Assembly (NCBI RefSeq): GCF_000296695.1
Contig: NZ_BAFK01000004.1
Location: forward strand, 171,280 to 235,279
Direction of reading: 5' to 3'
Origin: Rheinheimera nanhaiensis E407-8
GTDB taxonomy: Bacteria; Pseudomonadota; Gammaproteobacteria; Enterobacterales; Alteromonadaceae
Length of the DNA stretch: 64,000 bases
Shown here piece by piece: positions 1 through 64,000 of the stretch. The notes beneath the pieces were generated by a model. The model saw nothing but the letters and a program-made list of their open reading frames with translations. It ran no database searches and was not told the DNA's origin. Positions within the stretch are counted from its first letter, which is position 1; every line of letters begins with the position of its first letter. The translations under genes were made by a program, and so were the position numbers.

Positions 1-35
1 CCCACTCAGCTTGGTCTCTAAGCCAGCCAGAACAC

Positions 36-66
36 AAAAGCCGCTTAACACTAGCGGCTTTTTTAT
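36..66 (+). terminator. Rho-independent terminator of an upstream gene
   Basis: AAAAGCCGCT (36-45) pairs with AGCGGCTTTT (53-62) around a 7-nt loop and is followed by a T run. The A-rich 5' side would let it work in both directions. It probably ends a gene that lies before the window. Confidence 0.8.
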
Positions 67-222
67 TGCTCCCGACATAATAAAAACCACAAAAGCGTAC
101 AAGCGTTAGCTTAAAAACAAAGCAATCACTTCACCCATAAGAATTTAAAGCCATATATTTCATAATATTACTACACTCAACAGTGACTAAGCATAACTAA
201 AACTGGCCAAACCAGATATTTT

Positions 223-240
223 AGTGTACAACTGTGCGCT
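223..240 (+). promoter_or_regulatory. FabR/DesT-like operator upstream of the desaturase operon
   Basis: The 18-bp sequence AGTGTACAACTGTGCGCT is an imperfect inverted repeat (AGTGTACA / TGTGCGCT; 6 of 8 positions symmetric). It closely resembles the FabR (YijC) palindrome AGCGTACA-NN-TGT-N-CGCT known upstream of fabA and fabB, which senses unsaturated acyl chains. It lies 24 bases before the start of the reductase-desaturase pair, a sensible place for a repressor of an unsaturation pathway. The consensus is recalled, not searched; binding is inferred. Confidence 0.55.
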
Positions 241-263
241 GAAATAACACTAAACGAATTATT

Positions 264-1370
264 GTGACGACTGTGACTGCTTCTCCCTCTCTACCACGCC
301 GCCTGTGGCGCCATTTTTGTTTAATGCTGGGTAATCAGCCTGCACTTAGCCTCTATCTGCAACCTTTACTTCGCGCTGTTTGGCCAGGTTTTATGCCCGG
401 CCAATTTCGTGGCCAACTGGCAGAAAAAAGCTGGCAAACGGCTGATATGGTAAAACTGACCTTACGAGTGTCACGCCGCTGGCCGGGCTTTATACCGGGC
501 CAGCATGTGCTGCTGACGCTTGAGCATAATGGCAAAAACCTCCCCCGCCCCTTTAGCATTTGCTCGCCGCTTAGCCTGTGGCATAGCCAACGCCAGATTG
601 AGCTGTGCTGCAAGGTACAGCATAACGGCGCCGTTACACCGCTGTTGGCCCAGCTGACAGCGGGCAGCAGGGTAAACATCAGCGCTGCTCAGGGTGCCTT
701 TAGCTGGCAGCAACCTGCCAGGCCGGCACTGTTTGTCGCCGCGGGCTCCGGTATTACGCCTATTGCCTCGATGCTACTTAGCCAGCGCCATTGGCTTACG
801 CCCGTCAGCCTTTACTACAGGGTGCGCGGCAAAGAGCAGGCCGCGTTACTGGCACCGCTGCAACAACTGGCCGCGCAACAACCTTTGTTCAGCCTGCAGC
901 TGTCCGACAGCCGGTTTGAACATAGCGACGCCTTTACCCGGCAAGTTTGCACGGAAGGCCAGAATAAGCAGCTGTACCTATGCGGTCCCCAAGCCTTGAT
1001 GCAGCAGTTAAACGCCGCCCTAGTGCAGTCCGGTGTAGCGAAACACAACATTTTTCAGGAGCAATTTGGCCCGGCGCTGCTGGCACAAAGCACTGACAGT
1101 ATCAGCGGGCAATATCAGGTGGCGCTGCAAAGCAGCACCAGCCAGCAGGTATTTAGTGCCCAAGCAAACCAAAGCCTGCTGCAAAGCGCTGAGCAACAGG
1201 GCTTAAACCCGCGTTTTGGTTGTCGTATTGGTGTGTGTTTTCAATGCGTGTGCGACAAAATCAGCGGCCAGGTGCGTGATATCCGTAGCGGTGCCTTAAG
1301 CGGCCATGGCAGCGAGCAAATTCAGTTATGTATCAGCCAGCCGGTCACGGATCTGGTGTTAAAACAATAA
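264..1370 (+). CDS. Ferredoxin/flavodoxin-type NAD(P)H oxidoreductase with C-terminal 2Fe-2S domain (desaturase electron donor)
   Basis: A 368-residue FAD/NAD(P)H/2Fe-2S reductase that should pass electrons from NAD(P)H to the desaturase encoded next. Order: N-terminal helical extension, FAD-binding barrel with RPFSIC (95-100), nucleotide-binding fold with FVAAGSGITP (157-166) and YLCGPQALM (238-246), then a plant-type 2Fe-2S domain with C320-X4-C325-X2-C328 and C356. The arrangement matches oxidoreductase partners of acyl-CoA/acyl-lipid desaturases (the mycobacterial Rv3230c-DesA3 pair is the known example). The start is GTG with a weak ribosome site. The segment WPGFMPGQ (40-47) recurs as WPGFIPGQ (73-80), making the assigned N-terminus slightly uncertain. 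It is likely co-transcribed with the desaturase 11 bases downstream. Confidence 0.85.
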   Translation: MTTVTASPSLPRRLWRHFCLMLGNQPALSLYLQPLLRAVWPGFMPGQFRGQLAEKSWQTADMVKLTLRVSRRWPGFIPGQHVLLTLEHNGKNLPRPFSICSPLSLWHSQRQIELCCKVQHNGAVTPLLAQLTAGSRVNISAAQGAFSWQQPARPALFVAAGSGITPIASMLLSQRHWLTPVSLYYRVRGKEQAALLAPLQQLAAQQPLFSLQLSDSRFEHSDAFTRQVCTEGQNKQLYLCGPQALMQQLNAALVQSGVAKHNIFQEQFGPALLAQSTDSISGQYQVALQSSTSQQVFSAQANQSLLQSAEQQGLNPRFGCRIGVCFQCVCDKISGQVRDIRSGALSGHGSEQIQLCISQPVTDLVLKQ

Positions 1371-1381
1371 CAGGGCAAAAG

Positions 1382-2467
1382 ATGGTATTAAGCAACGAGC
1401 AATATCAGGCGCTGGCACAAGAGCTGGACGGTTTAAAACAGCAGGTGCAGGCACAATTAGGCGAGGCCGACGCCCGTTATATCCGCCGGGTCTTGCTGGT
1501 GCAGCGCATCAGCGCCATTAGCGGTCGTATTTTACTGGTGCTGGGCTTTATCACGCCCTGGCTGTGGGGGCTGGGTGTGCTGCTGTTGGCACTGGGCAAA
1601 ATTCTCGACAATATGGAAATTGGCCACAATGTGCTGCATGGCCAGTACGACTGGATGAACGATCCCCTTTTACACTCACGCCGCTATGAGTGGGATATTG
1701 CCTGCGAAGCCGGCTCCTGGCAGCGCACCCATAATGTCGAGCATCACAGCTATACCAATATCATAGGCTTGGATCGCGACTTTGGTTATGGCTTACTGCG
1801 CCTGAGCAACGATTTTCGCTGGCGGCTGCGTAATTTATGGCAAAGCGGCACTTACCTGCTATTGAGCATGTTGTTTCAGTGGGGCGTGTCGTACCACGAG
1901 CTGGCCGGCCAGCGGGTGTTTTTCGGTAAAAAAAAGGCTAACCGCCAAACGCAGGTGTCTGACAGCGAGCTAAAAAAAGCCTTTTTCGGCAAGGGCGTGC
2001 GGCAACTGGTGAAAGACTATCTGTTTTTCCCCTTAATCGCCGGGCCCATGTGGCTGTGGGTGCTGTGCGGTAATTTACTGGCCAATTTAATCCGCAATGT
2101 GTGGACATCAACGGTGATCTTTTGCGGCCACTTTACCAAACAAGTGTATGCCTTTAAGCCGGAAGACTGTGAAAACGAAAGCCGCGGCCACTGGTATTAC
2201 CGTCAGATGTTGGGCTCGTCTAATTTTACCGGCCCCACCTGGCTGCATATTTTAACCGGCCATTTAAGCTGCCAGATAGAGCACCACCTGTTTCCGGATA
2301 TCCCTGCCCGGCACTACCCGAATATGGCAAAACAGGTGCAGGCGATAGCGGCGAAATACGGCACCCCGTATAACACCGGCAGCTTTTTGCGCCAGTACAG
2401 TACCGTGTTTTGGCGCATTATGCGCTATTCACTACCCGGTGGTAAAAGTGCGGTAAAAGCCTTGTAG
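1382..2467 (+). CDS. Membrane fatty-acid desaturase
   Basis: A 361-residue integral-membrane di-iron desaturase that should introduce a double bond into acyl chains using electrons from the adjacent reductase. The three histidine clusters are all visible: HNVLH (82-86), HNVEHH (117-122) and QIEHH (298-302). Hydrophobic stretches occur around residues 48-72 and 140-250. The reading frame stays open upstream into the reductase gene (to 1328), but ATG 1382, just after the reductase stop and close to an AGGGC purine run, is the better start. The regiospecificity cannot be read from sequence. A FabR/DesT-like palindrome precedes the operon, and a structured repeat follows the stop. Confidence 0.88.
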   Translation: MVLSNEQYQALAQELDGLKQQVQAQLGEADARYIRRVLLVQRISAISGRILLVLGFITPWLWGLGVLLLALGKILDNMEIGHNVLHGQYDWMNDPLLHSRRYEWDIACEAGSWQRTHNVEHHSYTNIIGLDRDFGYGLLRLSNDFRWRLRNLWQSGTYLLLSMLFQWGVSYHELAGQRVFFGKKKANRQTQVSDSELKKAFFGKGVRQLVKDYLFFPLIAGPMWLWVLCGNLLANLIRNVWTSTVIFCGHFTKQVYAFKPEDCENESRGHWYYRQMLGSSNFTGPTWLHILTGHLSCQIEHHLFPDIPARHYPNMAKQVQAIAAKYGTPYNTGSFLRQYSTVFWRIMRYSLPGGKSAVKAL

Positions 2468-2481
2468 AAAAATCATCGTAG

Positions 2482-2582
2482 CGAGAAACGGTTTACCCTA
2501 AGCAGACCGTTGAAAGCATGGATGCTTGAGACGAGCCTACATGGATGTATTTACGGCGTGTCTGTGTGGGTGAACCGTTTCG
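2482..2582 (+). repeat. Structured dispersed element, copy 1 (3' of the desaturase)
   Basis: About 100 bases in the gap between the desaturase and the convergent CBS gene. The terminal arms GAAACGGTTTACCC (2485-2498) and GGGTGAACCGTTTC (2568-2581) pair over 14 positions with one T-G wobble. Inside are CAGAC/GTCTG (2503-2507 / 2560-2564), a small hairpin AAGCATGGATGCTT (2514-2527), and a core at 2532-2569 that is 36/38 identical to copy 2 on the minus strand at 35831-35868. The arms differ in sequence from copy 2 yet still pair. Its function is unknown; a 3'-UTR structure or terminator is possible. Confidence 0.8.
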
Positions 2583-2592
2583 TGCAAATACT

Positions 2593-3024
2593 TCATTTGA
2601 CAGGTGCTGTACGCTTATCAGTTCTGTCCAGTGCGCGGATAATATCGCGCCAGCTTAAAATACCCTGCGGCCGGTTTTGGCTGTCTACCACAGGGATACA
2701 CGACACGCCTTCGTGATTAAATAACTGAATCGCATCCATCACTTTAGCCTCTGGCGGCAAGGTTACCGGCTTGCGTAGCATCACCTGGTGTACCTTTTTA
2801 TTTAAGGTAGCTAAATCACGCGCCGTTTCTGCTGCAGTGCCAATATGTGGGCTTAACGCTTTAAATAAATCCCGGTCAGACAGCACGCCAATTAATATCC
2901 CCTTTTCCACCACCAACACATGATGAAACTTTACATTGTCAAAAATTTGCTTCACCACGGCCAAAGTATCGTCTGGCGAGACACTCACCGGTTTGGCACT
3001 CATTAAACGGGCAACATTCAGCAT
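2593..3024 (-). CDS. Two-CBS-domain protein
   Basis: A 143-residue protein made almost entirely of a CBS pair: first repeat about residues 1-60 (MSAKPVSVSPDDTL, VVEKGILIGVLSDRDL) and second about 75-135 (VMLRKPVTL, CIPVVDSQNRPQGILSWRD). CBS pairs bind adenine nucleotides and often act as regulatory subunits; no effector domain is fused here. It is clearly related to the CBS protein at 39734-40171, sharing the pattern F-x-H-V-x-V, LIGV/LVGI, LSP and GI(L/V)SW(R/K)DI. It lies alone, convergent with the desaturase, so its partner cannot be inferred. Confidence 0.85.
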   Translation of the reverse strand: MLNVARLMSAKPVSVSPDDTLAVVKQIFDNVKFHHVLVVEKGILIGVLSDRDLFKALSPHIGTAAETARDLATLNKKVHQVMLRKPVTLPPEAKVMDAIQLFNHEGVSCIPVVDSQNRPQGILSWRDIIRALDRTDKRTAPVK

Positions 3025-3105
3025 GAGTTACTCTTGGCTAAGCCACTGTAATAATTCGTTGTTCCTGGCAAGACTATAGCGCTTTTACACTACTTTACCA
3101 GCACA

Positions 3106-3981
3106 TCACCTTCTGTGCTGCCACAATAAGTAGAGCCCGCTTAACATAATGATGGCCGCCCCTATCAGGGTCGATAGCTGCGGGTACAACTGCCACAGCA
3201 GAATATCAAAACCTATGCCCCACAATAGCGCGGTGTACTCGAAAGGCGCGATCAGCGCCGAGGGCGCCACTTTAAATGCCTGGGTAATGGCAATTTGGCC
3301 GGCAAAACCGGTTATGCCAATTAAGACAAAACTAAACCACAGCTCACTTTTTAGTGGTTGCCAGTCTGGCAGGGCCAACAGGCCAGCACCGAGTGCTAAT
3401 AGCGTCATCAGCCAAAACACCATATTGCCGGTGCCTTCAGTGCGGCCCAAAATACGCACTGTAATAGCCGACACCGCATAGCACAATGCGGCCAAAAGTG
3501 CCATTAAAGCGCCAAAACTTATCAGCTTGTCGCCGTCCGGTTTTAGCATAAACAGCACGCTCACCAGGCCTATGCCAATAGCCACCCAGTGCCTTGGTGC
3601 AACATATTCTTTTAGCCAAAACGCCGACATCGCCGTGATGAGCAGCGGCGCGGTAAAAAAGATGGTGTAGGCTTCGGCCAGTGCCAGGCTTTGCAGGCTA
3701 TAAACAAAAGCCCACAACATAGTAACGCCCAGCACAGCGCGCAGCAGGTGCAGGCTCCAGCGGGTGTTAAGCAGGGTTTTATAGCGGCCACTGCCAATAA
3801 GCCACAGCACCACCAAGGGCCAGGCCAGGGCTCCGCGCAAACAGGCAATTTGCATGGCACTGTAATGCGGCGTGAGTGATTTCATGGCAGCGTCCATGGC
3901 GGCAAACAGCGCCACGGCCAGCACCATACACAAAATACCGTGTAAGGGTTTATCAGTATTGGAAGAGGAAGAAACGGCCAT
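3106..3981 (-). CDS. EamA/DMT-family membrane transporter
   Basis: About 291 residues with ten predicted membrane helices in the two five-helix repeats typical of the drug/metabolite transporter (EamA) family. It starts at a helix beginning LHGILCMVLAVALFAAMDAAMKS. The substrate is not evident; relatives export metabolites or amino acids. I chose ATG 3981; an in-frame TTG at 3999 would add six residues. The AGGAGG at 4018-4023 lies inside the end of the preceding gene and sits too far from either start to decide. Spacing suggests co-transcription with the DUF4199 gene upstream. Confidence 0.8.
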   Translation of the reverse strand: MAVSSSSNTDKPLHGILCMVLAVALFAAMDAAMKSLTPHYSAMQIACLRGALAWPLVVLWLIGSGRYKTLLNTRWSLHLLRAVLGVTMLWAFVYSLQSLALAEAYTIFFTAPLLITAMSAFWLKEYVAPRHWVAIGIGLVSVLFMLKPDGDKLISFGALMALLAALCYAVSAITVRILGRTEGTGNMVFWLMTLLALGAGLLALPDWQPLKSELWFSFVLIGITGFAGQIAITQAFKVAPSALIAPFEYTALLWGIGFDILLWQLYPQLSTLIGAAIIMLSGLYLLWQHRR

Positions 3982-4007
3982 ACCACAGCACCACAACAAA
4001 AGGTGCG

Positions 4008-4502
4008 CTATTGTATATCCTCCTGTCCTTTGCTGCGCAGAAAAAACGCCACTATCGCTGAGGTTAACACACCCATAATGGCGGCACCGATCATGCTTTG
4101 CAGCATATAGTTGCCTAGGCTGAAATACTCAGCGGCTTGTTCAACGCTCATCATGCCCTGAGTAATGGCATAGGCTTGCACATTATTAAAATACTCAGGG
4201 GTAATAATGGTGTGGGTTAGCCATTGTACTGCCGGGCTTAGCACCACAACCACCAGTGTTATCAGCACTCCGCTTTGCATGCCCTGCTTCCAGCTCATTT
4301 GCCCGCCGTAATCGCGGTGCTTTTTTTGTTTAAGTGCCAGCACATAAAGCAGTATCGCCGGTATGGCGAACAAGTTGGTGTAAGTCGCGTGCTGGGCAAT
4401 ATAACGGCCGTGCAGGCCAACTAACTGCTCGCCCCACATCCATAGCAGCATAACCGCAGTAAAAATAAGGCCCCAACGGATTTCGGTTTGGTATCTGTGC
4501 AT
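4008..4502 (-). CDS. DUF4199 family membrane protein
   Basis: A 164-residue protein with about four hydrophobic segments (roughly 10-28, 42-58, 76-96 and 130-155) and the layout of DUF4199 proteins: a polar YGGQMSWKQGMQSG segment after the second helix and FNNVQAYAITQGMMS in the loop before the last helix. No biochemical function is established for this family. It ends 26 bases before the EamA transporter start on the same strand, so the two are probably one transcript. Confidence 0.75.
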   Translation of the reverse strand: MHRYQTEIRWGLIFTAVMLLWMWGEQLVGLHGRYIAQHATYTNLFAIPAILLYVLALKQKKHRDYGGQMSWKQGMQSGVLITLVVVVLSPAVQWLTHTIITPEYFNNVQAYAITQGMMSVEQAAEYFSLGNYMLQSMIGAAIMGVLTSAIVAFFLRSKGQEDIQ

Positions 4503-4605
4503 AAAGACCTGTACTTATTCAATGACTAACCGCATCACTATAGCCGCTTTATCTGGCTTTGCCACAGCCGCCTATACTTAATGTGAAACTAACACCGGAG
4601 CCACC

Positions 4606-5154
4606 ATGCGCGATGACATTTTAGCCACTGCCTTAACACTGGCCGACCACAGCAGTTGGGAGCAGCTAGGTTTACAGCAGATAGCTGCGGCACTGGGCAT
4701 TAGCCTGGCTGATATTTACCCGCACTATCGCAGCAAAGATGAGTTAGTCGATGCCTGGTTTGACCGGGCTGACAAAGCCATGTTAAGCGCGCTGATAACA
4801 CCAGAGTTGCCGCCAGCCAGCCGTATCGAGCAGGCGCTTAGCTGTTGGCTAAGCGAACTGTCACCCTATCATAAAGTCACCGGCCAGATGTTGTTGTATA
4901 AGCTGGAGCCTGGCCACATTCATTTGCAGGTAGCCGGCGTGTTGCGCATTAGCCGCACTGTGCAGTGGCTACGCGAAGCAGCGCGGTTACAAGCCCGCGG
5001 CATCGCCCGTATCGGCCAGGAAATAGCGCTTAGCAGCGTATTCGTGGCGGTGTTTATTTACTGGTTAAATGACAACTCACAGGCGCAGCAGCGCAGCCTG
5101 GCGTTACTGAAACATAAACTGCAGCTGGGCAATAGGTTTGGGCTATGGCATTAA
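4606..5154 (+). CDS. TetR/AcrR-family transcriptional regulator
   Basis: A 182-residue regulator. The N-terminal helix-turn-helix (about residues 8-50) has the family pattern LGLQQIAAALGISLADIYPHYRSKDELV. The C-terminal ligand domain is helical and not recognisable to a specific subgroup. It is divergent from the DUF4199-EamA pair (gap about 100 bases), so these are the most likely targets, but no clear operator palindrome was found in the gap. Its 3' end overlaps mnmH by four bases on the opposite strand. Confidence 0.85.
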   Translation: MRDDILATALTLADHSSWEQLGLQQIAAALGISLADIYPHYRSKDELVDAWFDRADKAMLSALITPELPPASRIEQALSCWLSELSPYHKVTGQMLLYKLEPGHIHLQVAGVLRISRTVQWLREAARLQARGIARIGQEIALSSVFVAVFIYWLNDNSQAQQRSLALLKHKLQLGNRFGLWH

Positions 5155-6251
5155 GCCTGAGCATTTTGCTGTTGCCACCACTGCATAAGTTCAGTGGCAT
5201 TGCCCTGCATCAGCACCGGCAAGCCGCGTTTTTGCAACTGATACTGATACATAGGGTCGTAATAGTCGCTAAGCAGCCGAGCTATCCACAGCCGGTGTAG
5301 TTGAATATCGCCGCTGTGCTGCTGTGCAGTTAATGCCCGTTCCAGCATAGCAGAGAGCTCAGTGTACAGCGCGCCGCCCAGGCGTTTGGCAATACGTGCC
5401 ATCCCCTGGCGCAACATAGTGCTAAACACGGCAAAGCCCTGTTCGCCCTCCGCGGCCACTGCCTCCATATGCAAGCCGATAATATAATCCTGCAGTATCA
5501 CCTCTATGCGCGCTGTTAATGGCTCGTCCAGCAGCAATAGCGGGCTGTGCTGCATCGCCTGATACAAAGTATGCGGAATATTGCGCTGGCCAATTAATAA
5601 ACTTTCATCTTCTAACAACAGAAATGGCGGCTTGTCGCTTTGCACCTGCAATAGCCTGGCCGCCAGAGCGTTTTCAAAACTGATTTGGCTGGGCTGAGCC
5701 GCTAATTTACGGCCAAAGGCCGAACCACGATGATTGGCCAGTGCTTCTAAATCTACTGCCTGCAACTGTTTAAGTAAGCGGGTTTTACCGCTGCCGGTGG
5801 GGCCAGCCAATAATAACAGTGGCTGTTTTGCCGCCTGCGCTATCACATTAATCGCCGCCTGGCGCAGTGCTTTAAAGCCGCCTTGTACTCTGGGATAAAT
5901 CACGCCGGCGTCAGCCAGCCACAGCTGAGCAATTTGCGAGCGCAGGCCGCCACGGGCACAGTACAACATGCCGTTTGGGTGAGCTTTGGCAAATTCTGCC
6001 CAGGCTTGCACCCGCGCCGCTTTAACCTGCCCCTGCACCAGCTGATGGCCCAGCGTGATGGCAGCCTGCTGGCCCTGTTGTTTATAACAGGTGCCCACGG
6101 CGGCGCGCTCTGTGTCGGTCATCAGAGGTAAATTAATGCTGCCACACAGCGCACCACGGCTAAACTCCTGCGGTGCGCGCAGGTCAATTAGCGGCAGTTG
6201 CTGCTGTAAAATAGCGTGATAATTCGCCGTAAGCGGTAAATTTGGCGTCAT
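5151..6251 (-). CDS. mnmH: tRNA 2-selenouridine synthase MnmH (SelU)
   Basis: A 366-residue enzyme that replaces sulfur with selenium at the wobble 2-thiouridine of tRNA(Lys/Glu/Gln), via a geranylated intermediate, using selenophosphate. The N-terminal rhodanese domain carries the catalytic cysteine in LYCARGGLRS (C98; the E. coli residue is C97). A P-loop domain follows with GPTGSGKT at 150-157. The length matches the family. It starts nine bases after the selD stop, so the selenium donor and user are in one operon. Confidence 0.93.
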   Translation of the reverse strand: MTPNLPLTANYHAILQQQLPLIDLRAPQEFSRGALCGSINLPLMTDTERAAVGTCYKQQGQQAAITLGHQLVQGQVKAARVQAWAEFAKAHPNGMLYCARGGLRSQIAQLWLADAGVIYPRVQGGFKALRQAAINVIAQAAKQPLLLLAGPTGSGKTRLLKQLQAVDLEALANHRGSAFGRKLAAQPSQISFENALAARLLQVQSDKPPFLLLEDESLLIGQRNIPHTLYQAMQHSPLLLLDEPLTARIEVILQDYIIGLHMEAVAAEGEQGFAVFSTMLRQGMARIAKRLGGALYTELSAMLERALTAQQHSGDIQLHRLWIARLLSDYYDPMYQYQLQKRGLPVLMQGNATELMQWWQQQNAQA

Positions 6252-6260
6252 CTGCCGGGT

Positions 6261-7301
6261 TTAACGCACACGAATACGATGGCCACGACTGCGGGCTTTT
6301 AGCTCGCCAATCGGCTGCAGCGCTAAATCGTAGGCTACCGCCAGATGAATAAAAGCCGCCTCAGCCTGCGGGCTAACCGCCACCAGCAAGCCACCACTGG
6401 TTTGCGGATCGCACAGCAGCGCCTGCTGTTCACTGCTCAATGGTGATACTTTGCCGCCATAGCTGGCAAAGTTGCGGCCACTGCCACCGGGAATGCAACC
6501 TTTGGCAATATAGTCCGGCACAAACGGCAGTACCGGTACCGCGTGGCTATCAAGCTCAGCATTCAGGCCGCTGCCTTCGCACATTTCCAGTAAATGACCC
6601 AACAAGCCAAAGCCAGTCACATCGGTCATCGCATTTATACCGTCAATTTTTGCCATATCGGCACCGATGCGGTTTAACTGCACCATAGTGTCACGCGCCA
6701 GCAGCGCATGCTCTGGCAGCAGTTTTTTCTGCTTTTGCGCGGTCGTTAAAATACCCACCCCCAGCGGTTTGGTTAAATACAACCTATCGCCGACTTTGGC
6801 GGTATCGTTACGTTTTAGCTGATCTATCGCCACCCGGCCATTTACAGCCAGGCCAAATATCGGCTCGGGCGCATCAATACTGTGGCCACCGGCCAGCATA
6901 ATGCCGGCCTCTTTGCAGGTATGACGGGCGCCTTCCAGCACCTGCTGCGCCAGCTCTGGCGGCAATTTACTCACTGGCCAGCCTAAGATGGCGATCGCCA
7001 GCATAGGCGTACCGCCCATCGCATAGATATCGCTGATCGCATTGGTGGCCGCCACCCGGCCAAAATCAAAGGCGTCATCGCAAATGGGCATAAAAAAGTC
7101 AGTGGTGCTTAACAGCGCAGTGCCATCGCCCAAGTTATAGGCGGCAGCGTCGTCTTTACTGGCGTTACCCACCAGCACGTTGTCGTCGTGCATTGTCAGG
7201 CCGGAGGCTAAAATTTTATCCAGCACCTGAGGCGAAATTTTACAGCCGCAGCCAGCGCCGTGGCTGTACTCGGTAAGCTTAATAGTGGAAAAATCAGACA
7301 T
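6261..7301 (-). CDS. selD: Selenide, water dikinase SelD
   Basis: Makes selenophosphate from selenide and ATP. With ATG 7301 the protein is 346 residues, almost the E. coli length (347); an in-frame GTG at 7322 would add seven residues. The active-site region [11 protein letters not shown] has C18 and K21, equivalent to E. coli C17 and K20, so this is the cysteine form, not a selenocysteine form (no in-frame TGA). The AIR-synthase-like fold motifs follow ([33 protein letters not shown]). It is the first gene of a selD-mnmH operon, pointing to selenium use in tRNA; selenocysteine machinery (selA, selB, selC) is not in this window. Confidence 0.94.
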
Positions 7302-7423
7302 AGTCAGTATCGGCTTAGACACAATAGCGCCAACATACCCAAAGCCTTTTGCAATAACAAGGCATCTTTTACTTGCCGGCTATTACCGCTACACTCGGGC
7401 GGTATTTTTGAAAAGGAAACGCT

Positions 7424-9259
7424 ATGTCTGTCCGTTTTTTGCTCTGCGCCACCACCCTGCTGGCCACTACTGCGGCTATCGCCGACGATAACTATACCTA
7501 CGCCAACTATGCTGATGTGAAGGTGCAGCACCTGCATCTGGATCTTGCAGTTAATTTCGCTGATAAAGCCCTGACCGGCTTCGCCGATTTGCAGCTAAGC
7601 TGGCAAAACCAGCAAACTAACACTGTATATCTGGATAGCCGCGATTTAATCATCGATAGAGTGTACGCCAAGCGTGCCGATGGCCAATGGCAAAAAGTGG
7701 CGTTTGAGCTTAGCGCGCGCGATGCGGTGCTGGGCAGTAAGCTGACAATAACGCCCGGCTTTCAGGCGCAAACCCTGCGTATTTACTATAGCTCTACCGA
7801 CAAGGCCTCGGGCCTGCAGTGGTTAACGCCAGAGCAAACCGCCGGCAAAACCACGCCCTTTATGTTTAGCCAAAACCAGGCCATTCATGCCCGCAGCTGG
7901 ATCCCCATTCAGGACACGCCCGCAGTGCGTATGACCTACAGCGCCCGTATTCAAACCCCCGACAATGTACTGGCGGTGATGAGCGCACCAAACGATCCGG
8001 CCAGTGCCCGTGATGGTGATTATCAGTTTTTTATGCCACAGGCCATACCAGCGTATTTAATTGCTATTGCCGCCGGTGATTTGCAATTTAAAGCCATGAG
8101 TGAGCAAACCGGGGTTTATGCCGAGCCCTATATTTTGCAAGCCTCGGCGGAGGAATTTGCCAGCACTCAGGCCATGATCGACGCCACCGAACAGCTGTAT
8201 GGCGATTACCGCTGGGGCCGCTATGATTTGCTGATCTTACCGCCCAGTTTCCCCTTTGGTGGTATGGAAAACCCGGTACTGAGCTTTATTACCCCCACCG
8301 TCGTGGCCGGGGATGGCAGCCTGGTGAATTTAATTGCCCATGAACTGGCGCACTCCTGGTCAGGTAACCTGGTAACCAATGCCACCTGGCGCGACCTGTG
8401 GCTAAATGAAGGTTTTACCTCTTATGTTGAAAACCGCATTATGGAGCAGGTGTTCGGTACTGACCGCGCGGTGATGGAGCAGGCACTGTCGGTACAGGGT
8501 TTAAAAGACGAACTGGCGCATATGCCGGCTAATGACAGCATACTGCATATCGATTTACAGGGCCGCGACCCTGACGATGCGTTTAGTGGCGTGCCTTACA
8601 CCAAGGGCCAGCTGTTTTTAATGTTTCTGGAGCAAAAGTTTGGCCGCGACAAGTTCGACCCTTTTGTTAAACAATACTTTGACGACCATGCCTTTCAAAG
8701 CCTGGATACCGCCCGCTTTGTGGTATACCTTGAGCAACAACTGCTGACCAAGTACCCCGGCATAGTGTCACTGGACGAGGTAAAGCGCTGGATTTATCAG
8801 CCTGGCTTACCTGAGGATACGCCAGAGCCACAATCTGATGCTTTTAATCAGGTGCAGCAGCAAGCCAATGGCTGGTTAGCCGGCGCAGCGGCCTTAAGCA
8901 GCTTGCCCACTGATAACTGGACGGTGCACCAGTGGCTGTATTTTATTAATAACCTGCCGCTTAGCATTACCCCCGAGCAACTGGCCGAGCTGGATGCCAC
9001 CTTTAACCTGACATTATCAAGCAACAGTGAAATTGCCCATGCCTGGTATTTACTGGCACTGAAAACCGGCTATCAGGACATTGCCGCCCCACTGGAGCAG
9101 TATCTGATTAACATAGGCCGGCGTAAGCTGATTATTCCGCTGTATAAACAGCTGGCCAGCACGCCGGAGGGCCTAGCCTTTGCCCGTGCCGTGTATGAAA
9201 AAGCCCGGCCGGGCTATCACCCACTGGCGCAAGGTACTGTGGACGAGCTATTAAAGTAG
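7424..9259 (+). CDS. Exported M1-family metallo-aminopeptidase
   Basis: A 611-residue zinc aminopeptidase related to aminopeptidase N and leukotriene A4 hydrolase. It has a signal peptide (about 1-20, [17 protein letters not shown]), the exopeptidase motif GGMENP (about 277-282), and the zinc site HELAH (306-310) with the third ligand E329 in LWLNEGF. The last 150 residues look like the helical C-terminal domain of the LTA4H-like subgroup, matching its length better than the longer PepN type. It should trim N-terminal residues from peptides in the periplasm. A stem-loop follows the stop. It is divergent from selD with about 120 bases between. Confidence 0.9.
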
Positions 9260-9286
9260 CTTTGTAGCATTAAACCGTGCTGATCT

Positions 9287-9328
9287 AAAACCTGTTGTTA
9301 GCGTAATGGCTGGCAACAGGTTTTATTA
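9287..9328 (+). terminator. Stem-loop terminator after the M1 peptidase
   Basis: AAAACCTGTTG (9287-9297) pairs perfectly with CAACAGGTTTT (9314-9324) around a 16-nt loop, with a short T-rich tail. It probably ends transcription of the aminopeptidase gene 28 bases upstream. Confidence 0.65.
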
Positions 9329-9338
9329 TGAGTAGCCC

Positions 9339-9467
9339 ATGCAAAAACTGTTTTATGACGGCAGCTGCCGGCTCTGCCGGCGCGAAATTAAAGGGCTGGT
9401 GAAAAAAGCTTCTGCCTACTGGGCAGCGAAACGCAGCCACTGTAGCAACGGCGATTGCGCGGTATAA
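9339..9467 (+). pseudogene. Remnant of a DUF393 (DCC family) thiol-disulfide protein
   Basis: A short open frame, ATG to TAA, of 42 residues beginning MQKLFYDGSCRLCRREIKGL. The YDG-x-C-x-x-C-x-x-EI start is the hallmark of DCC (DUF393) proteins, normally about 110-140 residues. After about residue 24 the similarity stops and the frame ends. The following 90 bases before DUF3429 hold no recognisable remainder in any forward frame. I read it as a deleted or frameshifted gene; an expressed micro-protein cannot be excluded. Confidence 0.5.
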
Positions 9468-9558
9468 GCATGCGCCGGCGTACTGTACTGGTGGGAATAT
9501 TAACCGAACAAGAGCGGATGTCACTGCTTTTGCAGGCAGCCGAAGTGGAGACCACAGC

Positions 9559-9990
9559 ATGAGACTGATCAAGCTGCTGGGTTACGCCGGCCTGATCCCG
9601 TTTGTGGTGTTGCCGCTACTGTATGCCACACCGATGTGGCTCAGCCAGGCGACAATATTGGCGCTTTATCAGCTATACAGTGCGCTGATTTTAGGCTTTA
9701 TGGCCGGAGTATTCTGGCCGGTGCTACACAGCAACACGGCAAGCCAGGCCAAAACCGAGCGGTTGGCGCTGGCAGCGGTGGCTTTCCCGGTACTAAGCTT
9801 TGTGGCGCTATTTAGTGCACCTGAGTATTTTTTGCCGGCGCAAGCCTGCTTGTTTGTGCTGCTGCGTTTAACCGAATACCGGCTGGGCCTGAACCGGCAA
9901 TACGCCGGCCCTTATCGCAGCTTACGAAATCAGCTGACGTTGGTTGTGCTGGCCAGCCATGTATTGTTGTATTTTTTGGCCAGTGTCTGA
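9559..9990 (+). CDS. DUF3429 family small membrane protein
   Basis: A 143-residue, very hydrophobic protein with about five membrane helices. It has the family pattern LLGYAGLIPFVVLPLL at the N-terminus, then YSALILGFMAGVFW and a final YRSLRNQLTLVVL helix. The function of the family is unknown. It follows the DCC remnant by about 90 bases, and DCC and DUF3429 genes are commonly found close together, which supports the view that the pair was once intact here. Confidence 0.75.
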   Translation: MRLIKLLGYAGLIPFVVLPLLYATPMWLSQATILALYQLYSALILGFMAGVFWPVLHSNTASQAKTERLALAAVAFPVLSFVALFSAPEYFLPAQACLFVLLRLTEYRLGLNRQYAGPYRSLRNQLTLVVLASHVLLYFLASV

Positions 9991-10042
9991 TGTGTTAACA
10001 GCGGTTAAGTGCGTATCCCTGCTGACTATCTAGCAGCCAAAG

Positions 10043-12556
10043 TTAACTTAACGGGCTGTGCTCGTCTATCCAGCGGGCCGTTTCGGCAGCGGCTGCCGGT
10101 TTGGCAAACAAATACCCCTGATAACAATAGCAACCACTTTGACGCAACAGCTCGTACTGCGCCTGGGTTTCTACCCCTTCTGCTATCAGTTTCATGCCAA
10201 AAGTGTTGGCAATACCAATGATGGCCTCTACGATTACCCAGTCGCGCGGTTTGCCAGAGCTGGCGCTACGGACAAAGTACTGGTCGATCTTTACTTCATC
10301 AAACGGCAAGCGTGATAAATAAGACAGCGACGAATAACCGGTGCCAAAGTCATCCATGGAAAACCTGACACCCAACTGTTTTATTTGCTGCATGCGGCTG
10401 ACCGCATCGTCAAGATCAGCCAGGATCAGGCTTTCGGTTAACTCTAACATGAGTTGCTCTGGCTTAAACTGATACTGGCTTAAGCACTGCTGTACCTGTG
10501 CAATAAACTCCGGTTGATAAAACTGCCGTGCACTGATATTGACCGACATGATCAGCTCGCGCAGCTTCGGTTCACTCTGCCAGCGCTGCAATTGAGCACA
10601 AGCTTGCTGCAACACCCAATGGCCGATGCTGTCAATCTGGCCGGTTTCTTCGGCCAGCGCAATAAAGCGGGCCGGTGACACATAGCCCAGCTCTGGGTGT
10701 TGCCAGCGCAGCAGCGCTTCTACCCCTACCACTTTGCCACTATCAGTTAACTGGGGCTGGTAGTGTAATTCGAACTGCCCGGCCGCCAGCGCCGCCGCTA
10801 AAGCAAGCTCCAGCTGATAGCGCTGCTGAATTTCTGCTGTCATAGCCGGGTTAAAACACACCTGGCTGTTACTGCCCAGCGCTTTAGCATGTGACAGCGC
10901 AATAGCGGCTTGTTTTAATAACTCATCTGACGAAGCGCCGGGCTGCGCCAGGCAGTATCCGATGGATACCGTACAATGATACTGATGCTGCTGAATATCA
11001 AATGGCTGCTGCATTAACTGGCGCAGTGCGCTGCATTGTTGCTCAGCCTTGGGCTCCAACTCACCGGACAACGCGCCAGGTAGCAGCATAACAAACTCGT
11101 CACTGCTTAAACGGCCACAGTAAGCATTTGCCGGCGCTGCCACGCGTAGCCGCTTTGCCATTTGGATCAGCAACTGATCTCCGGCCTGATGGCCCTGGGT
11201 ATCGTTTAAGCGTTTAAACTGGTCAATATCCAACAGGATTACCGCCACAGCGCTGTGCTCAGTTGCCTCGTCACACAGTTGTTGCAGCTGCTGCTGAATT
11301 TTGCCACGGTTAAAAAGGCCGGTCAGGCTGTCAAAGTAAGCCAGTTGCTGAATTTGCTGCTCGGTAGCTTTGCGCGCCGTTACATCAGTAATAAAGCCAC
11401 TCCAGCTTACGCCGCCCGGGTCACGCTGCGGCTGGGCATTACCCAGCATCCAGCGTACCCTGCCGCTACTATCTTGCACGCGGTACTCGTGATACCACAG
11501 GCTGAGTTGCTCTGCCGAGCGATAAACCGATTGCAACATCGCATCCCGATCATCCGGATGAATCGCCTTCAGTGCCGGTAAGGCATCCTGCTTTGCCTGT
11601 TCAGGCGAGATACCATAAATATCGCGGATCGCCTCGCTGGCATAAGGAAAGCTAAAATGGCCATCGTTCGCCAGCCTGAACTCGTACACTAATCCTGGCA
11701 CGCGGGACGCTATGCCCTGCAGCCGCAGCGCCAGCTGCTGCGTTTGCAACATGGCCTGATAACGGCTTTGCTCGGCATCCAGCACCCGGCGGCGCATTAA
11801 CACTGTAATGGTCGCCAGCAGCAAGATGGTCACAGCCACCACCACCGCCAGGGTACCCAGCGTTTGCTTACTCATTACCCTGCCGCCCAAACCATACACC
11901 TGCTCGGCGGGCAAAAATACGGTAGCGTGCATGGCAACATAGTGCATGCTGGCGATCGCCATCCCCATCACCACCGAGCTGATAAACTCCAGCAACAGTT
12001 GGTTAGCCAACCAGCGGTTTAACAGCGGCCGCACCGACAGCGCCAGCGTTGCCAACAATACCGCTACTACCACCGACAGCACAAACAGCAACGGCTGATA
12101 CAGCCGCTCTGCCTGCATCACCATCGCCGCCATACCGATATAATGCATACAACCAATACCGGCGCCCATCAGCACACCACCACGCACTATGGCCAGCGGC
12201 CGCTGCACACCGGCGGCCACCACTTTAAGCGTGACAAAGGCTGCAGCAATGGCCGGCAGTACCGACAGCAACGTCAGGCTTAGCTGATAACTCACCTCGA
12301 CCGGTAGCTGAAGCGACATCATGCCGGTAAAGTGCATGGCCCAGACCCCCAGCCCCATCGCAACCGAGCCACTGCTTAGCCATAAACGGTATGACAAACT
12401 ACTGACGGCCTGTTGCATTAAATGGCGGTGACTAAAACTGGTGTAGGCGGCCAGAATGGCAATCAGCAACGACAGCAGCACCAGCGTACCAGTGTGCTGC
12501 CCCTGATACGCCTGCGATAAGTCCGTACTGTTGGTGGTAAAAGCAAGTAACGACAT
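10043..12556 (-). CDS. MHYT-PAS-GGDEF-EAL cyclic-di-GMP phosphodiesterase (degenerate GGDEF)
   Basis: An 837-residue membrane signalling protein. The N-terminus (about 1-250) has seven helices with three MHYT-type repeats (MHFTGMM, MHYIGMA, MHYVAMH), thought to bind a metal and sense a diatomic gas. A PAS/PAC segment (about 280-395, HPDDRDAM) follows. The GGDEF domain reads GRLSSDEF at the signature, so it is probably not a cyclase but may bind GTP or be silent. The EAL domain is complete: VEALLRW, ELTES, DDFGTGYSS, KIDQYFV and IAEGVET. The net activity should be c-di-GMP hydrolysis. It stands alone between DUF3429 and an aldo/keto reductase. Confidence 0.9.
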   Translation of the reverse strand: MSLLAFTTNSTDLSQAYQGQHTGTLVLLSLLIAILAAYTSFSHRHLMQQAVSSLSYRLWLSSGSVAMGLGVWAMHFTGMMSLQLPVEVSYQLSLTLLSVLPAIAAAFVTLKVVAAGVQRPLAIVRGGVLMGAGIGCMHYIGMAAMVMQAERLYQPLLFVLSVVVAVLLATLALSVRPLLNRWLANQLLLEFISSVVMGMAIASMHYVAMHATVFLPAEQVYGLGGRVMSKQTLGTLAVVVAVTILLLATITVLMRRRVLDAEQSRYQAMLQTQQLALRLQGIASRVPGLVYEFRLANDGHFSFPYASEAIRDIYGISPEQAKQDALPALKAIHPDDRDAMLQSVYRSAEQLSLWYHEYRVQDSSGRVRWMLGNAQPQRDPGGVSWSGFITDVTARKATEQQIQQLAYFDSLTGLFNRGKIQQQLQQLCDEATEHSAVAVILLDIDQFKRLNDTQGHQAGDQLLIQMAKRLRVAAPANAYCGRLSSDEFVMLLPGALSGELEPKAEQQCSALRQLMQQPFDIQQHQYHCTVSIGYCLAQPGASSDELLKQAAIALSHAKALGSNSQVCFNPAMTAEIQQRYQLELALAAALAAGQFELHYQPQLTDSGKVVGVEALLRWQHPELGYVSPARFIALAEETGQIDSIGHWVLQQACAQLQRWQSEPKLRELIMSVNISARQFYQPEFIAQVQQCLSQYQFKPEQLMLELTESLILADLDDAVSRMQQIKQLGVRFSMDDFGTGYSSLSYLSRLPFDEVKIDQYFVRSASSGKPRDWVIVEAIIGIANTFGMKLIAEGVETQAQYELLRQSGCYCYQGYLFAKPAAAAETARWIDEHSPLS

Positions 12557-12650
12557 ACAGCCACTTAATGATGAATTGACATAAGTATCAGCTTAGCCCA
12601 GCCACATCTGCAGCGAAATATGGCCAGGCGGCGCTGGTGTGCGGCCAAGG

Positions 12651-13703
12651 CTAAAATGGCGCCGGGTATTGCTGGAGAAACTGCGTTAAATCGTCCAGCA
12701 CCTGTGCTGACAAAGGCTGGGCAAAGGCGGCGATATTTTGTTCAAGTTGCGCCATACTGGTGGCCCCAATAATGGTTGAGGTAACCCCCTCGACCTGATT
12801 AACCCAGGCTAATGCCAGCTGCACCGGCGCCATGTTGTGCGCGGCAGCCAGCGCAACAAAGGCCGCTATCGCCTGGTTCGACTGCGGCGTATCACGAAAC
12901 AAGCCATTGCGCTGCAGCATACTCCAGCGCGAGCCGGCCGGCCGTGCACCACCAAGGTATTTACCACTTAGCGCGCCGCCGGCCAGCGGCGACCACGGCA
13001 GATAGGCAATATTTTCATGTACACATTGCTCAATTAAGTAGGGCCAGTCTTTGCTGTGCAGCAGACTAAACTCATTCTGAATCGACACCATGCGCGGTAC
13101 GTTGTGTTGCTTGCTAAGCTGCAGGTACTGGCTGATACCCCAGGGCGTTTCATTGGATACGCCACAAAAACGGATCTTACCGGCTTTAACGCAGTTATCC
13201 AGCGCCTGCAACAGCTCAAGCATTTGCTCAGTTTGTTCAGCGCGGCTCACGTCACTAAAACCAATGCGGCCGACCCGGTGCTTACCAAAATGCGGCGAAA
13301 CCCGGTTGGGCCAGTGCAGCTGATATAAATCGATATAGTCGGTTTGCAGACGCTGCAACGAAGCGTCTACTGCCTGCACTAAGGTAGCGGCTGTCATAGG
13401 CCCGCCACCACGGATATAAGACAGCCCACTGCCGGCCATTTTGCTGGCGATAATCAGCTTGCTGCGCCTGCCCGGATTGCGTTTGAGCCAATCACCAATA
13501 ATAGCTTCGGTGGCGCCATAGGTTTCGCTACTGGGCGGCACTGCATACATCTCAGCGGTGTCGATAAAATTCACGCCCTGCGCCAGCGCATAATCCAGCT
13601 GTGCATCGGCATCCGCCTGATTATTTTGACAGCCCCAGGTCATAGTGCCCAAACACACGCGCGATACCGCCAAACCACTGTGGCCTAAAACAGAAAACTG
13701 CAT
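12651..13703 (-). CDS. tas: Aldo/keto reductase, Tas-like
   Basis: A 350-residue NADP(H)-dependent oxidoreductase of the Tas (YgdS) subgroup. It opens with the typical LGHSGLAVSRVCLGTMTWG, then GVNFIDTAEMYAVPP (catalytic D and Y), the lysine in KLIIASKMAG, and LYQLHWP (catalytic His region). The NADPH-binding end contains ATSMAQLEQNI. The physiological substrate of the family is unclear. It is monocistronic, with about 95 bases separating it from the MHYT gene downstream. Confidence 0.85.
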   Translation of the reverse strand: MQFSVLGHSGLAVSRVCLGTMTWGCQNNQADADAQLDYALAQGVNFIDTAEMYAVPPSSETYGATEAIIGDWLKRNPGRRSKLIIASKMAGSGLSYIRGGGPMTAATLVQAVDASLQRLQTDYIDLYQLHWPNRVSPHFGKHRVGRIGFSDVSRAEQTEQMLELLQALDNCVKAGKIRFCGVSNETPWGISQYLQLSKQHNVPRMVSIQNEFSLLHSKDWPYLIEQCVHENIAYLPWSPLAGGALSGKYLGGARPAGSRWSMLQRNGLFRDTPQSNQAIAAFVALAAAHNMAPVQLALAWVNQVEGVTSTIIGATSMAQLEQNIAAFAQPLSAQVLDDLTQFLQQYPAPF

Positions 13704-13890
13704 GCTTAACCCTGTCAGACAGTAAATAATGGATGTTATACGTTAAACAGCCTGCTCAGACTATAGCAAGCAATAAAAAGCCGCGCGGCCGCCTTTTTTG
13801 TCACCACTGGATAACCACTGGCAAATAGGCTGGCGTTCAGATGATAGTTTGTAAGATAATCGCACCATCACCACTATCAGAGAGATAACA

Positions 13891-14301
13891 ATGCGCGTAT
13901 TAGTGAAGTTGGCACTGCTGGCTCTTTTTCCCCTGCTGGCTGCCTGCTCGGATACTCCGGGAGAACGTAAACTGGAGCAATTACTGCAACAGCAATTTGA
14001 ACAGCAACACCCAGGCCTGGTCGAGATTGAACAACTGGAAAAACTCAATGGTTGGACCGACAGCGACACCCGCTACACGGCAGAAGTGAGCTATCAGATC
14101 AGTTTTAATAAATCGTTCAAAGCCTACATGGACGAGCAAACGCAAAAACCGGGTAATCCGTTGGAAAAGATGGCCAGCGGCATGGCGGTTGGTTTACTAA
14201 AACTGCAATACGGTGATTTTAATGCCGGCGATGTGTATCAGGTAAAGCAGCAAAATCTGCAGCTGCGCCAGACCGAAAAAGGTTGGGCGTTAGCCGATTA
14301 A
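13891..14301 (+). CDS. Small hypothetical lipoprotein
   Basis: A 136-residue protein with a lipoprotein signal: MRVLVKLALLALFPLLAACS, lipobox LAAC with the acylated cysteine at residue 19. The mature part is polar and Gln/Glu-rich (KLEQLLQQQFEQQHPG), followed by a mixed domain that I do not recognise. Residue +2 after the cysteine is Ser, which favours the outer membrane. It has its own upstream region (190 bases to the tas start) and a strong terminator after it, so it is monocistronic. Confidence 0.7.
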   Translation: MRVLVKLALLALFPLLAACSDTPGERKLEQLLQQQFEQQHPGLVEIEQLEKLNGWTDSDTRYTAEVSYQISFNKSFKAYMDEQTQKPGNPLEKMASGMAVGLLKLQYGDFNAGDVYQVKQQNLQLRQTEKGWALAD

Positions 14302-14315
14302 CGCTCAGTGGCGGC

Positions 14316-14354
14316 AAAAAACAACGGCGGCCGATGGCCGCCGTTGTTTTTTTG
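14316..14354. terminator. Strong, probably bidirectional terminator
   Basis: ACAACGGCGGCC (14321-14332) and GGCCGCCGTTGT (14336-14347) form a perfect 12-bp stem with a 3-nt loop. It is flanked by an A run on the left and a T run on the right. It lies between the convergent lipoprotein gene and the OmpA-family gene, so it can serve both. Confidence 0.9.
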
Positions 14355-14397
14355 CTTATCAGTTGTCACTCAATGTCCACTCGTTTTAGCCAAGGCG

Positions 14398-14931
14398 TTA
14401 AAAAGCAACTTCCAGCTCTACCCTACGGTTAGCTGAGCGCCCTTCTTTGGTGCGGTTATCGGCAATAGGCTCAGCCGGGCCTCGGCCCTCGGCAACCAGC
14501 TGTGCGTCAGTTAAGCCCTGCTGTAATAAAAAGGTTCTAACCTGCTCGGCACGTTGTAATGACAACTTATTGTTGTAAGCCAACTGGCCTGAGCTATCGC
14601 TATGACCTACTACCGCCACCTGAGAAAATGGGCTGTTTTTTAACAGTTGCGCAATAGCAGTCAGTTGCTGCTGCAAGTTGTCGCTTAAGCTGGCACCATC
14701 ATGCGAAAACGCACTGATACCAGGAAAGCTCAGCTTTAACCGGCCGTCTGCTAATTCAGCGCTTTGCACGGCTGATAACGGCTGCAAGCGTGCCGCAAAC
14801 ACGGTTTGTGGCTTAGCGGCTTCAGCACTGACCGGTGCAGTTACTGTGTTACTGCTACTAGCCGCTGTGCTGGCACAGCCCGAGGTTAAAACGGCTGCAA
14901 CAACGGCAGCCAATAGAGATAAAGTGCGCAA
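14398..14931 (-). CDS. OmpA-family peptidoglycan-binding lipoprotein
   Basis: A 177-residue outer-membrane lipoprotein. The signal peptide MRTLSLLAAVVAAVLTSGC ends in a lipobox with C19. A Ser/Thr/Ala-rich linker follows, then an OmpA C-terminal domain (about 70-175) with the peptidoglycan-binding signature VVGHSDSSGQLAYNNKLSLQRAEQVRTF and NRRVELEV; the usual HTD motif reads HSD here. It should anchor the outer membrane to the cell wall, like Pal or YiaD. The upstream region is very AT-rich. Confidence 0.88.
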   Translation of the reverse strand: MRTLSLLAAVVAAVLTSGCASTAASSSNTVTAPVSAEAAKPQTVFAARLQPLSAVQSAELADGRLKLSFPGISAFSHDGASLSDNLQQQLTAIAQLLKNSPFSQVAVVGHSDSSGQLAYNNKLSLQRAEQVRTFLLQQGLTDAQLVAEGRGPAEPIADNRTKEGRSANRRVELEVAF

Positions 14932-15328
14932 AGTAAAACTCCGATGTTAGTGTTAAATAATGGCGCACACTCTAATGGTTTTAATAAAACAAATAAATAC
15001 TTTAAATTTACATTTTAAAAAAATAAAACCTCTTTATTTTTTTATTAAAAAACAACATTAACAAAGCCACCCCTTAGCGGCTGATAAGCCTAACCCGGCG
15101 GGGTTTTAGCGCCGGTATGATTGAACTTTCGCAGCAGATGCACTATGGTACGCCCATGCAACTACTTCATTTCTATTCAGCTGGCACGGCTGCGCTGTGC
15201 CGCACGCATAATATCGCTATCGCCTTCCATTCTTAGGCCGGTTTTGCCCTGCGCGAAACCGGCATAACAGCTTTTTCTTATCGTCATTTTTTCGGCATTG
15301 ATATGAGCTTTTATAAGGCGCAGCTAAC
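14932..15328. other. 397-base intergenic region with AT-rich promoter DNA and two hairpins
   Basis: No convincing gene. The first 130 bases (14940-15060) are strongly AT-rich with A and T runs, suited to promoter/UP-element use for the leftward lipoprotein gene. Two inverted repeats follow: CCGGCG/CGCCGG (15095-15100 / 15110-15115) and GCCGGTTT/AAACCGGC (15237-15264, 11-nt loop). A 26-codon open frame at 15156 has no ribosome site or recognisable product, and I do not call it. Confidence 0.5.
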
Positions 15329-15739
15329 ATGTATTTCTGCTATCCGAAAGTATCCAACAGCCCCCTGGCAAGCATTATTGCCGCACTGGCCTGCCAGCCG
15401 TTTTTACCTGTAGCCCCACTGGCATTAAACCGTGTGGTCCAGTTTATTGCCGATGACAACGGCCAAAGCCGGCTAAATAACGACAGCAGCTGTGTGCGTA
15501 TCGGCAGCTCGGTAGAGCTGAAAAACCTCGACACCAACGAGCAGGGCTGGCTACAGCTGGTTTATCCGCTGCAGGCCAGCTACCAACAGGGCCGGATTTC
15601 CGTGCTATCACCGCTGGGCCGGGCTTTATTAGGCCAGACCACTGAAGCAGATATCCAGCTGACGGTGCTCAGGCACAGGCTTCGGCTGCGGGTGCTCAGT
15701 GTTATTAATGTTCAACAACGTATGAAGAGGAAAACCTGA
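15329..15739 (+). CDS. GreA/GreB C-terminal-domain (Rnk-like) protein
   Basis: A 136-residue protein. Residues about 55-125 show the Gre-factor C-terminal fold also found in Rnk: a strand with VRIGSSVELKNL, then LVYPLQASYQQGRISVLSPLGRALLGQ. This parallels LVYPKDANGSGDKISILAPVGSALLGL in the next gene. The N-terminal 50 residues do not match the Rnk coiled coil. Its stop overlaps the rnk start (TGATG), so the two are translationally coupled. It may have arisen by duplication; the role is unknown, but binding to RNA polymerase is the family expectation. Confidence 0.7.
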   Translation: MYFCYPKVSNSPLASIIAALACQPFLPVAPLALNRVVQFIADDNGQSRLNNDSSCVRIGSSVELKNLDTNEQGWLQLVYPLQASYQQGRISVLSPLGRALLGQTTEADIQLTVLRHRLRLRVLSVINVQQRMKRKT

Positions 15740-16143
15740 TGAAAACTCCTGATATAACGCTCTCTACTACCGATTTTGAGCGGCTGGACAAATTACTTGC
15801 CGGTTTAACTGAAGGTACCCTTGGTTATGACAGCTTAAGCCAGGAGCTGGAGCGCGCCATTTTGGTTGAGCCTGCAAAGCTGCCAGCAGATGTCGTTAGC
15901 ATGAACTCGACAGTACGTTTTCGCCTGGCCAACGGCAAACAGAGCACGCTAACCCTTGTCTATCCAAAAGATGCAAACGGCAGTGGTGATAAAATTTCCA
16001 TCCTGGCACCGGTGGGCAGCGCCTTACTGGGGCTTAAGTGCGGCGATACCATTAACTGGCCATTGCCCGGCGGTGATATGTCGACCATCACCGTCGAAGA
16101 GGTGTTGTATCAACCTGAACGTGAGGGCGCTTTTCATCGTTAA
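15739..16143 (+). CDS. rnk: Regulator of nucleoside diphosphate kinase Rnk
   Basis: A 134-residue Gre-factor-like protein known to bind RNA polymerase in E. coli and linked to nucleoside diphosphate kinase levels. The N-terminal short coiled coil (LSTTDFERLDKLLAGLTEG) is followed by the C-terminal domain with VSMNSTVRFRL, LVYPKD, SILAPVGSALLGL and LYQPEREGAF. Its length matches Rnk (136 in E. coli). It is coupled to the upstream Gre-like gene. Confidence 0.9.
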   Translation: MKTPDITLSTTDFERLDKLLAGLTEGTLGYDSLSQELERAILVEPAKLPADVVSMNSTVRFRLANGKQSTLTLVYPKDANGSGDKISILAPVGSALLGLKCGDTINWPLPGGDMSTITVEEVLYQPEREGAFHR

Positions 16144-16154
16144 CCCCGCCGCCG

Positions 16155-16190
16155 CGATGCCCGGCTGTCAATCCCTACAGCCGGACATCG
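16155..16190 (+). terminator. Stem-loop after rnk
   Basis: CGATG and CCGGCTGT (16155-16168) pair with ACAGCCGG and CATCG (16177-16190) across an 8-nt loop. There is no strong T run, so termination is uncertain; it may instead protect the 3' end of the rnk message. Confidence 0.5.
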
Positions 16191-16396
16191 CCGCAAAGCC
16201 ACTAAAAAGAATCAAAATTTTCGATTAACCTTATCGGTTTAATTCACATACAGCTATTAAAATCTTGCTATACACTTTTCTTGCTGTGACGTTTAGCAGT
16301 ATTGACCTAAGCTTGTTGTGCCGCAACGGGCAAAGGCGTGCTGCGACTGTTAATAACAAAAACACATTAACCAGGTAAACGATAAGGAAGCAGACA

Positions 16397-18652
16397 ATGA
16401 AAAGACCGATGTTTAAAGCTAAGGCTGTGGCCACCATGGTAAGCATGCTCTTACTGTCTGGCAGCGCCTTTGCTGATAATCCACAAATGACCAAACCGGC
16501 CGGCGCCAAAGGCCAGGGCAGCACGCAAATCGGTGTCGCCCGCAATAACCAGTTCTGGTGGCCGGATCAACTGGATTTATCACCTCTGCGCGACCATGAC
16601 GCGCGCTCTAATCCCTACGGTGCCAACTTTAATTATGCTGAGGCCTTTAGCAAACTGAATTTGGCGGCGGTTAAAAAAGACATTGATACGCTGTTAACGC
16701 AATCGCAAGACTGGTGGCCGGCCGACTTTGGCAACTATGGCCCGTTCTTTATCCGTATGACCTGGCACAGCGCCGGTACTTACCGCACGCTGGATGGCCG
16801 TGGCGGTGCAGACGGTGGCCAGCAGCGCTTTGACCCGCTAAACAGCTGGCCGGATAACGGTAATCTGGATAAAGCCCGCCGCTTATTGTGGCCCATTAAA
16901 CAAAAATACGGTGAAGCCTTATCCTGGGCTGATTTAATGGTGCTGGCCGGTAACGTGGCGCTGGAAAACATGGGTTTTCAAACCTATGGCTTTGCCGGTG
17001 GCCGTGCCGATGACTGGGAACCCGATGTGGTGTACTGGGGGCCGGAAGTTGAGATGCTGGCCAGTGACCGCGAAGATGCTGACGGCAAACTGCAGCGCCC
17101 GCTGGGTGCGACCCACATGGGTCTGATTTATGTTAACCCGGAGGGGCCGAAAGGCGTGCCGGATCCGGTCGGTTCAGCCAAGAACATCCGTGTCGCCTTT
17201 GGCCGTATGGCGATGAACGACGAGGAAACCGTGGCGCTGATCGCTGGCGGCCACACCTTCGGTAAAATGCACGGCGCGCACAAACCAGCAGACTGCATGG
17301 GCGCAGAGCCAGGTGCAGCATCTATAGAAGAGCAAGGACTGGGCTGGAAAAATAAATGCGGCAAAGGCCATTCTGAAGATACCATTACCAGTGGTTTAGA
17401 AGGTGCCTGGACACAGGCCCCGACCCGTTGGACCACGCTGTACTTAAGCAACCTGCTGAACTTTGACTGGAAACAAACGCGCAGCCCGGCCGGCGCGATT
17501 CAGTGGATCCCCACGGACGAGTCGCTGCATACCGTGGTACCTGACGCGCATGTTAAAGGTAAATTGAACCCGCCGGTGATGACCACCGCAGATCTGGCGC
17601 TGAAGTTTGACCCTGAGTATCGCAAAATTGCCGAGCGCTTTCTGGCAAACCCGGAAGAATACCGCTTAGCCTTTGCTAAAGCCTGGTACAAGCTGACGCA
17701 CCGCGATATGGGGCCACCACGTAACTTTATCGGTGCCGAGGTACCCAAAGAGGTGCTAATTTGGCAAGACCCGATTGATGAGAAAACCCAGTCGACCATC
17801 AATAACAGCGATGTTAAATCACTTAAAGCCAGTATTATGAAAACCGGCCTGACAGTGCCAGAGCTGGTGCGGGTGGCCTGGGCTTCAGCGGCCAGTTACC
17901 GTGACTCAGACATGCGTGGCGGTGCCAACGGTGCCCGTATTGCGCTGGCGCCACAAAAAGACTGGGCGGTAAACAATCCGGCGGAAACCGCCAAAGTACT
18001 GGCTGCCCTTGGCAAAGTACAGAGTGATTTCAACAAAGGCCGTCGTAAAGTGTCACTGGCAGATCTGATTGTACTAGGTGGTGCCGCTGCGATTGAAAAA
18101 GCTGCTAAAGACGCAGGCTACAATGTTACTGTGCCCTTTACACCAGGTCGTGGTGATGCGACGCAGGAGATGACCGATGTGGAGTCATTTGACTTACTGG
18201 AGCTGACCGCAGATGGGTTCAGAAACTACTTTGACGCGAAAAACAGCTACCGTTCGCCAACCGAAATGCTGATCGATAAAGCCGACCAGCTGGATTTATC
18301 GGTGCCGGAAATGACGGTGTTAGTCGGCGGTATGCGTGCGCTGGATGCAAACTTCCAGGGCGCTAAGCATGGGGTATTTACCAGCAAGCCTGGCACCTTA
18401 AACAACGATTTCTTCGTTAACCTGCTGGACATGTCCACCGTGTGGAAAAAAGCAGCTGACGAAGGTGTTTACGAAGGCTTTGATCGCAAAACCGGCGCGA
18501 AAAAGTGGTCAGCAACCTCAGTCGATCTGATCTTTGGTTCTAACTCTGAACTAAGAGCCATTGCTGAGGTGTACGCTTATGACACATCGAAACAGAAGTT
18601 TGTCGATGATTTCGTCAAAGCCTGGGTTAAGGTGATGAACCTGGATCGTTAA
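16397..18652 (+). CDS. katG: Catalase-peroxidase KatG with signal peptide (periplasmic type)
   Basis: A 751-residue bifunctional haem catalase/peroxidase that destroys hydrogen peroxide. The active-site triad R120-W123-H124 sits in [13 protein letters not shown]. The Trp-Tyr-Met adduct residues line up as W123, Y245 and M271, and the proximal haem ligand is H286 in [12 protein letters not shown]. The C-terminal non-haem repeat is complete. Unlike cytoplasmic E. coli KatG, the start [20 protein letters not shown] followed by SGSAFADN is a clear signal peptide, so the enzyme should act in the periplasm, as KatP-type enzymes do. A ribosome site AAGGAAG precedes ATG 16397. I could not find a convincing OxyR site upstream. 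Confidence 0.95.
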
Positions 18653-18676
18653 TTGATTCGCTAAATTAACGCGTAG

Positions 18677-18712
18677 AAAAAGCGCTGCCCTAACCGGCAG
18701 CGCTTTTATTTT
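18677..18712. terminator. Bidirectional terminator after katG
   Basis: AAAAGCGCTGCC (18677-18688) pairs with GGCAGCGCTTTT (18696-18707) with a 7-nt loop and a T-rich tail. It lies between the convergent katG and chalcone-isomerase-like genes. Confidence 0.85.
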
Positions 18713-18737
18713 GCTTATAAACTCAGCGGCGAGCCGG

Positions 18738-19238
18738 CTAATTAGCCGCTGTTAACTCACGGCGTAACTTGGGCGCACTGGTATCGGGGTGTAACCAGAT
18801 ATCAAAAAACGCCGCGCCAAAAGCCGTGTCTTCTAAAACGCCGGTCTCTGTGCCATTAAAATAAAACTGTACCCGGCCATCTTCCAGTAACAGCGCTGCC
18901 AGCTTGTCGCCTTTTTTCACGTCCTGCCACAGGTTTTGTAACTGTGCTGCCCACTGTTGCTGCTGCTCGGCGCTGCTGTGGCCGAGCTTTTTCCACTCAT
19001 CAACGGTGGCATCAATAAATTGCTGCCGGCTAATGTCGCGTTTATAGGTGAGTTCTAGCAGCACCGGGCTACTTTGCTGATAATCGGCAAACTTGCCGTT
19101 GGCAGTCGCCAGACGCGCATCATACAACTGCCAGAATAAATAGCGGTACGAGCCCTCTCCTACCGTTTTCAGCTCAGGCATCGCCTTGGTATTAAATGCC
19201 AGTACGGCGGCAAGTAACATGCTAGCTGGCTTTAACAT
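18738..19238 (-). CDS. Chalcone-isomerase-like exported protein
   Basis: A 166-residue protein with a signal peptide (MLKPASMLLAAVLAFNTKA). The mature part matches the bacterial chalcone-isomerase-like family: VGEGSYRYLFWQLYDARL, LLELTYKRDISRQQFIDATVDEWKKLG and DTAFGAAFFDIWLHPDT. Bacterial members are not shown to isomerise chalcones and probably bind fatty acids or related lipids. It is the last gene of a tightly overlapping operon behind DUF2878 (17-base overlap). Confidence 0.8.
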   Translation of the reverse strand: MLKPASMLLAAVLAFNTKAMPELKTVGEGSYRYLFWQLYDARLATANGKFADYQQSSPVLLELTYKRDISRQQFIDATVDEWKKLGHSSAEQQQQWAAQLQNLWQDVKKGDKLAALLLEDGRVQFYFNGTETGVLEDTAFGAAFFDIWLHPDTSAPKLRRELTAAN

Positions 19239-19722
19239 AAAACCTCCTGCTTTGGCCCAGCGCTATGGCAAGCAGCGCCCAGGCAATGACCAACACTATG
19301 ACGGCATACAGCGGCGAGGGAAATTGCAGCACGCCGCCACTTAATGCTGCCCCGCCCCAATACGATAAAGGCCCACCACTGCCACCCAAGAGGGCAGCCA
19401 GCCAGGGTTTGGTGAGAAGCTTAGCCATAAACTCTACTGCCGCCAGAGCAAATACGCCCCACAACAACACAAACCACAGCGGTAAACTCGGGCTTGCGCT
19501 AAAGCTCAGCACACCGGCGGCAACCAGTGCACTATCAAGCGCCAGCCCGACCAGCATAATCAGCAGCACCGCCACCCGCTCCCGGCGGTTTAAACGCCAA
19601 AAACCGTATAGCCAGTACAGCAATACCGGCACCATGGCCAGGCTTTGCCAAAACACTAGCGCAAACCAGCACAGCTCAAAGCCAATCAGCGCCCGCCAGT
19701 TAAAGTTTTGGCCGCCACTCAT
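19222..19722 (-). CDS. DUF2878 family membrane protein
   Basis: A 166-residue protein with five to six hydrophobic segments and the DUF2878 look: an N-terminal NWRALIGFELCWFALVFW, LVGLALDSALVAAGVL, and KPWLAALLGGSGGPLSYWGGAAL. The function is unknown. It overlaps the SDR gene by four bases upstream and the chalcone-isomerase-like gene downstream, indicating translational coupling. Confidence 0.78.
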   Translation of the reverse strand: MSGGQNFNWRALIGFELCWFALVFWQSLAMVPVLLYWLYGFWRLNRRERVAVLLIMLVGLALDSALVAAGVLSFSASPSLPLWFVLLWGVFALAAVEFMAKLLTKPWLAALLGGSGGPLSYWGGAALSGGVLQFPSPLYAVIVLVIAWALLAIALGQSRRFYVKAS

Positions 19723-20459
19723 TGCTGTTTCATCCGCTGCGCCATTTTACTTCTCAGGTTATATGGCAGTAACGACAGTAGCTTTAAGGTGACACTTAAC
19801 CGGCGCGGGAAGCGGATCCGGCTCTGCCCGGCCTGTAATGCCCGGTAAATGCGCTCGGCCGCCTGTTCCACCGGTACTAAAAATGGCATGGCAAAATCAT
19901 TTTTTTGCGTCAATGGTGTATCAACAAAACCCGGTTCAATCAGGTGCACACTGATACCGCTGTCAGCTAAGTCTACCCGCAAACTATCGGCAAAATAACT
20001 GACCGCCGCTTTACTGGCGCCATAGGCCTCGGCGCGGGTAAAAGGAAAAAAGTGCGCCATTGAACTAACAATCGCCAGCTGTGGGCTAAGCGAGGCTTTG
20101 AGCAGAGGCATAAAAAATTTCGTTGCCGCCACCACGGCCTGAAAGTTAATGGCGAAGGTACGCTCAAAAGCGGCCAGATCCAGATTGGTCGCCTCGACAT
20201 ATTCGCAGGTGCCGGCATTTAACAGCAGCAAGTCCAGCACCACGCCAGCCTGTTGCAGCCGGGTAGCGGTATCCTGTATGGCGGCGGTGTCGGTCAGATC
20301 AAGCGGCAGCGCAATAATACCGGCACTTTTGGCCAAATCATCAAGCTTGTCTTTTGACCGGGCTGCGGCGTATACGATCCAGCCGTTAGCGGCATAATGT
20401 TGCGCCAGTTGGCGGCCGATGCCGGAGCTGGCACCGGTAATTAAACAGGTAGAAGTCAT
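19719..20459 (-). CDS. Short-chain dehydrogenase/reductase (SDR)
   Basis: A 246-residue classical SDR. The nucleotide-binding motif TGASSGIG (8-15) is near the N-terminus, NAG appears around residue 81, and the catalytic Ser, YGASK and Lys lie in the middle (SSMAHFFPFTRAEAYGASKAAV). A C-terminal segment RFPRRLSVTLKLLSLLPYNLRSKM may associate with membrane. It is first in the SDR-DUF2878-chalcone-isomerase-like operon. In many gammaproteobacteria these three sit with photolyase, DUF1365, amine oxidase and cyclopropane synthase genes; those are missing here. Confidence 0.85.
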   Translation of the reverse strand: MTSTCLITGASSGIGRQLAQHYAANGWIVYAAARSKDKLDDLAKSAGIIALPLDLTDTAAIQDTATRLQQAGVVLDLLLLNAGTCEYVEATNLDLAAFERTFAINFQAVVAATKFFMPLLKASLSPQLAIVSSMAHFFPFTRAEAYGASKAAVSYFADSLRVDLADSGISVHLIEPGFVDTPLTQKNDFAMPFLVPVEQAAERIYRALQAGQSRIRFPRRLSVTLKLLSLLPYNLRSKMAQRMKQQ

Positions 20460-20520
20460 AACAGTTCCAGAATGTGGCTTTGCTGTTAAGACTACGGTAG
20501 CGCAACTAAGTTGGATTTAC

Positions 20521-20826
20521 TTAAGCGTAAAGATCGACCCCCAACAGCGCCTGCACTTCGCTGCGCCGCTGCTCGTTGGCCTGGCTTTGGTAGGCATCTA
20601 TGGCTTGCTGGCTGCGTTTGTCGCTGCTGGCGGAGAAACTGCTTTGCTGACGACGCTCATCATCCAGCCGGTTAATCACATCAGCACTGGCTTTTACGCC
20701 ACGGCCTTGTGGCAGTTCGGTGCGTTGTTCATCACGCTGTAGCTGGACACGGCGTGGCTCAGCACCGTTAAATACGGTACTGATACTTTGTGTCGCATTG
20801 CTGGCAGCATTAATATTCAGCGTCAT
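20521..20826 (-). CDS. Conserved-looking hypothetical protein
   Basis: A 101-residue, highly polar protein. It begins MTLNINAASNATQSISTVFNG, has an Arg/Gln/Asp-rich middle (RRVQLQRDEQRTELPQG; DVINRLDDERRQQSS), and ends AIDAYQSQANEQRRSEVQALLGVDLYA. There is no membrane segment or signal peptide. The C-terminal helix ending VDLYA resembles small Alteromonadales proteins of unknown function. It lies downstream of yoaA-tsaB on the same strand, separated from tsaB by a palindromic repeat. Confidence 0.6.
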   Translation of the reverse strand: MTLNINAASNATQSISTVFNGAEPRRVQLQRDEQRTELPQGRGVKASADVINRLDDERRQQSSFSASSDKRSQQAIDAYQSQANEQRRSEVQALLGVDLYA

Positions 20827-20920
20827 AGTACAAAACCCAGACAGACATAGCGCTAATTATAGCCAGCGCCGCCAACAAACCAAGCATTTTTACATTTCAG
20901 ATAGCCAAACTAATTGACGA

Positions 20921-21020
20921 TGCAGCAAGGCGGCAAGTTAACTCGTCCCCATGAGCATAGTTATCTATGTGATTGGGGCGAGTTAATGCAGCCAACACCG
21001 CTGCAGCTTCAAGTAGGACG
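20921..21020. repeat. Large palindromic repeat overlapping the tsaB 3' end
   Basis: A nested hairpin. The perfect stem TTAACTCG/CGAGTTAA (20938-20945 / 20979-20986) continues as CCCCA/TGGGG (20947-20951 / 20974-20978) and CATAG/CTATG (20956-20960 / 20965-20969). An outer TGCAGC/GCTGCA pair lies at 20921-20926 / 21000-21005. The right edge enters tsaB and encodes its last few codons. It resembles dispersed intergenic repeats that I recall from Shewanella and Alteromonas genomes; that memory needs a search. Confidence 0.75.
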
Positions 21021-21722
21021 GCTATCTCGGCCAGGCAGTTTTTGCCAGGTTACCTCATCGCGCACATACACCGGCTCGGCCAGCTCAGCAGCAACAAACT
21101 GCCCGGCCGCCAATGCCGGCAACGCCAGCGTCAGCATATCCTGCGCCGATGGGTATAAAATATCGGCAGCAATAATGGCCTGCTGTTTTGCCCGTAACAC
21201 ATCAGCATAAGTTTGCCAGCCGGTGCCTACAGCATAGACGTCGCCGTTCAGGTTAAAGGCGCTGAGCGTTTCCGGCTTTGCCGCTAACTCTTCAGTTTCA
21301 GCCTGCATCAGGCCATTTTGCAACGCAAAGCGGCCGATATACACCTCAGCCATGCGCGCATCAATTGCTGCTATTACCTGAGTGGCGCCGTGTAACTTGT
21401 GGGCTGCCTGTGCCATTGCCGCCAGAGTTGAGATACCATACACCGGTAAGTCAGCACCAAAAGCCAAACCCTGGGTTACCCCTACGCCAATACGCACACC
21501 GGTAAAACTGCCGGGGCCGCGGCCAAACACTATACCATCGAGTTGATTCAGGCTAAGCCCGGCCTGGTTTAACAGCTGCTGCACCATCGGCAAAATACGT
21601 TTGCTGTGCTGCTGTGGGCACACTTCATCCAGCGTCAACAGCTCGCTGCCGTATTGCAGCGCAACCGAGCAGGCTTCGGTAGAAGTATCAAGGGCCAGTA
21701 ATTTTATCTTGGCTGTGCTCAA
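21009..21722 (-). CDS. tsaB: tRNA threonylcarbamoyladenosine biosynthesis protein TsaB
   Basis: A 237-residue ASKHA-fold partner of TsaD and TsaE in making t6A37 of ANN-decoding tRNAs. It opens with LLALDTSTEACSVAL and contains GRGPGSFTGVRIG and GAATQVIAAIDARMAEVY-like segments typical of TsaB. The start is TTG at 21722, two bases from the yoaA stop and with AGGA eight bases upstream; no ATG precedes the conserved strand. The last residues (DSRPT) come from the adjacent palindromic repeat. The yoaA-tsaB order is as in E. coli. Confidence 0.92.
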   Translation of the reverse strand: MSTAKIKLLALDTSTEACSVALQYGSELLTLDEVCPQQHSKRILPMVQQLLNQAGLSLNQLDGIVFGRGPGSFTGVRIGVGVTQGLAFGADLPVYGISTLAAMAQAAHKLHGATQVIAAIDARMAEVYIGRFALQNGLMQAETEELAAKPETLSAFNLNGDVYAVGTGWQTYADVLRAKQQAIIAADILYPSAQDMLTLALPALAAGQFVAAELAEPVYVRDEVTWQKLPGRDSRPT

Positions 21723-21723
21723 C

Positions 21724-23649
21724 TTAATTATCCTGTTTTATTTGCTGTAAAAACTGTACCGCCTGCTCCAGCGAGCGGGTGCGGCGCATTGGCGGCAGGC
21801 TGGTTAAAAATACTTCGCCATAGGGCTTAGTGACCAGGCGATTATCGCAGATCACCATGACACCACGATCGGTCACATCACGAATAAGGCGGCCAACACC
21901 CTGTTTTAAGGTGATTACCGCCTGTGGCAGTTGCACCGCCGCGAACGGATCTTCTCCGCGCAGCGCGCAATCTTCACTGCGCGCCTGTAACAATGGCTCG
22001 TCAGGCGAGGCAAACGGCAGTTTATCAATAATCACGCAGCTTAGCGTATCACCACGTACATCTACGCCTTCCCAAAAACTGCCGGTGCCCAAAAGCACGG
22101 CATTATCCAGTTTAACAAACTGTTCTAATAACAAACGTTTACCGCTGCTACCCTGCACCAGTACCGGCTGGCGCACTAAGTCTGGCAGTTGCTGTGCCAC
22201 TAACTGCAACATACGATGGCTGGTAAATAAGAAGAAACAACGGCCGTTATTGGCTTCAATCAGCCGCACCGCAATGTGTAATAACTGCTTTGCCATGCCT
22301 TGTTCATGCGGTTCGCTTAAATAGCGCGGCACACACAACAGCGCCTGCTCGGCATAGTTAAACGGGCTTTCCAATAGCAGGGTTTTGGCATTATTCAGCC
22401 CCATTTGCGCGGTGTAGTGGCTAAAGCCGTTATTTACCGACAAGGTAGCCGAGGTAAACACCCAGCTGCGTTCATTCTCAGCCACAATGGCACTGAATTT
22501 ATCAGCGATACTCAGCGGCGTTAGATGCAAACTGACATGCAGCCGGCTGGTTTCAAACCATAAACTGACGCCCGTTTGCTGCATATCGGTCAGCTTTTGC
22601 AGCCGTGCTTTGCCAAGCGCCAGCCGCTCAAAGGCATTATCAATCAGATCAGAGCGCCCCAGGCTGCTTTTCATCACCAGATACAGCATATCAATAGCTT
22701 CAACCACCCGGTTTAGCGCCTGCTGCATCTCTGGCTTTTGATATTGCTCGCGCCAGTTACCGCGCGCGGGCTCGCTGCTAAACTGCAAGCGCCAGTCTTT
22801 TATCAGCTGCGCGACTTTATCGGCCGTTTTAGCCAGCTGCGGATGGTCACGCAGCTCGGTTTTACAAGCCACATCAATATCGCGGCACAGCTCCAGCAAG
22901 ATACGGCTGGAGATATTCTCGCCAAAATAATCACTGGCAATATCGGGCAGCTGATGGGCTTCGTCGAAAATAATCACATCCATTTGCGGCAATAATTCGC
23001 CAAAGCCGGTGTCTTTTAGCGCTAAATCGGCAAAGAATAAATGGTGATTCACCACCACCAAATCCGCTGCCTGGGCTTTTTTGCGCGCTTTTAATAAATG
23101 GCAGTCTTCGTATACCGGGCAATCTTTGCCCAGGCAGTTGTCGGTGGTACTGGTAACATAAGGCAGGGCTTTGGAGTCTTCGCTGATATAGCTTAGCTCA
23201 CCAATATCACCGCTTTGGGTTTCGGCCGCCCATTTTTTGATCAGGCTTAAATCCTGGATCAACTGGTCGTCCTGCAGCGGCACATGGTTGTAGTGCTGCT
23301 CTAAGCGAAAAATACACAAATAATTGCTGCGGCCTTTTAGCAGCGCCAATTGCAACGGGCTGGCTAAAGCTTTAACTACCTTGGGTAAGTCACGAAAATA
23401 CAGCTGCTCCTGCAGGTTTTTGGTACCGGTGGATAACACCACTTTTTTCCCGCTAAGCAGCGCCGGTACTAAATAAGCATAGGTTTTGCCGGTACCGGTA
23501 CCGGCCTCCACCACCAGACTGCCTGGCGTGTCTATTACCTCAGCCACTGCCTGCGCCATTTGCAGCTGCGCCTCGCGGGCGTTAAAGCCAGCGATATGCG
23601 CAGATAAGGCGCCGCCTGGCGCAAAAGCACTGGCAACTTGCTTACGCAT
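21724..23649 (-). CDS. yoaA: DinG-family iron-sulfur DNA helicase YoaA
   Basis: A 641-residue XPD/DinG-like superfamily-2 helicase acting in DNA repair; in E. coli YoaA works with the HolC clamp-loader subunit at stalled forks. The Walker A is EAGTGTGKT (48-56), the DEAH box is in IIFDEAHQLPD, and the four cluster cysteines are C112, C172, C177 and C183. Helicase C-terminal motifs TGSFWEGVDVRGD and QGVGRLIRD are present. It is the first gene of the yoaA-tsaB operon. Confidence 0.93.
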   Translation of the reverse strand: MRKQVASAFAPGGALSAHIAGFNAREAQLQMAQAVAEVIDTPGSLVVEAGTGTGKTYAYLVPALLSGKKVVLSTGTKNLQEQLYFRDLPKVVKALASPLQLALLKGRSNYLCIFRLEQHYNHVPLQDDQLIQDLSLIKKWAAETQSGDIGELSYISEDSKALPYVTSTTDNCLGKDCPVYEDCHLLKARKKAQAADLVVVNHHLFFADLALKDTGFGELLPQMDVIIFDEAHQLPDIASDYFGENISSRILLELCRDIDVACKTELRDHPQLAKTADKVAQLIKDWRLQFSSEPARGNWREQYQKPEMQQALNRVVEAIDMLYLVMKSSLGRSDLIDNAFERLALGKARLQKLTDMQQTGVSLWFETSRLHVSLHLTPLSIADKFSAIVAENERSWVFTSATLSVNNGFSHYTAQMGLNNAKTLLLESPFNYAEQALLCVPRYLSEPHEQGMAKQLLHIAVRLIEANNGRCFFLFTSHRMLQLVAQQLPDLVRQPVLVQGSSGKRLLLEQFVKLDNAVLLGTGSFWEGVDVRGDTLSCVIIDKLPFASPDEPLLQARSEDCALRGEDPFAAVQLPQAVITLKQGVGRLIRDVTDRGVMVICDNRLVTKPYGEVFLTSLPPMRRTRSLEQAVQFLQQIKQDN

Positions 23650-23737
23650 AATGACTCAGAGTGTGGCAGAAGGTGAACAGCACAACGCAAACCAATAGAA
23701 AAATAAGGCGGCTATTATGCCTGATTAGCCGGCAAAT

Positions 23738-23989
23738 TCAGACAAAAATATCCAGGTGGCCGTCTTTATCAACGTGTTGCTCATCTTCCGGCGTGGTATA
23801 GGGCGCTTCGGGATAGTCTTGTTGGCGGCGATCGCCTCTACGCGCCGGTCTGGTCAGGATCAGATACTTCTGTTCATGCGGCTTGATGGGCGTCAGACGC
23901 GCATCCTTAAACACCGGTACCACCTGCTTCGGATCAGGCTCGACCGGTGTACCGGGTACACGCTGTACAAAGGGCATAAAAGCGTCCAT
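23738..23989 (-). CDS. Small hypothetical protein
   Basis: An 83-residue, proline- and charge-rich soluble protein: MDAFMPFVQRVPGTPVEPD, then HEQKYLILTRPARRGDRRQ and a final acidic tail (PEDEQHVDKDGHLDIFV). A good ribosome site (AAGGAG) stands six bases before the ATG, which supports it as real. I do not recognise a domain. It sits between yoaA and the his leader region and is transcribed away from his. Confidence 0.6.
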   Translation of the reverse strand: MDAFMPFVQRVPGTPVEPDPKQVVPVFKDARLTPIKPHEQKYLILTRPARRGDRRQQDYPEAPYTTPEDEQHVDKDGHLDIFV

Positions 23990-24218
23990 TCGCTTCTCCT
24001 TAACGCCATTTCCCCGTTATCGGCAATGCCGGGCCAAACTTAAATCAACACGCATTGACTATACAACCTGAGCATTTTTTCAGCACAAAGTTCAGTATCC
24101 GGCATACTAAGCACAGCTATTATTTTTTCGCCAGACAGGAGAAAAACCACATTTACTATAATAATCAAAGCATTAACAAAAGCATCTGTATAGCCAGTAA
24201 ACAAAAACCGGCTTGCAC

Positions 24219-24248
24219 TTAACAGCAGATACAGGTAACTTGTATAGC
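24219..24248 (+). promoter_or_regulatory. Candidate sigma-70 promoter of the his operon
   Basis: TTAACA (24219-24224) and TATAGC (24243-24248) are separated by 18 bases and would start transcription about 20 bases before the leader peptide ATG. The match is moderate; it is the best-placed pair upstream of hisL. Confidence 0.35.
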
Positions 24249-24272
24249 AACTTAACCAGCAAAACCCAAAGT

Positions 24273-24311
24273 ATGAATACTGTAACTGTACTGCATCATC
24301 ATAGCGACTAG
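24273..24311 (+). CDS. hisL: His operon leader peptide HisL
   Basis: A 12-codon frame encoding MNTVTVLHHHSD with three consecutive CAT histidine codons, placed about 60 bases before an attenuator hairpin and 129 bases before hisG. This is the classical sensor of charged tRNA(His): stalling at the His run changes the folding of the following RNA. Three His codons are fewer than the seven in E. coli. Confidence 0.88.
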   Translation: MNTVTVLHHHSD

Positions 24312-24400
24312 CCGTCCGATTACTTCGGAGGGCTAATTTCTGGCGCTCCGGTGGTACAGCAATATAACAACCCCGAGCCCAGGCCCGGGGTTTTTGTTTA
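24309..24400 (+). promoter_or_regulatory. Histidine attenuator (pause hairpin, antiterminator, terminator)
   Basis: Right after the leader stop, GCC-TCCGA and TCGGA-GGC segments around 24311-24334 can form a pause hairpin. CCCCGAGCC and GGCCCGGGG-like arms (24371-24390) followed by TTTTTG form the terminator. GGGCT at 24330-24334 can instead pair with AGCCC at 24376-24380, disrupting the terminator. CTGTAC in the leader (24286-24291) is also complementary to GTACAG (24354-24359). This gives the mutually exclusive foldings expected of an attenuator. Confidence 0.8.
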
Positions 24401-24439
24401 TTCGTATTACACTTTTTAATTATCGTCACGGAGACCAGT

Positions 24440-25348
24440 ATGAGTCCGGCAACTGAATCTAAACGTTTACGCATCGCTATGCAGAAATCCGGCCGTTTAT
24501 CGGTCGACTCCCAAGCTCTGCTGACCAGCTGCGGCTTAAAAATCAACCTGCGCGAACAGCGGCTGATCGCCCATGTCGAAAATATGGATATTGATATCCT
24601 GCGCGTACGGGATGACGATATCCCCGGCCTGGTGATGGACGGCGTTTGTGATTTAGGCATCGTCGGTGAAAACGTGCTGGAAGAAGAATCACTACAGCGC
24701 AAACTGGACAACGACAGCTTTGATTACACCGTATTAAAACGGCTCGATTTTGGCGGCTGCCGCTTATCTATTGCCGTACCGCAGGAAGAAAACTACACAG
24801 GTAGTGCCTCCCTGGAAGGTAAAACCATCGCCACCACTTACCCGCGCTTGCTCGGCCGCTATTTAAAGCAGCAAGGCGTAAATGCCCGCATTGTCAATTT
24901 AAAAGGCTCGGTAGAAGTTGCGCCGCGCGCAGGTTTAGCCGATGCCATCTGCGATTTAGTCTCTACCGGCGCCACACTGGAAGCCAATGGCTTAAAAGAA
25001 GTGGAAGTGATTTACCGCAGCAAGGCAGTGCTTATTCAGCGCAAAGACTTAAGCGACGAGCGCCAGCTAAAGCTGATTAACAAGCTGATGCCGCGCATCA
25101 ACGGCGTCATGCAGGCCAATGAAAGTAAATACATTATGCTGCACGCGCCGCGCGCCCGCCTTGCTGAAGTGATTGCGCTGCTACCAGGTGCAGAGAACCC
25201 GACCATGCTGCCGCTGGCCGGCAACGATGAGATGGTGGCCATTCACGTGGTGAGCAGTGAAACGCTGTTTTGGGAAACCATGGAGCAGTTAAAAGCGCTG
25301 GGCGCCAGCTCGATTTTAGTGCTGCCAATTGAAAAGATGATGGAGTAG
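24440..25348 (+). CDS. hisG: ATP phosphoribosyltransferase HisG (long form)
   Basis: First enzyme of histidine synthesis: joins ATP and PRPP. The 302-residue length is the long, self-sufficient form with a C-terminal ACT-like regulatory domain (about 225-300, [16 protein letters not shown]) that mediates histidine feedback, so no HisZ is needed. Catalytic-region motifs include [26 protein letters not shown] and [14 protein letters not shown]. Ribosome site CGGAG precedes the ATG. It leads the hisGDCBHAFI operon behind the attenuator. Confidence 0.95.
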
Positions 25349-25350
25349 CC

Positions 25351-26670
25351 ATGACCAGCGTAATTAATTGGGCTTCCTTATCTGCCGCACAGCAGCAGGC
25401 GGCGCTGGCACGGCCAGCGCTGGCTGACTCCGCATCGCTAAGCTCTCAGGTAGCTGAGATTATCCGCAGCGTGCGCGCGAACGGCGATGCGGCGCTGCGT
25501 GCTTACAGCCGGCAATTTGATGGCCTGGATAGCAACCCGCTAGTGTTAAGTGCTGCAGTGAAACAGGCACAGCTGGCAAAACTGTTGCCAGAGCGTAAAG
25601 CGGCTATTGAACTGGCCTATGACAACATTCGTAAATTTCACGCTGCCCAGTTACCGTGTGATATCGAAGTAGAAACCAGTATCGGCGTAAGCTGTCAGCT
25701 GAAAAGCCGCGCTATTGCCGCTGTGGGTTTGTATATCCCCGGCGGCAGTGCGCCGCTGCCCTCTACCGTGCTGATGCTGGGCGTACCGGCGCAGTTAGCC
25801 GGTTGCGAGCGCATAGTGCTGGTAACACCGCCCGGAAAACCCCAAGCCTGCGATATCGCGCCGGAAATTCTGTATGCGGCTGAGCTATGTGGCATTAACG
25901 AGATTTATACCATCGGTGGTGCCCAGGCGATTGCCGCGCTGGCCTATGGTACTGACAGCATCGCCAAAGTGGATAAAATCTTCGGCCCGGGCAACCGTTA
26001 TGTCACCGAAGCCAAACAGCAGGTGAGCCAGGATGCCCAAGGTGCACAAATTGATATGCCGGCCGGGCCGTCGGAAGTGTTGGTGCTGGCCGATAGCAGC
26101 GCTAATGCCGCCTTTGTTGCCGCCGATTTATTATCACAAGCCGAGCACGGCCCCGACTCGCAGGTGATCTTAGTCAGCGACAGCAGCAATTTGATTGACG
26201 CTGTACAGGCCGAAGTTAATCGCCAACTGGCGCTATTACCGCGTAAAGACATTGCCGCCGCCGCGCTTAGCCACAGCCGCTATATTCTAACCGCCGATTT
26301 AGCCCAGGCAGTGGCGGTAACCAATGCCTATGCGCCGGAGCACTTAATTGTGCAAACCGCTTGTGATGATGAACTGGTAGAGCAATTTAACAGCGCCGCC
26401 AGTATCTTTGTCGGCAAATGGACGCCGGAGTCTGCCGGTGACTATGCCAGCGGCACCAACCATGTACTGCCGACCTACGGATACAGCAAGACGGTGTCGA
26501 GCTTATCGCTGGCCGATTTTTACCGCCGCTTTACGGTGCAAAAGCTAAGCGCTCAGGGTATGCGTAATATTGGCCCGGCAATTGTCACCCTGGCGCAAGC
26601 CGAAAGCCTGGACGCGCACGCCAATGCGGTGCGCTTACGGTTGGCTGAACTAAATTCGATTAAGGGTTAA
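25351..26670 (+). CDS. hisD: Histidinol dehydrogenase HisD
   Basis: A 439-residue zinc enzyme that oxidises L-histidinol to histidine in two NAD-dependent steps, the end of the pathway. Family motifs include GLYIPGGSAPLPSTVLMLGVPA, IGGAQAIAALAYGT, KIFGPGN, DMPAGPSEVLVLAD, QAEHGPDSQ (zinc/catalytic region), APEHL and TNHVLPTYGYSK. The start lies two bases after the hisG stop. Confidence 0.95.
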   Translation: MTSVINWASLSAAQQQAALARPALADSASLSSQVAEIIRSVRANGDAALRAYSRQFDGLDSNPLVLSAAVKQAQLAKLLPERKAAIELAYDNIRKFHAAQLPCDIEVETSIGVSCQLKSRAIAAVGLYIPGGSAPLPSTVLMLGVPAQLAGCERIVLVTPPGKPQACDIAPEILYAAELCGINEIYTIGGAQAIAALAYGTDSIAKVDKIFGPGNRYVTEAKQQVSQDAQGAQIDMPAGPSEVLVLADSSANAAFVAADLLSQAEHGPDSQVILVSDSSNLIDAVQAEVNRQLALLPRKDIAAAALSHSRYILTADLAQAVAVTNAYAPEHLIVQTACDDELVEQFNSAASIFVGKWTPESAGDYASGTNHVLPTYGYSKTVSSLSLADFYRRFTVQKLSAQGMRNIGPAIVTLAQAESLDAHANAVRLRLAELNSIKG

Positions 26671-26677
26671 GCAGAAA

Positions 26678-27778
26678 ATGGCAAACACTACCCCTACTGG
26701 CGTGAATAACCTGGCCAGACAAATGGTAAAAGATATCGTGCCCTACGCCTCAGCGCGCAGCAGCATGAGTGGCGGCGCTGTTTGGCTGAATGCCAATGAA
26801 AACGCCTTAGCGCCAAGCTATCAGCTGGACGGTTGCTTCAACCGCTACCCGTCCTGTCAGCCCAAAGCGGTGATCAACGCTTATGCCGATTATGCCGGTG
26901 TGGCGCCGGAGCAGGTGCTGGTTAGCCGCGGTGCCGATGAAGGCATAGAGCTTCTGATCCGCAGCTTCTGCGAGCCGAAACAGGACAGCATTACCATTTG
27001 CCCGCCAACGTACGGCATGTATGCGATAAGCGCCGAGAGCAACCAGACAACGGTAAATAAAGTGCTGCTGGTGAATAACGAGCAGTTGGATTTAGATGGC
27101 ATCTTTGCCACTTCGCCGAAACTGGTGTTTATCTGCAGCCCGAATAACCCAACCGGCGATCTGATCCCACGCGAGCAAATTATTGCCGTACTTGAGCATT
27201 TTGCCGGTAAAGCGCTGGTGGTAGTCGATGAAGCCTATATTGAGTTTGCACCAGAAGCGACCCTCGCCAATGAATTGGCTAATTATCCGCATTTAGTGAT
27301 TTTACGCACTTTATCGAAAGCCTTTGGCCTGGCCGGATTACGTTGTGGCTTTACCCTGGCCTCGGTGGAGGTGATTAACGCGCTGAAAAAGATGATCGCG
27401 CCCTACCCGATTGCCGAGCCGGTCGCACAAATTGCGGCAATGGCATTATCAAGCGCTGGTATTGCACAAATGCAACAAAGCGTTGCCAGCATTAATGCAT
27501 TGCGTGATGAGTTTATCGCCTTTGCTAAGGCCCAAAGCGGCATTAACAAAGTGTGGCCCAGCAATGCCAACTATGTGTTGTTGCAGGTAAACAACGCCGC
27601 CGATTGCGTAAGTACGCTAATCCAAAGCGATATTTTAATTCGCAATCAATCCGGTCAGTTGGGCCTGAGTGAAGTGGTGCGGGTATCGATTGGTAATGCC
27701 GATGAAATGCAGCGCCTGACACAGGCAATGCAGCAGTATTTTTCTAACACTGATAGCAAAGAGAGAGTAAGCGCATGA
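26678..27778 (+). CDS. hisC: Histidinol-phosphate aminotransferase HisC
   Basis: A 366-residue fold-type I PLP aminotransferase converting imidazole-acetol phosphate to histidinol phosphate. It shows [52 protein letters not shown], and the PLP lysine in [17 protein letters not shown]. It overlaps hisB by four bases (ATGA). Confidence 0.94.
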
Positions 27779-28845
27779 GTGGCCAGCCTATTTTATTTAT
27801 CGATCGCGACGGCACCATGGTAGAAGAGCCGCCAATTGACAAACAGCTGGATAGCCTGGAAAAGCTGGCCTATGAGCCGGGTTTAGTGCCTGCACTATTA
27901 AAGTTGCAAGCCGCTGGCTATCGTCTGGTGATGGTCACTAATCAGGATGGCCTGGGCACCGACAGCTTCCCGCGTGATACTTTTGATGCGCCGCACCACA
28001 AAATGATGCAACTGTTAACCTCGCAAGGTATTCACTTTGATGATGTGCTGATTTGCCCACACTTTGAACGCGACAACTGCAGCTGCCGCAAGCCCAAACT
28101 GGGGCTGGTAAAAGACTACCTGCAACAGGGCAAAATCGACTTTACCAACTCTTACGTGATTGGCGACCGCTTAACAGATGTGCAGCTGGCCGAAAACATG
28201 GGCCTGCCGGCATTTCAATATCACCGCGACAGCTTAGGCTGGGCGCAAATTACCAAGCAGTTACTCAGCCGCGGCCGCAAAGCCTCAGTGCGGCGCACTA
28301 CGCGGGAAACCGATATTGAAATTTCGGTTGATCTGGACAGCAGCGGCAATAACTTTTTTGGTACCGGTGTTGGCTTTTTCGACCATATGCTGGAGCAAAT
28401 TGCGACCCACGGCGGCTTTTCGCTGCAGGTAAAGGTGGTGGGTGATCTACACATCGACGATCACCACAGCGTCGAAGATACCGCGCTGGCATTGGGCCAG
28501 GCCTTAAAACAAGCACTGGGCAATAAACGCGGTATCAACCGTTTTGGTTTTGTGCTGCCAATGGATGAATGCCGCGCCGAGTGCGTGCTGGATTTATCCG
28601 GCCGGCCGCTGTTTGTGTTTAATGGCGAGCTGGGCGAAGGTGCTGTTGGCGGCCTTAATCTGGAAATGGTGCCGCACTTTTTCCGCTCACTAAGCGATGC
28701 CATGCTGATGACGCTGCACTTAAGCATTACGCCAGGCAATAAACACCATATGGTAGAAGGCCTGTTTAAAGCCTTTGGCCGCGCGCTGCGCCAGGCCATT
28801 ACCGTATCAGGCGAAGCGCTGCCAAGCTCGAAAGGGGTGCTGTGA
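27775..28845 (+). CDS. hisB: Bifunctional histidinol-phosphatase / imidazoleglycerol-phosphate dehydratase HisB
   Basis: A 356-residue fusion as in enterics. The N-terminal HAD phosphatase (about 1-165) has [11 protein letters not shown] with the nucleophile Asp and the zinc-loop cysteine/histidines in [15 protein letters not shown]. The C-terminal dehydratase (about 168-356) carries the metal-binding patterns [34 protein letters not shown] and [18 protein letters not shown]. Both halves look active. Confidence 0.95.
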
Positions 28846-29438
28846 TGAAGCTGGTGATAGTGGATACCGGCTGCGCCAATATCAGCTCGGTATATTTCGC
28901 CTTCAAACGTTTGGGTGTTGAAGCCAGTATCAGCCGCGATGCCAAAGCAATAAAATCAGCAGACAAAGTGCTGCTGCCCGGTGTGGGTACCGCACACAAT
29001 GCAATGGCACAGTTACAGCAAGCCGAGCTTATTGGCACCCTGCAACAGCTGCAGCAGCCGCTGCTGGGTATTTGCCTGGGTATGCAGCTGCTTACTGCGC
29101 ACAGTATGGAAGGTGATGTGGCCTGTTTAAACCTTATTCCATCAGAAGTGCTGCCCATGCAAAGCGCTGGCCTGCGCTTACCGCATATGGGCTGGAACAC
29201 CTTACATCGCATCAGCAGCCACCCGTTGCTGCGTGGCTTTTCTGACACCGACTATGTGTATTTTGTGCACAGTTTTGCTGTCGCACCGGATCAGTACAGC
29301 CTGGCGCAGTGTCATTACGGCAACGACTTCGCTGCGGTAATTGGCAAAGACAATGTCGCCGGTGCCCAGTTTCACCCCGAGCGTTCGGGTAAAACCGGCG
29401 CGCGGTTATTACAGAATTTTCTGGAGTGGCAGTTATGA
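28845..29438 (+). CDS. hisH: Imidazole glycerol phosphate synthase glutamine amidotransferase subunit HisH
   Basis: About 197 residues; a class I glutaminase that supplies ammonia to HisF. The nucleophile Cys is in [11 protein letters not shown], and the His-Glu pair in [15 protein letters not shown] take ATG 28845, which overlaps the hisB stop (TGATG); an in-frame GTG lies one codon earlier. The 3' end overlaps the hisA start (ATGA). Confidence 0.95.
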
Positions 29439-30172
29439 TTATCCCCGCCATTGATTTAATTGACGGCACTGTGGTGCGGCTGTATCAGGGCCGCTACGAC
29501 AACAGCACGCAGTATGATTTCAGCCCGCTTGGCCTGCGTAATCAATACGCCCAGGCCGGTGCCGACTGGCTGCATATTGTTGATCTCTCCGGTGCCAAAG
29601 ACGCCACTAAACGCCAGCTGACACTGCTCACTGAGCTGATGACAGCCTCACCTTTGCATATTCAGGTCGGCGGAGGTGTTCGCAGCGAGCAGGATCTGAT
29701 TGATTTACTTGATGCCGGTGCCGGTCGGGTGGTGATTGGCAGCCTGGCCATACGCCAACGCGAGCTGGTGCAGGGCTGGGTGCGCAAATACGGCGGCGAG
29801 CAGATCGTGCTGGCGCTGGATGTGGCAATAAACGATAAAGGCGAGAAAACCCTGCCCTCACATGGCTGGATTGAGCAATCTGACATTACGCTGGAGCAGG
29901 TGCTGGATGGTTATATCGCTGCCGGTGCTAAGCATGTGCTATGTACCGACATCAGTAAAGACGGCACCTTAAGCGGCTCCAACGTAACACTTTACAAAGA
30001 GCTGGCCAGTAAGTACCCGCAAATTCATTGGCAGGCCTCAGGCGGCATTGGCAAGCTGGATGATATCCGCGCCTTAATTGGCAGCGGCGTAGCCGGTGTT
30101 ATTTTAGGCCGCTCGCTGCTGGAAGGTAAATTTAGCCTTGAGGAGGCCATTGCATGCTGGCAAAACGGTTAA
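29435..30172 (+). CDS. hisA: Phosphoribosylformimino-AICAR ribotide isomerase HisA
   Basis: A 245-residue TIM-barrel isomerase. Opens [19 protein letters not shown] with the catalytic Asp; the second Asp lies in [13 protein letters not shown]. Phosphate-binding GGGVRS and GGIG segments are present. ATG 29435 overlaps the hisH stop; the frame extends three codons upstream without a better start. It overlaps hisF by 19 bases. Confidence 0.95.
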
Positions 30173-30927
30173 TTCCCTGCCTCGATGTGCGCGATGGCAA
30201 AGTCGTTAAAGGCGTACAGTTTCGTAACCATGAAGTTATCGGCGATATAGTACCGCTGGCGCAGCGTTACGCGCAGGCCGGCGCTGACGAGCTGGTGTTT
30301 TATGATATCACTGCGTCGAGCGATGGCCGCGTAGTGGATAAAAGCTGGGTGCGGCGTATTGCTGAAGTGATCGATATTCCGTTTTGCGTCGCCGGCGGCA
30401 TTAAAAGCGTGGCCGATGCCGGCAAAATTCTGGAAATGGGCGCCGATAAAATCTCGGTTAATAGCCCGGCGCTGGCACGGCCTGAATTAATAAATGAGCT
30501 GAATCACAGCTTTGGCCAGCAGTGTGTGGTAATCGGCATTGACAGCTTTTTTGATGTTGCCTCCGGTCAGTATCAGGTATACCAGTTTACCGGTGATGAG
30601 AGCCGCACCCAGAAAACCCGCTGGCTAACCCGCGATTGGGTAAGCGAGGTGCTAAGCCGTGGTGCCGGTGAGATTGTGCTTAATTGTATGAATCAGGACG
30701 GTGTGCGTCAGGGCTATGATATTGCCCAGTTAAAAAGCATCCGCGATATCTGCACTGTGCCGCTGATTGCCAGTGGCGGCGCCGGTACTATGCAGCACTT
30801 TACTGAGGTATTTGACAAAGCTGACGTTGATGGTGCTTTGGCGGCCAGTGTGTTTCACAAAGGTATTATTGAAATAGCTGAGTTAAAAGCCAAATTGATC
30901 GCTGAGGGCATCAGCATCCGGCCGTAA
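30154..30927 (+). CDS. hisF: Imidazole glycerol phosphate synthase cyclase subunit HisF
   Basis: A 257-residue TIM-barrel cyclase that uses HisH-derived ammonia to make imidazole glycerol phosphate and AICAR. Motifs: [23 protein letters not shown] (catalytic D11), [33 protein letters not shown] and [12 protein letters not shown]. It is followed by a palindromic repeat before hisI. Confidence 0.95.
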
Positions 30928-30933
30928 AACGAC

Positions 30934-31052
30934 AAATCTCCCCCTGCCCCCTCTTTACCAAAGAGGGGGGAACGCATCCATCATATTAATGGGTGGTTTG
31001 GAGGGAGTAGCTTTTAGCCTCCCCCTTTGAAAAAGGGGGAATGAGGGGGATT
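30934..31052. repeat. Palindromic repeat inserted between hisF and hisI
   Basis: Two perfect hairpins lie in one element. CCCCCTCTTT/AAAGAGGGGG (30947-30956 / 30960-30969, 3-nt loop) and CCCCCTTT/AAAGGGGG (31021-31028 / 31032-31039, 3-nt loop) are enclosed by imperfect ends AATCTCCCCCT and AGGGGGATT. It looks like a small dispersed or MITE-like element and widens the hisF-hisI gap to 135 bases in an otherwise overlapping operon. No transposase is nearby. The only purine-rich ribosome-site-like stretch before hisI (GAGGGGGA) is inside it. Confidence 0.8.
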
Positions 31053-31062
31053 CAGAACTAAC

Positions 31063-31677
31063 ATGAACAAAGAGCAAATTAACGCCCTTAGCTGGCCCGA
31101 TAACCAGTTGCTGCCAGCCATAGTACAACATCCCATCTCCGGCAAGGTGCTGATGCAGGGCTATATGAACCCAGAGGCACTTGCGCACACGCTGCAAAGC
31201 GGCAACGTCACCTTTTACAGCCGCAGCAAACAACGGCTGTGGACCAAAGGTGAAAGCTCGGGCCATACCCTACAACTGGTCAGCGTCGACAGCGACTGCG
31301 ATGCCGACAGTCTTTTAGTACTGGCACTGCCACAAGGCCCCACCTGCCATGTTGGTACTGAAACCTGCTGGCATGATAACAGCGCCAACAGCCCGCAACT
31401 GGCGTTTTTATATGACTTAGAGCAAGTGATTAAAAGCCGTGAAGGAGCAGATCCGGCCAGCAGCTATACCGCCAGCTTATTTGCCAAAGGCGTAAAACGC
31501 ATCGCACAAAAGGTCGGTGAAGAAGGCGTCGAATCGGCCTTAGCGGCGATGGCCGGTGACCGGGAAGAGTTGGCTAACGAAGCGGCTGATCTGATTTTTC
31601 ACCTGCTGGTATTACTGCGCAGCCAAAAGTTAGAACTAAATGATGTCATTAAAGTGCTGCAGCAGCGACATAAGTAA
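31063..31677 (+). CDS. hisI: Phosphoribosyl-AMP cyclohydrolase / phosphoribosyl-ATP pyrophosphatase HisIE
   Basis: A 204-residue fusion catalysing steps two and three of the pathway. The N-terminal cyclohydrolase has [45 protein letters not shown] and [10 protein letters not shown] with zinc-binding cysteines. The C-terminal HisE domain starts near residue 118 ([11 protein letters not shown]) and has [14 protein letters not shown] and [14 protein letters not shown]. It is the last his gene, and is set apart by the palindromic repeat. Confidence 0.95.
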
Positions 31678-31765
31678 ACTGGCAGCTTCGCAGTACAGCC
31701 GCGCACATAATTCAATTGCAGCAGAAGTGGCGCAGCAACAGCTGGCTAACTACACTTAAGCCGTC

Positions 31766-33463
31766 ATGACAGCGAAACCGCCGCATCTGCACCGCGAGGC
31801 AAACCTGATCCAAATGCTGGACCCACTGTCCACCGATTGGAATCAGGCCTTGCCAACACCCGATAGTACGGTAACCAGTAAGCTGGTTGCTGCGCTGGAT
31901 TTTTCCCGTTTAAACGCCTTGTTTGAAAACTTTCTGCAGGTAATGAATGTCCCTATAGCGCTGATTGACCTGCACGGTAAAGTATTAGCCTCATCGCGCT
32001 GGCAGCGCGCCTGCGTTCAGTTTCATCGTCAGGCAGAGCCGACTTTGCAACGCTGCCTGGAAAGTGACCGTGATCTGGCGCTACAACTGGAGCAAGGTAA
32101 AAACTATTCTATTTACCGCTGTCGCAATGGTTTAACCGACTGCGCCACACCCATTATTCTTGATGGCGAACATATCGCTAACCTGTTTATTGGCCAGTTT
32201 TTGCTGCAAGAACCCGACCCGGAATATTTCAGCGCCCAGGCCCAGGAGGCAGGTTTTAATAAAGAAGAGTATCTGGCTGCGTTGGCGGAAGTACCCATTG
32301 TCGCTGAAGCCAAATTACCCGCCATGCTAAATATGCTGGCATCACTGGCGCTGCAAATTACAGAGCTTAGCCTGGCCAACACCCGCTACCAGCACAATCT
32401 GGCGCAAACCGAACGTCAGGTTGCCCTGCGCACCCAGGAACTGACACTGCAAAATCAGATCTTAAGCCAGATAAGCGAAGGCGCCGAGCTTAAAACTGTG
32501 CTGCACAACTTAGTTACGCAAGTAGAGCTGTTGCACCCGGATATGCTGTGCTCCATTTTATTACTGGACGAAGATGGTAAAACCCTGCGCCACGGCGCCG
32601 CCCCTTCACTGCCTGATGCTTACAATCAGGCAATAGATGGTGTGCAAATTGGTGCCGGGGTGGGCTCTTGCGGCACCGCCGCCTTTAGCGGTGAAACGGT
32701 AATTGTCAGTGACATCGAAAGCCATCCGTACTGGCAGCCCTATCTGGCACTGGCTGAGATTGCTAAGGTTAAATCATGTTGGTCGCAGCCGGTGAAAAAT
32801 GCCCAGGGCAAGGTGCTGGGTACCTTTGCTATTTATCAGCGCTGTACTGCCAAGCCCTCCGCTGAGCTGTTAGAAAAAATAAAAACCTATGGCAATCTGG
32901 CCGAGCTCGCTATCAGCCGCAGTTTAAGTAGCGCACAAATTCGCCGGCTGGCGTTTTACGACAGCTTAACCGGCCTGGCCAACCGGCGTTTGCTGCAAGA
33001 ACATCTGACACAGGCAATGGCATTAAGCCAGCGCAGCCAGAAATATTGTGGCCTGATGTTTATTGATTTAGATAACTTTAAACCGGTAAATGACATTTAT
33101 GGCCACCGTATTGGCGATGGTTTGTTAACTGAAGTTGCCTACCGCTTGCAAACTGCTGTACGCCAGGCCGATACCGTAGCCCGCTTTGGCGGCGATGAGT
33201 TTATTGTCTTGCTGCGGGAAATCGACACCGAGCTGGCACGCAGCCGCCAGCATATGCAGCGGGTGGCACAAAAAATCAGCCAAACCCTGTCGCGACCGTA
33301 CCCGCTTGACGACCAATTAATGCACCAATGCGCCTGCAGCATCGGCCTGGTATTGTTTAAAGGCGATACCGACTGCGACGAACTGCTACGTCAGGCCGAC
33401 ACAGCCATGTATCAGGCCAAACGTCAGGGACTAAACCAGCCTTGCTGGTTTAAGGCCGGTTAA
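31766..33463 (+). CDS. PocR-GAF-GGDEF diguanylate cyclase
   Basis: A 565-residue soluble signalling protein. Residues about 45-200 match the PocR sensory domain (FLQVMNVPIALIDLHGKVLASSRWQRAC; YRCRNGLTDCATPIILDGEHIANLFIGQF), which has cysteines suited to ligand or metal sensing. A short coiled coil (about 205-230) leads to a GAF domain (about 235-385). The C-terminal GGDEF domain is intact (RFGGDEF) and carries the inhibitory I-site RQAD five residues before it. It should make c-di-GMP in response to a small molecule. It follows hisI by 88 bases but is not functionally linked. Confidence 0.88.
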   Translation: MTAKPPHLHREANLIQMLDPLSTDWNQALPTPDSTVTSKLVAALDFSRLNALFENFLQVMNVPIALIDLHGKVLASSRWQRACVQFHRQAEPTLQRCLESDRDLALQLEQGKNYSIYRCRNGLTDCATPIILDGEHIANLFIGQFLLQEPDPEYFSAQAQEAGFNKEEYLAALAEVPIVAEAKLPAMLNMLASLALQITELSLANTRYQHNLAQTERQVALRTQELTLQNQILSQISEGAELKTVLHNLVTQVELLHPDMLCSILLLDEDGKTLRHGAAPSLPDAYNQAIDGVQIGAGVGSCGTAAFSGETVIVSDIESHPYWQPYLALAEIAKVKSCWSQPVKNAQGKVLGTFAIYQRCTAKPSAELLEKIKTYGNLAELAISRSLSSAQIRRLAFYDSLTGLANRRLLQEHLTQAMALSQRSQKYCGLMFIDLDNFKPVNDIYGHRIGDGLLTEVAYRLQTAVRQADTVARFGGDEFIVLLREIDTELARSRQHMQRVAQKISQTLSRPYPLDDQLMHQCACSIGLVLFKGDTDCDELLRQADTAMYQAKRQGLNQPCWFKAG

Positions 33464-33532
33464 AGCAAACCGCACCGAACCTATTAATCGCTCTGGCCAT
33501 CGCATTAAAATGTAACAGCCTTTTTCACACTA

Positions 33533-33569
33533 TTGACAAGCCCCGCCCCGCCGCGGACTATAGCCGCGG
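33533..33569 (+). promoter_or_regulatory. Candidate promoter with overlapping palindrome before the S46 peptidase
   Basis: TTGACA (33533-33538) and ACTATA (33557-33562) are 18 bases apart. The -10 hexamer lies inside CCGCGG-ACTATAG-CCGCGG (33551-33569), an inverted repeat that could bind a regulator or fold at the transcript start. The next gene starts at 33616. Confidence 0.5.
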
Positions 33570-33615
33570 TCTTACGTTTAACACTTCTGTTAACACTAAC
33601 AATAAAAGAGTCGCT

Positions 33616-35769
33616 ATGAAAAAATCCTTACTTGTACTGGCGTTAGCCAGTAGCTTCGCCCTGGCAGATGAAGGCATGTGGATGCCGCAACAACTGCCAC
33701 AAATTGCCACCGAACTAAAAGCTGCCGGCTTAGCGCTAGACCCGGCCGACTTAACCAAACTCACTGAGTTTCCTGCCGCGGCCATTGTTAGCTTAGGTGG
33801 CTGCTCAGCGTCTTTTGTGTCGCCCAACGGCCTGGTTGCCACTAACCACCACTGTGTGTATGGCAGCATTGCGCATAACTCAACGCCAGAGAACGATTTA
33901 TTAGCCAATGGCTTTTTAGCCAAAACCTTAAGCGAAGAAGTACCCGCTGCGCCGGGCAGCCGTATTTTTGTTACCAAAGCGGTCGATAATGTCAGCGATA
34001 AAGTCATTGACGCTGCCACGGCCAAATTAAGCGGCAAAAAGCGTATTGATGCTATTGAAGCTAACCAAAAAGCCATCGTCGCCGAGTGTGAACAAGACGA
34101 AGGCCACCGCTGCACCGTAGCCGCCTATTACGGCAGCCTGGAGTTTTACTTAATTAAACAGCTGGAAATTAAAGATGTGCGTTTAGTGCACGCGCCAGCA
34201 GAAGGCGTAGGTAAATTTGGCGGTGACACCGACAACTGGATGTGGCCACGCCACACCGGTGATTACAGCTTCTACCGGGCTTATGTGAGCCCAGAGGGCA
34301 AGTCAGCCGATTACAGCACCGACAACGTGCCTTATAAGCCAGACTTTCATTTAACCCTGGCTAAAGATGGCGTGAAAGAAGGTGATTTTGTGATGGCAAT
34401 GGGTTACCCCGGCCGCACGAACCGTCACCGTTTACCCAGTGAAGTCAGCGAAACCTTTGAATGGGCTTACCCGAACACGGTAGCGCACTTTAAAAACACG
34501 CTGGACATTATCGCCAAACAAACCGCCAACGATAAAGACGCTGAGCTAAAATACGCCAGCCGCGTCGCCGGCTTAAATAACTACATGAAAAACCGTCAGG
34601 GCATGCTCGACAGCTTTGCCGACAGCGACTTTTTAAGCCGCAAACAAGCCGAGCATGCTGAGCTGACCAAGTGGGTGAACAGCAGCCGTGCCAACAAAAA
34701 AGCCTATGCCGATGATTTAACAGCCATTGAAAAACTGCTGAAGCAAAGCCAGGAAAAAGATCGCAAAGACTATTTACTGGATAACGCCAAATCCCGTCTG
34801 TTAACCGTTGCAGGCGCCCTGTATCGTTTAGCAGAAGAAAGCACTAAGCCAGATGCAGCGCGTAAAGCCGGCTTCCAAAACCGTGACCTGCCGCGGTACA
34901 AAGCCTTTGTTGCCGGTATGGAGCGCAACTTTGCCGTTAGCGTAGAAAAAGCGCTGGATCTTTATAACTTAAGCCGCTATGCCGCCCAGCCGAAAAAAAT
35001 GCGCGACAGTGAGTTTGATAAGGTAATGGGTATTAAAGATGGCATGTCTGAAGCTGCGCTAAAAGCATTAATCGACGGCTGGTATGCCAACACAGGCTTA
35101 ACCGCACTGGATAAACGCAATGCCCTGCTGGAGATGACGCCAGAGCAAATCGCCGCGCTGGACGACAGCTTTGTTAAAGCCGCCGTTGCACTACATAAGT
35201 GGAACTTAAAACAAGAAGCGGCCGAAGAAGAGCTGGCCGGTAAAATTCAGCAGGCCTATGCCAGCTATATGCGCGCCAAAATCGCCTTTATGCAGTCGAA
35301 AGGTCAGGCCGTTTACCCGGATGCCAACAGCACACTGCGGGTCACTTACGGTAACGTAAAAGGCCGTGGCCACGGCAATGAAGACGGCAACGCCTGGGCG
35401 CCGTTTACTACGCTGCGCGGCATTACCGCTAAAGCCACCGGCGAGGGTGAATTTAACGCACCACAAAGCCAGCTAGACGCCATTAACGCCAAGCAATATG
35501 GCCCTTACAAGGTAGAAAGCTTAAACTCAGTGCCGGTAAACTTTTTGGCTACGCTGGATATTACCGGTGGTAACTCAGGTTCAGCGGTTTTAAACAGCAA
35601 AGCTGAACTGGTTGGCCTGGCGTTTGACGGCACGCTGGACTCTATTATTTCAGACTGGGACTATAATCCGGACAATACCCGCTCGATTCAGGTTGATCAC
35701 CGTTTTATGCTGTGGCAAATGCAGCTGGATGGTGCCGACAATCTGTTAAAAGAAATGGGTGTTAAATAA
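33616..35769 (+). CDS. S46-family dipeptidyl-peptidase (DPP7-like), exported
   Basis: A 717-residue periplasmic serine exopeptidase that should release dipeptides from peptide N-termini. Signal peptide MKKSLLVLALASSFALAD. Triad regions: TNHHC (H78/H79), DNWMWPRHTGDYS (D216) and GNSGSAV (S654). The residue that separates DPP7 from DPP11 in Porphyromonas (Gly versus Arg about 18 after the serine) is Gly here (LAFDG, G672), suggesting hydrophobic rather than acidic P1 preference. The usual S46 length and order are kept. A GCAA-loop terminator follows. Confidence 0.92.
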   Translation: MKKSLLVLALASSFALADEGMWMPQQLPQIATELKAAGLALDPADLTKLTEFPAAAIVSLGGCSASFVSPNGLVATNHHCVYGSIAHNSTPENDLLANGFLAKTLSEEVPAAPGSRIFVTKAVDNVSDKVIDAATAKLSGKKRIDAIEANQKAIVAECEQDEGHRCTVAAYYGSLEFYLIKQLEIKDVRLVHAPAEGVGKFGGDTDNWMWPRHTGDYSFYRAYVSPEGKSADYSTDNVPYKPDFHLTLAKDGVKEGDFVMAMGYPGRTNRHRLPSEVSETFEWAYPNTVAHFKNTLDIIAKQTANDKDAELKYASRVAGLNNYMKNRQGMLDSFADSDFLSRKQAEHAELTKWVNSSRANKKAYADDLTAIEKLLKQSQEKDRKDYLLDNAKSRLLTVAGALYRLAEESTKPDAARKAGFQNRDLPRYKAFVAGMERNFAVSVEKALDLYNLSRYAAQPKKMRDSEFDKVMGIKDGMSEAALKALIDGWYANTGLTALDKRNALLEMTPEQIAALDDSFVKAAVALHKWNLKQEAAEEELAGKIQQAYASYMRAKIAFMQSKGQAVYPDANSTLRVTYGNVKGRGHGNEDGNAWAPFTTLRGITAKATGEGEFNAPQSQLDAINAKQYGPYKVESLNSVPVNFLATLDITGGNSGSAVLNSKAELVGLAFDGTLDSIISDWDYNPDNTRSIQVDHRFMLWQMQLDGADNLLKEMGVK

Positions 35770-35776
35770 CCCTCTG

Positions 35777-35802
35777 AAAAAGGGCCGCAAGGCCCTTTTT
35801 TA
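35777..35802 (+). terminator. Terminator of the S46 peptidase gene
   Basis: AAAAAGGGCC (35777-35786) and GGCCCTTTTT (35791-35800) form a 10-bp stem closed by a GCAA tetraloop, followed by T residues. It starts eight bases after the stop codon. Confidence 0.92.
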
Positions 35803-35810
35803 ATCATATC

Positions 35811-35918
35811 TTCGAGTCGAACCGACTTGTCCACACAGACACGCCGTAAATACGTCCCTGTAGGCTCGATTCGGCCATCCTGGCCTGCAACGGTCTGTTT
35901 AGAACAAGTCGATTCTCA
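35811..35918 (-). repeat. Structured dispersed element, copy 2 (3' of the CBS gene)
   Basis: The reverse complement matches copy 1 at 2482-2582. The core 35831-35868 differs from copy 1 at only two of 38 positions. The end arms on the minus strand are GAATCGACTTGTTC and GGACAAGTCGGTTC (plus 35902-35915 and 35819-35832). They pair at all 14 positions if two T-G wobbles are allowed, although their sequence is unrelated to the copy-1 arms. The small internal hairpin is GGCCA-TCC-TGGCC (35873-35885). It lies just after the CBS gene stop on the same strand. Confidence 0.8.
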
Positions 35919-35937
35919 CTATGTCTGAGTCATATTA

Positions 35938-36369
35938 CTAGTTTGCTTTTTCCAATAACTCTGCCGCCAGCCGGACAAAGTCTGACGAGGTTAAAATGCC
36001 CTTCAGCTTGTTGTTTTCATCTACCACCGGCATACAGCCGTGGCGGTTTTTCACAAAAAAGCCGGCTACCTCTTTTAGTGATTGATCTGGCGTTACCGCA
36101 GCAAAATCGGTTGCCATCATATCGGCTACCAGCTGCTGCTTTTCTTTGCGCTCCAGTGCTGTCGCACCATATTGCGCCATTAAGCCCATCACTTTGGCAA
36201 TCATAATTTTTTGCGTCAGCATACCGACTAGCTCACCATTTTGTTCAATCACCGGTATATGACGCACATTTTTCTGCCGCATTAAATCATGCGCGTCTTT
36301 CAGGCTGGCATCGCGGGTAACACATAAGGGATCGGCGGTCATCAGCTGGGCAACGGTGGTAATGGTCAT
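35938..36369 (-). CDS. Two-CBS-domain protein
   Basis: A 143-residue CBS pair: MTADPLCVTRDASLKDAHDLM with VRHIPVIEQNGELVGMLTQ (about 8-60), then MATDFAAVTPDQSLKEVAGFFV with HGCMPVVDENNKLKGILTSSDFV (about 88-138). CBS pairs sense adenosyl ligands. It is less similar to the other two CBS proteins in the window than they are to each other. Good ribosome site (CAGGAG). It is single, with the structured repeat directly downstream. Confidence 0.85.
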   Translation of the reverse strand: MTITTVAQLMTADPLCVTRDASLKDAHDLMRQKNVRHIPVIEQNGELVGMLTQKIMIAKVMGLMAQYGATALERKEKQQLVADMMATDFAAVTPDQSLKEVAGFFVKNRHGCMPVVDENNKLKGILTSSDFVRLAAELLEKAN

Positions 36370-36443
36370 AAGTGGCTCCTGTAGTACTGCGAGTTTGATG
36401 TACTAGATATAGCGAAAAAGCAGGCAAACTGCAGCGAACTGGA

Positions 36444-37319
36444 TCAAGTTTCTGCTGTTTGTTTTGTCGCGCCCGTGAGCGAACTGCCCAGCGATGCCAC
36501 TATTACCAGCAAAATTGCCAGCCACTGCCACAGCGTTAACAGCTCCGCCAGAATTAAAAAACCCGCTAAAGCCGCGACGGCCGGCTCCATACTCATAAAC
36601 ACGCTGAAGTTTTGTGATGTCATATTGCGAAGCGCCACCATCTCCAGTGAATAAGGTATCGCACTGGATAAAATACCAACTAAAAAGCCCAGCGGCAGTA
36701 CCTCCCAGCTTAGCAGCGCCACACCCTGGGTAATAAAGCCTGTCGGCACCAGTACCGCAGCTGCCACTGTCATACCTAATGCTACGGTAATACCGCCCGA
36801 GCCTTGTGTATTGGTTTTTTTACCAAATAAAATATAACCGGCCCAGCAGGCACCGGCAGCCAGCGCCAGCATGACGCCAACCGGATCTAACGCTTCGGCA
36901 CCGCGCATATCGGGTAGTAGTAGTAAAATACCGGCAATGGCGCAGGCTACCCAGATAAGGTCGCGTTTACGCCGCGATGAAAACAGCGCCACCGCCAAAG
37001 GCCCGGTAAATTCCAGCGCTACGCCAATCCCCAGTGGAATGCGCGCAATGGCCAGATAAAACAGAATATTCATACCGCCCAGACACAGGCCATATACCAC
37101 TATCGCCCGCCAGTCGCGGCCTTGGGGCAGCGCCCGCCAGGGCCTAAATACCAGCCACAGCACCAGCGCCGAAAAACCCAGCCGCAGCGCTGTGGTGCCG
37201 TCTGGGCCTATCAGCGGAAACAACTGCTTTGCGATAGACGCACCGGATTGAATAGTGACCATCGCCAGCAACACGCTACAGATGGCGACAACCAGGCTGC
37301 GGTTAACAGATAAAGACAT
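36444..37319 (-). CDS. rhtA: RhtA-like threonine/homoserine exporter (EamA family)
   Basis: About 291 residues and ten membrane helices. The N-terminal region (VTIQSGASIAKQLFPLIGPDGTTALRLGFSALVLW, then FRPWR) and LYLAIARIPLGIGVALEFTGPLAVAL closely follow E. coli RhtA, an inner-membrane exporter of threonine and homoserine. I start at ATG 37319; the frame stays open a further 19 residues but those are polar and unlike the family. Monocistronic. Confidence 0.82.
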   Translation of the reverse strand: MSLSVNRSLVVAICSVLLAMVTIQSGASIAKQLFPLIGPDGTTALRLGFSALVLWLVFRPWRALPQGRDWRAIVVYGLCLGGMNILFYLAIARIPLGIGVALEFTGPLAVALFSSRRKRDLIWVACAIAGILLLLPDMRGAEALDPVGVMLALAAGACWAGYILFGKKTNTQGSGGITVALGMTVAAAVLVPTGFITQGVALLSWEVLPLGFLVGILSSAIPYSLEMVALRNMTSQNFSVFMSMEPAVAALAGFLILAELLTLWQWLAILLVIVASLGSSLTGATKQTAET

Positions 37320-37625
37320 AAAGCGATCCGAATGGAAATAGCAGAAGCGACAGTCGTATTGTAGATCGCAGACCACGAAAAAATAAGCCGCAACGCACTC
37401 AGTTGCGTCATCTTTGCGTTATTTCAGGGCAAATAGCTATCATCCTTTAAAAGCTGAAACACAAAAAACGCGTAATATTCAGAAAAATATCATTTTACAG
37501 CAAAGATTTAGCCTTAATTTAACCGGCATAGTGACAGGCTGGCGTTACTGGCACAACACCTGCTTAGCAGTAGCTACAGTATTGTGCTCAATGCCCTTTT
37601 CGTCCCCTGACACAGGAGCCTTACT
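37320..37625 (+). other. 306-base intergenic region between divergent rhtA and DUF3422 genes
   Basis: No gene seen. The left 150 bases are AT-rich (CAGAAAAATATCATTTTAC region) and should hold the leftward rhtA promoter. The right part contains a sigma-54-like site, and a ribosome site (CAGGAG) just before the DUF3422 start. Confidence 0.6.
37548..37564 (+). promoter_or_regulatory. Candidate sigma-54 promoter
   Basis: CTGGCACAACACCTGCT matches the RpoN consensus YTGGCACGRNNNTTGCW at all but two positions and keeps the required GG and GC elements ten bases apart. It points to the DUF3422 gene, giving a leader of about 50 bases. No enhancer-binding site was identified. Confidence 0.4.
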
Positions 37626-38966
37626 ATGAGTGGCTTACAACACCGCAGCCATCCACTGCGCGATATCCTGGATAAAGAGCTGCAGCAACGTACCTTTCCT
37701 GCGCTGACAGCCCCATGCCGGCTGTGCCAGTTTATGCTCACCGTGACACCGGCCTCGCGCAGCAGCGAGCTGAGTTTTATGCAGCAATTAGCCAGCGCAC
37801 AGGGCAGCCATTTTAGTGAAACCGCACAGGATGTTAACCTGCCGCTGTTTGGCGGCACCCTGCGCTTTGAAAAACACGGCGAGTTTTCCAGTTACATTTT
37901 TATCCAGCCGGCACATGACAAACAATTGTTTGACGACCCACTGGATTTCTTACCCGCCAAAGACTGGCTTGGCCAGATTCCCGGCCAGATCTTCCGCGTG
38001 GTACAACTGAGCATTATCACACCGGCGCAGCTGACTAAGCTGGGCAATATTGACCGGCTGTTTAACCAGGATAACTGCATTAGCAGCCGTCTGGCGGGTC
38101 AGCAGGCGCGTATCTGGACCGACTTTCAAAAGCATGCTGAGGGTGCTGGCCGCATGTTGTTGCTGGATCAAGGCTTAACCCCGGCCGCGTTAGGCCGCCT
38201 GGTGCAGCAACTATTTGACCTTGGTAACTACCGCAAATTGTCGCTGTTGGGCTGGCCGGTAGCACGTCAGGCGCTGGCCAAATTGAATCTGCTGGAGCAG
38301 CAGTTATCCGATATTACTCAGCGCATTGAACATAAAAACAATGCTGACGAGCGCCTGCTAAATGAGATCACCACCATGGCGGCGCAAACTGAACATTTAA
38401 TTGCCGATAACAGCTCACGCTTACAAGCCACCGCCGCTTATTATCAGCTGACGCTGGACAGGCTAAAAAGCCTGAACGAAACCCCTATCGACGGTATGTT
38501 ATCGCTGCAGGATTTTACCGAGCGGCGCTTAACGCCGGCGTTTCGCACCAGTGAGTCAGTGGTGTTTCGGCAAAATGCGCTGTCGGGCCGCTTAGGCCGT
38601 TCCACCGAGCTGTTACGTACCCGCATTAACTTAACCTTAGAACAACAAAACCAACAGCTACTGGCATCAATGGATAAAAGGGCCAAACTGCAACTGCATA
38701 TGCAACAAATGGTTGAAGGCTTATCGCTGGTTGCCATCAGTTACTACGCACTGCAACTGACCGATAAAGCCCTTAACGCGCTAAGTTTCTGGTTCGCCAC
38801 TTTTGATTTGGCACTGTGGCAAAGCCTGAGTGTGCCTGCGGTACTGCTCAGTGTCGGGCTGTTGTTTGTTTGGCTTAACCGCCAACTGCATCGCGCAATA
38901 CCGGAGCAAGCTATGTCAGATGCGGCAAAAGATCAGCAAGCGGCAAATCGTGAGAAAATGCACTGA
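37626..38966 (+). CDS. DUF3422 family membrane protein
   Basis: A 446-residue protein of the DUF3422 family. It begins HPLRDILDKELQQRTFPAL, has TLRFEKHGEFSSYIFI and PAKDWLGQIPGQIFRVVQL, and a long helical middle (about 225-350, EQQLSDITQRIEHKNNADERLLNEITTMAAQTEHL) ending in QNALSGRLGRSTELLRTRINLTLEQQNQQLL. Two C-terminal membrane helices (about 365-385 and 395-420) place a large soluble domain in the cytoplasm. This resembles CorA-like topology by eye, but no GMN motif is present. Function unknown. Confidence 0.8.
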   Translation: MSGLQHRSHPLRDILDKELQQRTFPALTAPCRLCQFMLTVTPASRSSELSFMQQLASAQGSHFSETAQDVNLPLFGGTLRFEKHGEFSSYIFIQPAHDKQLFDDPLDFLPAKDWLGQIPGQIFRVVQLSIITPAQLTKLGNIDRLFNQDNCISSRLAGQQARIWTDFQKHAEGAGRMLLLDQGLTPAALGRLVQQLFDLGNYRKLSLLGWPVARQALAKLNLLEQQLSDITQRIEHKNNADERLLNEITTMAAQTEHLIADNSSRLQATAAYYQLTLDRLKSLNETPIDGMLSLQDFTERRLTPAFRTSESVVFRQNALSGRLGRSTELLRTRINLTLEQQNQQLLASMDKRAKLQLHMQQMVEGLSLVAISYYALQLTDKALNALSFWFATFDLALWQSLSVPAVLLSVGLLFVWLNRQLHRAIPEQAMSDAAKDQQAANREKMH

Positions 38967-39047
38967 ACGCTTGAGAATTAACCAGACTAGTGCTTTACTT
39001 GCGATCCGCTGTTTTTTAAGTGGCGGGTGTTGTTCAGGAGAACCGGG

Positions 39048-39737
39048 ATGTTACGTGTCGCTGTGTTATTAAGTTGCTTCAGTGTTGCCTGTCTGGCCAA
39101 TTCGCCTGTGGCTGATACTGAAAAAACACAGCGAAAATTAAGCCCGGGGCAGTCGCTGACCGACAAAAGCCCCACTATCAAAGCACGGCCGGCACAAATT
39201 GCGGTGTATAAGTCAGTAAAACAGGATGGTACAGCGCTGTTTTCTGATCGGCAACCGTTAAACCGGCCCTATCAGGTAATGCGATTTGACTGTTTTGCCT
39301 GCGATCCGGTATCAACGGTGAACTGGCACACGGTGCCACTGTACACCAAGCCCTATAACCGCATTATTGCCAAAGCCGCTGATGAGCATCAGCTGGATCC
39401 GGCGCTTATCCGCGCCGTTATTCATGCAGAATCCTCGTTCCGGCCACAGGTAGTGTCGAAAAAAGGTGCTGTGGGGTTAATGCAGCTGATGCCACAAACA
39501 GCAAGCTATTTAGGTGTAGCCGACCCCAGCCACCCAGAGCAGAATATTATTGCCGGCAGCCGTTATCTGGCCAGTTTATTAAAACAACATAACAGCGATT
39601 TGCAGCTGGCACTGGCGGCCTATAATGCAGGCGCCAGTAATGTGAAGAAGTACAACGGTGTGCCCCCTTTTGCCGAAACCCAGGCCTATGTTGAGCGGGT
39701 GGCCATATTACACCGGCGTTACCAGCAAGCCGGTTAG
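39048..39737 (+). CDS. Lytic transglycosylase with SLT domain
   Basis: About 229 residues, exported. ATG 39048 follows AGGAG and opens a signal peptide (MLRVAVLLSCFSVACLANS). The N-terminal part has a DUF4124-like stretch (VAVYKSVKQDGTALFSDRQP-like). The SLT domain (about 100-215) has the catalytic Glu in IRAVIHAESSFRPQ, and KKGAVGLMQLMPQTA, AGSRYLASLL and ALAAYNAGASNV. It should cleave the glycan backbone of peptidoglycan with formation of anhydro-muramyl ends. Its last four bases overlap the CBS gene on the other strand. Confidence 0.88.
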   Translation: MLRVAVLLSCFSVACLANSPVADTEKTQRKLSPGQSLTDKSPTIKARPAQIAVYKSVKQDGTALFSDRQPLNRPYQVMRFDCFACDPVSTVNWHTVPLYTKPYNRIIAKAADEHQLDPALIRAVIHAESSFRPQVVSKKGAVGLMQLMPQTASYLGVADPSHPEQNIIAGSRYLASLLKQHNSDLQLALAAYNAGASNVKKYNGVPPFAETQAYVERVAILHRRYQQAG

Positions 39738-40171
39738 CCGGGTGTATTAGCGGGCGCAGGCTTAGTTAGCGCTGCCCGCAAAATATCTTTCCAGGATACA
39801 ATACCCAGCAGATGTTTTTGCTCATCCACTACCGGCAAACAACTGATGTTATGTTGCAGCAACAGCGCAGCCGCTTGCTTTACTGTGGTCTGCTCGGTAA
39901 TGGTAATGACCGGCGACACCATGACCTGAAGCACCTTGCGCGAGCGGATAAATAAGCCGACAGCCGGATCGGTGGCAGCGTCCATCACCGGGCTTAACTC
40001 ACGAAAATAATCTTTTACTGACACTATACCCACCAGGCGGTTACTGGCATCGGTAACCGGCACATGCTGAAAGCGTGCTTTAGCAAATACATCGCGCAGC
40101 GAGGCCAGGCTGGCATCAGCCGTCGTTGTGACCAACTTATTACGATGCGTCATAATATGGCTGATACTCAT
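39734..40171 (-). CDS. Two-CBS-domain protein in the pilT-pilU operon
   Basis: A 145-residue CBS pair: MTHRNKLVTTTADASLASLRDVF with FQHVPVTDASNRLVGIVSVKD, then VMVSPVITITEQTTVKQAAALLL with ISCLPVVDEQKHLLGIVSWKDIL. ATG 40171 follows GAGGTG; a GTG two codons upstream is less likely. It starts 20 bases after the pilU stop on the same strand, so it is probably co-transcribed with pilT-pilU and may sense adenylate charge for pilus retraction or another process. It is paralogous to the CBS protein at 2593-3024. Confidence 0.85.
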   Translation of the reverse strand: MSISHIMTHRNKLVTTTADASLASLRDVFAKARFQHVPVTDASNRLVGIVSVKDYFRELSPVMDAATDPAVGLFIRSRKVLQVMVSPVITITEQTTVKQAAALLLQHNISCLPVVDEQKHLLGIVSWKDILRAALTKPAPANTPG

Positions 40172-40191
40172 ACCCACCTCGCGGCAACAGG

Positions 40192-41316
40192 TTAATTATC
40201 GTCTTTTTCAAACCCTTCAATGGTAACGCCCGAAAGGAAACCTGCCCCTTTGGTGTCGCCACTGCGCAGTTTGATCATCAGACGTAAATCGTTTGGCGAG
40301 TCGGCATGATGCAGCGCATCAGCGTAACTGATGCGACCGGCCTGATACAGATCGTATAGCGCCTGGTCAAAGGTTTGCATGCCCAGCTCACGCGACTTGG
40401 TCATCACCGCTTTAATTTCACCCATCTCGCCACGGGCAATTAAATCGGCAATCAACGGCGAGTTCAGCAGTACCTCAATGGCAGCAACCCGGCCTAAGCC
40501 ATCGGCCGTGGGCACCAGTTGCTGTGCTACGATACCGCGCAGGTTTAACGATAAATCGAATAACAGCTTTTGGTGCATCTCTTTGGGCACCAGGTGCATA
40601 ATGCGGTCTATCGCCTGGTTGGCGTTGTTAGCGTGCAAGGTAGCGATACACAAATGGCCGGTTTCAGCAAACGACAGCGCATATTCCATCGTGTCCTGGC
40701 TGCGGATCTCACCAATCAGTATTACATCCGGTGCCTGACGCAACGAGCTTTTCAGTGCCGCCTCAAAGGATTCCGTATCTATACCCACTTCGCGCTGGGT
40801 AATTAAACTTTTATGGTGCTCGTGCACAAATTCAATGGGGTCTTCAATGGTAAGAATATGGCCTTTGGCATTGCGGTTACGATAGCCCAGCAGCGCCGCC
40901 AGTGAGGTTGATTTACCGGTGCCGGTTCCCCCGACAAACAGCACCAGGCCTCGCTTGGACATGATCACTTCTTTCATGATCGGTGGCAGGCCCAGCTCAT
41001 CCACGTTTGGAATTTTGGTAACAATACGGCGAACCACCATACCGGCACAATCGCGCTGCCAGAAGGCTGATACACGGAAACGGCCGCTGTCGTTGGCGAT
41101 GGCAAAGTTACACTCTTTGCTGGTCATAAACTCTTGCTGCTGTTTATCATTCATCGCCGATAGCACCAGCTTCAGCGAGGTGGCATCGGTCAGCGGCGTT
41201 TCGTCAATTGGCAGCAACTCCCCGTTAATTTTTGCCGCCACCGGCATGCCGGCGGTGACAAACATATCGGAGGCCTTTTGTGCCACCATTTTTTCCAGAA
41301 AGTCTTCTAGTTGCAT
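40192..41316 (-). CDS. pilU: Type IV pilus retraction ATPase accessory PilU
   Basis: A 374-residue hexameric secretion-type ATPase, paralogue of PilT and cooperating with it in pilus retraction. Walker A GGTGTGKST, HILTIEDPIEFVHEHHKSLITQREVGIDTESFEAALKSS, DVILIGEIRSQDTMEYAL and HLCIATLHANNANQ are all present. The N-terminus SDMFVTAGMPVAAKINGELLPID and the longer C-terminal tail identify PilU rather than PilT. It starts six bases after the pilT stop. Confidence 0.92.
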   Translation of the reverse strand: MQLEDFLEKMVAQKASDMFVTAGMPVAAKINGELLPIDETPLTDATSLKLVLSAMNDKQQQEFMTSKECNFAIANDSGRFRVSAFWQRDCAGMVVRRIVTKIPNVDELGLPPIMKEVIMSKRGLVLFVGGTGTGKSTSLAALLGYRNRNAKGHILTIEDPIEFVHEHHKSLITQREVGIDTESFEAALKSSLRQAPDVILIGEIRSQDTMEYALSFAETGHLCIATLHANNANQAIDRIMHLVPKEMHQKLLFDLSLNLRGIVAQQLVPTADGLGRVAAIEVLLNSPLIADLIARGEMGEIKAVMTKSRELGMQTFDQALYDLYQAGRISYADALHHADSPNDLRLMIKLRSGDTKGAGFLSGVTIEGFEKDDN

Positions 41317-41322
41317 AGTGGT

Positions 41323-42375
41323 TTAGATCCTACCCATGGCGCCAAAGGTATTCTTATCCTGCGCTTTGGCGGCCGCATCTTTTTGCGTGACCAAACCGCG
41401 GTTTACCAGATTGACCAGACACTGATCCATGGTTTGCATGCCATGGGCGGCACCGGTTTGGATAACCGAATACATTTGGGCAATTTTATCTTCACGAATA
41501 AGGTTACGAATGGCTGGCAAACCCACCATGATCTCGTGCGCGGCAATACGGCCGCCGCCCACTTTTTTCAGCAGCGTTTGCGAGATAACCGCCCGTAACG
41601 ACTCTGACAACATTGAGCGCACCATGTCTTTTTCTTCACCCGGGAACACGTCGATAATACGGTCGATAGTTTTAGGCGCCGAGGTGGTGTGCAGGGTGCC
41701 AAACACTAAATGGCCGGTTTCCGCAGCGGTCATCGCCAGCCGAATAGTTTCTAAATCCCGCAATTCACCCACCAGGATCACGTCCGGGTCTTCCCGCAGG
41801 GCGGAGCGCAACGCATTGCTAAAACTGTGCGTATCACGGTGCACTTCACGCTGGTTAATTAAGCTGGACTTATTGGTGTGGACAAATTCTATCGGATCCT
41901 CAATGGTGAGGATGTGGTCATGACGCATGGTGTTAATGTAATCAATCATCGCCGCCAGCGTGGTAGACTTACCCGAACCGGTCGGGCCTGTTACCAGCAC
42001 TAAACCGCGTGGGTTTTCGGCGATGGTTTTAAAAATATCCGGCGCGCCTAAATCGTCCAGCGTTAATACTTCACTGGGGATGGTACGAAAAACCGCCGCC
42101 GCGCCGCGGTTTTGCACAAAGGCGTTAACACGAAAGCGGGCTAAATTAGGCACTTCAAAGGAAAAGTCTGACTCCAGGTTTTCTTCGTATTCTTTCCGCT
42201 GTTTGTCGGTCATAATTTCGTACACTAAGGCGTGCACTTCTTTATGCGACAGCGGCGGAATGTTTAACTTGCGCACATCACCGTCTACCCGGATCAGCGG
42301 CGGTACGCCGGCAGATAAGTGTAAATCCGATGCTTTATGCTGCACACTAAAGGCCAATAATTCGGTAATATCCAT
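41323..42375 (-). CDS. pilT: Type IV pilus retraction ATPase PilT
   Basis: A 350-residue motor that depolymerises type IV pili for twitching motility. It opens MDITELLAFSVQHKASDLHLSAGVPP, has Walker A GPTGSGKST, the Asp box HILTIEDPIEFVHTNKSSLINQREVHRDT, Walker B region DVILVGELRDLETIRLAMTAAETGH, the His box GTLHTTSA, and the AIRNLIRE retraction motif. First gene of pilT-pilU-CBS; divergent from yggS with about 30 bases between starts. Confidence 0.95.
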   Translation of the reverse strand: MDITELLAFSVQHKASDLHLSAGVPPLIRVDGDVRKLNIPPLSHKEVHALVYEIMTDKQRKEYEENLESDFSFEVPNLARFRVNAFVQNRGAAAVFRTIPSEVLTLDDLGAPDIFKTIAENPRGLVLVTGPTGSGKSTTLAAMIDYINTMRHDHILTIEDPIEFVHTNKSSLINQREVHRDTHSFSNALRSALREDPDVILVGELRDLETIRLAMTAAETGHLVFGTLHTTSAPKTIDRIIDVFPGEEKDMVRSMLSESLRAVISQTLLKKVGGGRIAAHEIMVGLPAIRNLIREDKIAQMYSVIQTGAAHGMQTMDQCLVNLVNRGLVTQKDAAAKAQDKNTFGAMGRI

Positions 42376-42405
42376 GACAATTTATACTCCACTTTGCCAA
42401 TTGAT

Positions 42406-43077
42406 ATGAATAACATAGCAGAACAACTTAGCCTCGCCTATCAGAACCTGAATGAAAAATGCCAAGGCCTGGGCCTGACGCAGCCGGTCGCGCTGATTGC
42501 AGTGAGCAAAACCAAGCCAGCCGCTCAGGTCTTAGCCGCTTATCAGGCCGGCCAGCGCCAGTTTGGCGAAAATTACCCGCAAGAGTTGGCCGATAAAGCC
42601 ACCGAGCTGGCCGACTGCCGGGACCTTCACTGGCATTTTATTGGCCCGCTACAATCGAATAAAACCAAGCTGGTCGCCCAACACGCCAGCTGGGTACACA
42701 GCATTGACCGGCTGAAAATCGCCCAGCGGTTAAATGATCAGCGCCCGGCCAGCCTTGGCAGATTAAAGGTGCTGCTGCAAATTAATATCAGCGCCGAGCT
42801 TACTAAAGGCGGCATTGCCGCGAAAGAGATGCTGGCGCTGGCCGCACAGGTCAACAACCTGCCAATGCTGCAATTAAAAGGTTTAATGGCAATACCGGCG
42901 CCGGGCGAAAGTGAGCAGGCTTTTGCTGCCATGCAGCAGCTGTCAGCTCAGCTACAACAGCACTACCCCGATGCCACTGAATTATCGATGGGCATGTCAG
43001 ACGATTGGCCTTTGGCTCTGACTTATGGCGCAACTATGATACGATTAGGCACCGCTATTTTTGGCGCCCGACAGTAA
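42406..43077 (+). CDS. yggS: YggS family PLP-binding homeostasis protein
   Basis: About 223 residues; a PLP-bound TIM-barrel protein that maintains vitamin B6 balance and affects amino-acid metabolism. The PLP lysine is in LIAVSKTKPAAQVLAAY, with GENYPQEL, WHFIGPLQSNK, LKGLMAIPAP and LSMGMSDDWPLAL. ATG 42406 is preferred; a TTG four codons earlier is in frame. The neighbourhood pilT / yggS-proC-yggT matches E. coli and Pseudomonas. Confidence 0.93.
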   Translation: MNNIAEQLSLAYQNLNEKCQGLGLTQPVALIAVSKTKPAAQVLAAYQAGQRQFGENYPQELADKATELADCRDLHWHFIGPLQSNKTKLVAQHASWVHSIDRLKIAQRLNDQRPASLGRLKVLLQINISAELTKGGIAAKEMLALAAQVNNLPMLQLKGLMAIPAPGESEQAFAAMQQLSAQLQQHYPDATELSMGMSDDWPLALTYGATMIRLGTAIFGARQ

Positions 43078-43098
43078 CAGCAAGCAAATGGGGAAAAA

Positions 43099-43923
43099 GT
43101 GAAACAGATGAATGACAATATGGTTGCGTTTATAGGTGCCGGTAATATGGCCCGCTGTGTGATTGCCGCTATGGTCAAGGCCGGTTACCCGGCTGATAAC
43201 ATTATTGCCGCCAATCGCAGTCAGCCCAAATTAACAGCCCTGGCAGCCGATTTTGCCATTCATACCACATTGGACAATATTGAAGCGGTAACAAAAGCCG
43301 ATGTGATTGTGCTGGCGGTAAAACCGCAAATGATGCAAGACGTCTGCACCGCCCTTATCAACGCCGCGCCGGAAATTAGCGAAAAACTGTTTGTCACCCT
43401 GGCGGCCGGCATTACCGTGGCACGTTATCAACAGTGGCTGGGCCAGATACGGTTAGTGCGGGCCATGCCCAATACGCCGTCGCTGGTTGGCCTTGGTGTC
43501 ACGGGTTTGTTTCCAAGCGGCTGCTCTAATTATGAAAAAGCCTTTGTTGATCATATGTTCAGCGGCACCGGCATGAACGTCTGGCTGCAGGACGAAGCGC
43601 AAATTGACCACATTATTGCGGTAAGCGGCAGCTCACCGGCCTACTTCTTTTTCTTTATGCAGGCCATGCAGCACGTGGCCGAGCAGCTGGGTTTTGATGC
43701 CGCCCAGGCCAAACAGATGGTGGCGCAAACGGCACTTGGCGCCGCCACTATGGCGCTTAACAGCGAGCATAGCTTTGCCGAGCTGCGCGCCCAGGTAACC
43801 TCTAAAGGTGGCACTACGCACGAAGCAGTAACCACTTTTGCCAATCAGGGCCTTGAAAAAATGGTTTCTGATGCCATGTATGCCGCGATAAAGCGGGCGC
43901 AGGAAATGGCGCAAACCTTATAA
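43099..43923 (+). CDS. proC: Pyrroline-5-carboxylate reductase ProC
   Basis: A 274-residue NADPH-dependent enzyme making proline from pyrroline-5-carboxylate. The Rossmann motif AFIGAGNMARCVI is at the N-terminus, with VLAVKPQMM, RAMPNTPSLVGLGVTGLF, and the substrate region SGSSPAYFFFFMQAM and TSKGGTTHEAVTTF. The GTG at 43099 follows GGGGA with good spacing; ATG 43108 is also possible. It lies 21 bases after yggS. Confidence 0.94.
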   Translation: MKQMNDNMVAFIGAGNMARCVIAAMVKAGYPADNIIAANRSQPKLTALAADFAIHTTLDNIEAVTKADVIVLAVKPQMMQDVCTALINAAPEISEKLFVTLAAGITVARYQQWLGQIRLVRAMPNTPSLVGLGVTGLFPSGCSNYEKAFVDHMFSGTGMNVWLQDEAQIDHIIAVSGSSPAYFFFFMQAMQHVAEQLGFDAAQAKQMVAQTALGAATMALNSEHSFAELRAQVTSKGGTTHEAVTTFANQGLEKMVSDAMYAAIKRAQEMAQTL

Positions 43924-43942
43924 TTTTTAGCCGGGAGAGCCT

Positions 43943-44482
43943 ATGCAAGCTGTGCTGTTTCTGATTGATACCGCCTTTAGTTTGTACCTGATGGTCGTAA
44001 TACTGCGCTTATGGCTGCAGTTAGTGCGAGCCGATTTTTACAACCCGTTCAGTCAGTTTGTGGTAAAAGCCACTAACCCTCTGGTATTGCCGCTGCGCCG
44101 GGCTATTCCCAGCATTGGCAGTTTAGACACTGCCACGCTGCTGTTGGCTTATGGCATCATGCTGGCCAAGCTTGTTGTGCTGCAGCTGTTGCAAAGCGGC
44201 CAGGTGCAGTGGGTGCCCAGCCTGATTTTCTCGGTTATTTTTCTGCTAAAAGAAATCTTTACCCTGCTGTTCTGGATTCTGGTGATCCGCGCTTTACTCA
44301 GCTGGTTTAGCCAGGGCAGAAGCCCGGTAGAATACGTGATGCATCAGCTGACCGAACCCGTGCTACGGCCGGTGCGGCGTATATTGCCACCAATGGGCGG
44401 GCTGGATTTATCAGTACTGGTAGTACTGGTTGGCCTGCAGTTTTTGAATATTTTATTTAGCAGCTGGTTTCCGGGGCTTTAA
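43943..44482 (+). CDS. yggT: YggT family membrane protein
   Basis: A 179-residue protein with four membrane helices in two YGGT repeats: LRLWLQLVRADFYNPFSQFVVKATNPLVLPLRRAIP and IRALLSWFSQGRSPVEYVMHQLTEPVLRPVRRILPPMGGLDLS. Bacterial YggT proteins are linked to osmotic and cation tolerance and, in plastids, to division or cofactor assembly; the exact role is unknown. It belongs to the yggS-proC cluster. Confidence 0.9.
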   Translation: MQAVLFLIDTAFSLYLMVVILRLWLQLVRADFYNPFSQFVVKATNPLVLPLRRAIPSIGSLDTATLLLAYGIMLAKLVVLQLLQSGQVQWVPSLIFSVIFLLKEIFTLLFWILVIRALLSWFSQGRSPVEYVMHQLTEPVLRPVRRILPPMGGLDLSVLVVLVGLQFLNILFSSWFPGL

Positions 44483-44584
44483 GTAGCACAAATCCTGCTG
44501 AACAGCGGCTAAAACACTATACTTAAGCCGTCTTAGTTAGAAAGCGCGTAACAGGCGCTTCTATTACATCTTGTGAGGTGAATT

Positions 44585-45007
44585 ATGCGCGCTATTGTGA
44601 TTACCTTGCTGCTGGGCTTTATGATTAGCTTTAGCAGCCTTGCCGAGCAAAAGAAGACACTGGGTAACTGGGACGTGCACTATATTGCCTTTCCCTCGCC
44701 GCTGTTAACCGCCGAAGTTGCCCAGCAATACCATCTGCAGCGCAGCAAATACAATGGCATTGTGAATATTTCGGTGCTAAATAGCGCCAGCCAGCAGGCA
44801 GAAAAAGTCGCCATCAGCGGCAGTGCGAAAGATTTACAAGGCCGGGTACGTCAGCTGGACTTTACCGAAGTGGTTGAAGGCGATGCAATCTATTATTTGG
44901 CTGAGCTGCCGTTTCACCACGAGCAGCGCTACAGCTTTAGCATTAACCTGCAGCAGGGCAATCAGCAGCAACAGCTTAGCTTTGTGCAAACTTTCTACGT
45001 AGATTAA
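44585..45007 (+). CDS. DUF4426 family exported protein
   Basis: A 140-residue protein with a signal peptide (MRAIVITLLLGFMISFSSLAE) and a beta-rich mature part: KKTLGNWDVHYIAFPSPLLTAEVAQQYHLQRSKYNGIVNISVL, ending LSFVQTFYVD. It fits the DUF4426 family, which commonly sits between yggT and rdgB in Vibrio and Shewanella. Function unknown. Good ribosome site (GAGGTG). Confidence 0.8.
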   Translation: MRAIVITLLLGFMISFSSLAEQKKTLGNWDVHYIAFPSPLLTAEVAQQYHLQRSKYNGIVNISVLNSASQQAEKVAISGSAKDLQGRVRQLDFTEVVEGDAIYYLAELPFHHEQRYSFSINLQQGNQQQQLSFVQTFYVD

Positions 45008-45013
45008 AGCGGC

Positions 45014-45640
45014 ATGATAAGTCAGAAAATCGTCCTGGCCACCGGCAATAAAGGCAAAGTAGCAGAGTTAAGCCAAATGTTAGCGCCCTTTAATTTTGAG
45101 GTGCAGCCACAAACCGAGCTTGGCGTGACCGACGCCGATGAAACCGGCCTGACCTTTATTGAAAACGCCATAATTAAAGCGCGCCATGCTGCTTTAGCTA
45201 CCGGCTTACCGGCGATCGCCGATGATTCTGGCCTGGCCGTAGATGCACTGCAAGGCGCACCCGGCATTTATTCTGCCCGTTATGCCGGCGAAGGCGCGAC
45301 CGACAGCGATAACATCAACAAGCTGCTCGATGCGCTGAATACTGTGCCCGAGCATCAGCGCGGCGCGCAGTTTCATTGTGTGCTGGTGTATTTGCGCCAC
45401 GCAGAAGATCCTACGCCACTGGTGTGCCACGGTGTCTGGCCCGGCATTATTACTCTCTCGCCAGCCGGCAATGGCGGCTTTGGTTATGATCCGGTATTTT
45501 TTGTACCCTCAGAAGGCTGCACCAGCGCCGAGCTTAGCCGCGAGCGCAAGGCTCAGCTTAGCCACCGTGGTCAGGCACTGGCACAACTTATCGCCCTGCT
45601 CAGCCAGGTAAGTCACTCAGCCAGGCAGGTCAGTAACTAG
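45014..45640 (+). CDS. rdgB: RdgB/HAM1 non-canonical purine NTP pyrophosphatase
   Basis: A 208-residue enzyme that hydrolyses dITP, XTP and related nucleotides to monophosphates, preventing their incorporation into DNA. Motifs: [51 protein letters not shown] and LSHRGQAL. Its stop overlaps the hemW start (TAGTG). Confidence 0.95.
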
Positions 45641-46782
45641 TGGCGCTGCAACTGCCGCCACTGGCGCTGTACATTCATATTCCGTGGTGTATACAAAAAT
45701 GCCCTTACTGCGACTTTAACTCCCACGCGGTAAAACAAGGTATTCCGGAGCAGGAATATATCGCTCATGTGCTGGCCGATTTAGATCAGGATCTGCCCTT
45801 AGTGAAAGGCCGCAGTATCAGCAGCATCTTTATCGGTGGCGGCACACCCAGTGTTTTTTCCGCCTCTGGCATTGCCCAGATCCTAACTGGCGTTAAGCAG
45901 CGTATACACTGCACAGACGATATGGAAGTGACCATGGAAGCCAACCCCGGCACGGTAGAAGCCGACCGGTTTGCCGGCTATGTGGCAGGCGGTGTGACGC
46001 GTTTTTCCATTGGTGTACAAAGCTTTCAGACGGCGCAATTAAAAGCGCTGGGGCGTATTCACGACAGTGCTGAAGCCATACGGGCCGCTAAACTGGCACA
46101 GCAGCTACCACTTAAAAGCTTTAACCTCGATTTAATGCATGGCCTGCCGCAGCAGGATATAGCTGGTGCGCTGGCCGATTTACAGCAAGCAATAGGCTTA
46201 AACCCACCGCATTTATCCTGGTATCAGCTCACCATAGAGCCCAACACGGCATTTGCCTCACGCCCGCCGGTGCTGCCGCCAGACGATACGCTGTGGGACA
46301 TTCAGCAGCAAGGGCTGGCGCTGCTGCAGCAGCATGGCTACCAACAATATGAAATTTCAGCCTACGCCAGGGCTGGCCAGCAGTGCCGGCATAACCTGAA
46401 CTACTGGCGCTATGGCGATTATTTGGGTATTGGCTGTGGCGCACACGGTAAAATTACCCTGCCCTCGCGTAACAGCATTTTACGCACGGTAAAGATTAAA
46501 CACCCTAAAGGCTATATGGATATTAGCCGGGGCTATACTGACAGCCGCGAGCAGGTCGAGCCGGACGACAGACCCTTTGAGTTTTTTATGAACCGGTTTC
46601 GCCTGCTTGAACCCTGCCCCAAAGCCGACTTTAGCGCTTACACCGGCTTGCCGCTGAGCCATATTGATAAGGCCATAACCGAAGCCGCACAAAAAGGCTT
46701 GCTAACTGTCAGCGACAGCCACTGGCAAATTACCGATAAAGGCGCACGCTATTTAAACGATTTACTGACCCTGTTTATTTAA
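45640..46782 (+). CDS. hemW: Radical SAM haem chaperone HemW
   Basis: A 380-residue radical SAM protein of the HemN-like family. The cluster motif is WCIQKCPYCDF (C17, C21, C24), with IFIGGGTPSVF, TMEANPGTVEADRF, and the C-terminal HemN domain (FEFFMNRFRLLEP). HemW transfers haem rather than performing coproporphyrinogen oxidation. The start is GTG overlapping the rdgB stop. Confidence 0.92.
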   Translation: MALQLPPLALYIHIPWCIQKCPYCDFNSHAVKQGIPEQEYIAHVLADLDQDLPLVKGRSISSIFIGGGTPSVFSASGIAQILTGVKQRIHCTDDMEVTMEANPGTVEADRFAGYVAGGVTRFSIGVQSFQTAQLKALGRIHDSAEAIRAAKLAQQLPLKSFNLDLMHGLPQQDIAGALADLQQAIGLNPPHLSWYQLTIEPNTAFASRPPVLPPDDTLWDIQQQGLALLQQHGYQQYEISAYARAGQQCRHNLNYWRYGDYLGIGCGAHGKITLPSRNSILRTVKIKHPKGYMDISRGYTDSREQVEPDDRPFEFFMNRFRLLEPCPKADFSAYTGLPLSHIDKAITEAAQKGLLTVSDSHWQITDKGARYLNDLLTLFI

Positions 46783-46878
46783 CGAGGTGGGGTGTAGCGC
46801 CGCTTAACTGCGATAGTTGGACGGTTAGTCTGGCCACTCTGACGTAGAATAAGGTTAAACAAAACACAGGGAACTGAC

Positions 46879-48720
46879 ATGAAAGCATTTAATTTGCGCC
46901 GGCTGGCGCTGCCATTGGCGATAAGCGCAGCCTTACTAAACGGCTGCGGCCCGCAGCAAAGTACCGCGCCTGTACCAGAGCAGGTTCAGCAGCCACAGCA
47001 GAGCGAGAACGAAAAAGCCAATGCGCTGTTTGAACAAATTTTTATGGATAATGTGCGGCGCGATCCTGTGCTGCAAACCCGGCTGGGTATTAAAGATGAT
47101 TACGATAAATGGCGCGATCTGTCTGACGCGCATTTTGACGCCGGCTTAGCGCTAACCCGCCAGCACCTGACGCTGCTTGAGGCCATTGACAGTAGCAAGT
47201 TAGACGACGCCACCCGCGTCAGTTACCTGTTAATGCAGCGTAATTTAGAGCAAGAGCTGGCTGATGCCAAATGGCGCCTGTACAGCTACCCGGTCAACCA
47301 GATGTTTGGTACCCACTCGCAGGTGCCGTCTTTACTGATTAACCAGCACAGCATCAGTGATGAGCACGATGCCAAAGCTTATATCGCCCGGTTAAATGCA
47401 GTACCTGCACTGTTTAGCCAACTGCAACAACAACTAGAGCAGCGCGCCAAAGCGGGTATTATCGCGCCTAAGTTTGTTTTTGCCCATGTGATTTCCGCCA
47501 GTGAAAATGTGATTAAAGGTGCGCCTTTTGATGCTGGCGAACCCAGCACCCTACTGGCCGATTTCAGTAAAAAAGTAACGGCACTGGCGCTTGATGATAA
47601 CAGCAAAAAACTGCTGCAGGACGAGGCCACCGTGGCACTACTGACCAGTGTAAAACCGGCCTATACCAGCCTTATCAGCTACTTACGGCAGCTGGAGCAG
47701 CAAGCTGACACTGTTGATGGCGTTTGGCGTTTTAAAGACGGTGAGCAGTTTTATAACAATGCACTTAAACGCACCACCACTACAGATTTGACCGCAGAGC
47801 AAATTCACCAGCTTGGGCTGGACGAAGTAGCACGTATTCATAGCGAAATGCGCGCCATTATGCAGCAAACCGGCTTTGACGGTGACTTAAAAGCCTTTTT
47901 CCACTTTATGCAAAACGATCCGCAGTTTTATTACCCGGATACCGCTGAGGGCAAAGCAGCGTATTTAGCCGACGCGACGGCGGTAATAGACCATATGCGC
48001 ACCCGGCTGGATGAGCTGTTTCTGGTCAAACCCAAAGCAGAGATGATTGTTAAAGCAGTAGAGCCGTTTCGGGAGCAAACAGCCGGTAAAGCGTTTTACC
48101 AGCAGCCGTCAATGGATGGCTCACGCCCGGGCATTTATTACGCTAATTTATACCGCATGAGCGATATGCCCAAATACGAGCTGGAAGCGCTGGCCTACCA
48201 CGAGGGCATACCCGGCCATCATATGCAGCTGGCCATCGCGCAAGAGTTGACTGAAATGCCTAAGTTTCGCCGCTTTGGCGGCTACACGGCCTATATCGAA
48301 GGCTGGGGTTTATACACTGAATTGCTGCCAAAAGAAATTGGCCTGTATCAGGATCCCTACTCTGACTTTGGCCGCTTAGCCATGGAGCTGTGGCGCGCTT
48401 GCCGCCTGGTGGTTGACACCGGTATCCATGCGAAAAAATGGAGCCGCGAACAGGCTATTCAGTACCTGCTGGACAATACACCAAACACCGAAACCGCTAT
48501 TGAAAAAGCCATAGAGCGTTATATCGTGATGCCCTCGCAAGCCACAGCCTATAAAGTGGGCATGATTAAAATTATTGAACTGCGCGAAAAAGCCAAAACC
48601 GCGCTGGGCGATAAGTTTGATATCCGTAAATTCCATGATGTGGTGCTAAAAAACGGCGCCGTACCGTTGGATGTACTGGAGCAACTGGTCGACGAGTATA
48701 TTGCTGCAACAGCAGCCTAA
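46879..48720 (+). CDS. DUF885 family lipoprotein (putative metallopeptidase)
   Basis: A 613-residue exported lipoprotein with lipobox LLNGC (C23) in the signal MKAFNLRRLALPLAISAALLNGC. The remainder matches DUF885 proteins: FEQIFMDNVRRDPVLQTRLG near the start, RPGIYYANLYRMSDMPKYELEALAYHEGIPGHHMQLAIAQE (split across about 415-455) with the HExxxGHH metal site, and GGYTAYIEGWGLYTELL. Relatives appear to be zinc peptidases; substrates are unknown. A stem-loop terminator follows. Confidence 0.85.
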   Translation: MKAFNLRRLALPLAISAALLNGCGPQQSTAPVPEQVQQPQQSENEKANALFEQIFMDNVRRDPVLQTRLGIKDDYDKWRDLSDAHFDAGLALTRQHLTLLEAIDSSKLDDATRVSYLLMQRNLEQELADAKWRLYSYPVNQMFGTHSQVPSLLINQHSISDEHDAKAYIARLNAVPALFSQLQQQLEQRAKAGIIAPKFVFAHVISASENVIKGAPFDAGEPSTLLADFSKKVTALALDDNSKKLLQDEATVALLTSVKPAYTSLISYLRQLEQQADTVDGVWRFKDGEQFYNNALKRTTTTDLTAEQIHQLGLDEVARIHSEMRAIMQQTGFDGDLKAFFHFMQNDPQFYYPDTAEGKAAYLADATAVIDHMRTRLDELFLVKPKAEMIVKAVEPFREQTAGKAFYQQPSMDGSRPGIYYANLYRMSDMPKYELEALAYHEGIPGHHMQLAIAQELTEMPKFRRFGGYTAYIEGWGLYTELLPKEIGLYQDPYSDFGRLAMELWRACRLVVDTGIHAKKWSREQAIQYLLDNTPNTETAIEKAIERYIVMPSQATAYKVGMIKIIELREKAKTALGDKFDIRKFHDVVLKNGAVPLDVLEQLVDEYIAATAA

Positions 48721-48737
48721 CTGGCAAGCTGATAGAA

Positions 48738-48769
48738 GCAGTCGGCCAATAGGCCGGCTGCCTCTTTGT
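48738..48769 (+). terminator. Terminator after the DUF885 gene
   Basis: GCAGTCGGCC (48738-48747) pairs with GGCCGGCTGC (48752-48761) over ten positions with one T-G wobble and an AATA loop, followed by CTCTTTGT. It lies between convergent genes. Confidence 0.7.
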
Positions 48770-48782
48770 CACTACACCGAAA

Positions 48783-49193
48783 TTAACACACTGCATTTAG
48801 TTGAAGTAAATCCCACTTATTACCGTATAGGTCTTCAAACACCGCTACGGTGCCATAAGGCTCTTCGCGGGGTAATTCGTTAAACTGCACACCTTTAGCT
48901 ACCATAGCCTGGTAGTCACGCCAGAAGTCATTAGTGTGTAAAAACAAAAATACCCGCCCACCGGCCTGATTACCAACTACTGCAGTTTGCTCAGGCTTGC
49001 GGGCTTTGGCCAACAGCAGGTTAGCGCCATTGCTCCCGGGTGGGCTTAACTGTACCCAGCGTTTGCCTGCACCTAAATCGGTATCTTGCAGTAATACAAA
49101 GCCCATTTTAGTTGTGTAGAACGCTATCGCCTCGTCATAGTCATGTACCAGCAGGGCAACACTGCCCAAGTGTTGTTTTATCGTATCGGCCAT
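48783..49193 (-). CDS. VOC superfamily (glyoxalase/bleomycin-resistance-like) protein
   Basis: A 136-residue two-repeat betaalphabeta-betabetabeta protein: HLGSVALLVHDYDEAIAFYTTKMGFVLLQDTDLGAGKRWVQLSPPG, then FLHTNDFWRDYQAMVAKGVQF and AVFEDLYGNKWDLLQL. Metal-ligand positions are consistent with the fold (His near the N-terminus, Glu near the C-terminus). The exact enzyme class cannot be told. It has its own ribosome site (GGGAAAG) and lies 73 bases after the FMN reductase stop on the same strand, so it may be an extension of that operon. Confidence 0.8.
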   Translation of the reverse strand: MADTIKQHLGSVALLVHDYDEAIAFYTTKMGFVLLQDTDLGAGKRWVQLSPPGSNGANLLLAKARKPEQTAVVGNQAGGRVFLFLHTNDFWRDYQAMVAKGVQFNELPREEPYGTVAVFEDLYGNKWDLLQLNAVC

Positions 49194-49266
49194 AGTACTT
49201 TCCCGTTATATCAGTTGACGCCAAGTCTAGGGGCTGGGGTTAATAACACAAGCGAAAAACAGCAGG

Positions 49267-49815
49267 CTAGGCGGCCTGCTGCTGGATATGTTGTTGTAGC
49301 TTTAGTGCAGCCTGCTGCAGCTGAATAAATACGGCACTGTCTTTTACCAGTTGCGCGTCCTGGTCAAACACCTGATAAAAGTTAGCAACCGACACGGCGC
49401 CCGTCAGCTGAGCGCCCATGTAGGGGGCGGCGTTGACAGCTGTTTGCAGCACACTCTGCGCCCCGCCCGGCCCGGGTGCGGCAGCAAGAAACAGCGCCGG
49501 CTTGTGCTGAAAAATATGCCGCTTTGAGCGTGAGGCCCAGTCGTACAAGTTTTTAAACGCTGCGGTGAAGTTACCGTTGTGTTCGGCAAAGGCCACAATC
49601 AGACCATCAGCAACGGCAATACGCTGTAAGAAAGCCGTTACCTGTTCCGGTACACCCAGCGCGTGTTCACGCTGTTCGCTGTAAACCGGCAAATCATAAT
49701 CATCAAGCTTAAGTGTTTCCACTTTGGCCTGCGGCAGTAATCTGGCGGTGCTCAGGGCAAGCTGCTGATTAATAGACTGAGGGTTATTGCTGGCAGCAAA
49801 AGCAAGGATCTTCAT
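49267..49815 (-). CDS. NADPH-dependent FMN reductase family protein
   Basis: A 182-residue flavodoxin-fold reductase. The FMN-phosphate loop is AASNNPQSINQQLA, followed by LDDYDLPVYSEQRE, VAFAEHNGNFTAAFKNLYDWASR and ALFLAAAPGPGGAQSVL, the usual NADPH_FMN_red signatures. Such enzymes reduce FMN, quinones or azo compounds. It overlaps the upstream VOC gene by four bases, has a strong AGGAGG site, and so belongs to the predicted SoxR-controlled operon. Confidence 0.85.
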   Translation of the reverse strand: MKILAFAASNNPQSINQQLALSTARLLPQAKVETLKLDDYDLPVYSEQREHALGVPEQVTAFLQRIAVADGLIVAFAEHNGNFTAAFKNLYDWASRSKRHIFQHKPALFLAAAPGPGGAQSVLQTAVNAAPYMGAQLTGAVSVANFYQVFDQDAQLVKDSAVFIQLQQAALKLQQHIQQQAA

Positions 49816-50261
49816 AGTGCCTCCTGCTCGTTACGCAGAGCTTTGTCCTGATTCAAATTGCGCTGTTGCGGCAGATCGCTTAAATACTCGACAAATTCCA
49901 CTTCAAAACCGGCCGGATCAATAAAATACACATTTTTGCGATAAGGCTCGGTTGCGCCCGGTTTGGCAATAGCATAACCGGCGCTTTGTAAGCGGTTGAT
50001 AACCGCCGCCAGATTGTTGGTGACATAAGCAAAATGCGCCAGCCCCACACTGTGGCCTTCCAGCTTACGGTTTAGCCCCTCACCGTGGTCGCTTAGCGCC
50101 AGGTAGTGGTAGTCATCGCCAAAATGCAGCCATTTGCGTGGTTTACCATACCATTCGCCATGGCCTTCATCACGGATGCGCCAGTGTGGAAAGGCAGCGC
50201 GGTAAAAATGCAGCATGGCGTCCATGTCGGCCACTACCAGATTAACGTGTTCTAAATACAT
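49812..50261 (-). CDS. VOC family protein, first gene of a predicted SoxR-controlled operon
   Basis: A 149-residue VOC-fold protein: MYLEHVNLVVADMDAMLHFYRAAFPHWRIRD is split into the typical first strand-helix unit, with HSVGLAHFAYVTNNLAAVINRLQSAGY and VYFIDPAGFEVEFVEYL forming the second. It resembles dioxygenase or glyoxalase members without allowing a specific call. An AAGGAGA ribosome site precedes the ATG, and a SoxR-type promoter lies 31-61 bases upstream. Together with the FMN reductase it may detoxify redox-cycling compounds. Confidence 0.82.
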   Translation of the reverse strand: MYLEHVNLVVADMDAMLHFYRAAFPHWRIRDEGHGEWYGKPRKWLHFGDDYHYLALSDHGEGLNRKLEGHSVGLAHFAYVTNNLAAVINRLQSAGYAIAKPGATEPYRKNVYFIDPAGFEVEFVEYLSDLPQQRNLNQDKALRNEQEAL

Positions 50262-50291
50262 ACAGGGTCTCCTTGCATTAAGTTAGCCAGC

Positions 50292-50322
50292 AGGGTAAAA
50301 CCTAAACCTAAGTTAAGGTAAA
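50292..50322 (-). promoter_or_regulatory. SoxR box within a 19-bp-spaced promoter
   Basis: Read on the minus strand: TTTACC (-35), exactly 19 bases, TACCCT (-10). The overlong spacer is the hallmark of MerR/SoxR-activated promoters. It contains a dyad; on the plus strand 50300-50319 reads ACCTAAACCTAAGTTAAGGT, whose eight-base halves match with one mismatch and follow the SoxR pattern CCTCAAGTT-N-CTTGAGG loosely. It directs transcription to the VOC/FMN-reductase operon and lies beside divergent soxR. Confidence 0.75.
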
Positions 50323-50357
50323 GTACTTTTTGCATCTTAGTAAAATCGGAGCAATGC

Positions 50358-50840
50358 ATGTCAGAAGCAACATGGAGTGTGGGGCGGGTAGCAAAACGCT
50401 GTGGCGTGAAAGTCAGCACCCTGCATTTTTACGAGCAAAAAGGCCTGATTAAAAGCTGGCGTAACGCGGGCAATCAGCGCCGCTATAAACCGGATGTTTT
50501 GCGCCGCATTGCAGTGATTAAAGCCGCGCAGCAGATGGGTATTAGTTTGGAAGAAGTAAAGCAGGCGTTGTTATCGCTGCCGGATAACCGCACGCCAACG
50601 GTAGAAGACTGGCGAGACTTATCAAAGAACTGGCAACACATGTTGAACGCCCGCATTGCCTATCTGCAGAGGCTAAGGGACTACCTGACCAGCTGCATTG
50701 GTTGCGGCTGCCTGAGTATGCACAGCTGCCCGTTGTATAACCCGGACGATACCCTGGCCCAGCAGGGCAGCGGTGCGGTGATCCTGCAGCAGGCGGCAAA
50801 GCAGTGCCTGGTTGCTACGCCTGACGCCAACGACGGCTAA
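50358..50840 (+). CDS. soxR: Redox-sensing transcriptional activator SoxR
   Basis: A 160-residue MerR-family activator with a 2Fe-2S cluster. The winged helix-turn-helix is SVGRVAKRCGVKVSTLHFYEQKGLI (7-31), followed by the dimer helix and the cluster loop C113-IG-C116-G-C118-LSMHS-C124, identical in spacing to E. coli SoxR. It should be activated when the cluster is oxidised by redox-cycling drugs or nitric oxide. No soxS is nearby, so it probably acts directly on targets, as in non-enteric bacteria. The last 26 bases overlap the P-type ATPase gene end on the other strand. Confidence 0.95.
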   Translation: MSEATWSVGRVAKRCGVKVSTLHFYEQKGLIKSWRNAGNQRRYKPDVLRRIAVIKAAQQMGISLEEVKQALLSLPDNRTPTVEDWRDLSKNWQHMLNARIAYLQRLRDYLTSCIGCGCLSMHSCPLYNPDDTLAQQGSGAVILQQAAKQCLVATPDANDG

Positions 50841-53496
50841 GCCACTTTTCCAGTTCCAGGATAAGAAACACTCCTATCGCCACGGCCACACAAAGCAGAC
50901 CGTGACTAAAGCTTAACGGCTGACTGTGAAACAGCTGCTGTAACAACGGCAGATAGGTAAAGGCTAACTGCAAGCCAAATACGATAGCCACAGCAATAAG
51001 CACCGCCTGAGTGCCTTTGACCCCCTGCCACGACAGCGAAGGCCCCTGCATATAGCGCACACTAAACAAATACCATACCTCCATGGCGACCAACGTATTG
51101 ACGGCCATGGTGCGGGCGTATTCGACACTGAGCTGCTGTGCAATGGCCCAGTTAAACACGGCGAAAATGCCCGCGGTAAACAGCATAGAAACCAGCACAA
51201 TACGCCACAGCACAAAACGCGAAACTAAGGCTTCATTTACCCGCCTTGGCGGGCGGCGCATCAGGTTAGACTCAGCCGGTTCAAACGCCAGCGCCAGCGC
51301 CAACCCAATGGAGCTGACCATATTTACCCATAGAATTTGCAACGGCATTATCGGCAGGGTTAAGGCAAACAGCAGCGCCAGCACAATGGCCAGTGACTCG
51401 CCACCGTTTACCGGCAGCAAAAAAGCAATGGCTTTTTTCAGGTTGTCATACACATTACGCCCGGCCGCCACGGCGCTGGCAATAGTGGCAAAGTTGTCAT
51501 CCAGCAGTACCATTTCACTGGCATCACGTGCCGCTTCGGTACCGCCCTGCCCCATAGCAATGCCCACGTCGGCACGTTTGAGTGCCGGTGCGTCATTAAC
51601 GCCATCGCCAGTCATGGCAACCACTTCTCCCTGCTGTTGCAATGCACTGACTAACCGCAGCTTATGCTCTGGCGTGGTGCGGGCAAATACGGCGGTATGT
51701 TGCACAGCCTGCCTAAGCTCGGTATCCGTTAACTTGTCCAGTTCATAGCCGCTTAACACTGTGGCGGCATCAGCAAGACCAAGCTGGCTGGCAATAGCCG
51801 CCGCCGTTGCAGCATGATCGCCGGTAATCATTTTTACCCGTACACCGGCTTGCTGACAGTCGGCAATAGCACTGATGGCTTCAGGCCGTGGCGGGTCAAT
51901 CAGGCCAACCAGTCCTAACAGCAACACCCCCTGCTGCAGATCACGCTCATTTAACAGGGTTTGCTGATGGCTTAAGCATTTCACCGCCAGCGCCAGCACA
52001 CGCTGGCCAGCGGCGGCTATCTGATTAACCTGCTGCTGCCAATAATGGCTGTCCAGCGCCACAGCGCCGTTAGCACTGTAGTAACCCTGACACTTGGCCA
52101 GTACGGCTTCGGGAGCGCCTTTGATAAACACATAAGCATGGCCCTGATGGTCGCTGTGCAGAGTTGCCATATATTTGTGCGCTGCATCAAAGGGGATCTC
52201 ATCATGCCGCGGGTAGGCTTGCATTTGCTCGCGCTGCGCCAGGCCATGCTTTTGGGCTAACACCAAAAGGGCCGCTTCCATCGGATCGCCCTGGATCTGC
52301 CGTGCCTCTGCTGTTGCGCCTTGTGTTAAACGCGCGTCGTTACACAATAAAGCGCAGCGACACAGCCAGTCCAGCGTCTGGCGGTCTGCGGCGTTATCAA
52401 CGCCATCAATATGCCCACTGGCCTGATAGCCTTTGCCACTAACCTTAAGCCGCGCAGCAGCTAACTGCACCGTCGTTACCATCATCTCGTTTAGTGTCAG
52501 GGTGCCGGTTTTATCAGAGCAAATCACCGACACCGCCCCTAAGGTCTCCACCGCCGGCAAGCGGCGAATAATGGCGTTACGCCTGGCCATACGGGTAACA
52601 CCAATGGCCAGGGCTATGGTTAAAATAGTTGGTAAGCCTTCCGGAATGGCGGCCACTACCAGGCTAACCACCGCCATAAATAAATAACTCAGCGCATAAT
52701 CTCTGAAGTAGCCCAGTACAAACACCAGCCCGGCGACCGACAACACCGCCAGGGTTAAATAACGGGCAAATTGCGCCATTTGCTGCAGCAAGGGGGTAGT
52801 CAACAGTTGCACCTTCGTCAGCAACTGGTTAATGCGGCCAAGCTCGGTATCGCTGCCGGTCGCCACCACTAATGCCAGCGCCCGTCCCTGGGTCACCAGG
52901 GTGCCGCTGTAGACCATATTGCGCCGGTCAGCCAGCGCGACCACACCGGTCAGGACATCGCTATGCTTACTTAGCGCTACCGACTCACCGGTTAATGCCG
53001 CTTCCTGCACCTGCAGGTTATACACCTGCAACAGACGCATATCAGCGGGCACTTTATCGCCGGCTTCCAGTATCACAATATCACCGGGCACCAGCTCGCT
53101 GGCGTCCAGCTGTCGCGTTTCCCCATCGCGAAGCACGCGGGCCCGGTTGCAAAGCAAGGCGCCAATTGCCGACAGCGCTTTTTCTGCCTGGCCTTCCTGC
53201 ACAAAACCGATAATGCCATTTACCAGCACTACCGCCAGGATCACCGCCATATCCAGGTATTCTGACAAGAACAGCGCCAGCGCCGCCGCAACTAACAAGA
53301 CGTAAATCAGCAGGTTGTTAAACTGGCGCAAAAAGCGGCGCCAGGCAGGCGCCGGCGGTTTTACCGGTAACAGGTTAGCGCCATAGCGCTGGCGCGCAGC
53401 CACTACCTGCGCATCGGTTAAGCCTGATGTTACGCCTACCTGATACTGCTGGCACAGCTCGTTTGCCGTTTGTTGATACGCTTCAGTTACCGACAT
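50815..53496 (-). CDS. Cation-transporting P-type ATPase (P2-like, ion uncertain)
   Basis: An 893-residue P-type pump. N-terminal cation-ATPase domain (GLTDAQVVAARQRYGANLLP), actuator TGES (169-172), PEGLP in M4 (285-289), phosphorylated aspartate D328 in CSDKTGTLT, hinge TGDGVNDAPALKRADVGIAMG, and six C-terminal helices. The form is that of P2A/P2B-type pumps. However, the M6 segment reads NMVSSIGLALALAFEPAE and lacks the Asp that binds Ca2+ in SERCA and Pmr1-type pumps, so a Ca2+ assignment would be unsafe. Divergent from the CorA-like gene. Confidence 0.88.
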   Translation of the reverse strand: MSVTEAYQQTANELCQQYQVGVTSGLTDAQVVAARQRYGANLLPVKPPAPAWRRFLRQFNNLLIYVLLVAAALALFLSEYLDMAVILAVVLVNGIIGFVQEGQAEKALSAIGALLCNRARVLRDGETRQLDASELVPGDIVILEAGDKVPADMRLLQVYNLQVQEAALTGESVALSKHSDVLTGVVALADRRNMVYSGTLVTQGRALALVVATGSDTELGRINQLLTKVQLLTTPLLQQMAQFARYLTLAVLSVAGLVFVLGYFRDYALSYLFMAVVSLVVAAIPEGLPTILTIALAIGVTRMARRNAIIRRLPAVETLGAVSVICSDKTGTLTLNEMMVTTVQLAAARLKVSGKGYQASGHIDGVDNAADRQTLDWLCRCALLCNDARLTQGATAEARQIQGDPMEAALLVLAQKHGLAQREQMQAYPRHDEIPFDAAHKYMATLHSDHQGHAYVFIKGAPEAVLAKCQGYYSANGAVALDSHYWQQQVNQIAAAGQRVLALAVKCLSHQQTLLNERDLQQGVLLLGLVGLIDPPRPEAISAIADCQQAGVRVKMITGDHAATAAAIASQLGLADAATVLSGYELDKLTDTELRQAVQHTAVFARTTPEHKLRLVSALQQQGEVVAMTGDGVNDAPALKRADVGIAMGQGGTEAARDASEMVLLDDNFATIASAVAAGRNVYDNLKKAIAFLLPVNGGESLAIVLALLFALTLPIMPLQILWVNMVSSIGLALALAFEPAESNLMRRPPRRVNEALVSRFVLWRIVLVSMLFTAGIFAVFNWAIAQQLSVEYARTMAVNTLVAMEVWYLFSVRYMQGPSLSWQGVKGTQAVLIAVAIVFGLQLAFTYLPLLQQLFHSQPLSFSHGLLCVAVAIGVFLILELEKWLSRRWRQA

Positions 53497-53656
53497 AAAG
53501 GTTCCGGGTTGCTTAGGCTAACCTAACCATAGCAAGCGTAGCGGGCAATAGCGCTGCGCCAGATCAAAAAAATGGCCATCGGTCACTGGCGGCTTATTTG
53601 CCAGCGTCCGGGGTTTACGGGTATGCTGTAAACACAGGCAACTGCTGGAAAATGCT

Positions 53657-54619
53657 ATGATTTCAATTCACTACTTTGAGCCAGAAAGCCAAAGCTGGCA
53701 TAGCCGAAGCTTAAGCCAACTGCCGAAAACCATACCGGCCGATGCCAGAGTGTGGATAAATTTAACTGACGCCAGCACCGATGAGCAGCTTAATGTGCTA
53801 CAGCGTTTTGCCATTATGCCCACCATAGTGGAAGACTTCAGCCGCCAGCGTCACCCACCCAAACTGGAAACACAAACCGACTTTACCTTGCTGATTTTAC
53901 GCGGCTATGCCGATGCTGACTTTAGCGAATACACCCAGAGCGCTCAGGTTAACTTGTTGTATTCTAAACAAGTACTAATTAGCATTGTGCGCTGCCACAA
54001 TGCGGCCTTGCTGGCACAGCTAACCCCACAAATGGTAGCCGGGCAAAGCCCGACCATCGCCGAATGGGTAAAGCAGCTGATCCTGGCGGTGTCGGCCAGT
54101 TATCTGGAAAAACTGATCAATTTTGAAGATGAGCAAAGTGAGCTTGAAGATGCCATGCTGCACCGCGGTAATGATGAGCAGATGGCACTGATTATGCGCT
54201 ACCGCTCGGTGCTCCGGAAAATCAACCGCAATCTGGCTTACCAAAAAGATATTTTCTCTGATGCGCTGTATGAAGAACAAAACCCGCTACTAAAACAATT
54301 TAACAGCAGCGAAATTCGTGATTTTTACGAAAAATTTGAGCGGCTGCACAGCATGACTGATTTATACTACGATCAGTTAAGCGATCTGGTAGAAGGCTAT
54401 TTGTCTACCACCTCGCATCAAATTAACGAACGTATGAAAGTATTGACTATCGTCAGTACCATTTTTATTCCACTGACATTTATTGCCGGTATTTATGGCA
54501 TGAACTTCGTGTATATGCCTGAGCTGCAAATGCCTAATGCTTACTTTTTAGTGCTAATTGCCATGGCCTTAGGCGGTGTAGGCGGTTTAATTTGGTTTAA
54601 AATACGCGGCTGGTGGTAA
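53657..54619 (+). CDS. CorA-family divalent cation transporter (ZntB-like)
   Basis: A 320-residue protein with a long cytoplasmic alpha/beta and coiled-coil domain and two C-terminal helices. The CorA signature GMN is at 281-283 in FIAGIYGMNFVYMPEL. The N-terminal region (RVWINLTDASTDEQLNVL; TIVEDFSRQRHPPKLE) fits the CorA/ZntB superfamily. It may carry Mg2+, Zn2+ or Co2+. The mgtE gene starts 20 bases downstream, so two unrelated Mg-type transporters are co-transcribed. Confidence 0.87.
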   Translation: MISIHYFEPESQSWHSRSLSQLPKTIPADARVWINLTDASTDEQLNVLQRFAIMPTIVEDFSRQRHPPKLETQTDFTLLILRGYADADFSEYTQSAQVNLLYSKQVLISIVRCHNAALLAQLTPQMVAGQSPTIAEWVKQLILAVSASYLEKLINFEDEQSELEDAMLHRGNDEQMALIMRYRSVLRKINRNLAYQKDIFSDALYEEQNPLLKQFNSSEIRDFYEKFERLHSMTDLYYDQLSDLVEGYLSTTSHQINERMKVLTIVSTIFIPLTFIAGIYGMNFVYMPELQMPNAYFLVLIAMALGGVGGLIWFKIRGWW

Positions 54620-54639
54620 TACCGGCACAGGAGTGGTAG

Positions 54640-55989
54640 ATGGCTGAAAACCAACCGCTGGATATTGAAGAGATAGTACGCGACAGCTTTGATGAGAACG
54701 AGGCTGAGCAGTTAACCGATAAACTGAGCCAGTTAGAGCCGGAAGAAATTGCCATCGCGCTGGAGGCAATGCCGGTAGAGCAACGGGTTGCCACCTGGCT
54801 AACCTTACACAGCGATGATCAAATTGCCGCCCTGACCTATATGCGGGTTGATGCGCGTGACAACGTTTTCAAGCAACTGGACGAAGCGCAGCTGCGCAGC
54901 CTGGTTGAGGAAATGGATGTTGACGATCTGATTGAGCTGCTGGATGAACTGCCACAGCGTATCTACGATTACGCTTGCTCCAGGCTCGACGCCAGCCAGC
55001 GGCGCTGGCTGGATACCGCTCTGGGGTATGATGAAGATCAATGTGGTCGTTATGCCGACCACGATATGCTTATTATCAACAAAAACGCCAAGGTGCGTGA
55101 TGCCATCCGCTTATTTCGCCAACTGGCTGACGATGCCGAGTACCACGATGCGCTGTTTGTGGTAGACCGCACCGGCCGCTATGTCGGTTTGGTGCACGCT
55201 ACCCAGCTACTGGGCCTGGGCAGCCATTTACCGATTGAGACAGTGATCGATAAAGACGCGCCGCTGGTTGAAGGTGAAATGGAGCTGGATCAGGGTTCAG
55301 ACATTGTATCGCGCTCTGGCTATACCGCGCTGGCCGTTGTTGACGCTGAGGGCAAATTGCTGGGCCGGTTATCAATAGGTGAAGCACTGGAAAACGTGCG
55401 CAGAAGCCTGGAAAGCCAGTTTATGCATACCGCCGGTTTAGACGAAGAAGAAGACTTGTTCGCTCCGGTGGTTGACAGTGCCAAGCGTCGCGCTTTGTGG
55501 CTGGGCATTAACCTGTTAACCGCCTTCTTAGCCGCCTGGACCATAGGGCTATTTGAAGCCACCTTACAGCAGGTTGTCGCACTTGCGGTGCTGATGCCGA
55601 TAGTTGCCAGCATGGGCGGTATCGCCGGCAGCCAAACCTTAACACTGATTATCCGCGGCCTGGCGCTGGAGCAAATTACGCCAAAAACCTATTTAACCCT
55701 GCTGCGCAAAGAGCTGGGCGTTGGTGCCATTAATGGCGTACTGTGGGCATTAGTCATCGCTGTGACCACCTATTTCTGGTTCGGTGATTGGGTAATAGGC
55801 GGCATTATTGGCATGGCCATTATTATTAATATCGTGGTGGCCGCCATTGCTGGTGTGTTAATTCCGATTTGGCTGGAAAAACTCGATATTGACCCGGCGC
55901 TGTCCGGCTCGGTCATATTAACCACGGTAACCGACGTAATTGGCTTTTTTGCTTTCCTCGGCTTAGGCTCATTATTTCTGTTGGCTTAA
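54640..55989 (+). CDS. mgtE: Magnesium transporter MgtE
   Basis: A 449-residue Mg2+ channel. The acidic N domain (about 1-130, LEPEEIAIALEAMPVEQRV; ELLDELPQR) is followed by a CBS pair (about 135-255), the plug helix, and five membrane helices (about 285-449) with PIVASMGGIAGSQTLTLIIRGLALEQI and the pore-lining VILTTVTDVIGFFAFLGL. The Mg2+-sensing N-CBS module is intact. Confidence 0.94.
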   Translation: MAENQPLDIEEIVRDSFDENEAEQLTDKLSQLEPEEIAIALEAMPVEQRVATWLTLHSDDQIAALTYMRVDARDNVFKQLDEAQLRSLVEEMDVDDLIELLDELPQRIYDYACSRLDASQRRWLDTALGYDEDQCGRYADHDMLIINKNAKVRDAIRLFRQLADDAEYHDALFVVDRTGRYVGLVHATQLLGLGSHLPIETVIDKDAPLVEGEMELDQGSDIVSRSGYTALAVVDAEGKLLGRLSIGEALENVRRSLESQFMHTAGLDEEEDLFAPVVDSAKRRALWLGINLLTAFLAAWTIGLFEATLQQVVALAVLMPIVASMGGIAGSQTLTLIIRGLALEQITPKTYLTLLRKELGVGAINGVLWALVIAVTTYFWFGDWVIGGIIGMAIIINIVVAAIAGVLIPIWLEKLDIDPALSGSVILTTVTDVIGFFAFLGLGSLFLLA

Positions 55990-56089
55990 AAAGCAATAAC
56001 TATATTTGCGCTGGCGGCAGCTTTTCTTGCTGCCAGCGCACGCGCCGGCTTTTACAATAGGCAAAAAAATACCGCTTATCGGAGAGCGC

Positions 56090-57007
56090 ATGAAAATTGC
56101 GATTTTATCGCGCAATGCAGAACTGTATTCCACCAAACGCCTGGTTGAAGCGGCGCAAGAGCGCGGCCATCAGGTGCAGGTGATTGACCCTTTAACCTGC
56201 TACATTAACGTAAACCGGGTTAAATCTTCTATTCACCATAAAGGCGAAGCGCTGGAAGGCTTTGATGCAGTGATCCCCCGTATCGGCGCCTCTATTACCT
56301 TTTATGGCACCGCAGTGCTGCGCCAGTTTGAAATGATGGGCGTATACAGCTTAAATGAGTCTGTCGCCATCAGCCGAGCCCGCGACAAGCTACGTAGCTT
56401 GCAGTTGCTGGCACGCCAGGGCATTGGCTTACCTGTCACCGGTTTTGCTGATAAGCCTGGTGATATTCCGGATTTGATAGACATGGTAGGCGGTGCGCCG
56501 CTGGTAATAAAACTGCTGGAAGGCACCCAGGGTATAGGCGTAGTGCTGGCAGAAACCCGCACCGCCGCCGAGAGCGTGATTGAAGCCTTTATGGGCTTAA
56601 ATGCCAATATTCTGGTGCAGGAGTATATCCGTGAAGCCAATGGCGCCGATATCCGCTGTTTTGTTATCGGCAATAAAGTAGTGGCGGCAATGAAGCGCCA
56701 GGCCAAAGCCGGTGAGTTTCGCTCTAACCTGCACCGCGGTGGCACCGCCTCGGCAGTACGGCTGAGTAAAGAAGAGCGCGACACGGCCGTGCGGGCCGCC
56801 AGAACCGTGGGGCTGAATGTGGCCGGGGTGGATTTACTGCGCTCTAACCATGGCCCGGTCGTCATGGAAGTAAACAGCTCGCCCGGTTTAGAGGGCATAG
56901 AAACCGCCACTGATAAAGACATTGCCGGCATGAGCATTGCTTTTTTAGAGCAGAAAGTCGCCGCCCATAAAACCCGGCGTAAACTTAATACCAAAGGAAC
57001 CGGCTAA
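56090..57007 (+). CDS. rimK: ATP-grasp ligase RimK (ribosomal protein S6 glutamate ligase family)
   Basis: A 305-residue ATP-grasp ligase. RimK adds glutamates to the C-terminus of ribosomal protein S6. It opens [21 protein letters not shown], with [37 protein letters not shown] and [14 protein letters not shown] (metal-binding end). ATG 56090 has GGAGAG upstream; the frame is open for 28 more codons but those have no family similarity. Its last base overlaps the first of the next gene. Confidence 0.93.
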
Positions 57008-58062
57008 TGCAAACTGGTAGCAGAGCAGCTTTTGTTTTAGGTAACAGCAGTATTCCGCCCGGCAGCCGCGCCGTGGTGGATATCCCTTTTGGTAAGCTGT
57101 ACACCCACACTGAGCTGAATATCGGCGCCCATGTTATTCATGGTCGGCGGGACGGGCCTGTGCTGTTGGTTGCCGCTGCGCTACACGGTGATGAAATTAA
57201 CGGTGTGGAGATTTGCCGTCGCTTACTGAAACTGCCGCGCCTAAACCAGCTAAAAGGCACGCTGATCGTGGTGCCTATTGTTAACACCTATGGCTTTGTG
57301 CAGCAGTCGCGCTATTTGCCAGATCGGCGCGATTTAAACCGCAGTTTCCCAGGCAGTGAAAAGGGCTCGCTGGGCAGCCGGATGGCGTTTCAGTTTACCG
57401 ATAAAATTTTGAAAAAATGCACCCATGCCATCGACTTACACACCGGTGCCATTCACCGCTCTAACCTGCCGCAAGTGCGCGCCAGCGCCAAAGACAAAAT
57501 GGCGCTGCGCATGGCTGAAGTGTTTAACGCCCCTATTATTATTAAAGCCGCCAGCCGCGAGGGCACCATGCGGGGTACTGCCAACAGCCTGGGTATTCCT
57601 ATTCTGCTGTACGAAGCCGGTGAGGCACTGCGCTTTGACGAGCAATCGATCAATATTGGTGTGCGCGGCATTCTTAATGTAATGACCGATTTAGGCATGC
57701 TCAGGGCCGGGCGCAAAAAGCCGCTAACCAAATCACTGTTCTCGAAAAAAAGCAGCTGGGTGCGCGCCGAACATGATGGCATTGCCCGTTACTATGTTGG
57801 CCTGGGGCAAACCGTCAAGCCAGGCGACATTATGGCGCATATCTACTCACCCTATTCCGACTTTGAGGTAGCAGTGACCGCCAGTTTTGCCGGCATTGTT
57901 ATCGGCCGCAATAACCTGCCGCTGGTCAATGAGGGCGAAGCGCTGTTTCATGTTGCAGAAGTCAGCTCACTGGCCGAAGCAGAAAAGACCCTAGATGCCA
58001 TTAACGACGAGGTCGATAATGCGATGCCACCGGTGCTGGGCGAAGAGTATGGTGTAGTGTAG
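57007..58062 (+). CDS. Succinylglutamate desuccinylase/aspartoacylase family protein
   Basis: A 351-residue zinc hydrolase of the AstE/ASPA superfamily. Zinc-binding residues lie in LHGDEINGVE (His, Glu) and DLHTGAIHRSNLPQVR (His), with the domain closing SREGTMRGTANSLGIPILLYEAGEAL. A C-terminal barrel-like region contains a second domain (YVGLGQTVKPGDIMAHIYSPYSDFEVAVTASFAGIVIGR) resembling a biotinyl/lipoyl fold. Genes of this type often follow rimK; a role in removing or trimming an acyl/glutamyl group is plausible but unproven. Confidence 0.82.
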   Translation: MQTGSRAAFVLGNSSIPPGSRAVVDIPFGKLYTHTELNIGAHVIHGRRDGPVLLVAAALHGDEINGVEICRRLLKLPRLNQLKGTLIVVPIVNTYGFVQQSRYLPDRRDLNRSFPGSEKGSLGSRMAFQFTDKILKKCTHAIDLHTGAIHRSNLPQVRASAKDKMALRMAEVFNAPIIIKAASREGTMRGTANSLGIPILLYEAGEALRFDEQSINIGVRGILNVMTDLGMLRAGRKKPLTKSLFSKKSSWVRAEHDGIARYYVGLGQTVKPGDIMAHIYSPYSDFEVAVTASFAGIVIGRNNLPLVNEGEALFHVAEVSSLAEAEKTLDAINDEVDNAMPPVLGEEYGVV

Positions 58063-58079
58063 ATGTTGCTTGGCCGGCG

Positions 58080-58841
58080 TTAATCTTTTTGCGTTACCAC
58101 ATCGTAGGCGGTTAATGCCGGCAAGCGTTGTTGCAATTGCTGCTCGATTTTATCCAGCTCCTGCATACGCTGGCAAAACAGCGCCGATTTTTCTTCCAGC
58201 TCTACCGCTTTGGCATCCAGCCCCAGGTTAATTTTGTCGACCAGCTCACCAACCGATTGCCATTCCTGATTGTCGCTGCGCTCAAAATTGCTATCCGAGT
58301 GGCGCAGCGCATCCCGCAGTGCGCCCCATACCGCCCCTACAGTGTGACGGGTCAGGTTATCCAATTGCGGTTTTAACTCACCGTGTAAAAAATAGTCCAG
58401 CTCGTTCAGGCTTTGCGGCGCCAGGTAAAAGTGCTCGTTAGTACGGACAAAACGCGACATCCACTGAAAAGTAGTTTCCCGCACCAGTTCGCGCCATTCT
58501 GCTTGCTGGGCTTTACTGCCAATGCCGGTAAACATCGCCTCAATACTGGATAAACCCAGCTCGACGCCATCTACCGCAATGCTGACAATCTCAGGCACAA
58601 ATTTACGCAGCCCCTGACTGTATTGATACAACAAGGTAGTGTCATCGCTGTTAAGCTCAATCCATTCGCCACGGATAAACAACTGTTTGTCGGCATTAAT
58701 TTGTACATGGGTGCGGTTGTTTTGCAAAATACGGATATGGTCAGGCGCAATTAAAATGCCGTGCGTAAAGGCCATATTGCACTCGGCCGCTTTAAGCGAG
58801 CTGCAAAATAGCAACAACACACTGACAATAACGCCTTTCAT
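58080..58841 (-). CDS. DUF2884 (YggN-like) exported protein
   Basis: About 253 residues with a signal peptide (MKGVIVSVLLLFCSSLKAAEC). The mature protein matches DUF2884/YggN: HGILIAPDHIRILQNNRTHVQINADKQLFIRGE and LLYQYSQGLRKFVPEIVSIAVDGVELGLSSIEAMF (split across about 25-110), with a helical C-terminus. Function unknown. ATG 58841 follows AGGTGA at the right distance; a GTG three codons upstream is in frame but would overlap that site. Confidence 0.8.
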   Translation of the reverse strand: MKGVIVSVLLLFCSSLKAAECNMAFTHGILIAPDHIRILQNNRTHVQINADKQLFIRGEWIELNSDDTTLLYQYSQGLRKFVPEIVSIAVDGVELGLSSIEAMFTGIGSKAQQAEWRELVRETTFQWMSRFVRTNEHFYLAPQSLNELDYFLHGELKPQLDNLTRHTVGAVWGALRDALRHSDSNFERSDNQEWQSVGELVDKINLGLDAKAVELEEKSALFCQRMQELDKIEQQLQQRLPALTAYDVVTQKD

Positions 58842-58939
58842 CACATTCACCTGCCAAACACTCTGGTGCTAAGTGTACCGCGCCGCGAGCTGCCAGACAG
58901 CACCTGATACCGCAAAGCAGTAGCGACTGGTCGAAAACA

Positions 58940-60598
58940 TCAGAAGAAAGGCTCTATGGCCGGGCTGCCGTCAATCAGTAATATTTTTGATGGCCCATAT
59001 TCGCGCCGGCTGCGGATCAGATCTTTACCAAAATGCACCTCAACCGCTGAGAACAACTGTTGGCGCACTACAATGAGGGTTGCATCCAGTTTTTCCCGCC
59101 GCTGTAGCTCCAACTGTTTCACATCGTCAATCAGTGCCATGGCTACGTCGCGGTGCTCTTCAAATTCTTTTTGCAGCTCTTGCTTACGCTGCTCTATCTG
59201 GGCATTGCCTTCGATTTTTTTTAGCTTTTCCAGCTGCTCACGAATATCCTGCATATCTTTTTTAGTTGCCGAAATACTGCTACGCAGCACGTCCTGCTTT
59301 TCGGCAATCGGATCTACCTGGCGGTTTAGCTGTATTAAAATGTTACTGCTCGAAGGTGCACCAAGATTACCGGTATAAATACCATAATCCAGATAATAAT
59401 AACCGCCGATCACTTTACCGTTAGGGTTGTCTTCCGGCCCGGCATACACTTTAGCGGCGGCAACAGCACAATGCATAATTTGTTTATTAACGTACAAATT
59501 ACCATTGCAGCTTAAGCGGGCATACTGGGCAATATTGCACTGAATATCCCCATTGGCCTTTAGCTCAGTACTGTATTCACTGTCTTTTTCTGCCGTGGCA
59601 ATTTGATGGCCAATAATAGAGCCACCTATCGTAATGTCGCCGCCGGCTTCAATCAGGTTACCTTCGACAAAACCTTTAACGAAAACATTGCCCCCGGCAA
59701 TCACTTTCATGCCTTCAGTGACGTCACCGTTTACCACCACTGAGCCTTTAAAAATAATGTGGCCGGTTGCCAAATCAACGTTTTTAACGGTAAACACTTC
59801 GTCAACGGTAGCGCCATTTTCAATTACCCGCGGTAAACCATCACGGGCAGCCAGCAGCAAATCAGCATCTGTTGGCGATAACTCAACACCTTCGGCCAGG
59901 TTCCATTCAATCACCTGTCCGGGTGTTGCCGGTATTGGCGAGCCGGTTACCGTCATACCATCAACCCCTGCCGTAGGCGGGTGACGGCGTATTAGCGTAT
60001 CGCCGGCTCTCACCGCCGGGATCACACCAAAATCACGCAAATCGGCTTTTTCTTCTGAGTGCACTAAGGGTTTGTTGCGCCGGCTTTCCATCTCGGGGAT
60101 CACTGCTTCAAAACGCGAGTTCTGGCCATGTTCAACCGGGCGTCCTTTGGCAATAATCAACTTAACTTTGCTACCGGGCTCGGCTTTGCTGGCGTGGCTA
60201 ACCAGCTTAATGATGTGCTCTTTACTAAAGCCAAATACGATGCCAGCCTCTTGCGCACCTTTCACCAACGCATTGGCCGATACCGGCGCCCCGCCCCAGG
60301 CTGCAGTAATAATGGCCGATGCTGACATTTGATCATCAGCAATAGCAAAACTGAGCTCTGCATCGCGTTTTTCTGCAATGCGATACGTTAGCGGAACACC
60401 GTCGGGTTGCAATTTTTCTTTGATTTTTTGCTGGATTTGCTGATATTCAACCAGCAGATTGGTAATTTGTTCCTGAATAATCAGGCAGCGGCCAAAACCC
60501 GCAGCCTGTAACTGCATATTCACGTCTTGCGCACTGAGCGCGTCAAGTGTCACTGGCACCGTTATTTTTATACTGTTGTTGTGCTCGGTAAATTGCAT
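58940..60598 (-). CDS. FapA family (DUF342) protein
   Basis: A 552-residue protein. An N-terminal region (about 1-170) is followed by the DUF342/FapA core (about 180-400) with repeated beta turns: VDGMTVTGSPIPA, IIFKGSVVVNGDVTEGMKVIAGGNVFVKGFVEGNLIEAGGDITIGGSIIG (a right-handed beta-helix-like run, about 275-325). A coiled coil follows (about 430-520, KKDMQDIREQLEKLKKIEG) and a short tail. FapA proteins are polymer-like and localise at poles or with flagella in Vibrio; function here is not known. Confidence 0.85.
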   Translation of the reverse strand: MQFTEHNNSIKITVPVTLDALSAQDVNMQLQAAGFGRCLIIQEQITNLLVEYQQIQQKIKEKLQPDGVPLTYRIAEKRDAELSFAIADDQMSASAIITAAWGGAPVSANALVKGAQEAGIVFGFSKEHIIKLVSHASKAEPGSKVKLIIAKGRPVEHGQNSRFEAVIPEMESRRNKPLVHSEEKADLRDFGVIPAVRAGDTLIRRHPPTAGVDGMTVTGSPIPATPGQVIEWNLAEGVELSPTDADLLLAARDGLPRVIENGATVDEVFTVKNVDLATGHIIFKGSVVVNGDVTEGMKVIAGGNVFVKGFVEGNLIEAGGDITIGGSIIGHQIATAEKDSEYSTELKANGDIQCNIAQYARLSCNGNLYVNKQIMHCAVAAAKVYAGPEDNPNGKVIGGYYYLDYGIYTGNLGAPSSSNILIQLNRQVDPIAEKQDVLRSSISATKKDMQDIREQLEKLKKIEGNAQIEQRKQELQKEFEEHRDVAMALIDDVKQLELQRREKLDATLIVVRQQLFSAVEVHFGKDLIRSRREYGPSKILLIDGSPAIEPFF

Positions 60599-60705
60599 AA
60601 GGCTTCACACTGTTAAATACTGCACGTAAGCTCAGCTAATGAAACAAATAACCGGCGCCAAGGCAAGCCCTGTTTGTCTGTTCAGGGCCATTTTGCCTGT
60701 AAAAA

Positions 60706-61041
60706 TCAAATATAATTTTCCTGATGGATGCGAATAAACAAATCCGTACCTTTTTTACTGTAATCCACCTTGTATTCTTTATTGTTGATGGCCTGAATAA
60801 ACAATAACGTTTTTACTTCGCCAAATACATCTGAGCTGGAAATGTCTACCACTTCCATATAACGGTCTTTTGCCTCTGCCCTGTTGGCAGGTACGCTTTC
60901 AGTGAATAACTTCACCCCATGGCGCGTTACGATAATATTTGGATCGTCGTCGTCATTTACTACCACCAAGTCCAGTTTTTTATTTTTATGGATCAGGGTA
61001 TTACGTCCACTTACCAGAAAAGGTTTTTCGTAATTATTCAT
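60706..61041 (-). CDS. Hypothetical protein
   Basis: A 111-residue soluble protein, mixed alpha/beta, unusually rich in Lys, Asp and Asn compared with neighbours: MNNYEKPFLVSGRNTLIHKNKKLDLVVVNDDDDPNII, then MEVVDISSSDVFGEVKTLLFIQAINNKEYKV is shown only in part here. No signal peptide or membrane segment. I do not recognise a family. It follows DUF2982 on the same strand (59 bases) and precedes FapA. Confidence 0.55.
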   Translation of the reverse strand: MNNYEKPFLVSGRNTLIHKNKKLDLVVVNDDDDPNIIVTRHGVKLFTESVPANRAEAKDRYMEVVDISSSDVFGEVKTLLFIQAINNKEYKVDYSKKGTDLFIRIHQENYI

Positions 61042-61100
61042 TTACTGCCCTACTTAACCTGTGATAATGCCAATATTATGATACAGACAGTCCAGAGTGT

Positions 61101-61799
61101 CTAGGTGACTGTATTTTGTATTAATTGTAGTCTGGCCTGATTAATTTGCCGGCATAACTCTGCCGCCTCGGTTTCCGTTAAACTTACCGGAACAAACACA
61201 TCAAAACCGGTTTGCCGGTTAAGCTGCTGCATACGCCAGCCAAATGCCGCTTTTACGCCATTATACTGCTGCTTGCTGGTGGTGAAATAACTGCCCTCCG
61301 CCAGCAACTCACCGGCACATTGTCCAGTGCTACAGCCCTGTCGTATCGCGGCCAGATAAAGTTCACGCTGCTCCGTCATCAGCCGCACGGCCAAGCGCAG
61401 CGGCAGAGGTTGTAAAAAGCCGTCATAATCGGTCAGGCGAAAACCGATATACGCCAGCGACTGCTGGTTAAGCTGTGGCACACCACTGTACAAAAAGCTG
61501 TGCCAGGGCAGATGCCAGCTGCCATGACGATGCAGGTAACTCACGCCATTGGCATCATAGTGCAAAAAGTACTGCGGTTCTGCCAGTTTCGCCCAGCCAG
61601 CATAGATGCCAAGCCCTGCCATCAACAGCAGCACCGCCTGCCAGCCGGCCAGTTGCTTCATCCCGATAATACTGACTAGGGCTAGCAGCAATACCGCAGC
61701 ACTTAGCAGCAACAAAGCGGCACCACCACGGCTGGCCGCCTGCGGAATCTGCACACTGCCGGTACTGTTTTGCCCCTCAGGGTTAGGTTCGCTTTGCAT
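61101..61799 (-). CDS. DUF2982 family membrane protein
   Basis: A 232-residue protein with two adjacent membrane helices (about 28-48 and 53-70), then a soluble domain: YFLHYDANGVSYLHRHGSWHLPWHSFLYSG (split across 80-108), IGFRLTDYDGFLQPLPLRLAVRLMTEQR, and a C-terminus FDVFVPVSLTETEAAELCRQI. This corresponds to the DUF2982 family of Vibrio and Shewanella. Function unknown. Confidence 0.75.
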   Translation of the reverse strand: MQSEPNPEGQNSTGSVQIPQAASRGGAALLLLSAAVLLLALVSIIGMKQLAGWQAVLLLMAGLGIYAGWAKLAEPQYFLHYDANGVSYLHRHGSWHLPWHSFLYSGVPQLNQQSLAYIGFRLTDYDGFLQPLPLRLAVRLMTEQRELYLAAIRQGCSTGQCAGELLAEGSYFTTSKQQYNGVKAAFGWRMQQLNRQTGFDVFVPVSLTETEAAELCRQINQARLQLIQNTVT

Positions 61800-61940
61800 T
61801 GGTGCTCACTTTGAAGACTAACTATCATGGCCAGATTAAATTATCCGCCAACCGCATAAGCTGCAGCTGTTATTTTGACGCTAACAGTGCAGTATTTGTT
61901 CAATACGACTAATCTACACCTTGCTAAGGCGTTGTGCAAA

Positions 61941-61959
61941 GTCGCCGCTATGAAGCGAC
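61941..61959 (+). repeat. Small inverted repeat upstream of the RND operon
   Basis: GTCGC (61941-61945) and GCGAC (61955-61959) flank a 9-base spacer about 95 bases before the RND adaptor start. It could be an operator half-site pair or transcript hairpin; evidence is weak. The rest of the 254-base gap (61800-62053) shows no gene. Confidence 0.3.
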
Positions 61960-62053
61960 CAAAGCCCCGGGCACTGCGATAACAGGAAATCTAAACACGC
62001 GTTTCTTCCATACAATAAGGCTGACTTGTTTTTAGCTGTTACACGGGGTTACT

Positions 62054-63106
62054 GTGACAAAACTACATTCAAAACTGATCTGGGTGATCCTGATCGCACT
62101 GGCGTTATTTGTGGCTTACCTGTACTGGATGCCCGGCCAGAAAAACGATACCCGCCGCGGCCAGGCCAGTGTGGCAGTGAGCACTGCCAAAGTACAAACC
62201 CTGCCGATGATCCGCAGTATTAACTCCTTAGGTACCGGCATCTCAAACCACTCTATTACGCTGGTCGCGCCGACCAGCGACTTTATTACTCAATTAAACG
62301 TACGTGAGGGCAAAGCTGTGAAACAGGGTGAAGTGATCGCCCGCTTGCACGATGTGCAAGAGCGCGCCCGCGTGACCGAACTTGAAGGTGTACTTGACGA
62401 GCAGCGCCGCCAGCTGGACCGGCTAAAGAACCTGGCTACCACCCAGGCTACTGCGCAATCACTGCTCGATGAGCAACAAACCAAGGTAAATACGACTCTG
62501 GCCCAGCTTGATATTGCCAAGGCGCAACTGGCCGAGATGACCATTGCAGCCCCCTTCGATGGCTACCTGGGCCTGCGGCAGGTCAGCGAAGGAGCTTATG
62601 TAAACGCCGGCACTGTGATTACCACGCTGGACGATTTAAACATATTACGTGTCGCTTTTAGTGTGGCGGAACGTCATTTAGCCGACATTAAAGTTGGCAT
62701 GCCGCTTAACGTTACTAATGCCGCCTACGGCCAGCTGAAATTCGCGGGCAGCGTCAGCGCTATTGATACCCGGCTGGATCCGGTAACCCGCTCTATTACT
62801 ATTCACGGCGTGATCCCCAACAAAGACTTACGGTTGCGCCCGGGTATGTTACTGAATGTGCAGTTGGAGCTGGATAACCGCCAGGCGCTGCAAATTTCAG
62901 AAAAGGCCCTGGTGCCGCAGCAACAAAAGCAGTTTGTTTATAAAGTTGGCGCTGATGACACTGTACAACAGGTAGAAGTGACCATAGGCCAGCGTATTCC
63001 CGGTTGGGTTGAAGTAACCTCTGGCCTGCAAGAAGGTGATGAAGTGGTGGTGGAAGGCATTCAAAAACTGCGCTCTGGCCTGACCATTAACCGGGTAGGA
63101 GGTTAA
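62054..63106 (+). CDS. RND efflux periplasmic adaptor (membrane fusion protein)
   Basis: A 350-residue MFP. One N-terminal membrane anchor (about 7-25, LIWVILIALALFVAYLYW), then lipoyl halves, an alpha-hairpin (about 98-160, VTELEGVLDEQRRQLDRLKNLA), and beta-barrel/MP domains (IAAPFDGYLGLRQVSEGAYV; PVTRSITIHGVIPNKDLRLRPGM). There is no lipobox, so it is membrane-anchored rather than lipidated. Starts at GTG 62054 after CACGGGG. The pump gene begins two bases after its stop. Substrates unknown. Confidence 0.9.
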   Translation: MTKLHSKLIWVILIALALFVAYLYWMPGQKNDTRRGQASVAVSTAKVQTLPMIRSINSLGTGISNHSITLVAPTSDFITQLNVREGKAVKQGEVIARLHDVQERARVTELEGVLDEQRRQLDRLKNLATTQATAQSLLDEQQTKVNTTLAQLDIAKAQLAEMTIAAPFDGYLGLRQVSEGAYVNAGTVITTLDDLNILRVAFSVAERHLADIKVGMPLNVTNAAYGQLKFAGSVSAIDTRLDPVTRSITIHGVIPNKDLRLRPGMLLNVQLELDNRQALQISEKALVPQQQKQFVYKVGADDTVQQVEVTIGQRIPGWVEVTSGLQEGDEVVVEGIQKLRSGLTINRVGG

Positions 63107-63108
63107 CC

Positions 63109-64000
63109 ATGTGGTTATCTGATACCTCGGTAAAACGGCCGGTATTCGCCACTGTGGTTAACCTGCTGCTACTGGTGTTTGGTATTGTCTGTTTTAGCAT
63201 GCTGCCGCTGCGCGAATATCCGGACATCGATACGCCCATTGTTAGCATTGGTACTAACTACCCTGGCGCATCGGCCGAAATTGTCGAATCTAAAATTACC
63301 CAGGTGCTGGAAGATCGCATCAGTGGTATTGAAGGCATTAAAAATATTACCTCCAGCAGCCGTAATGGCCGCTCGAATATTTCCATTGAATTTACCGTAG
63401 AACGTGATATCGACTCAGCTGCCAATGACGTGCGTGATAGGGTGTCGCGGGCACTAAACAACCTGCCGGATCAGGCCGATCCGCCGGAAGTCTCTAAAGC
63501 CAGCGATGATGAGGATGTCATTGCCTGGTTTGTGTTAAACAGCGAAACCATGAGCTCGCTGGAGCTTACCGACTACGCCGACCGTTACATCGTTGAGCGT
63601 TTTTCTGTGGTTGATGGTGTAGCCCGCCTGCAACTGGGCGGTTCACGCGATTACGCTATGCGCATTTGGCTGGACCGTGATGCGATGGCATCGCGCGGCG
63701 TCACCGTGCAGGACATTGAAAACGTGCTGCGGGCGGAAAACGTTGAACTGCCGGCCGGGAATATCAAGTCTGATGATCGTGACTTCACGGTACGGGTAGA
63801 ACGCAGCTACAAAACGCAGGAAGATTTTCGCAAACTGGTAATAAAGCGCGGCAATAACAACTACCTGGTCCGGCTGGGTGAAGTGGCCGAGGTGTTGCTA
63901 ACGGCTGAAAACGAAGAGAGCGAGTTTAGGGGCGATGGCAAAAACCTGCTGGGTATCGGTATTATCAAGCAGTCAAAAGCCAACACGCTGGAAGTGGTAA
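63109..64000 (+). CDS. RND-family multidrug efflux inner-membrane pump (partial, cut by window end)
   Basis: The first 297 codons of an HAE-1-type RND transporter, normally about 1,020-1,050 residues. It opens MWLSDTSVKRPVFATVVNLLLLVFGI with the first membrane helix, followed by PLREYPDIDTPIVSIGTNYPGASAEIVES, ITQVLEDRISGIEGIKNI, the porter-domain sequences GVARLQLGGSRDYAMRIWLD, and LVRLGEVAEV. No frameshift is seen in this part. It overlaps the adaptor operon; no outer-membrane channel gene is visible within the window. Confidence 0.92.
   Translation, partial: MWLSDTSVKRPVFATVVNLLLLVFGIVCFSMLPLREYPDIDTPIVSIGTNYPGASAEIVESKITQVLEDRISGIEGIKNITSSSRNGRSNISIEFTVERDIDSAANDVRDRVSRALNNLPDQADPPEVSKASDDEDVIAWFVLNSETMSSLELTDYADRYIVERFSVVDGVARLQLGGSRDYAMRIWLDRDAMASRGVTVQDIENVLRAENVELPAGNIKSDDRDFTVRVERSYKTQEDFRKLVIKRGNNNYLVRLGEVAEVLLTAENEESEFRGDGKNLLGIGIIKQSKANTLEVV

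What the first reader, a model, noticed from the sequence alone, without database searches (positions are those of the whole stretch)
2482..2582. Two-copy structured element with compensatory stem changes: probable structured RNA
Seen: the core 2532-2569 is 36/38 identical to the minus strand of 35831-35868, but the terminal arms differ in sequence (GAAACGGTTTACCC/GGGTGAACCGTTTC here, GAATCGACTTGTTC/GGACAAGTCGGTTC in copy 2). Both sets pair at 14/14 positions if G-U is allowed. All three wobbles are T-G on the same element strand; on the other strand they would be C-A mismatches. CAGAC/GTCTG and a small hairpin (AAGCATGGATGCTT versus GGCCA-TCC-TGGCC) are also kept paired. Inference: selection acts on an RNA structure made from one strand. 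Similar GTATTTACGGCG-bearing repeats are, from memory, scattered in related genomes; I cannot confirm whether this one is described.
Basis: seen in the sequence. Interest (0 to 1): 0.72.

Follow-up and report, generated by a model that had tools for sequence, protein, structure and literature searches.

The report
Mobile repeat displaying CsrA-type RNA hairpins
This 100-base element is one of 32 copies in its genome of a scattered repeat found across many gammaproteobacteria; one strand is predicted to fold into a branched RNA whose two conserved hairpins likely bind the global regulator CsrA, which would tie a known class of probably mobile repeats to a major regulatory protein.

Summary
In detail: two copies, 36 of 38 core bases shared, both pairs of arms 14 of 14 paired, all three wobbles on one strand. 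The genome holds 32 copies; all 31 genomes of the genus (likely Rheinheimera) hold 11-64, and 68 of 369 sampled genomes of the class hold it. In 59 diverse copies aligned by sequence alone, 37 of 39 predicted pairs show changes on both sides. The fold is a long stem closing a three-way junction with two hairpins. H1 stems vary almost freely, but the loop keeps GGA, mostly as ANGGAN, the loop form that CsrA/RsmE binds, about 23 nt from the second one; 257 of 270 copies have such a pair, 2 of 270 antisense. The genome has csrA and a CsrB-like RNA with the same kind of hairpin. The element has known relatives: it is homologous to the Yersinia YPAL/RU-2 repeat, Rfam Ysr224 is antisense to it, and Rfam TwoAYGGAY has the same architecture. 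The CsrA reading of this repeat appears new in the papers searched, and is untested. Expression and binding were not testable; outside the genus, orientation to genes shows no sense bias.

The parts
2485..2581 (+). copy 1 of the element, outer stem to outer stem
   Evidence: R1 112.3 bits
2485..2498 (+). copy 1 P1 5' arm, pairs with 2568-2581
2568..2581 (+). copy 1 P1 3' arm
2502..2507 (+). copy 1 P2 5' strand GCAGAC, pairs with 2560-2565
2560..2565 (+). copy 1 P2 3' strand GTCTGT
2514..2527 (+). copy 1 hairpin H1, loop ATGGAT at 2518-2523 (GGA 2520-2522)
   Evidence: in the minimum-energy fold of this copy H1 loses to another pairing
2535..2557 (+). copy 1 hairpin H2: GCC-TAC-ATGGAT-GTA-TTTAC-GGC (GGA 2543-2545)
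   Evidence: also not in this copy's minimum-energy fold
35819..35915 (-). copy 2 of the element, outer stem to outer stem
35902..35915 (-). copy 2 P1 5' arm, pairs with 35819-35832
35819..35832 (-). copy 2 P1 3' arm
35873..35885 (-). copy 2 hairpin H1 GGCC-AGGAT-GGCC (GGA 35878-35880)
35851..35862 (-). copy 2 hairpin H2 TAC-AGGGAC-GTA (GGA 35855-35857)
   Evidence: by covariation, the minimum-energy fold of this copy pairs the region otherwise
1328..2467 (+). fatty acid desaturase gene; copy 1 arm starts 17 nt after its stop codon, same strand
35938..36369 (-). CBS-domain gene; copy 2 arm starts 22 nt after its stop codon, same strand
2593..3024 (-). CBS-domain gene converging on copy 1
33616..35769 (+). 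S46 peptidase gene converging on copy 2; a terminator-like hairpin lies between it and the element

Best explanation
The element is a scattered, probably mobile, palindromic repeat of the YPAL kind whose sense strand, when transcribed as part of a gene's 3' tail, is predicted to fold into a three-way junction and likely docks one CsrA dimer on its two GGA-loop hairpins. Shown here: copy number, the covarying fold, the invariant GGA of H1 on freely varying stems, the 23-nt spacing, the gene for CsrA and a CsrB-like RNA in the same genome. Inferred: transcription of the sense strand by read-through from the upstream gene, binding by CsrA, and mobility. Likely effect, untested: the long stem protects or defines the 3' end of the host mRNA while the two hairpins bring CsrA to that mRNA, and the dozens of copies together draw on the CsrA pool as a dispersed decoy.
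For: Covariation: 37 of 39 pairs with double changes in 59 diverse copies, covariation score 0.764 against 0.203 for shuffles, 0 of 500; 11 of 32 pairs already in the 7 pattern-found own copies. Loops: H1 GGA in 59/59, 58/59 and 58/58 rows while the six adjoining 5' stem columns 36-41 hold 0.2-0.8 bits; GGA in H1 in 230 of 233 parsed copies, although the scan pattern said nothing about H1. Paired GGA hairpins 20-27 nt apart in 257 of 270 copies against 2 of 270 antisense, 38 of 1350 shuffles and 8 of 2412 stretches of the window (for 152 of the 270 the scan pattern had fixed GGA of H2). Loop form ANGGAN, closing AC/GU pairs, and a spacing within 10-63 nt with an optimum above 18 match the CsrA/RsmE site as reviewed in PMC7652899 (passages); SELEX consensus RUACARGGAUGU also in PMC4347634 (passages). 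Longer copies carry extra GGA hairpins. One csrA, equal to chain 1y00_A (carbon storage regulator; E. coli by recall) in 54 of the first 55 residues; CsrB-like RNA with hairpins such as TACC-AGGAT-GGTA. At the copy 2 site, relatives show compensatory changes in P1 and P2 and an exchange of H1 that keeps a GGA loop. In own and genus loci tandem copies lie sense to antisense 26 to 9, and 0 of 61 lie inside a long ORF. csrA in 55 of 56 good genomes with the element, 225 of 258 without.
Against: No RNA or binding data. Outside the genus tandem copies are sense 33, antisense 49, so many are not on the coding strand of their neighbours. Conservation seems wider than CsrA needs: GAGCC, UUYAC and GGCG are nearly fixed (largely by construction there, since the scan pattern held these letters for 49 of 59 rows), but many of these columns are nearly fixed in the own-genome copies too, while variants such as GAGCG, GAGCT and CAGCG occur. 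For both window copies the minimum-energy fold does not show H2 as drawn, and for copy 1 neither hairpin; mean unpaired probability of GGA is 0.81 in H1 and 0.63 in H2 over 27 short own copies. One 98%-complete genome (G366) has the element and no csrA hit; over all 369 genomes 63 of 68 against 250 of 301 gives p 0.06, over 314 good ones p 0.015, kinship not corrected. The covariance models favour GGA.
Confidence: 0.5

Rival explanations
1. The folded strand matters as single-stranded DNA: a transposase recognises the hairpins during excision or insertion, as IS200/IS605 and REP-associated enzymes do (recalled), and the GGA loops are part of its recognition site.
For: Presence and absence, and opposite orientations, at the same sites in relatives; conserved stretches beyond the GGA loops in own copies; one Y1 transposase gene in the genome; no sense bias outside the genus.
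Against: The single Y1 transposase has no copy of the element within about 1.2-1.5 kb and nothing links it to the element; the loops match the CsrA site in letters, closing pairs and spacing; longer copies add further GGA hairpins.
Confidence: 0.25
2. Structured RNA for another purpose: the element is an mRNA 3'-end stabiliser or processing site (long stem, RNase III or exonuclease barrier), and the GGA loops serve another protein or a tertiary contact.
For: Model matches start a median 21 nt after the stop codon of a same-strand upstream ORF (27 of 34 own rows, one of the 27 a duplicate); very stable folds; the review PMC2229807 reports that YPAL might influence stability of upstream transcripts (passages).
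Against: A plain barrier needs no invariant GGA loops; intrinsic terminators are not clearly replaced (2 of 31 own copies have one downstream; in the window 4 of 20 convergent and 0 of 8 tandem gene ends without the element have one).
Confidence: 0.2
3. No selection on RNA: arms stay complementary because palindromes are corrected against themselves by template switching during replication (recalled mechanism), and copies simply spread.
For: Arms differ widely between copies yet stay paired.
Against: It would not keep the H1 GGA loop while its stem drifts, nor an excess of G-U over A-C in P1 (246 to 43), nor keep H1 and H2 as separate small hairpins with their own double changes.
Confidence: 0.05

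Closest known systems
YPAL / RU-2 (Yersinia palindromic sequence, ~168 bp)
   Same: The Y. pestis RU-2 sequence printed in PMC2759123 Table 1b (passage seen) holds the same parts in the same order: P2, H1 with AAGGAT loop region, GCC-TACATGGATGTA-TTTAC-GGC; a Yersinia proxima copy scores 63.7 bits with model R2. Intergenic, many copies. A conserved secondary structure for YPAL was already predicted in PMC2267715 (RNAz score 1.00; table passage).
   Different: Window form is ~100 nt (or ~176 nt with extra hairpins inserted at H1), lies in another genus, and has different outer arms. CsrA is not named in PMC2759123, PMC2229807, PMC5193452 or PMC2267715 (find counts 0).
Rfam RF02770 Ysr224 (Yersinia sRNA 224)
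   Same: Antisense to the Yersinia form: Ysr224 at L080 375-481 minus, 94 bits, overlaps the element at L080 351-457 plus.
   Different: Window copy 2 scores 12.9 bits against a cut-off of 70; modelled on the strand without GGA hairpins.
Rfam RF01731 TwoAYGGAY
   Same: Long outer stem closing a junction with two hairpins whose loops read CAUGGAUG; the element strand is the matching strand. PMC4333381 predicts CsrA binding for it (passages).
   Different: Scores 21.1 bits (copy 1) and 31.7 bits (L143) against a cut-off of 43; no word of a scattered repeat in the passages seen.
CsrB/RsmZ-type CsrA sponge RNAs
   Same: GGA in loops of short hairpins, several per RNA; the genome's CsrB-like RNA has hairpins of the same kind.
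   Different: The CsrB-like RNA has 18 GGA at one locus; the element has 2 hairpins (more in long forms) at many loci, rarely with a terminator after it.
REP / BIME repeats (features recalled)
   Same: Scattered palindromes, often at gene 3' ends; inverted neighbours occur.
   Different: Longer and branched; no link to a RAYT-type gene shown.

Membership tests
YPAL/RU-2 | homologous core sequence in the same order | tested here: met
   RU-2 sequence printed in PMC2759123; Y. proxima L080 63.7 bits, Sodalis L177 77.8 and Y. similis L168 55.8 bits with R2
YPAL/RU-2 | length about 168 bp (a shorter class about 130) | tested here: not met
   97 nt between outer arm ends in both window copies; model matches of 173-178 nt in five long own copies, by an insertion at H1
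YPAL/RU-2 | many intergenic copies | tested here: met
   32 in the genome, 0 of 32 inside a long ORF
YPAL/RU-2 | insertion with target duplications of 3-26 bp, filled and empty sites | tested here: inconclusive
   Site 1 lacks 5' arm and core in L247, L248, L250 but keeps a 3'-arm-like stretch, so it may be a scar; five relatives carry a copy in the other orientation; duplications not measured
Rfam RF02770 Ysr224 | score at or above gathering 70 bits | tested here: not met
   12.9 bits at copy 2 antisense; nothing in the window at gathering
Rfam RF01731 TwoAYGGAY | score at or above gathering 43 bits | tested here: not met
   21.1 bits; 31.7 on L143
Rfam RF01731 TwoAYGGAY | two AYGGAY hairpins inside one long stem | tested here: met
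   copy 1 has ATGGAT twice; printed model structure
CsrA-binding RNA | two or more ANGGAN-loop hairpins spaced for one dimer | tested here: met
   criteria from PMC7652899 (passages)
CsrA-binding RNA | csrA in the same genome | tested here: met
   63 of 68 element-bearing class genomes
CsrA-binding RNA | sense transcript bound by CsrA | not testable with these tools
   needs RNA-seq, gel shift or CLIP
REP elements mobilised by RAYT | Y1 transposase gene flanked by the repeat | tested here: not met
   one Y1_Tnp in the genome, no copy within about 1.2-1.5 kb

The most novel reading that the evidence does not exclude
A class-wide family of mobile repeats has taken over the CsrA recognition code: each transcribed copy is a ready-made CsrA dimer dock, so genomes with dozens of copies carry a dispersed CsrA sponge and place new genes under CsrA simply by insertion at their 3' ends. 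The Yersinia YPAL repeats would then be CsrA RNAs.
Probability: 0.3. Interest if true: 0.85.

Novelty: new variant of a known kind. Interest (0 to 1): 0.62.

Why it matters
Small palindromic repeats such as YPAL have been described for years without, in the passages seen, a molecular partner for their inner structure. A covariation-supported fold with CsrA-type loops gives a directly testable partner, would explain why the H1 loop never changes while its stem does, and would make insertion of a repeat a way to rewire a global post-transcriptional regulator in many gammaproteobacteria. It also suggests that Rfam Ysr224 models the strand opposite to the one that carries the GGA hairpins.

Tried and rejected
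Lone new ncRNA: rejected, since the element is a repeat with 32 own copies and a YPAL/RU-2 homologue. tRNA or tmRNA: none in the window. Known Rfam family at curated threshold: none in the window; miRNA hits at loose threshold look like generic long hairpins. Intrinsic terminator as the function: terminators are rare on either side (the first scan was too strict and missed the one beside copy 2) and not clearly rarer than at other gene ends. Plasmid or phage carriage: no match for copy 2 in 72,556 plasmid and 50,697 phage records at blastn sensitivity. E. coli as a source of CsrA data: 5 of 5426 genomes have a weak, partial match to the Yersinia copy, so that line led nowhere. Association with CBS genes, suggested by the two window copies, was not followed beyond. 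The inner P2 pairs of models R1 and R2 (their G-U cells) are superseded by the three-way junction, so only the P1 counts are used. One search aligned two copies in the wrong orientation and was replaced.

Rows dropped and limits: A5-A8 hold 288 rows, 280 unique sequences, 270 of at least 90 nt; 233 of 270 were parsed for H1. A9 used 57 of 113 eligible copies, thinned by me for near relatives, plus the two window copies: 49 rows from loci found with the scan pattern, 8 found by covariance model only. The pattern fixed GAGCC, GGA of H2 and TTNACGGCGT, so the constancy of those columns, and of pairs 63-65/83-85 and 68/75, is partly by construction. In one search, 12 of 19 loci (site 1) and 21 of 30 loci (site 2), own included, gave a spacer. 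csrA co-occurrence was tallied by comparing the lists by eye. Open reading frames are mechanical.

Full report
Observation. The two copies exist as described: 36 of 38 core bases shared, arms 14 of 14 paired in each, all three wobbles T-G on the element strand. The element strand folds better than shuffles in both copies (z -6.3 and -5.1), the antisense strand less so (z -5.0 and -2.6).

The element is a repeat. A pattern search found 7 copies in the genome, and a covariance model built from these found 32 places, the weakest at E 6.5e-6. In the genus, 31 of 31 genomes have 11 to 64 matches. The genus is likely Rheinheimera: contig C77 of G005 has the length and top score of a R. hassiensis contig. 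In the family 52 of 147 sampled genomes and in the class 68 of 369 have at least one match at E 0.001, with stricter filters.

The fold. In 59 diverse copies aligned by sequence alone (57 of 113 eligible, plus the two in the window) RNAalifold gives 39 pairs, of which 37 have at least one double change. Cells paired: 88.0% against 56.7% in shuffles; covariation score 0.764 against 0.203 (0 of 500 shuffles); sliding the partners by 1 to 3 columns gives 0.11 to 0.21. The structure was derived from the same alignment, which favours it on the share of paired cells. The picture is a long stem (P1, P2), with all four Watson-Crick pairs at most positions, closing a three-way junction with hairpin H1 and hairpin H2. 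H2 has 3 pairs around the loop, a UUYAC bulge and a GCC/GGC base; of these, the constancy of the bulge and base in A9 is partly set by the scan pattern, while the two outer pairs next to the loop (TA/TA and CC/GG forms) were free and covary in 23 and 27 rows.

One strand. In P1 of 270 copies there are 246 G-U and 43 A-C cells; base composition alone, judged from shuffles of P1 and P2 together, would favour G-U about 1.7 to 1. Over all pairs of the sequence-only alignment the ratio is 106 to 45. This favours structure on the element strand, as RNA or as single-stranded DNA.

The loops. The six 5' columns of the H1 stem next to the loop-closing pair hold 0.2 to 0.8 bits, and one Saccharophagus copy has an A/T stem next to the loop (L089). 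The loop keeps GGA in 59/59, 58/59 and 58/58 rows, with A two bases before it in 51 of 59. The scan pattern did not include H1; it did include GGA of H2. In 118 copies found by covariance model without that pattern, 113 were parsed with GGA in H2. The model itself favours GGA, but most copies score 50 to 120 bits, far above threshold, so copies without it should mostly have been found. The GGA to GGA distance is 23 nt in 202 of 262 copies tallied. Two GGA hairpins of at least 3 pairs, 20 to 27 nt apart, occur in 257 of 270 copies, in 2 of 270 on the antisense strand, in 38 of 1350 shuffles and in 8 of 2412 half-overlapping 106-nt stretches of the window, both strands. Five long own copies have an insertion at H1 that brings further GGA hairpins.

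Thermodynamics is less tidy. For copy 1 the minimum-energy fold pairs across the two hairpins, and for copy 2 it keeps H1 but not H2. Over 27 short own copies the mean unpaired probability of GGA is 0.81 in H1 and 0.63 in H2.

Why CsrA. A review (PMC7652899, passages) gives the CsrA consensus as RUACARGGAUGU, mostly a six-base loop closed by AC/GU, the RsmE loop as ANGGAN, and bridging of two sites 10 to 63 nt apart with an optimum above 18. H2 in its TACAGGGATGT form (for example L003) matches that consensus from its second letter on. The genome has one csrA, equal to chain 1y00_A in 54 of the first 55 residues, and a CsrB-like RNA (36 bits, below the 71-bit cut-off) with 18 GGA and hairpins such as TACC-AGGAT-GGTA, the same kind as H1. 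In the class sample, csrA is found in 63 of 68 genomes with the element and 250 of 301 without; in good-quality genomes 55 of 56 and 225 of 258 (Fisher p 0.06 and 0.015; kinship not corrected). The exception among good genomes is G366; the other four are 67-88% complete.

Context. Copy 1 starts 17 nt after the stop codon of a fatty acid desaturase gene, copy 2 22 nt after that of a CBS-domain gene, both on the same strand as the gene. Among 32 own copies 14 are tandem sense, 12 convergent, 5 tandem antisense, none divergent, 1 at an edge; in 29 genus loci 12, 11, 4 and 2 divergent. Elsewhere, of 215, tandem copies are sense 33 and antisense 49, 43 are convergent, 17 divergent, and 51 fall inside a mechanically called long ORF, unverified. 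So a sense position in the 3' tail is common in this genus but not a rule for the family.

Evolution at the two sites. For copy 2, five relatives hold the copy in full and in the same orientation. L278 differs at two P2 pairs on both sides (A-U to G-C, A-U to U-A), L280 at one P1 pair on both sides, L277 has another H1 with a GGA loop, and L280 and L281 have the long form; half-changes also occur, one A-C in L278 and one in L280, and a T-G that reads T-A in L276 and L278. A sixth, L279, has lost part of the element between two direct repeats. Seven relatives have a copy in the other orientation between the same genes, and in seven more no copy is seen by eye. For copy 1, three relatives lack the 5' arm and core but keep a stretch like the 3' arm, which may be a scar or a target; five hold a copy in the opposite orientation with other arms; two hold other repeats; one has no spacer. 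This fits a mobile or at least unstable element, but no clean insertion with duplications was shown.

Known relatives. The Y. pestis RU-2 sequence printed in PMC2759123 (passage) has P2, H1, H2 and the bulge of this element. PMC2229807 (passages) describes YPAL/RU-2 as a small mobile sequence with target duplications; PMC2847712 (passage) counts it in Yersinia genomes; PMC2267715 (passages) lists YPAL with a predicted conserved secondary structure. The original YPAL paper (De Gregorio 2006) was not looked up and was not read. Rfam Ysr224 is antisense to the Yersinia form. TwoAYGGAY has the same architecture and was predicted to bind CsrA by PMC4333381 (passages), but the window copy scores 21.1 of the required 43 bits. 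Searches for a paper joining CsrA with these repeats found none that does so (open-access library only). PMC9788540, found, concerns two CsrA-related sRNAs of Alcanivorax (passages and outline); PMC9029176 holds both words, Ysr224 only in lists (passages).

Verdict. A real, structured, class-wide repeat of a known kind (YPAL), with a new and testable reading: sense transcripts would dock CsrA. The structure is well supported, the strand fairly well, the partner likely, the effect unknown.

Noticed in passing
L305 (G000:C48:163026-163337, minus): CsrB-like RNA with 18 GGA, 36 bits against RF00018 (cut-off 71), probably the genome's own CsrA sponge; a heptamer (CTTGTCA) repeats about 7 times just after it.
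   Followed up: partly
L033, L034, L035, L040 (own genome) and L280, L281: Long 167-178 nt forms with extra GGA hairpins inserted at H1; at the copy 2 site two relatives have the long form where the window has the short one.
   Followed up: partly
L080 375-481 minus: Rfam RF02770 Ysr224 is modelled antisense to the Yersinia form of this element.
   Followed up: partly
2593-3024 and 35938-36369: Both window copies lie next to a small CBS-domain gene of 143 aa, at its 3' end but in opposite orientations to it; may be coincidence.
   Followed up: no
L107, L124, L139, L151, L158, L174, L193: Neighbouring copies in inverted orientation about 26-145 nt apart, as in BIME-like arrangements.
   Followed up: no
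L246, L255: At the copy 1 site two relatives carry other palindromic repeats (GGGGCGCAT...GCGCCC-like units), so this gene end seems prone to repeats.
   Followed up: no
columns 37-38 and 55-56 of A9: Some H1 stems have G-A and A-G opposite each other, which looks like tandem G-A pairs; PMC4333381 mentions tandem GAs in TwoAYGGAY.
   Followed up: no
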